Shown piece after piece: positions 1 through 22,784 of a stretch of 22,784 nt of DNA; position 1 is the first letter of the stretch; each line of letters begins with the position of its first letter. Both the position numbers and the translations under genes were made by a program. The DNA is from a bacterium (lineage in GTDB: Bacteria; JAHJDO01), in assembly GCA_030611945.1 (NCBI GenBank), contig JAUWOV010000022.1, positions 1 to 22,784 of the forward strand. The letters run 5' to 3'. Below the pieces are notes generated by a model. It was not told the origin of the DNA and did not search any database. It saw nothing but the letters and a program-made list of their open reading frames with translations.

Positions 1-729
1 GTTGGTTTGGGCTTGTTTCTGTTTTGCCTTATTTCAACGCAAGGACAGGCAGAACTGGTAAGTGAATGGAAGTTTGACGGGAATGCAAGAGACAGTGCAG
101 GGAATAATCATGGCGCACTGAAGGGTAATCCAACCTGGGGAGTCAACAGGTTTGGAGATCAGGGAAAAGCATTATCATTTGACGGCAAAGATGATTATGT
201 TGATTGCGGGAATGATGCGAGTCTGAGTTTTGGCAATGGGACAAAAGACAGATCATTTTCAATAGAATGGTGGCAAAAAAGTAATATTGTCCCCAATCTA
301 TCTCGCACAGAGACAGGAGAGATAACAGGGAAAGGTGTTGGTGTATTACAGAAAAAAGGAGAATATTTTATTCAGTGGGGCAATGCATTCCGGCTCCATT
401 TATTAGATGGGAATAGCAGAATTGGAAGAGGCACTGGTGTTAGTGTTAAGCAGGGTGAGTGGACACATATTGCAGTGACTTATAATGGCTCAGGAACTTC
501 TGACGGCATCAAGTTTTATCAAGATGGAAAGTTGGTGTTATCAGAAGCCGAAGTCAAAGGATCTTATACGGCAATGAGAAAGAAGAATCGTCCGTTGAGG
601 ATAGGAATTGGGAGACACTGGGCGAAGCGATTCAACGGTCTCATTGATGATGTCGGGATCTACAACCATGCTTTGAGTTCTGAAGAGGTTGAGGCGCTTT
701 ACCTCAAAAATCCTAACCCTATATTTTAG
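1..729 (+). CDS. Secreted LamG (concanavalin A-like) domain protein, 5' end outside the window
   Basis: Open from base 1 to the TAG at 727-729, 242 codons visible. The first 18 or so residues are the hydrophobic core and cleavage region of a signal peptide (FLFCLISTQGQA, cut probably before ELVSEW). They match the leader of the next gene from its residue 8 onward, so the true start is probably about seven codons upstream of the window; the TTG at position 7 is not a convincing start. The rest is one LamG/laminin-G-like beta sandwich: WKFDGNARDSAGNNHG near the N-terminus, FDGKDDYVDCG, then EWTHIAVTYNG, KFYQDGKLV and a closing GLIDDVGIYNHALSSEEVEALY, which are hallmark LamG strands. The likely role is carbohydrate binding or surface attachment outside the cytoplasm; no catalytic domain is visible. 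It lies 71 bases before the CBM9-like gene and is probably part of the same transcription unit. Confidence 0.8.
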   Translation, partial: VGLGLFLFCLISTQGQAELVSEWKFDGNARDSAGNNHGALKGNPTWGVNRFGDQGKALSFDGKDDYVDCGNDASLSFGNGTKDRSFSIEWWQKSNIVPNLSRTETGEITGKGVGVLQKKGEYFIQWGNAFRLHLLDGNSRIGRGTGVSVKQGEWTHIAVTYNGSGTSDGIKFYQDGKLVLSEAEVKGSYTAMRKKNRPLRIGIGRHWAKRFNGLIDDVGIYNHALSSEEVEALYLKNPNPIF

Positions 730-800
730 TATAAAATGCCGTAATTGCTTGTGTTGTATATGATTTTAAACAAGAATAAAAAAAAGAAAAGGAGACAGTT

Positions 801-3758
801 ATGTTGAAGAAAATGATGTATGTCGGGTTAGTTTCGTTTCTGTTTTGTCTTGTTTCCACGCAAGGACATTCAGAGTTGGTAGAAGAAGTTGCTATTCAAC
901 AAGTATCTGAAGCGCCGGTAATAGACGGCAGTCTCTCTGACAAAGTCTGGAAGAAAGCAAAGTGGTATTCTGATTTTCATATTTTTAATAACTTAAAACA
1001 ATCAGCTCAACCAAAAACTTTTTTTGCTATAGTACACGACGGTGAAAATCTCTATGTCGCTGTGAGGGCTGAAGAGCCGGAGCCAAAAAAGATGAAGGCG
1101 GTTGTCACAAAGCGGGATGGCAAGGTCTGGATGGATGACTCTATTGAGATATTTTTGGACTCTGAAGGCAGAGGTTCATACAGTTATCAGTTTGTTGTTA
1201 ATACTAGAGGTACGCTCTTTGACTCAGAGAACGTACGCGGCGGTGTATTTCACAAGCCGGAGTGGAATTCAGATGCAAAGGCAGCCACAAAAACAGGCAG
1301 TGACGCCTGGTTTCTTGAAGTATCAATACCGTTTGCCTGCCTCTCTTTTTCTTCTGAGGAGCCAACCCACTGGAGGCTGAATGTTACCAGGAGTCGTTTT
1401 GCCGCATCCGAAAGAGAGCTTTTCACTTTCGCGCCGGTGAAAGGAAGCTTTCACGATCTCAGAAATTTTGCGTCTGCCTCCATAGAAGACATTGACTTAA
1501 CACCATTCTTAGCTGACCTCAGTCTGGAGAAGATGAAGTTTTTTCATCAAGAAGGTCAGATGACCAGCGCAGTTGGATTTCTGATTGAAAACTCCTCATC
1601 TTTGCCAAGGGAATTGGACATTAAGGCAACTCTCCTGATGGGTGGTAAAGAAGTATCTACTTTATCGGCAATAAAACTTTCCAAAAGGAGTACCCGCCAA
1701 TTGGATATTACCTTTCCTGTTCCACCTGCAGGGGAAGGCATCCTCAGACTAACCTTAAAAGATAAAAAGTTAAAAAAGGTTATCTGCAGCCGGCAGTTTC
1801 CCGTAAAAGTTGATTATACACCCCTAAAGGTAGAAGTCCTCCATCCTCATTACCAGAATGCTATCTTTTCCGGTCAGAAGTTAAAGGATATAGAGTTGGA
1901 GGTAACTGCCGCGTTGGCAGCAAAAGAAAGAAAAGATTACCTGTTTAAATTCTCCTTGAATTCAGATCAGAAAGTTCTCTGTAGTCAGAGCACCGGAATA
2001 AGAGATGAAAGGATGAATATATCCATCCCTCTTCCCATGTTAAAGACAGGAAGTTACCTGATGAAAGGCGCTCTGGTTCATAAACCAACCGGAAAGAGAC
2101 TGGTTACGTGGCAGGAGGTTCTGCGTAAACTGCCCTCTAAAAAAGGGGAGGTCCGTTTTGATGAAAACTTTGTATGTCTGATAGATAATGAGCCTTTCCT
2201 GCCTTTTGGACTCTTTAGTGATAGCTATAGTGGTCCTACGAGAGGATCAGAGGCGATTCGGGAGGCTGTTGAATTAGGCTGTAATGCGCTTTCGTGTGAC
2301 TATTGCAATTGGCGTAAGTGTCTTGACGAATTACATCAATCCGGGCTAAAGGTACTGATAATGCCACATACACAGGGTATTCCACATGCCTGTGGTCCTG
2401 CAAAGGGCTTGGATAAACCATTAACGGCAAAGCAGGAAGAAAGTCTGCGTTCATCTGTCAGAAAAACAAAAGACCTTCCACCGCTCCTTGCGTGGTATAC
2501 AGGCAATGAACCAAAACCACCAGCTGTAAGCCAGGATACAATGAAACAGATTGATAATATTATAAGAGAAGAAGACCCGTACCATCCAAATTGCATTATA
2601 AACGACAAAATTAAAGAGATCGGGTATTATGTGAATGCCATGTCGCTTATTATGCCTGACCCTTATCCTGGCTTTCTGAAAAATGGCACACGGAAGCATC
2701 CAATCAAAACTACATGTCTTGTGGAAGAAGCTGTCTGGGTTAGCAATGGGCGCAAACCTGTCTGGGTTGTGATGCAGGCGTCTAACTGGGGAGGCAAAAA
2801 AGAACGCTCCCCAAACTTTATCGACTTGCGCGGACAGATGTATCAGGCAGCAATTGCAGGCGCAAAAGGGTTCTTCTGGTACTGCCGGCCATGGATAGAG
2901 TCTCATGTGGAAATAGGACTCTCTTTTCTGGCAAAAGAAGCCAAGTTATTGCGTGAGGCAATCTTTGCTCCTGAGTCTTCTTATGAATTTACTGTTGTTA
3001 ATGATGCTGGCAAGAGCAATCACCTGTACATGCTCTCAAGGCGGATGGTGGGCAAAGACTCTTACTTTTTTGTTGTCAATTGTTCTACTAATAAGGAAAC
3101 GAAGTTAACGTTTAATGCCGGCGGTTTAAAAGATAGAGAACTCTTTGTGGTTAGCGAAGCTCGTAATGTTAAAATAAAATCAGGGGAGTTTACTGATTCA
3201 TTTAAACCTTATGACACACACATTTACACCACTAATAAAACCATTGCCAATCAACTGAGTATCCCTGGCGTATATAAAGAGATTAAAGCTAATTGCACTC
3301 CAATCATTAAGCCAGGTAACTTTGCTCATAAGAGTCGTGGGACGAAAGCAAAAGATTCATGGGTAAGAAAGATATTGACAAAGACTTTTGTGTGGAATCC
3401 ACCGCTTGATTTTGTTATTGACGGTATCAAAGGAACTTCAAGCTGGGGGGATGCGAAACGGTCATCCTGGGTGGAGATAATTTTTCCAAAATCGGAGAAA
3501 ATCTGTAAAGCAGTAATAGATTCAAACATTCGTCACTTACAGATTGAGGTGGAGAAGAATGGAGCATGGGTAAGAGTTGCTGATGTAAAAGCAAACACAC
3601 GTGACCGCAGGGAAGTACAAATCGTCAAATTTCCATTGGTAGAAACCCGAAAGTTGCGACTGAAATCTCTGGCTGTAAAAGGTGAAATTATAGGGAAAAA
3701 ACCTCTTCAGACACAGATTTGGGAGATAGAAGTATATGGGAAAGTTTTAGAGTTATAA
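801..3758 (+). CDS. Secreted multidomain protein: CBM9-like, TIM-barrel glycosidase-like, F5/8 type C-like
   Basis: 985 residues, start fixed by AAAGGAG at 788-794, six bases before the ATG. Residues 1-23 form a signal peptide. Residues about 30-230 look like a CBM9/DOMON-like sugar-binding sandwich ([46 protein letters not shown]). A beta-rich linker spans about 240-440. Residues about 450-720 resemble a clan GH-A TIM barrel: PFGLFSDSY, a [12 protein letters not shown] strand, [18 protein letters not shown] with Glu570 at the usual acid/base place, and KPVWVVMQA where the second catalytic Glu would be expected but Gln659 is seen. The last 110 or so residues look like a discoidin (F5/8 type C) fold ([17 protein letters not shown] to IWEIEVYGK). 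It presumably binds or processes an extracellular glycan. Whether it is catalytically active is uncertain, and I cannot assign a GH family. Confidence 0.8.
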
Positions 3759-3759
3759 C

Positions 3760-3765
3760 AGGAGG
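3760..3765 (+). promoter_or_regulatory. Ribosome binding site that sets the GH130 start
   Basis: AGGAGG lies four bases before the ATG at 3770. It supports that start over an in-frame ATG at 3719, which would lie inside the upstream gene and add 17 residues foreign to GH130. Confidence 0.75.
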
Positions 3766-3769
3766 CAGC

Positions 3770-4762
3770 ATGAGTAATGAAAAGAAACAAATAATTATCG
3801 GTAATGCGTTGCCCAATATTCCATGGGAAGAGAAACAGGAAGGGAGTAAAGAGATATTATGGCGTTCAAGAAAAAATCCTATTATTCCAAGAGATCTCAT
3901 CCCCTCTTCCAACAGTATTTTTAACAGCGCTGTTGTGTCATTTAAAGGAGAGTTTGCCGGTGTTTTTCGCTGTGATGATAAGAGGCGATTCGCGAGACTT
4001 CACAGCGGCAGAAGTAAAGATGGTATAAACTGGGAGATAGATAATAATCCGATCTCTTTTATTTGCAATGATCCTGAAATCATCTCCATATCAGGCTATG
4101 ACCCACGAGTTTGCTGGATTGATGATAGGTACTATGTAACCTGGTGCAATTATTATCATGGACCGACAATTGGAGTTGCGTACACCTATGATTTTAAAAA
4201 ATTTTATCAGATTGAGAATGCTTTTCTCCCATATAATCGCAATGGTGTGCTTTTCCCGCGTAAGGTTGATAGCAAATTCGCTATGCTCAGTCGTCCATCC
4301 GGTCCTGGGCATAATACTTTTGGAGATATTTTTTACAGCGAAAGTCCGGATATGTGTTATTGGGGTCGCCATCGTCATGTTATGGGTACTACAAAAGGAT
4401 GGCAGGGAACAAAGATTGGCGCAGGTCCAATACCGATTGAAACTACAGAAGGATGGTTGTTGATATATCATGGAGTTCTAACTTCATGTAATGGTTTTGT
4501 TTATAGTGCAGGAGCCGCTTTGCTTGATATAGATAAACCATGGAAAGTTCTTTACAGAACAGAACCATATATTCTATCTCCCCAGAAAGAGTATGAATGT
4601 GTTGGCGACGTACCGAATGTGGTGTTCCCCTGTGCAGCATTGACTGATCCTGAAACCGGACGAATTGCAATTTATTATGGTGCGGCAGATACAGTTGTTT
4701 GTTTGGCTTATACTCAGGTGGATGAATTAATTAATTTTATAAAGTCCAATTCAGAGATATAA
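3770..4762 (+). CDS. GH130 family glycoside phosphorylase/hydrolase (beta-mannoside type)
   Basis: 330 residues from the ATG behind a strong AGGAGG. The sequence follows the five-bladed beta-propeller pattern of GH130 (formerly DUF377): [42 protein letters not shown] with Asp111 at the place of the conserved catalytic Asp, the [21 protein letters not shown] blade, [26 protein letters not shown], then [13 protein letters not shown] and [17 protein letters not shown]130 members cleave beta-1,4- or beta-1,2-linked mannosides; most are phosphorylases releasing alpha-mannose 1-phosphate, some are hydrolases. The subfamily, and therefore the linkage, cannot be settled by eye. No signal peptide is seen, so it should act in the cytoplasm on imported oligosaccharides. 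It starts 11 bases after the secreted CBM9-like gene and lies ahead of the GH3 gene, so co-transcription is likely. Confidence 0.87.
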
Positions 4763-4818
4763 AATATTCTTATTACAATTTAAAAAGACTGTATGGATAA
4801 ATAGCGTGGGATTTTCTT

Positions 4819-7374
4819 ATGGAAAGTAAAAAACAGATTGATGAGTGGGTTGAGGAAATATTGTCAAAAATGACATTGTCGGAAAAAGTATCATTGCTTG
4901 CCGGACAGGACCGCTGGAGTACAGTTCCTGTTGAACGATTAGGTGTGACTTCCTTAGGAATGACAGATGGTCCTCATGGTGTGAGATATTGTAGAACCTC
5001 CGGCGTGCATAAAGCTACATCATTTCCAACAGGTGTTTCCATGGGATCAAGCTGGAATCCTGAACTTGTTAAAAGGGTTGGAGAGGCTTTAGCTGAAGAA
5101 ACTGCGGCTTTGAATTGCGATATTCTTCTTGGTCCATGTGTTAATATAGTAAGGTGTCCTTTAGGCGGGAGGAACTTTGAAAGCTATTCTGAAGATCCAT
5201 ATCTTGCCGGCTGTATTGGTACTGCGTATGTAAATGGTGTCCAGAGTAAAAATATCGGGACATCATTAAAACACTATGCGTGTAATAACCAGGAGAATGG
5301 GCGTTTCAGATGCAGTTCAGAGGTGGATGAACGCACCTTACGTGAAATATATCTGCCGGCATTTGAAGCCATAGTGAAAAATGCTCAGCCGTGGACGGTT
5401 ATGTGTTCATATAACAGGATTAACGGTATTTATGCCAGTGAGCATAAAAGACTATTGACTGATATTCTCAGAGAAGAATGGGGCTTTGAAGGGATTGTAA
5501 TTTCTGATTGGAGCGCAAACCATACGATTGTCAAATCTGTTGCCGCAGGTCTTGATATTGAAATGCCTGGTCCTGCAAAATATTATGGGAGGCTTTTGGA
5601 GGAGGCCGTTAACATGTGGCAGATAGAAGAAAAGGTAATCGATGCTACTGCCGGACGTATTTTAAGGATTATAGCCAGAAGCGGAAAACGGGACAAAAAT
5701 TTCAAACGCAGAGGAAAAATAAATACAGCTTTTCATCAAAAACTTGCTAGAAAATTAGCGGAGGAATCAATAGTTCTTCTTAAAAATAATAATGGGCTTC
5801 TTCCATTAAATCAAAACAAGATTGAATCGGTTGCTGTTATTGGCTTGAATGCGTTGGAAGCAAGAATCGGTGGAGGAGGCAGTTCATATCTTAACCCACC
5901 ATATAGAGTAAGTCCATTACAGGGAATAACCGAGCTGCTCAAAGACAATGTTCAACAAATAAAGTATGAGACAGGATGTGATAATTTTGAAGAATTTCCT
6001 GAAATCCCATGCGATTACTTTATTCATCCTGAATCCGATAAATCAGGAGTGTTGGTGGAATATTTTGAGTCTTTGGATTGCTCAGGAAATGTTTTTAAAA
6101 GTGTTGAATATTCAGGTTTAAATGAATTTTTTTTTAATATTTCCGAATATAATAAATATTCTGAGTTTTCTTTGCGTCTAAGAGCAAGATTTATCGCACC
6201 TGTCAGCGGTAGATATGGGCTTAAATTAAAATATCAGGGGGAGTGCAGGTTATTTGTTGATGGAAAGCTTCTTCTGGAAGTAAAACATGATAGATTTCTG
6301 ACAAGATTTGATGATCCTGATATTTCAGAACCTGTTTTTATTGAAATTGCAGAAGGAAATAATTATTGCGTTGTTGTGGAATATGTTAGAAGAAAAAACG
6401 AAAGAGCCTGGTTGCAGTTGCTCGGAGCATACAGCCCGAATATAACTGTTTCGAAACGCATTGATAATTCCGCGAAAATCGCAGCAGAATCTGATGTGGC
6501 TGTTGTTTTTGCCGGCATGGCGAAAGGTTTCGAGTCTGAGGGAAAAGACAGGCTGCATATGAATCTCCCCGGATTTCAGAATGAGCTTATTAAAGCAGTT
6601 GTCTCAGCAAACCCAAATACAGTTGTTGTCTTGAATACAGGTTCACCAATAACCATGCCTTGGATTAATGAGGTATCTGCTGTTATTGAAGCTTATTATC
6701 CCGGAATGGAAGGGGGACGCGCCATTGCCGATATCTTATTCGGACATGTCAATCCTTCAGGGAAATTGACAGTATCGTTTCCAAAACGCTATGAAGACAA
6801 TCCTGCTTTTTTAAATTATCCCGGCACCCGAAAAGTTCATTACGGTGAAGGTATTTTTGTCGGCTATCGCTACTACGATACCAAAGGTGTTGAACCATTG
6901 TTCCCGTTCGGGCACGGACTTTCGTATACCTGCTTTAAATACAGCAATATTTCAATTACTAAAAATGCAAGAGATATGAATTACACAGTAAATGTTGATA
7001 TCAAAAATACCGGTGTCTGCACAGGAAAAGAAGTAGTGCAGTTGTATATAAAAGATATTGAATCAAGTCTCATGCGACCTTTGAAAGAGTTAAAAGGTTT
7101 CCGAAAAATTAGACTTTCCCCTGACGAAAAGAAAAGAATTTCTTTTACTCTGAATGAAAGATCATTTTCGTTCTACAATCCTAAGCAAAAGCAATGGATT
7201 GTAGAACCCGGGGAGTTTGAAATACTAATAGGGAGTTCTTCAAGAGATATCCATCTTAACAGTAAAATTGTTATAGGCGGAAATGATACGACAAGAGTCA
7301 AAATAGGTAAACAGGTTAAAATATCAGAAGATCTGAACAAGTCAACCTCTAATATAACAGGGAGAATAAAATAA
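4819..7374 (+). CDS. GH3 family beta-glycosidase with PA14 insert
   Basis: 851 residues. The N-terminal TIM barrel (about 1-290) has MTDGPHGVRY, the GPCVNIVRCPLGGRNFESYSEDP strand, KHYACNNQE and GIVISDWSAN, with Asp230 as the expected nucleophile. The alpha/beta sandwich (about 310-400 and 560-670) carries ESEGKDRLHMNLPGFQ, where Glu572/Glu574 lie at the usual acid/base place. Between its halves, at about 405-550, sits a PA14 domain (GVLVEYFES to KLLLEV), the arrangement of beta-glucosidases whose PA14 shapes the substrate pocket. A fibronectin type III-like domain closes the protein (about 720-815). No signal peptide is present, so a cytoplasmic exo-beta-glycosidase is expected; glucoside, xyloside or other specificity is undetermined. 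The 56-base gap upstream has no good Shine-Dalgarno, only GGGA about seven bases before the ATG. Confidence 0.92.
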   Translation: MESKKQIDEWVEEILSKMTLSEKVSLLAGQDRWSTVPVERLGVTSLGMTDGPHGVRYCRTSGVHKATSFPTGVSMGSSWNPELVKRVGEALAEETAALNCDILLGPCVNIVRCPLGGRNFESYSEDPYLAGCIGTAYVNGVQSKNIGTSLKHYACNNQENGRFRCSSEVDERTLREIYLPAFEAIVKNAQPWTVMCSYNRINGIYASEHKRLLTDILREEWGFEGIVISDWSANHTIVKSVAAGLDIEMPGPAKYYGRLLEEAVNMWQIEEKVIDATAGRILRIIARSGKRDKNFKRRGKINTAFHQKLARKLAEESIVLLKNNNGLLPLNQNKIESVAVIGLNALEARIGGGGSSYLNPPYRVSPLQGITELLKDNVQQIKYETGCDNFEEFPEIPCDYFIHPESDKSGVLVEYFESLDCSGNVFKSVEYSGLNEFFFNISEYNKYSEFSLRLRARFIAPVSGRYGLKLKYQGECRLFVDGKLLLEVKHDRFLTRFDDPDISEPVFIEIAEGNNYCVVVEYVRRKNERAWLQLLGAYSPNITVSKRIDNSAKIAAESDVAVVFAGMAKGFESEGKDRLHMNLPGFQNELIKAVVSANPNTVVVLNTGSPITMPWINEVSAVIEAYYPGMEGGRAIADILFGHVNPSGKLTVSFPKRYEDNPAFLNYPGTRKVHYGEGIFVGYRYYDTKGVEPLFPFGHGLSYTCFKYSNISITKNARDMNYTVNVDIKNTGVCTGKEVVQLYIKDIESSLMRPLKELKGFRKIRLSPDEKKRISFTLNERSFSFYNPKQKQWIVEPGEFEILIGSSSRDIHLNSKIVIGGNDTTRVKIGKQVKISEDLNKSTSNITGRIK

Positions 7375-7375
7375 T

Positions 7376-8548
7376 ATGACTTCTAAAGAGAGAATGTTAA
7401 TTGCTATTCAAAACGGTAAAGCTGACCGTGTGCCGGTGGCCCCGGATATATCCAATATGATTCCCTGTAAGTTGACAGGCAAACCATTCTGGGAGTTTTA
7501 TCTACAGGATCCTCTTTCAGGTGGAGGAGTCAGGGTTCGTTTAGCCAGAGCATATCTTTCGGCAGTGAAATATTTCGGCTTTGACGGGTGGGACGGTGGC
7601 TATGTTAATTTGGATCCAAGTAAGGAAGAAAAAAAGGAGTTTAGCAGGGAAATTATAGAAAAGGATGAAGAGAAGATCGTTGCCAGAGAATCCTTTCATA
7701 CTCCTGAAGGAACATTATGGCAGGAGATGGTCTACAGGATTGATAACCCTCCAGCACTTCGCAGAATGTTAATCAAAGATTTTAAGAAAGATTTTTCTCT
7801 CTATCTCAAGTACTGGTTTCCTGATCCTTCTTCCTGCGATGACAAGGAATTTCAGAAGTGGAAGTGGAAAATGGGGAGCTTTGGTGTTACTGCTTTGTCT
7901 ATAGGTTGTCCAGGGCTGCATGTTTTAGTGAGCCTGATTGACGGAGGCAATAAAATGAGCAGCATGGAGGCTTCGACTTATGCTTACTATGACTATCCTG
8001 AACTCTTTCGCGAATATGCTCTTGTTTATGAAGATTGGGCAGTAAAGATGACCAAGAGGTTTATTAAAGCCAAACCTGATTATATTATGACCGGCGGCTC
8101 AGGAATGATAACTTTACAGTCTCCTGAGATATTCAGAGACTTAGGGCTTCCAACTCTAAAGAAGGTAACAAAATTAGCTAAAGATGCAGGAATTCCCACT
8201 CTTGTTCATTGTTGCGGCAAGGCAAAAGAACTGGTAAAAATCTGCGCTGAAGAAACTGATTTAAGCTGTATCAACCCTTTAGAAGTCCCTCCAATGGGAG
8301 ATTGTATCCTTAAGGAAATTAAAGAGAAACACGGAGACAAAATTGCTTTAATGGGAAATCTTCATACAACTGAAGTAATGCTCAAAGGTTCGGTGAAGGA
8401 TGTTGAAGAAGCTTCAAAAAAGGCAATTGATGATGCTGGAGAGAACGGAGGATTTATTCTTTCTACCGGTGACCAATGCGGTAGGGACACACCGGAAGAG
8501 AATATCTTTAAAATGGTAGAGGTAGCAAAAACATATGGCAAGTATTAA
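7376..8548 (+). CDS. UroD/MtaA-family protein with zinc-type methyltransferase motif
   Basis: 390 residues, starting one base after the GH3 stop, with CAGGGAG at 7358-7364 as ribosome-binding site. The fold family is uroporphyrinogen decarboxylase-like (N-terminal SKERMLIAIQNGKADRVPVAPD). It also has His278-x-Cys280 (within LVHCCGK) and Cys368 (within GDQCGRD), the His-x-Cys...Cys pattern that holds zinc in cobamide-dependent methyltransferases such as MtaA and CmuA. This argues against a haem-pathway HemE and for methyl-transfer or related chemistry. Homologues of this type recur beside sugar-degrading genes in environmental genomes with no known function. No corrinoid protein or other methyltransferase partner is in the window. 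Its place between glycosidases and oxidoreductases suggests a step in catabolism, perhaps on a methylated substrate; that is speculation. Confidence 0.82.
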   Translation: MTSKERMLIAIQNGKADRVPVAPDISNMIPCKLTGKPFWEFYLQDPLSGGGVRVRLARAYLSAVKYFGFDGWDGGYVNLDPSKEEKKEFSREIIEKDEEKIVARESFHTPEGTLWQEMVYRIDNPPALRRMLIKDFKKDFSLYLKYWFPDPSSCDDKEFQKWKWKMGSFGVTALSIGCPGLHVLVSLIDGGNKMSSMEASTYAYYDYPELFREYALVYEDWAVKMTKRFIKAKPDYIMTGGSGMITLQSPEIFRDLGLPTLKKVTKLAKDAGIPTLVHCCGKAKELVKICAEETDLSCINPLEVPPMGDCILKEIKEKHGDKIALMGNLHTTEVMLKGSVKDVEEASKKAIDDAGENGGFILSTGDQCGRDTPEENIFKMVEVAKTYGKY

Positions 8549-8583
8549 ATGAAAAGATTATTAAAGAAAGGGAGCAAAATAAA

Positions 8584-10032
8584 ATGACCCAGAATTTTAA
8601 AATTGGTTCTACTTATACAAGCACAGTGGAAGCATCTGTAACAGATGAAACAGATGTAATAGTTGCCGGAGGCGGAACAGCGGGATGCGTAGCAGCTATT
8701 GCGGCCGCGCGTAACGGCACCGATGTTCTTCTGGTTGAACGCTATGGTTTTTTGGGCGGCATGATGACAGCAGGTAATGCGGGGCTAACTAAATATATTG
8801 TTCATGAGAAAAGCCAATCAGAGTATCGCAAGGTTATAGCTGAACTGGCTACGAATCCTTCTTCAGTTCAGGTAGTCGGCGGAATACCGATGGAAATCAC
8901 AGAGAGACTTCTGGACATGAAAGCAGGAATTGGAACAGATGGTACTGCAGGAAGTTATGTCTTTACGTCTTCAGAGGATTTCAAGTGGCTTCTTTTAACG
9001 ATGTTGGAGGAAGCAGGAGTAAATCTGTTACTTCATTCACTGGTAGTGGATGTTATCAAAGAAGGCAATACTATAAGAGGGGTTATTGTTGAAAATAAAT
9101 CCGGTCGGCAGGCTATTTTAGCGAAGATATTTATTGACGCTACCGGAGATGGTGACCTGGCTGCAAAGGCAGGAGTGCCGTTTGTAGTAGGTGTGGGTCC
9201 CAACGATTTTTCAGCAAAGCATGGTGTAAAGCTGAATACCACACAGGATATGGGCGTTATGTTTAGAGTCGGCAACGTGGATATGAAACGCTGCTTTGAA
9301 TATTTGAAAGAGAATCCTGATAAATTTCAGGTGCAGGGATGCGCTCTCTTGAGTCTTGAGCAGGCAAGAGAAAATTTTGAAAAAGGCGAAATGATGACAA
9401 TAAATGTTGATACTGATTTTTCATCTCCTAATGATTTCCAAATATACAACACCCCCCTGCCCGGGGTTTTTACCATTTGCTGTCCATGTTTTCCTGGCAA
9501 TGGTTTGTCTGCGTCTGATCTTACCAAAGCCGAGACAGCGCTAACAAAAAAGGTAAGAAAGTGGATGCTAAAAATGAAAGAAATGCCTGGATTTGAAAAT
9601 ACCTTTTTGCTTAATTGTCCACAGGTTGGAGTACGTGAAACCAGACACATTCAGGGTGAATATGTTCTTACTATTGAAGATATATTTAAATCCAGAGAAT
9701 TTGAGGATGGAATAGGGAAAGGGGCTCATCCCATAGATGTGCAGCCGATTCCTGAAAGTCTTAAAAAACATTCTCTCCCTCACAAGTGGCAGTTCAATAT
9801 CCCTTACTGCTGCCTGGTTCCCAAGGGGATTGATAACCTGCTGGTTGCAGGAAGATGTATTTCCACCACGCACGAGGCTTCTGGTTGCACAAGAACTACA
9901 GTACAGTGTATGATTACAGGTGAAGCCGCTGGAACAGCAGGAGCTATGTGTGTCAAAGAGAATATAAGACCGCGAGACTTGAACGCTGATGAGTTGAAGA
10001 AGATGTTGAAAGAACAGAGGGTCGTACTTTAA
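8584..10032 (+). CDS. FAD-dependent oxidoreductase (FAD_oxidored family)
   Basis: 482 residues, with AAGGGAG at 8568-8574 upstream of the ATG. The N-terminus has the dinucleotide-binding strand-turn-helix DVIVAGGGTAGCVAAIAAARNG (residues about 24-45) followed by VLLVERYGFLGGMMTAG, the signature of the PF12831 FAD-dependent oxidoreductases. FIDATGDGDLAAKAGVP and the C-terminal NLLVAGRCISTTHEASG then TTVQCMITGEAAGTA complete the FAD site. No signal peptide or twin-arginine motif is visible, so it is cytoplasmic. It probably oxidises a hydroxyl of a sugar or sugar acid or reduces an unsaturated product; the substrate is unknown. Its stop overlaps the aldolase start by one base (TAATG), which implies translational coupling. 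Confidence 0.87.
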   Translation: MTQNFKIGSTYTSTVEASVTDETDVIVAGGGTAGCVAAIAAARNGTDVLLVERYGFLGGMMTAGNAGLTKYIVHEKSQSEYRKVIAELATNPSSVQVVGGIPMEITERLLDMKAGIGTDGTAGSYVFTSSEDFKWLLLTMLEEAGVNLLLHSLVVDVIKEGNTIRGVIVENKSGRQAILAKIFIDATGDGDLAAKAGVPFVVGVGPNDFSAKHGVKLNTTQDMGVMFRVGNVDMKRCFEYLKENPDKFQVQGCALLSLEQARENFEKGEMMTINVDTDFSSPNDFQIYNTPLPGVFTICCPCFPGNGLSASDLTKAETALTKKVRKWMLKMKEMPGFENTFLLNCPQVGVRETRHIQGEYVLTIEDIFKSREFEDGIGKGAHPIDVQPIPESLKKHSLPHKWQFNIPYCCLVPKGIDNLLVAGRCISTTHEASGCTRTTVQCMITGEAAGTAGAMCVKENIRPRDLNADELKKMLKEQRVVL

Positions 10033-10808
10033 TGTTTGATAATCCTGTAAAAAAAGCTTTAATGACTCGCAGATTGACTGTCGGTTCATGGATACAGATC
10101 GGGCATCCTGGCAATGCCGAAATCATGGCTAAAGCCGGTTTTTCCTGGCTTGCAGTTGATAGTGAGCATGGCGAAGTTGAAACTGGCGATTTGGGGAATC
10201 TCTTTCGCGCAATAACCAATTTCGGAACCATTCCAATGGTCAGAGTGCGAGAGAATGATACGCTTGAAATTCGCCGCGCCCTTGATCTGGGCGCTCTGGG
10301 AGTAATTGTTCCACTGGTCAATACCGCCGAAGATGCTCGAAAAGCGGTTGCTTCTGCCAAATATCCGCCGCAGGGCGTGCGCGGTTTCGCCTTTCATCGC
10401 GGCAACAACTGGGGAGTGAATTTTAATGATTATGTTAAGGCTGCAAACAAGAACATAGCAGTAATTGTAATGATTGAGTCAAAGGAAGCCGTTGCAAATA
10501 TTGATGATATTCTGTCGGTGGATGGTGTAGACAGCGTGTTTATCGGCCCATACGATATAAGCGGATCTTACGGCATTCCGGGGCAGACTGATTCGGATAT
10601 CGTAAAAAACGCTTGCAGACAAGTAGCTGAAGCCTGTACTAGAGCAGGAAAATCCGCTGGAATACACATTGTTCTGCCAACGATTGAAACGGTAAAAAAA
10701 GCTGTTGATGACGGATTTACTTTGCTTGGATTGGGTATGGATACGGTATTTCTGGCTGACGGCGCGGCAAAATGGACGAGTTTTATCAAAGGATTTGAGG
10801 CAAAATGA
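10032..10808 (+). CDS. HpcH/HpaI-family class II aldolase (2-keto-3-deoxy acid type)
   Basis: 258 residues, a typical family length. The active-site pattern of the HpcH/HpaI/GarL/RhmA aldolases is intact: His46 in AVDSEHGEVE, Arg71 in VRVREND, the metal ligands Glu149 in MIESKEA and Asp175 in GPYDIS, and the PPQGVRGF loop. These metal-dependent enzymes split 2-keto-3-deoxy acids into pyruvate plus an aldehyde (lactaldehyde, tartronate semialdehyde, succinate semialdehyde and so on). The exact donor cannot be read from the sequence. The start overlaps the upstream oxidoreductase by one base and the stop overlaps the next gene by four, so it is a central member of the module. With the fucosidase operon further on, 2-keto-3-deoxy-L-fuconate is a reasonable guess. 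Confidence 0.9.
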   Translation: MFDNPVKKALMTRRLTVGSWIQIGHPGNAEIMAKAGFSWLAVDSEHGEVETGDLGNLFRAITNFGTIPMVRVRENDTLEIRRALDLGALGVIVPLVNTAEDARKAVASAKYPPQGVRGFAFHRGNNWGVNFNDYVKAANKNIAVIVMIESKEAVANIDDILSVDGVDSVFIGPYDISGSYGIPGQTDSDIVKNACRQVAEACTRAGKSAGIHIVLPTIETVKKAVDDGFTLLGLGMDTVFLADGAAKWTSFIKGFEAK

Positions 10809-11764
10809 TCAGGATAGCAGTGACAGAACTGGAATACTACAAAGCAGAAGCCATTTTTAAAGCTGCTGTTTCGGATGGTTTTGAATGTCTTCCTGCGCCG
10901 GCTGAAGAAAGCAAACTGGCAAGCTTCATTCGTAATGAAAACGTATTGCATGTCATCATCGGAGTGAATAAATATACTGGTGAACTTTATAATGCTCTGC
11001 CTCGAGGCGGCGTGATTGCCCGTTTTGGTGTTGGTCATGATGGAGTAGATAAAGTCAAGGCAAGCGAAAAAGGGTTGCTCTGTACCAATACTCCGGGAGT
11101 TCTAGATATGTCTGTAGCCGAATGCGCGATCGGTTTGATGCTGACTATAGCCAGGCATTTTTTTACCTGTATTATGGATAATAAGAACGGCATTTGGAAA
11201 AATCAGCTGGGTATGGAGCTTTCCGGCAAAAAACTGGCGATCATTGGCTGCGGCGCTATCGGCAAAAAGACTGCTGCAATCGCTGCATTTGGATTCGGCA
11301 TGAAAGTCATCGGCTTTGACGTTGCAGATTTTAATCTGTCAGAACTCCACAAAAAATATGGTATCAGCCATATCAAAAATGCTTTTGCAGACGCAGTCTC
11401 AGAGGCGGATTTTGTCTCTATGCATATTCCGGATATTCCAGAGACAAAGGACTTTATCAATACTGAACGTCTTGCACAAATACCGTCTAAGGCGATTCTG
11501 ATCAATACTGCGCGTGGCAATATCGTCGATGAAAACGCTTTATATGATGCATTGGTATCCGGAAAACTGGCAGGAGCCGCGCTTGACGTATTCAAAGACG
11601 AGCCATATGTACCGCAATCTCCCTGCAAAGATCTGCGCACACTGAGTAACGTGATCATGACTCCACATATCAGCAGCAGTACTGCTGAAGCCTGCGAACG
11701 CATGGCGAAAGCAGCCCTGGAAAACATTCGCATGGCAATTGAAGCCAGATTAGGAACTTCTTAG
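10805..11764 (+). CDS. D-isomer-specific 2-hydroxyacid dehydrogenase
   Basis: 319 residues, start overlapping the aldolase stop as ATGA. The Rossmann motif is GCGAIG at residues 148-153. The catalytic set of the family is complete: Arg237 in TARGNIVDE, Glu266 in DVFKDEP and His288 in TPHISSS. The substrate-domain segment FGVGHDGVDKVKASEKG is of the phosphoglycerate/glyoxylate dehydrogenase type. It would interconvert a 2-keto acid and a D-2-hydroxy acid with NAD(P)H, for example a product of the preceding aldolase. Because it has no C-terminal ACT domain and sits in a catabolic operon, a role in serine biosynthesis is less likely. Its last 15 bases overlap the convergent purE gene. Confidence 0.9.
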   Translation: MIRIAVTELEYYKAEAIFKAAVSDGFECLPAPAEESKLASFIRNENVLHVIIGVNKYTGELYNALPRGGVIARFGVGHDGVDKVKASEKGLLCTNTPGVLDMSVAECAIGLMLTIARHFFTCIMDNKNGIWKNQLGMELSGKKLAIIGCGAIGKKTAAIAAFGFGMKVIGFDVADFNLSELHKKYGISHIKNAFADAVSEADFVSMHIPDIPETKDFINTERLAQIPSKAILINTARGNIVDENALYDALVSGKLAGAALDVFKDEPYVPQSPCKDLRTLSNVIMTPHISSSTAEACERMAKAALENIRMAIEARLGTS

Positions 11765-12247
11765 CTTCCTATTATCCTTCTCAACTTTGTCAGCAAGTTC
11801 TTTTCTGTACTCTTTGAGCTTCTTTGTAAGAGAAGGGTTTTTTAGAGCCAATATTTCCGCAGCCAGTATACCTGCATTCTTTGCTCCGCTCTTGCCAATA
11901 GCCATAGTGGCAACCGGGATTCCACCGGGCATCTGAACTGTTGAATACAGGGAATCCACTCCTTTTAACTCAGAAGACGGAATGGGTATTCCTATAACAG
12001 GCAAAACTGTATGAGAAGCTATAACTCCACCAAGGTGCGCTGCTGCGCCTGCTCCCGCTATCATTATTTCCAATCCCTTCTTTGCAGCATTTTTTGCGTA
12101 CTCTGCTGCTTTTGCAGGAGTGCGATGCGCAGAACATACAGTTAGTTCATATTGAATATCAAAGAAATCCAATATTTTACATGTCTCCATTATACACTCT
12201 CTATCTGAGATGCTTCCAATTACAATCCCCACTTGTGCTTTAGCCAT
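11750..12247 (-). CDS. purE: N5-carboxyaminoimidazole ribonucleotide mutase, PurE
   Basis: 165 residues, the standard bacterial class I PurE length. GSISDRECIMETC, SAHRTPAKAAEYA, the AGAGAAAHLGG loop and GVDSLYSTVQMPGGIPVATMAIG are the conserved substrate and phosphate-binding segments. The enzyme moves the carboxylate of N5-CAIR to form CAIR in de novo purine synthesis. The ATG lies inside the end of hepT (8-base overlap) with GGAG eight bases upstream, so its translation is probably coupled to the HEPN gene. No purK is visible. The 3' end overlaps the plus-strand dehydrogenase by 15 bases. Confidence 0.95.
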   Translation of the reverse strand: MAKAQVGIVIGSISDRECIMETCKILDFFDIQYELTVCSAHRTPAKAAEYAKNAAKKGLEIMIAGAGAAAHLGGVIASHTVLPVIGIPIPSSELKGVDSLYSTVQMPGGIPVATMAIGKSGAKNAGILAAEILALKNPSLTKKLKEYRKELADKVEKDNRKLRSS

Positions 12248-12647
12248 GTTTTGTCTCCTCTCTTATAATATTTTTTAGTTTCTTTAAGACTTCTTCCATG
12301 ACCTGAATGTAACTATCTTTAATTCTTTCAAATATCTCTTCAGAAGTCTCTTTATCATAAATATGTGAGGTTCTGTTTCTATCTTCCAACATATTCAAAA
12401 AAGTTTCTTCATTCTTTATCCATCCCACTTTAAAGGCTTCCTTTAAACTTTCTTTAGGCGTCTTTACCTCTATCCCACTGTTCTGAAGAAATAATTTTAA
12501 AGTTTTCCAGATTAATTCAAGACTAAACTCAAATCTCTGAATTACACCATCTTTTTCTAACTCATCCTCTGCTGTATTCACTCCTTCATTCAACTTAACC
12601 AATGCGCTTTCTAATTTACTGAATGCGTAACTAATTTCTTCTTTCAT
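12240..12647 (-). CDS. hepT: HEPN-domain protein, HI0074/HepT-like toxin (nucleotidyltransferase partner)
   Basis: 135 residues, predicted all-helical, of the HI0074 'nucleotidyltransferase substrate-binding' family: GVIQRFEFSLELIWKTLKLFL then TPKESLKEAFKVGWI and MLEDRNRTSHIYD. The last segment gives Arg90-x4-His95-x-Tyr97, the RX4HXY motif of HepT ribonucleases, in which the Tyr is AMPylated by the cognate MntA. It overlaps the upstream mntA-like gene by 17 bases and the downstream purE by 8, so the three are translated as a chain. A toxin-antitoxin role is expected from the family. The symbol is by family resemblance; older annotations call this protein a substrate-binding subunit. Confidence 0.87.
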   Translation of the reverse strand: MKEEISYAFSKLESALVKLNEGVNTAEDELEKDGVIQRFEFSLELIWKTLKLFLQNSGIEVKTPKESLKEAFKVGWIKNEETFLNMLEDRNRTSHIYDKETSEEIFERIKDSYIQVMEEVLKKLKNIIREETKHG

Positions 12648-12963
12648 AAATTATTTTCCCTGTTTTTAAAATTATATTTTTAAATTCTTCCTCAATTGAT
12701 AACATATATACAACATCAACTTTATACAGACCGCTTATCTTCTCTATATCTTTATTTATCTCTCTTTGTACAGAAATCTGAGGTTTTTTACAATCAACAG
12801 CAAAGTCAAAATCAGAGTGATCTCTATTAATTCTTTTTGCTCTTGAACCAAAAAGAATTATCTTTGAAGGGTTAAGATAGCTTTTCAAAGCTCTTATGGC
12901 ACCCTTTAATATTTCAGCTTCCCTATCGCTCATTTTTGCAACTTCCTCTTGTAGTCCAGCCAT
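12631..12963 (-). CDS. mntA: Minimal nucleotidyltransferase (MNT), MntA-like antitoxin
   Basis: 110 residues. Gly39-Ser40 within ILFGSRAKR, ten residues, then Asp51-x-Asp53 (SDFDFAVD) make the GSX10DXD motif of MNT-type DNA polymerase beta-like nucleotidyltransferases; a third acidic strand, KVDVVYM, follows. In characterised MntA/HepT pairs the MNT protein neutralises the HEPN toxin by transferring AMP to its RX4HXY tyrosine, and both motifs are present in this pair. The start used has AAGGA about nine bases upstream; the ATG ten codons later is an alternative and would trim a non-conserved tail. It lies 33 bases downstream of purD on the same strand. Confidence 0.87.
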   Translation of the reverse strand: MAGLQEEVAKMSDREAEILKGAIRALKSYLNPSKIILFGSRAKRINRDHSDFDFAVDCKKPQISVQREINKDIEKISGLYKVDVVYMLSIEEEFKNIILKTGKIIYERRN

Positions 12964-12996
12964 ACTTTATTTCCTTAACTTAGATTTTGCAAAACC

Positions 12997-14310
12997 CTAG
13001 CATAAATACTTTAGCGCCTTATCTGCAATATCCTTCCTAAAATACATCTTGTTAAAATGTATTTTCCCCACTGCCTCATACGCCTTATTAATAGCCTGTT
13101 CAATATTAGCTCCAAGAGCTGTTACGCCGAGAACCCTTCCGCCAGATGTTACAATGTTCCCTTCTGCTAAAGCTGTTCCCCGAACCAGAGACTTTTCTCG
13201 GTTCAGGGCTGTGCCTGCGTGAAATACAATTACATCCCGCAATTCCTCTGCCTGTTTAATTCCTGTTATTTTTTCTCCTTTTTTATAGCTGCCCGGATAA
13301 CCTCCTGATGCTACAACAACACATACTGCCGTCTCATCTTTCCATTCAATACATGCTTCATTCAGCTTGCCATCTATGCAGGATTCCATAATATCAATTA
13401 AGTCTGTCTTAAGCCTTGGAAGTATTACTTGTGTTTCAGGGTCTCCGAATCTCACATTAAACTCAAGGACTTTCAGTCCGCTTTCTGTAATCATAAGACC
13501 TGCGTAAAGAACGCCTTTATATGACATTCCTTTTTCTTTCATCTTATTTATTATAGGTTGAAACACCTGAGAAGATACTGTCTTCATCATATCTTCATTA
13601 ACAACCGGGGCAGGGGAATATGCCCCCATTCCTCCAGTATTAAGTCCTTTGTCTCCGTCATAGATTGCCTTATGGTCCTGGGATGTGACCATTGGTATAA
13701 AACTCTCTCCGTCACAGAATGCAAGTATTGATGCCTCTTCTCCAACCAGACATTCCTCAATCATAATTTTATCACCAGCTTTCCCAAATTCTCTCTTAAC
13801 CATTATCAGTTCAACTGCTTCTACAGCTTCTTCTTTAGTTTTTGCAACAATTACTCCCTTGCCGGCGGCAAGTCCATCAGCTTTTACAACAATGGGAACA
13901 GGTTGTGATTTTACGTACTGTATGGCTTTATCATGGTCTTCGAATATTTCACACTTGCCTGTTGGAACTCCTGCTTCAAGCATTATCTCCTTTGCAAATA
14001 TCTTACTTTCTTCAAGCTGAGAAGCATCCTTTGACGGTCCAAAGACTCTTAGATTTCTTTTTTCAAATTCATCAGCTATACCCTTTGTAAGTGGCACCTC
14101 AGGACCAATTACAGTTAAATCAATTTCCTTCTCTTCCGCAAAACGGATAAGTTTAGAAATATTCTCAGCTTTTATAGAAATACATTCTGCCATTTTGCTG
14201 ATACCAGCATTTCCCGGAGCGCAATAGATTTTAGAAACTCTTGAGCTCTGTGAAATCTTCCAGACAAGCGCATGCTCACGACCACCACTTCCAACAACCA
14301 GAACCTTCAT
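12997..14310 (-). CDS. purD: Phosphoribosylamine-glycine ligase, PurD (GARS)
   Basis: 437 residues, full length for bacterial PurD. The N-domain opens with VLVVGSGGREHALVWKI, followed by CAPGNAGIS and LTVIGPEVPLTKGIADEF. The ATP-grasp domain shows PIVVKADGLAAGKGVIVA, EECLVGEEASILAFCDG, TGGMGAYSPAP and LEFNVRFGDPETQVILPRL. It joins glycine to phosphoribosylamine with ATP in de novo purine synthesis. AGGGG precedes the ATG, and a sigma70-type promoter lies 27 bases upstream, so this gene heads the purD-mntA-hepT-purE unit. All expected conserved motifs are intact. Confidence 0.97.
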   Translation of the reverse strand: MKVLVVGSGGREHALVWKISQSSRVSKIYCAPGNAGISKMAECISIKAENISKLIRFAEEKEIDLTVIGPEVPLTKGIADEFEKRNLRVFGPSKDASQLEESKIFAKEIMLEAGVPTGKCEIFEDHDKAIQYVKSQPVPIVVKADGLAAGKGVIVAKTKEEAVEAVELIMVKREFGKAGDKIMIEECLVGEEASILAFCDGESFIPMVTSQDHKAIYDGDKGLNTGGMGAYSPAPVVNEDMMKTVSSQVFQPIINKMKEKGMSYKGVLYAGLMITESGLKVLEFNVRFGDPETQVILPRLKTDLIDIMESCIDGKLNEACIEWKDETAVCVVVASGGYPGSYKKGEKITGIKQAEELRDVIVFHAGTALNREKSLVRGTALAEGNIVTSGGRVLGVTALGANIEQAINKAYEAVGKIHFNKMYFRKDIADKALKYLC

Positions 14311-14336
14311 AAAAAAATCCCCTATTCTGTGAATTC

Positions 14337-14365
14337 ATTATAGAGCAAGCTCTGCTCAAAATCAA
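14337..14365 (-). promoter_or_regulatory. Sigma70-type promoter of the purD operon
   Basis: On the minus strand TTGATT (14360-14365) and a perfect TATAAT (14337-14342) are separated by exactly 17 bases, and transcription would start near 14330, about 20 bases before the purD ATG. It lies in the 84-base gap after the E1-beta gene, which separates the two minus-strand operons. Confidence 0.7.
14343..14357 (-). repeat. Inverted repeat inside the purD promoter spacer, possible operator
   Basis: Within the 17-base spacer of the purD promoter the minus strand reads GAGCA, five bases, TGCTC, a perfect 5-bp inverted repeat; a shifted reading gives AGAGC-TT-GCTCT. A repressor site here would block polymerase. 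It is short enough to be chance, and the cognate factor is unknown. Confidence 0.35.
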
Positions 14366-14394
14366 AGGTTACGGAGATAGCTTCTTCATTTACA

Positions 14395-15369
14395 CTATTT
14401 AAGGATTTTCTTTACAGCCTGATAAATCTTTTCCTGTGTGGGTCTGACAAATTCCTCTAATGGAGGACTAAAGGGAATAGGAGTATTCTCATTAGCTACA
14501 CGCTCAATAGGTCCATCTAAAAAGTCAAAGACTTCTTCTGTAACCATGACCGCTATCTCAGCAGTTATGCCTGCTTGCTTTACTCCTTCATCTACAATAA
14601 CCAGCCGGCCTGTCTTTTTAACCGAGTTAATAATAGTTGTCTTATCCATAGGGACAAGAGTTCGCAGGTCTATTACTTCCACCTTTATATCTTCTTCTTT
14701 TAGTCTATCAGCCACAATCATAGATTCTTTAACCATAGATGAGGTAGCAATAATAGTTACGTCTTTCCCTTCTCTCTTAATATCAGCATTGCCAATAGAT
14801 ATAGTATATTCTTCTTCTGGCACTTCTCCTTTTTTATTGTACATCCCCTTATGCTCAAAAATCATGACAGGATCCTCATCACGAATGGCGGATTTTAAAA
14901 GACCTTTTACTTCATAAGGGCTGGAAGGCATGATAACTTTTAAGCCGGGTGTATGGCAAAACCATGCATGCAAACTTTGGGAGTGCTGGGCTGCAGAAGA
15001 CCTGCCAGCGCCGATATTGGTTCTTATTACCAAAGGTACACTTAGTTTGCCTCCTGACATATACCGTATCTTGGCTGCTTGATTGACAATCTGATCCATA
15101 GCTGTACAGACAAAATCGCCAAACATAAGTTCTGCTACCGGCCGAAAACCAGCCATAGCCAATCCAACAGCACATCCTATTATGCCTGATTCAGATATAG
15201 GGGTATCTAATACTCTCTTTTCACCAAATTCTTGATATAAACCAGCTGTTGCTCGAAAATTTCCTCCCAGAATACCTACATCTTCACCCAGGACAACCAC
15301 ATTCTCATCACACCTCATTTCTTCAGCCAATGCCTCTTTTATGGCCTGAGCATAGGTTATTTCTCTCAT
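14395..15369 (-). CDS. TPP-dependent 2-oxoacid/acetoin dehydrogenase E1 component, beta subunit
   Basis: 324 residues from the ATG at 15369, chosen because AGAGGA (15376-15381) lies six bases upstream and the protein then begins MREITYAQAIKEALAEEM, as family members do; the ATG 12 codons earlier lies inside the E1-alpha gene. Family segments include GEDVGILGGNFRAT, DTPISESGIIGCAVGLAMAG, the TPP/potassium-binding region around GDFVCTAMDQIVNQAAKIRYM, GAGRSSAAQHSQSLHAWF and IDLRTLVPMD. With the alpha subunit it would form the alpha2beta2 decarboxylating E1 of a pyruvate, acetoin or branched-chain complex. No E2 or E3 gene follows; the operon ends here and the purD promoter comes next. Confidence 0.93.
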   Translation of the reverse strand: MREITYAQAIKEALAEEMRCDENVVVLGEDVGILGGNFRATAGLYQEFGEKRVLDTPISESGIIGCAVGLAMAGFRPVAELMFGDFVCTAMDQIVNQAAKIRYMSGGKLSVPLVIRTNIGAGRSSAAQHSQSLHAWFCHTPGLKVIMPSSPYEVKGLLKSAIRDEDPVMIFEHKGMYNKKGEVPEEEYTISIGNADIKREGKDVTIIATSSMVKESMIVADRLKEEDIKVEVIDLRTLVPMDKTTIINSVKKTGRLVIVDEGVKQAGITAEIAVMVTEEVFDFLDGPIERVANENTPIPFSPPLEEFVRPTQEKIYQAVKKILK

Positions 15370-15385
15370 ATCAAATCCTCTGCTT

Positions 15386-16351
15386 TTATTTAGCGAAGAT
15401 GTCATCTAGCGCTTCTTCCGGAGCAGGATAAGAACTTTTTCTGGCAAATTCAATGGCTTTATCTACTCTCTGTTTTATTTCGTTTTCGATATTATCTATT
15501 TCAGTTTGGGTCAATATCTTCCTCTTAATAAGTGAGAACTTAAATCCCTTAATTGGACACTTATCTTTCCATAATTTAACCTCCTTTGGAGGACGATAAG
15601 CTGTTCCAGGATCGCCAACATGATGTCCTCCCCAGCGATAGGTCTTGCATTCAATTAAGGTTGATCCTTTTCCTTCCCGGGCATGATTAATAGCTTTTTG
15701 GGCTACCTCATAGACAGCCAAAACATCATTCCCGTCCACGATCTCTCCAGGGATACCATAAGCTTTCGCCCTTGTAGCTACATCCTCTATATTTTGACTT
15801 CTTTGTTGAGAAACGGAAATAGCATAGAGATTATTCTCGCATACATAGACGATTGGTAACTTCCAAAGAGAGCCCATATTTAAACCTTCATGAAAAGCAC
15901 CTTGATTTGAAGCCCCTTCTCCAAAGAAACATATTGTAACCCGACTATCCTTTTCAAGCTTAGAAGAAAGTCCAAGACCAGTAGCAATAGGAATGCTTCC
16001 CCCTACAATTCCATTAGCTCCCATTATACCTAATTCAGGAGCCGCAATGTGCATAGAACCACCTTTGCCTTTGCAGTAACCTGTAACTTTACCCATAACC
16101 TCAGCCATCATTTTGTTTAAGTCTCCACCTTTAGCTATGAGATGTCCATGTCCACGATGTGTGCTGGTGATATAGTCATCTTTTTTCAGATTTTCACATA
16201 CTCCTACAGCAATGGCTTCCTGACCAATATAAAGATGAGCCAATCCTGGCATCCATCCCTGAGCATAAACATAATAGATAGCTTCTTCAAAACATCTTAT
16301 CTCAAGCATCTTTCTCAGCATTTCAACCAGTTTTTCTTTAGAGAGTTTCAT
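15386..16351 (-). CDS. TPP-dependent 2-oxoacid/acetoin dehydrogenase E1 component, alpha subunit
   Basis: 321 residues. The TPP-binding motif is GEGASNQG (144-151) running to ENN (172-174) and NLYAISVS. Upstream are GLAHLYIGQEAIAVG and STHRGHGHLIAKGGDLNKMMAEVMGK, the pattern of pyruvate and acetoin dehydrogenase E1-alpha (AcoA/PdhA type). It decarboxylates a 2-oxo acid or cleaves acetoin and would hand the acyl group to a lipoyl E2 not encoded here. The start overlaps the aldehyde dehydrogenase stop as ATGA; E1-beta follows after 16 bases. Substrate choice between pyruvate, acetoin and others cannot be settled by eye. Confidence 0.93.
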   Translation of the reverse strand: MKLSKEKLVEMLRKMLEIRCFEEAIYYVYAQGWMPGLAHLYIGQEAIAVGVCENLKKDDYITSTHRGHGHLIAKGGDLNKMMAEVMGKVTGYCKGKGGSMHIAAPELGIMGANGIVGGSIPIATGLGLSSKLEKDSRVTICFFGEGASNQGAFHEGLNMGSLWKLPIVYVCENNLYAISVSQQRSQNIEDVATRAKAYGIPGEIVDGNDVLAVYEVAQKAINHAREGKGSTLIECKTYRWGGHHVGDPGTAYRPPKEVKLWKDKCPIKGFKFSLIKRKILTQTEIDNIENEIKQRVDKAIEFARKSSYPAPEEALDDIFAK

Positions 16352-17808
16352 TTTTTGTAATTAATATATACAGATTTGTTTTCAGTAAAAAATTCTATTC
16401 CTGTGTCTCCAGCTTCAGGCAGCCCATATCCTGAGGATTTAATGCCTCCAAATGGAAGCTGTGGTTCCTTGAAGCTGGTAGGTAGATTTACATGAGTTAG
16501 TCCCACCTCAGTCTTTTTAATAAATTCCATAGCGCTGGACATGTCTTTGGTATATATAGAGGAAGATAGGCCATATTGAATTCCGTTAGCTATAGACAGA
16601 GCTTCAGAGAAGTTGTCAGCTTCTATTATAGAAAGAACAGGACCAAATATCTCTTCTTGAGCTATTCGCATATTCGGTTTAACATCAGTAAAAATAGTTG
16701 GCTCTACAAAAAAGCCTCTATCATATTGAGCCCATTCTAATCTTTTTCCGCCAAAAATAAGTCTAGCACCTTCTTGCTTTCCTAATTCAATATATTCCAA
16801 AACCCTGTTCAGCTGAGATTCTCCGGCTAAAGGCCCCATAGAAGTATCCTTGTTTAGCCCATCTCCTACTTTAATCTTCTTTGCCTTTTTAATCAGAATA
16901 TCAATAAAATCGTCAGCTATTTTTTTATCCAGAATTACTCGACTGGTAGAGGTGCACCATTGACCAGAGCAACTATAGGCAGCAAGAAATACGCCACTAG
17001 CAGCAAGCTCCAAGTTTGCATCTTCTAAAACAACAGTAGGATTTTTGCCTCCCATCTCTAATTGCGTCCTAACCATATTCTCAGAGGCAATTCTATTTAT
17101 TCTTGCTCCAATCTCATTTGAACCTGTAAAGGATATAGCTTTAATAAATTTGTTAGCTATCATCTCATCCCCTATTTTTGAGCCAGCTCCGGTAACAAAA
17201 TTTAAAACTCCATCAGGGATTCCTGCCTCATTAAGTATCTCCACAAACTTCAAGCCGCAAAGAGGTGTAAAAGAAGCAGGTTTAAAGATAACGGTATTTC
17301 CAGCCATCAATGCAGGCGTAATCTTCCGGCATGGAACATTCACAGGAAAGTTCCATGGGCTTAAGATTGAAACAACACCAAGTGGCTGTCTTATAGTATA
17401 GGAGAAGCTCTTTTCATTTTCAGGAAAAGAGCTTTTACCAAATAACCGTTGTCCCTGAGCGATCTGAAACTCCATCTCCTTTATTGCCGATTTAATCTCT
17501 GCTTCTGACTCTTTTAGTGTTTTCCCCTCTTCCAATGTTAAATATTTTGCCAATTTATTCTGCTGCTCTTTTAATAGACTAACAGCTTGAGAAAGAACGT
17601 TAGCGCGTTTGGAAGGAGACCATTTGCCCCAGATCCCAAAGGCTCTACTTGCAGATTCAATCGCTTTTTTCACATCCTCCGCATTTGATTGTTGGAAATA
17701 TCCAATTATTTGTTTTTGATTAGCTGGATTGATATCTGGAAAAACTTTTCCTGATACTGAATCCAGCCATTTTCCATCAATATAGTTTTTATATGTAGTT
17801 ATATTCAT
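16348..17808 (-). CDS. NAD(P)-dependent aldehyde dehydrogenase
   Basis: 486 residues, standard length for the ALDH superfamily. NFPVNVPCRKITPALMAGN and VIFKPA carry the cofactor and oxyanion residues, FTGSNEIG is the Rossmann turn, Glu251 in LEMGGKNP is the general base and Cys285 in GQWCTSTS the nucleophile; EEIFGPVLSII and the C-terminal LPFGGIKSSGYG are also present. It is close to the succinate-semialdehyde/lactaldehyde/glycolaldehyde group, but the aldehyde cannot be named with certainty. In this operon, lactaldehyde from deoxysugar cleavage is a reasonable candidate. It starts 19 bases after the fucosidase stop and overlaps E1-alpha by four bases. Confidence 0.94.
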   Translation of the reverse strand: MNITTYKNYIDGKWLDSVSGKVFPDINPANQKQIIGYFQQSNAEDVKKAIESASRAFGIWGKWSPSKRANVLSQAVSLLKEQQNKLAKYLTLEEGKTLKESEAEIKSAIKEMEFQIAQGQRLFGKSSFPENEKSFSYTIRQPLGVVSILSPWNFPVNVPCRKITPALMAGNTVIFKPASFTPLCGLKFVEILNEAGIPDGVLNFVTGAGSKIGDEMIANKFIKAISFTGSNEIGARINRIASENMVRTQLEMGGKNPTVVLEDANLELAASGVFLAAYSCSGQWCTSTSRVILDKKIADDFIDILIKKAKKIKVGDGLNKDTSMGPLAGESQLNRVLEYIELGKQEGARLIFGGKRLEWAQYDRGFFVEPTIFTDVKPNMRIAQEEIFGPVLSIIEADNFSEALSIANGIQYGLSSSIYTKDMSSAMEFIKKTEVGLTHVNLPTSFKEPQLPFGGIKSSGYGLPEAGDTGIEFFTENKSVYINYKK

Positions 17809-17827
17809 CTTTCTCCCTTTATATCAC

Positions 17828-19099
17828 TTATACATTTGGACGCAGACAGAGTGAGACCACAGTGTCTCGTGGATCTGGCATATGCGCCGGCATTAGAACA
17901 CACAAATCTTTCTCCCTATCTTTTATCCCTGGCGCTGTGCCAGCCCTGGATAACGCAGTATAGTCCTCTATCTTTAGGTTTGTGCCGTCTCCAAGCAATG
18001 TAGCATACTTCACTTTGCCAGCCAGTTCAGGGAGAGCTAGCCACCCCTGTTGACAGTGAAAAAGATGCAGATAAAGCATCTCTTGTTTCTGAGTGTATCG
18101 TGCATCGGTAGGTGGAATGAACTTGCTTATACCTGCCCCATAGATTGATTCCCCATTCTTGCTCATCCACTGGCCAATTTCTTGGAGATTTGTTACGAAT
18201 TCATCCTGGATTCGCCCTCGTGGAGTAGGTCCGACATTCAAGAGCAGATTACCGTCTTTACTGACTGTATCCACAAGCATTCTGATTAATTGAGTAGTAG
18301 ACTTGTTTTCTGGATCCTGACGATAATATCCCCAGGACTGACCTATTGTCATACACGATTCCCACATCCTGGTTTTATCTCCATCCTTAATTACATCCTC
18401 GGGTATATACTGTTCAGGAGTTGTAAAATCTTCGGGTAACCCAAGCCGGTTATTGATCAGGATTTCAGGATTTATTTCTCTTGTCATACGAATAATTTCT
18501 TCTGATTCCCATTCTTTTGCTCCCTTTCCCTCATACGAGAAATCAGACCATAGAATGTCAATCTTCCCATAGTTAGTCAGTAACTCGCGCAATTGTCCAT
18601 GAAGATAGGAAACATACTGACTCCATTCCCTTTTTCCCGACTTTGCTTCTTCATCGTTACGTTGAGGGTGCAGGCTGTCAATAGTGTAGTGCTGATGATG
18701 CCAGTCAAGAAGAGAATAATAGAAGCCAACTTTTAAACCAACATTCCTAAAAGCTTCAATCCATGGCTTAATGAGATCCTTACCATAGGGTGTGTTAGTT
18801 ATCTTGAAATCAGTTAACTTGCTATCAAAAAGACAGAAGCCATCGTGATGTTTTGTTGTAATAACCGCATACTTCATTCCCGCATCTCTCGCTAATTCAG
18901 CCCATTGGGATGGGTTATAATCTATGGGATTAAATCTATTGAAAAGCTTTTCATACTTTTCCCTCGGAACCTCCTCCTTTGAATAATACCACATGTCCTT
19001 TGCAGTGATTGAATAAAGTCCCCAATGAATAAACATTCCGAATCTTGCGTTACGAAACCAGGTTGTGCGATCAGTCTCAATTGATTTGCTTATAGTCAT
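17828..19099 (-). CDS. GH29 alpha-L-fucosidase
   Basis: 423 residues. The N-terminal catalytic barrel shows WFRNARFGMFIHWGLYSI, KYAVITTKHHDGFCLFDSK (His94-His95 pair of the fucose pocket) and GKIDILWSDFSYEG with Asp196 at the nucleophile place, then INPEILINNR and DGNLLLNVGPTPRGRI, all typical of GH29. A small C-terminal beta domain (about 335-423) follows. No signal peptide is present, so it should work in the cytoplasm on imported fucosylated oligosaccharides, releasing L-fucose. Some GH29 members accept other substrates, so fucose is the family expectation rather than proof. The gene lies mid-operon, 36 bases after an SDR and 19 bases before the aldehyde dehydrogenase. Confidence 0.92.
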   Translation of the reverse strand: MTISKSIETDRTTWFRNARFGMFIHWGLYSITAKDMWYYSKEEVPREKYEKLFNRFNPIDYNPSQWAELARDAGMKYAVITTKHHDGFCLFDSKLTDFKITNTPYGKDLIKPWIEAFRNVGLKVGFYYSLLDWHHQHYTIDSLHPQRNDEEAKSGKREWSQYVSYLHGQLRELLTNYGKIDILWSDFSYEGKGAKEWESEEIIRMTREINPEILINNRLGLPEDFTTPEQYIPEDVIKDGDKTRMWESCMTIGQSWGYYRQDPENKSTTQLIRMLVDTVSKDGNLLLNVGPTPRGRIQDEFVTNLQEIGQWMSKNGESIYGAGISKFIPPTDARYTQKQEMLYLHLFHCQQGWLALPELAGKVKYATLLGDGTNLKIEDYTALSRAGTAPGIKDREKDLCVLMPAHMPDPRDTVVSLCLRPNV

Positions 19100-19135
19100 T
19101 TCAGAGTCTCCTTTTTTTAATTATTTATCCCAAAA

Positions 19136-19897
19136 CTAATATCCTAACGTTACTCCACCGTCAATATTGAGTGTAATGCCGGTTACAAAAGCGGCATCAT
19201 TACTTGCCAGATAAAGAGCTGCTTCACCGCACTCCTCAATTGTTCCAATACGGCCAAGTGGATGCTGACCAAAAATATATCTGCGCGCAGCCTCCGGGTC
19301 TTTCTGCTGAGAAAACCAGTCGTCAACCAGCGGAGTCTGGATCCAACCAGGACAGATAACGTTCACACGAATCCCATCTGGCGCAAAGTCAATTGCCATG
19401 CCTTTGCTCATGGCTATCTGACCGCCCTTAGTAGCAGAATATGCTCCTGCGTTTGGCTGACCAACAAGACCCACCATACTGCTGATATTAACTATATTCC
19501 CTTTTGTTTTGCGCAGGTGCTGTATTGAATACTTACTGCAGAGAAATGTGCTGCGCAGATTTGTATTTATGATAAATTCCCATTCCTGCTCAGAAGTCTC
19601 CTCTACGTTCTTTGATATATGGTATCCAGCATTATTCACCAGAATATCGAGCTTACCGAATGTCTTGATTGTAGTATCAATCATGTTCTGGATGGACTTA
19701 CTACTTGTTACATCGGTTTTTAGAAAGATTGCTCTTCCTTCAGAAGCTCCAAGTTTCTCAGCCATTTTTTCCCCAGCATCTTCCGTACGACATACAATAA
19801 CCACCTTCGCCCCTTCCCGGAAAAATACCCGCGCAATGCCCTCGCCAATACCTTTGCTTGAGCCGGTCACAATGGCTACCTTATCTTTTAAACGCAT
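19136..19897 (-). CDS. Short-chain dehydrogenase/reductase (classical SDR)
   Basis: 253 residues. TGSSKGIG at 11-18 is the nucleotide-binding turn, NNAG sits at 88-91, and the catalytic Ser139/140, Tyr153 and Lys157 are in place (NISSMVG, YSATKGG). CPGWIQTPLV and the closing GITLNIDGG are family features. The residues after beta-2 (CRTED) lack the acidic end that favours NAD, so NADP is possible. SDRs of this kind include FabG, sugar 1-dehydrogenases (L-fucose, L-rhamnose) and keto-deoxy-acid dehydrogenases. The fucosidase next door suggests a sugar or sugar-acid substrate, by context only. It lies between the solute-binding homologue (10-base gap) and the fucosidase. Confidence 0.93.
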   Translation of the reverse strand: MRLKDKVAIVTGSSKGIGEGIARVFFREGAKVVIVCRTEDAGEKMAEKLGASEGRAIFLKTDVTSSKSIQNMIDTTIKTFGKLDILVNNAGYHISKNVEETSEQEWEFIINTNLRSTFLCSKYSIQHLRKTKGNIVNISSMVGLVGQPNAGAYSATKGGQIAMSKGMAIDFAPDGIRVNVICPGWIQTPLVDDWFSQQKDPEAARRYIFGQHPLGRIGTIEECGEAALYLASNDAAFVTGITLNIDGGVTLGY

Positions 19898-19907
19898 AAC
19901 AAACCTC

Positions 19908-21128
19908 CTAACTTAAAATTTGATTAATCTTTTCTGCAGCTTGATTTAAAGCTTCTTTAACGCTGCATTCTCCCTTATATCCTTTCTGTAGGTTTATCCA
20001 TAGAGCATCCTCTATCGCCGGATATTTAGCCAACTTAGGCGGGATAAGTATGAAGTTGGCTACTGTCTCTTCAAGCATTTTAAGACGTTTCTCTTCCAGA
20101 GAGCCAGGTATAGCTTCTTCTCTAATTTTTTGCTGAGCTAGTTTTTTAACTGAAATAGCTCCACGTTTTGCCTCTTCATACTGCATCTTTTCAGAGAGTA
20201 AAAACCTCATCAAAGCTAAAGCGCCTCCTCTATCGTGGCAACTATTTGGAATGGCGTAGGAAAAACCGCCTGCATAGACACACCTCTTTCCAGATGGTCC
20301 AATTGGATAAATAGCTACGGCAAACTTATCCCCAACTTTTGATAATCCCGGGTCTTTGTATGTGGCGAATGAACCTGGCCAGTCTGTAGTCATAGCAGCC
20401 TTACCATCTCGGAAGCATTGGGCTACTTCATCATAATGCCATTCTGGTACTTCTTTGGGACAGACCTTATCTTCGTAATAGAGATTACGTAATAACCCTA
20501 AAGCCCATTCTCCAGCTTCATTGACAAATTGGGGCTTCAGATTATCATCTAGCAACACGCCTTCAGCCATGGTTAAAAGTTCAAAAAAGTGACCGAACAA
20601 TCCAGAATAACGGCCGGGGAAAACAAAACCGTAAAGATCAGGGGGTCGGGTAAAGAAATTAGCTATATCCTTTAACTTTTCCCAGGTATGGGGAGGCTCT
20701 AATGGGTAACCATACTTATTTTGGAAGGCCTCTTTCTCTTTTGGATCATCAAAGAGATCTTTGCGATAATAGACTAACTTTACATCAATATTTCGGGGAA
20801 GCTGCATCAGCCTGCCATTAATTCGCATAAGCTCAAGTGTTGCCGGGATAAATGAAGAGAGCTCTTCTTCATTGATATCATCATCTAATGGAGTTAACCA
20901 CTTCTCTTGAGATGGAGCATACTTAGAGTGGGTAGTGATGAGGTCATAATCGCCTCTCCCCTGGCTATAAAGGGATGAAATATGTTCATTAAGTTCCGGA
21001 TGAACAAGTTTTGCACCTATCTCAACTTTGTATCCGGTCTCTCGTTCAAACTCCGGGATTTTAGAATAAGGATAGTCATACATCGGACCGCCAACAAAAG
21101 CCACTTTAAGATATTTTTTTCTCCCCAT
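19908..21128 (-). CDS. Solute-binding-protein homologue (ABC family 1) lacking a signal peptide
   Basis: 406 residues. From residue 8 (LKVAFVGGP) it reads like the mature part of a MalE/UgpB-type sugar-binding protein: GDYDLITTHSKYAPSQEKWLTPLDDD, RLMQLPRNIDVKLVYYRKDLFDD, HTWEKLKDIANFFT, FRDGKAAMTTDWPGSF, GGFSYAIPNSCHDRGGALALMRFLLS. The N-terminus is MGRKKYLKVA with no hydrophobic leader and no lipobox. The upstream SDR stops only 10 bases earlier and AAGGAG lies five bases before the ATG, so no missed upstream leader fits. It would stay in the cytoplasm unless exported another way. No permease or ATPase gene is in the window. It could be a sensor for the neighbouring regulator or a degraded transporter part; neither is shown. 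Confidence 0.85.
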   Translation of the reverse strand: MGRKKYLKVAFVGGPMYDYPYSKIPEFERETGYKVEIGAKLVHPELNEHISSLYSQGRGDYDLITTHSKYAPSQEKWLTPLDDDINEEELSSFIPATLELMRINGRLMQLPRNIDVKLVYYRKDLFDDPKEKEAFQNKYGYPLEPPHTWEKLKDIANFFTRPPDLYGFVFPGRYSGLFGHFFELLTMAEGVLLDDNLKPQFVNEAGEWALGLLRNLYYEDKVCPKEVPEWHYDEVAQCFRDGKAAMTTDWPGSFATYKDPGLSKVGDKFAVAIYPIGPSGKRCVYAGGFSYAIPNSCHDRGGALALMRFLLSEKMQYEEAKRGAISVKKLAQQKIREEAIPGSLEEKRLKMLEETVANFILIPPKLAKYPAIEDALWINLQKGYKGECSVKEALNQAAEKINQILS

Positions 21129-21138
21129 TTTTTCTCCT

Positions 21139-21891
21139 TCAGTCCATTACAAATCCACCATTGACATCCAATATCTCACCGGTAATGTACGAAGCATTTT
21201 TTGAAGCCAAAAAGACCACTGCTTTGGCTACATCCTCAGGGCTCCCCATAAACCCAAGGGGAATAGAGCACTTGTATTTTTTCTTCAATTTGGGACTTAC
21301 TTTTATATTAACTCCCCCATCTATCACCCCAGGAGCAATAGCATTGACACGTATTCCCAACGGAGCACATTCCAAAGCTAAAGATTTAGTTAAAGAAATC
21401 ACTCCTGCCTTTGAAGCAGCATAATGTGCGCCTACACCAAAACCACCTGTCTTCCCTGCTGCTGAGGCTATATTTATAACAACGCCACTGCAACTTTTCT
21501 TCATCCATGGTAAAATTAGCTGGGATAGGAGAAAAATACTTTTTAAATTTATAGCAAAAACTTGGTCCCATTCCTTTTCTTTTATCTGATTAAAAGTTGT
21601 GCGGGGGCAGATACCAGCGTTATTAATGAGAATATCAATCCCTTTATAAATCTGAATAACCCGTTTAATAAACTTTTTTGCTTCGCCTTTTTTGGAGACA
21701 TCAACTTTCATGGCCATACTGGAAGGGCTATAAATTTTTATCTTTTCAACAACTCTCCTAGCCGCATTTATATCTAAATCAGCTACAACTACTTTGGCCC
21801 CTTCTCTGGCTAAAGCCAAACTAATTGCTTCTCCTAGTCCTTTGCCGCCGCCTGTAACAATAGCTAATTTTTCATTTAAATCATATTTCAT
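21139..21891 (-). CDS. Short-chain dehydrogenase/reductase (classical SDR), NAD type
   Basis: 250 residues. TGGGKGLG at 13-20, NNAG at 90-93, catalytic Ser143, Tyr157 and Lys161 (NIASAAG, YAASKAG) are intact. Asp38 at the end of beta-2 (VVADLD) is the usual sign of NAD rather than NADP preference, unlike the other SDR of this operon. The C-terminal ITGEILDVNGGFVMD is a standard SDR ending. In the operon context a sugar or 2-keto-3-deoxy acid dehydrogenase role is likely; FabG-like activity is the alternative. Its ATG overlaps the regulator's stop (ATGA), so it is the first structural gene under direct translational coupling to the regulator. Confidence 0.93.
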   Translation of the reverse strand: MKYDLNEKLAIVTGGGKGLGEAISLALAREGAKVVVADLDINAARRVVEKIKIYSPSSMAMKVDVSKKGEAKKFIKRVIQIYKGIDILINNAGICPRTTFNQIKEKEWDQVFAINLKSIFLLSQLILPWMKKSCSGVVINIASAAGKTGGFGVGAHYAASKAGVISLTKSLALECAPLGIRVNAIAPGVIDGGVNIKVSPKLKKKYKCSIPLGFMGSPEDVAKAVVFLASKNASYITGEILDVNGGFVMD

Positions 21892-22565
21892 TTTTGAAAA
21901 TCGCTTAGAATATATTTCTTTGTATTTAAAATATGTTCTTTCATTAATTTCCGGACTTCATCTATATCTTGTTTAATCAATGCTTTTAATATTTTATCAT
22001 GCTCTTTCCATGCCTGTTTTGCTCGTATAGGACGATAGTAGCCCATAACACGAAATATCTGTACAAAGTTATATAAACTCTCTAAAAACTCAATAAGCCG
22101 CTTATTTCCACAACAATTAATAATAATCCTGTGAAATTCCGAATCGAGTTTAGCTAATTGAGTAGCTGAATTTTTAGAAAGATAAATCTTGCTTTGCTTG
22201 AGTAATTTTTTTAGCTTGTTTAATTCTTTTTCAGTTATCTTAGAGCCAGACAGGCAGATAGCCAACCCCTCTAATACCTGACGAATCTCGTATACTTCAT
22301 CAACATCCTTGATGCCTAATTTCCTCACAGAACCACCTTTTCTGGGGATAAGCTCAATTAATCCATCCTTAGCAAGTAGGTTTAAAGCCGCTCTTATTGG
22401 GGTACGGCTTATGTTAAGTTCCTTAGATAGACTTTCTTCAATAAGTCTATCCCCTGCTTTTATCTTTTGGGTTACCAGCCAATTAGATAGGAGATCGTAG
22501 ACCTTGGTGCTTAAATCCATATGATGAAAAAAGTCTTGGTCTATACTCTTTTTTCCAGAAATCAT
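21888..22565 (-). CDS. GntR-family transcriptional regulator, FadR/FCD subfamily
   Basis: 225 residues. The winged helix (about 15-85) has GDRLIEESLSKELNISRTPIRAAL then GLIELIPRKGGSVR, typical GntR. The FCD effector domain (about 88-215) begins DVDEVYEIRQVLEGLA and shows the metal-site pattern Asp141-x3-His145 (DSEFH), His189 and His211. FCD domains bind organic acids or sugar acids through the metal, so an aldonate-like inducer (for example L-fuconate) fits the operon. It leads the eight-gene minus-strand unit, overlaps the first SDR by four bases, and is preceded by a promoter and an inverted repeat suited to autoregulation. Confidence 0.93.
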   Translation of the reverse strand: MISGKKSIDQDFFHHMDLSTKVYDLLSNWLVTQKIKAGDRLIEESLSKELNISRTPIRAALNLLAKDGLIELIPRKGGSVRKLGIKDVDEVYEIRQVLEGLAICLSGSKITEKELNKLKKLLKQSKIYLSKNSATQLAKLDSEFHRIIINCCGNKRLIEFLESLYNFVQIFRVMGYYRPIRAKQAWKEHDKILKALIKQDIDEVRKLMKEHILNTKKYILSDFQK

Positions 22566-22583
22566 TTCAATTATGCCCTATTT

Positions 22584-22600
22584 TTGTATTCTGTATACAA
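22584..22600 (-). promoter_or_regulatory. Probable GntR operator
   Basis: TTGTAT, five bases (TCTGT), ATACAA: a perfect 6-bp inverted repeat of 17 bp overall, whose right half contains the palindrome TGTATACA of the GT-N2-AC type bound by FadR/FCD regulators. It directly follows the predicted -10 box and lies 18 bases before the regulator ATG, a position that suits repression of the regulator's own operon. Confidence 0.6.
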
Positions 22601-22627
22601 TTTTATCATAAATTAAAATAGATGCAA
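22600..22627 (-). promoter_or_regulatory. Probable promoter of the GntR-led operon
   Basis: On the minus strand TTGCAT (22622-22627) and TAAAAT (22600-22605) are 16 bases apart. The -10 box matches five of six consensus bases, the -35 box only its TTG. The start point would fall inside the inverted repeat just downstream. The surroundings are very AT-rich, so the exact boxes are uncertain. Confidence 0.5.
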
Positions 22628-22693
22628 GAAAAAAATAATAAATGAATGGAAATGGTAAGATACATCCTTACCCCCTAGGTGGAGGATACAAGG

Positions 22694-22725
22694 GACCCCA
22701 TCCCGAAAGCTTTCGGGATGGGGTC
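22694..22725. repeat. Perfect 32-bp GC-rich palindrome
   Basis: The 16-base arm GACCCCATCCCGAAAG is followed at once by its exact complement, centred on AAGCTT. The flanks are AT-rich. No T-run follows on either strand, so it does not look like an intrinsic terminator. A weaker imperfect hairpin around CCTAGG (about 22665-22687) lies just before it. It may be a dispersed palindromic repeat or a cruciform/protein site in the divergent intergenic region; only one copy is in the window. Confidence 0.75.
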
Positions 22726-22758
22726 AGGAAAATATTAATAGTATCTACGGGAATATTT

Positions 22759-22784
22759 AAGGAGATAAAGAAAGAAGCATCATG
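22759..22784 (+). other. Possible ribosome-binding site and start codon of a rightward gene cut by the window edge
   Basis: AAGGAG at 22759-22764 is followed by ATG at 22782-22784, the last three bases. The 17-base spacing is longer than usual, and no coding sequence can be seen, so this is only a hint of a divergent gene. Confidence 0.25.

Follow-up and report, generated by a model that had tools for sequence, protein, structure and literature searches.

The hallmark of a solute-binding protein that serves an ABC importer is an export or lipoprotein leader, and our search of the literature on leaderless or cytoplasmic solute-binding proteins yielded little beyond three reports (PMC3795266; PMC9602780; PMC5259723). 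NasS from Paracoccus denitrificans keeps the ligand residues of NrtA but has no leader, and it releases NasT in response to nitrate or nitrite. Its authors warned that annotation pipelines label such proteins as extracellular binding proteins (PMC3795266). AmiC from Pseudomonas aeruginosa is described as a cytosolic protein that releases AmiR in response to acetamide (PMC5259723; also PMC9602780). In a survey of 49 model strains, approximately 1% of the proteins retrieved automatically with solute-binding-protein profiles were predicted to be cytosolic (PMC9602780).

Here we describe cSBP, a leaderless, stand-alone family 1 binding protein encoded in a catabolic operon. Like NasS, which is encoded with the metabolic system it serves (PMC3795266), cSBP is a leaderless and presumably cytosolic relative of an ABC binding protein. 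However, NasS is a relative of NrtA and thus of another solute-binding-protein family, its ligand is nitrate or nitrite, and its partner NasT is an ANTAR protein. AmiC resembles cSBP in being a cytosolic single-domain binding protein of a catabolic operon and is ligand-responsive, but its ligand is an amide and it has an adjacent antiterminator, AmiR (PMC9602780; PMC5259723). When measured against sensors of the AmiC/NasS type, cSBP is a leaderless binding-protein homolog but lacks an adjacent ANTAR partner: we recognized no ANTAR antiterminator among its neighbors in four loci, and a GntR regulator is adjacent in two of these. AmiC also represents the type I fold class of solute-binding proteins, which differs from that of cSBP.

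The window, by which we mean the whole stretch of 22,784 nucleotides that was analyzed, carries the following features:

22584 to 22600, no strand assigned: putative GntR operator, TTGTAT-N5-ATACAA (inverted-repeat comparison)
21888 to 22565, minus strand: FCD-type GntR regulator that heads the operon, 47% identical to its counterpart at locus L002 (Pfam, comparison)
21139 to 21891, minus strand: SDR1, short-chain dehydrogenase upstream of cSBP, shared by the window and L002 alone with 51% identity (Pfam, comparison)
21129 to 21138, minus strand: gap of 10 bases from the stop of SDR1 to the start of cSBP, containing an AAGGAG ribosome-binding site (sequence)
19908 to 21128, minus strand: cSBP, leaderless family 1 solute-binding protein of 406 amino acids (open reading frame, Pfam, leader inspection)
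19136 to 19897, minus strand: SDR2, short-chain dehydrogenase adjoining cSBP in four of four loci, 91-97% conserved (Pfam, comparison)
17828 to 19099, minus strand: alpha-L-fucosidase-like protein (PF01120) without a leader, between SDR2 and ALDH (Pfam, sequence)
16348 to 17808, minus strand: aldehyde dehydrogenase (ALDH), 72% identical to that of L002 (Pfam, comparison)
15386 to 16351, minus strand: TPP-dependent dehydrogenase E1 alpha (PF00676) (Pfam, comparison)
14395 to 15405, minus strand: TPP-dependent dehydrogenase E1 beta (PF02779, PF02780) (Pfam, comparison)

The sequence-only reading of this DNA had taken cSBP for the mature part of a family 1 binding protein, and the domain searches bear this out. 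The open reading frame is real and runs on the minus strand, a detail that the earlier reading left out. The protein matches PF01547 (E 1.6e-25, 91.2 bits against a cut-off of 26) and PF13416 (E 3.6e-23, 83.2 bits against a cut-off of 27), the solute-binding match spans residues 23-332, and the Pfam scan returned solute-binding domains only, with no N-terminal GntR DNA-binding domain. Its best solved relatives are sugar-binding proteins, namely MalE3 (6dtq, E 2.5e-29), SmoF (7nbz) and TMBP (1eu8). The N-terminus, MGRKKYLKVAFVGG, leads straight into the mature fold, whose first strand corresponds to residues 7-14 (LKVAFVGG).

The same reading held that there is no room for a leader, and this conclusion also stands. 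The bases that separate cSBP from SDR1, which ends at 21139, are AAGGAGAAAA, and they place a good match to a ribosome-binding site before the ATG. The frame is 412 amino acids long from stop to stop and hence offers at most six codons upstream of the ATG. No leader-like stretch was found in any frame within the 160 upstream bases examined, where the best hydropathy over 11 residues is 1.66, versus at least 2.3 in the leaders of relatives. Sec-type leaders are in use in this organism, as the open reading frame at 801-3758 of the window starts with one.

Orthologs with 75-76% identity to cSBP are present in L002, from an unclassified bacterial metagenome-assembled genome (CSMAG_2252), and in L003, from a Latescibacterota genome of the same kind (CSMAG_1544). 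A fourth cSBP is encoded at L009, in a genome (G074) of the same phylum as L003. At all four loci, which come from separate assemblies and differ in upstream sequence, the protein is leaderless and its frame is complete, with no inner stop, and none of the loci includes a permease gene. As had been proposed, the protein should be cytoplasmic. This cSBP is evidently no lone 5' deletion among normal homologs, given that its three orthologs are leaderless too, and four independent assemblies free of a hidden leader or frameshift dispose of a sequencing error. No match at E <= 1e-30 was found in the four other genomes of the window's genus, so that one of five carries the gene, nor in the rest of the first survey, and a scan of viral contigs found no relative.

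Synonymous divergence is saturated in every pair that includes the window's cSBP, at 75% amino-acid identity, and dN/dS estimates consequently rest on the remaining pairs. The ratio is approximately 0.09 between L002 and L003 (dN 0.089, dS 1.04) and approximately 0.19 between L003 and L009 (dN 0.030, dS 0.159). The gene is kept under purifying selection, which speaks against a relic.

The nearest leader-bearing relatives occur in the phylum of genome G355 (12 of 50 genomes, 32-50% identity) and on rhizobial megaplasmids (34%), where a binding protein of an ABC importer lies beside L-fuconate dehydratase (L004, L005). These proteins are homologous to cSBP over their full length, and every leader-family relative with a readable start has a clear hydrophobic leader, the leader status of L077 being unread as its start is cut or incomplete. 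Permease genes of the MalF/MalG type, 46-53% identical to the rhizobial ones, lie directly downstream of the binding-protein gene in L066, L079, L080, L083, L084 and L086. A single permease follows in L082, and L081 has a pair on the strand of the binding-protein gene, approximately 7 kb upstream of it. These relatives, then, have a leader, and permeases lie directly downstream in nearly all the loci inspected, whereas cSBP has neither and differs at several invariant positions. We also noted that L085 (3006-5789, genome G467) carries two tandem leader-bearing genes and shows no permease in the 16 kb inspected, and that genes for UroD-like (methyltransferase-like) proteins recur by leader-bearing operons (L079, L080, L081, L082, L083 and L085). 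A UroD-like gene is likewise present in the window's plus-strand gene run (7376-8548).

In the phylogenetic tree, the four proteins without a leader group together as a single clade (100/100), which sits inside a leader-bearing family of 17 rows (100/100). One protein is represented twice, as rows L076 and L078, although two different tandem genes exist, and this leaves the leaderless clade unaffected. The label ‘leader’ changes three times over the whole tree, once at the cSBP clade. Taken together, this nesting and the permease neighborhoods of the relatives indicate that a single loss of the leader and the permease genes accounts for the cSBP clade.

Other leaderless proteins with this fold fall elsewhere on the tree. 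Fusions of a GntR domain with PF01547 are encoded in two genomes of the window's genus (L036:1216-2574 and L040:1192-2577) and in G059 (L049:1129-2631). Like cSBP, they have a cytoplasmic family 1 binding domain that lacks a leader and, judging by their architecture, would be cytosolic sensors, but they carry a DNA-binding domain on the same chain and occupy a separate branch. Descent of cSBP from such fusions was considered and is unsupported by the tree. A rhizobial protein encoded beside a CaiB/BaiF CoA-transferase gene (P0003) likewise stands alone without a leader among enzyme genes, yet its sequence is distant, its pathway is another one, and its separate branch is so long that its exact placement is unsure. 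Because the fusions and the CaiB-linked protein are placed elsewhere on the tree, cytosolic use of the family 1 fold probably arose more than once. In the literature searched we found no published role for the CaiB-linked protein. Its gene comes right after that of the CoA-transferase in L005 (5771-6904) and L056 (5995-7131), close to a leader-bearing sugar-binding-protein operon in both, and matches to it occur in 202 plasmid records, mostly from Sinorhizobium, the weakest of which are distant.

That cSBP has no partner transporter had been suggested from the window, where no transporter gene is seen among the larger open reading frames, and the genome (1.66 Mb, 91% complete) agrees. Its only PF01547 protein is cSBP, and its only PF00528 permease appears by eye to be of the phosphate (PstC/PstA-like) type, Pfam giving only PF00528. 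On that reading, no sugar ABC importer was found in the 91% complete genome, and cSBP has cognate permeases neither in its operon nor as an orphan pair elsewhere in the assembly.

The genes on the minus strand form a compact run in the order GntR, SDR1, cSBP, SDR2, fucosidase-like, ALDH, E1 alpha and E1 beta. Only SDR2, immediately downstream, is an invariant neighbor, and it is more strongly conserved than cSBP itself. Each of the four loci also has E1 genes near cSBP, even though the L003 and L009 copies are only 35-41% identical to the window's. The GntR and SDR1 genes are common to the window and L002 only, and in both SDR1 is complete and conserved up to its stop. The fucosidase-like gene present between SDR2 and ALDH in the window is absent from that position in L002. 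Just upstream of gntR, TTGTAT-N5-ATACAA forms a perfect inverted repeat in both the window and L002 (6477-6493). Copies of the window's own region aside, it occurs nowhere else among the 88 loci examined, and, with at most one mismatch tolerated, chance alone would give 0.03 matches in the window. This repeat is a candidate operator for the GntR protein, and in these two loci the operon is probably controlled by the FCD-type regulator through it. Also upstream of the GntR operon (22694-22725) is a perfect 16-base inverted repeat whose arms, GACCCCATCCCGAAAG and CTTTCGGGATGGGGTC, directly abut.

Twelve leader-bearing relatives share 82 invariant positions, and 52 of these are retained in the alignment by all four leaderless proteins, including G13, G14, Y17, H67, R112, D115 and W250. 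Other invariant positions carry the same change throughout the clade, for example E174Y, E175S, W253S, W285Y and H289F, and RYSGL (173-177) aligns with the RYEGL stretch of 6dtq. This pattern suggests a functional cleft with a shifted ligand, and because the changes are fixed across the clade, the ligand may have changed or its binding may have been altered. A comparison of motif segments (109 of 123 invariant residues versus 167 of 277) used segments chosen post hoc from the alignment and carries no weight, and a structure predicted from a three-row alignment, with a mean pLDDT of 42, is too poor for use. The fucosidase-like gene, together with the fuconate genes beside the rhizobial relatives, gives a hint that the ligand might be a deoxy-sugar or its acid, but a weak one because the fucosidase gene is missing from the L002 operon.

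We consider it likely that cSBP binds a ligand in the cytosol in one capacity or another. Our preferred reading, to which we assign a probability of about 0.5, is that it serves the SDR/E1 pathway there as a ligand-binding sensor or as a regulatory protein. This reading is drawn by analogy, because the characterized cytosolic binding-protein homologs, NasS and AmiC, are ligand sensors. The GntR-PF01547 fusions in the window's genus, where the family 1 fold appears to be employed in cytoplasmic sensing, also favor it. As the tree and neighborhoods show, a binding protein of a carbohydrate ABC importer became cSBP once, by losing its leader and permease genes, and was then retained by purifying selection beside SDR2 and near the TPP-dependent E1 dehydrogenase. 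Under our model, the protein would close in the cytoplasm on a compound that the SDR/E1 pathway uses as a substrate or forms as an intermediate, much as AmiC and NasS respond to their ligands, and its ligand-bound or empty form would control a partner. This partner could be an enzyme of the pathway, for instance SDR2, or a regulator whose gene lies at another locus. We regard SDR2 as the leading candidate, since no other gene adjoins cSBP at every locus.

Against a sensor, no regulator is constant at the cSBP loci: GntR is adjacent in two of four, and at a third (L003) no regulator gene is seen by eye in the 8 kb upstream. The clade-wide changes at family-invariant positions also count against this reading. 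The sequence-only reading had placed cSBP between two SDR genes and close to a GntR regulator, an arrangement that Pfam confirms for the window, with a GntR protein of the FCD type. It had also proposed a search for leaderless homologs in SDR/GntR neighborhoods. The orthologs are leaderless and adjacent to SDR2 in every case, but GntR lies beside only two of the four. A dedicated pair of cSBP and GntR, which that reading implied, does not appear to be the best guess, because the regulator brings an FCD effector domain of its own and is missing next to cSBP in L003.

Perhaps cSBP is instead a cytosolic carrier or buffer that does no signaling and either hands a sugar-like substrate to SDR2 or lowers its free level. 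The constant neighbor is, after all, an enzyme and no regulator, and, among the 385 and 64 genomes searched, every one with a very close SDR2 homolog (E <= 1e-95) carries cSBP too, although this threshold also missed a truncated SDR2 copy in G060. Because the characterized cytosolic precedents are sensors, we hold this idea only tentatively. We know of no established role for this fold in passing a substrate to a soluble enzyme.

Binding-protein folds have turned into enzymes, as in MqnA/MqnD and THI5-type proteins, and cSBP might act on a pathway intermediate. Its gene is embedded among enzyme genes, and several family-invariant aromatic or charged positions have changed uniformly across the clade. 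However, we recognized no catalytic motif or cofactor site, and the family pattern is still that of a solute-binding protein, with strong PF01547 and PF13416 scores, which makes an enzyme unlikely. We are similarly doubtful of another scenario, in which the binding protein of a sugar importer turned, in a single event, into a cytosolic protein that acts as an allosteric partner to SDR2 or to the SDR/E1 pathway, and in which this protein and SDR2 spread together among unrelated bacterial lineages.

It is very unlikely that cSBP still functions in transport, with export that bypasses a classical leader and with permeases supplied from other loci. Further PF01547 proteins and permeases do exist in G059, with fewer in G060 and G074, and both G059 and G074 carry more permeases than G060. 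Yet the window's genome has a single permease of apparent PstC/PstA type, both G060 permeases adjoin another, leader-bearing binding protein, and leader-bearing relatives rely on ordinary leaders. The case is not absolute, because the assemblies are incomplete. That cSBP is the remnant of a transport operon in decay, or that faulty assembly masks its leader, is scarcely credible: its restriction to one genome of its genus and the fragmentary assemblies could favor this, but complete frames agree across four assemblies, dN/dS is low where measurable, SDR1 is intact to its stop, and conservation in genomes of more than one lineage contradicts it.

The sensor reading, if correct, would not make cSBP the first of its kind. 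The proposal that such a role is hardly described for the family was too strong, because AmiC and NasS are known as cytosolic binding-protein sensors (PMC3795266; PMC9602780; PMC5259723) and GntR-PF01547 fusions occur in the same genus. Rather, cSBP is a clear case in the large family 1 group, in which a tree locates the change from a component of an importer to a cytosolic protein, the leader and permeases being lost while the fold is kept. If the allosteric-partner scenario were true, a binding protein would act straight on an enzyme to control it, with no transporter, receptor or transcription factor in between. The role of cSBP is testable, as both the protein and its constant enzyme neighbor are defined. 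More broadly, our findings suggest that leaderless binding proteins, including the cSBP clade, the GntR fusions and the CaiB-linked rhizobial group, merit a systematic census as cytosolic metabolite sensors.
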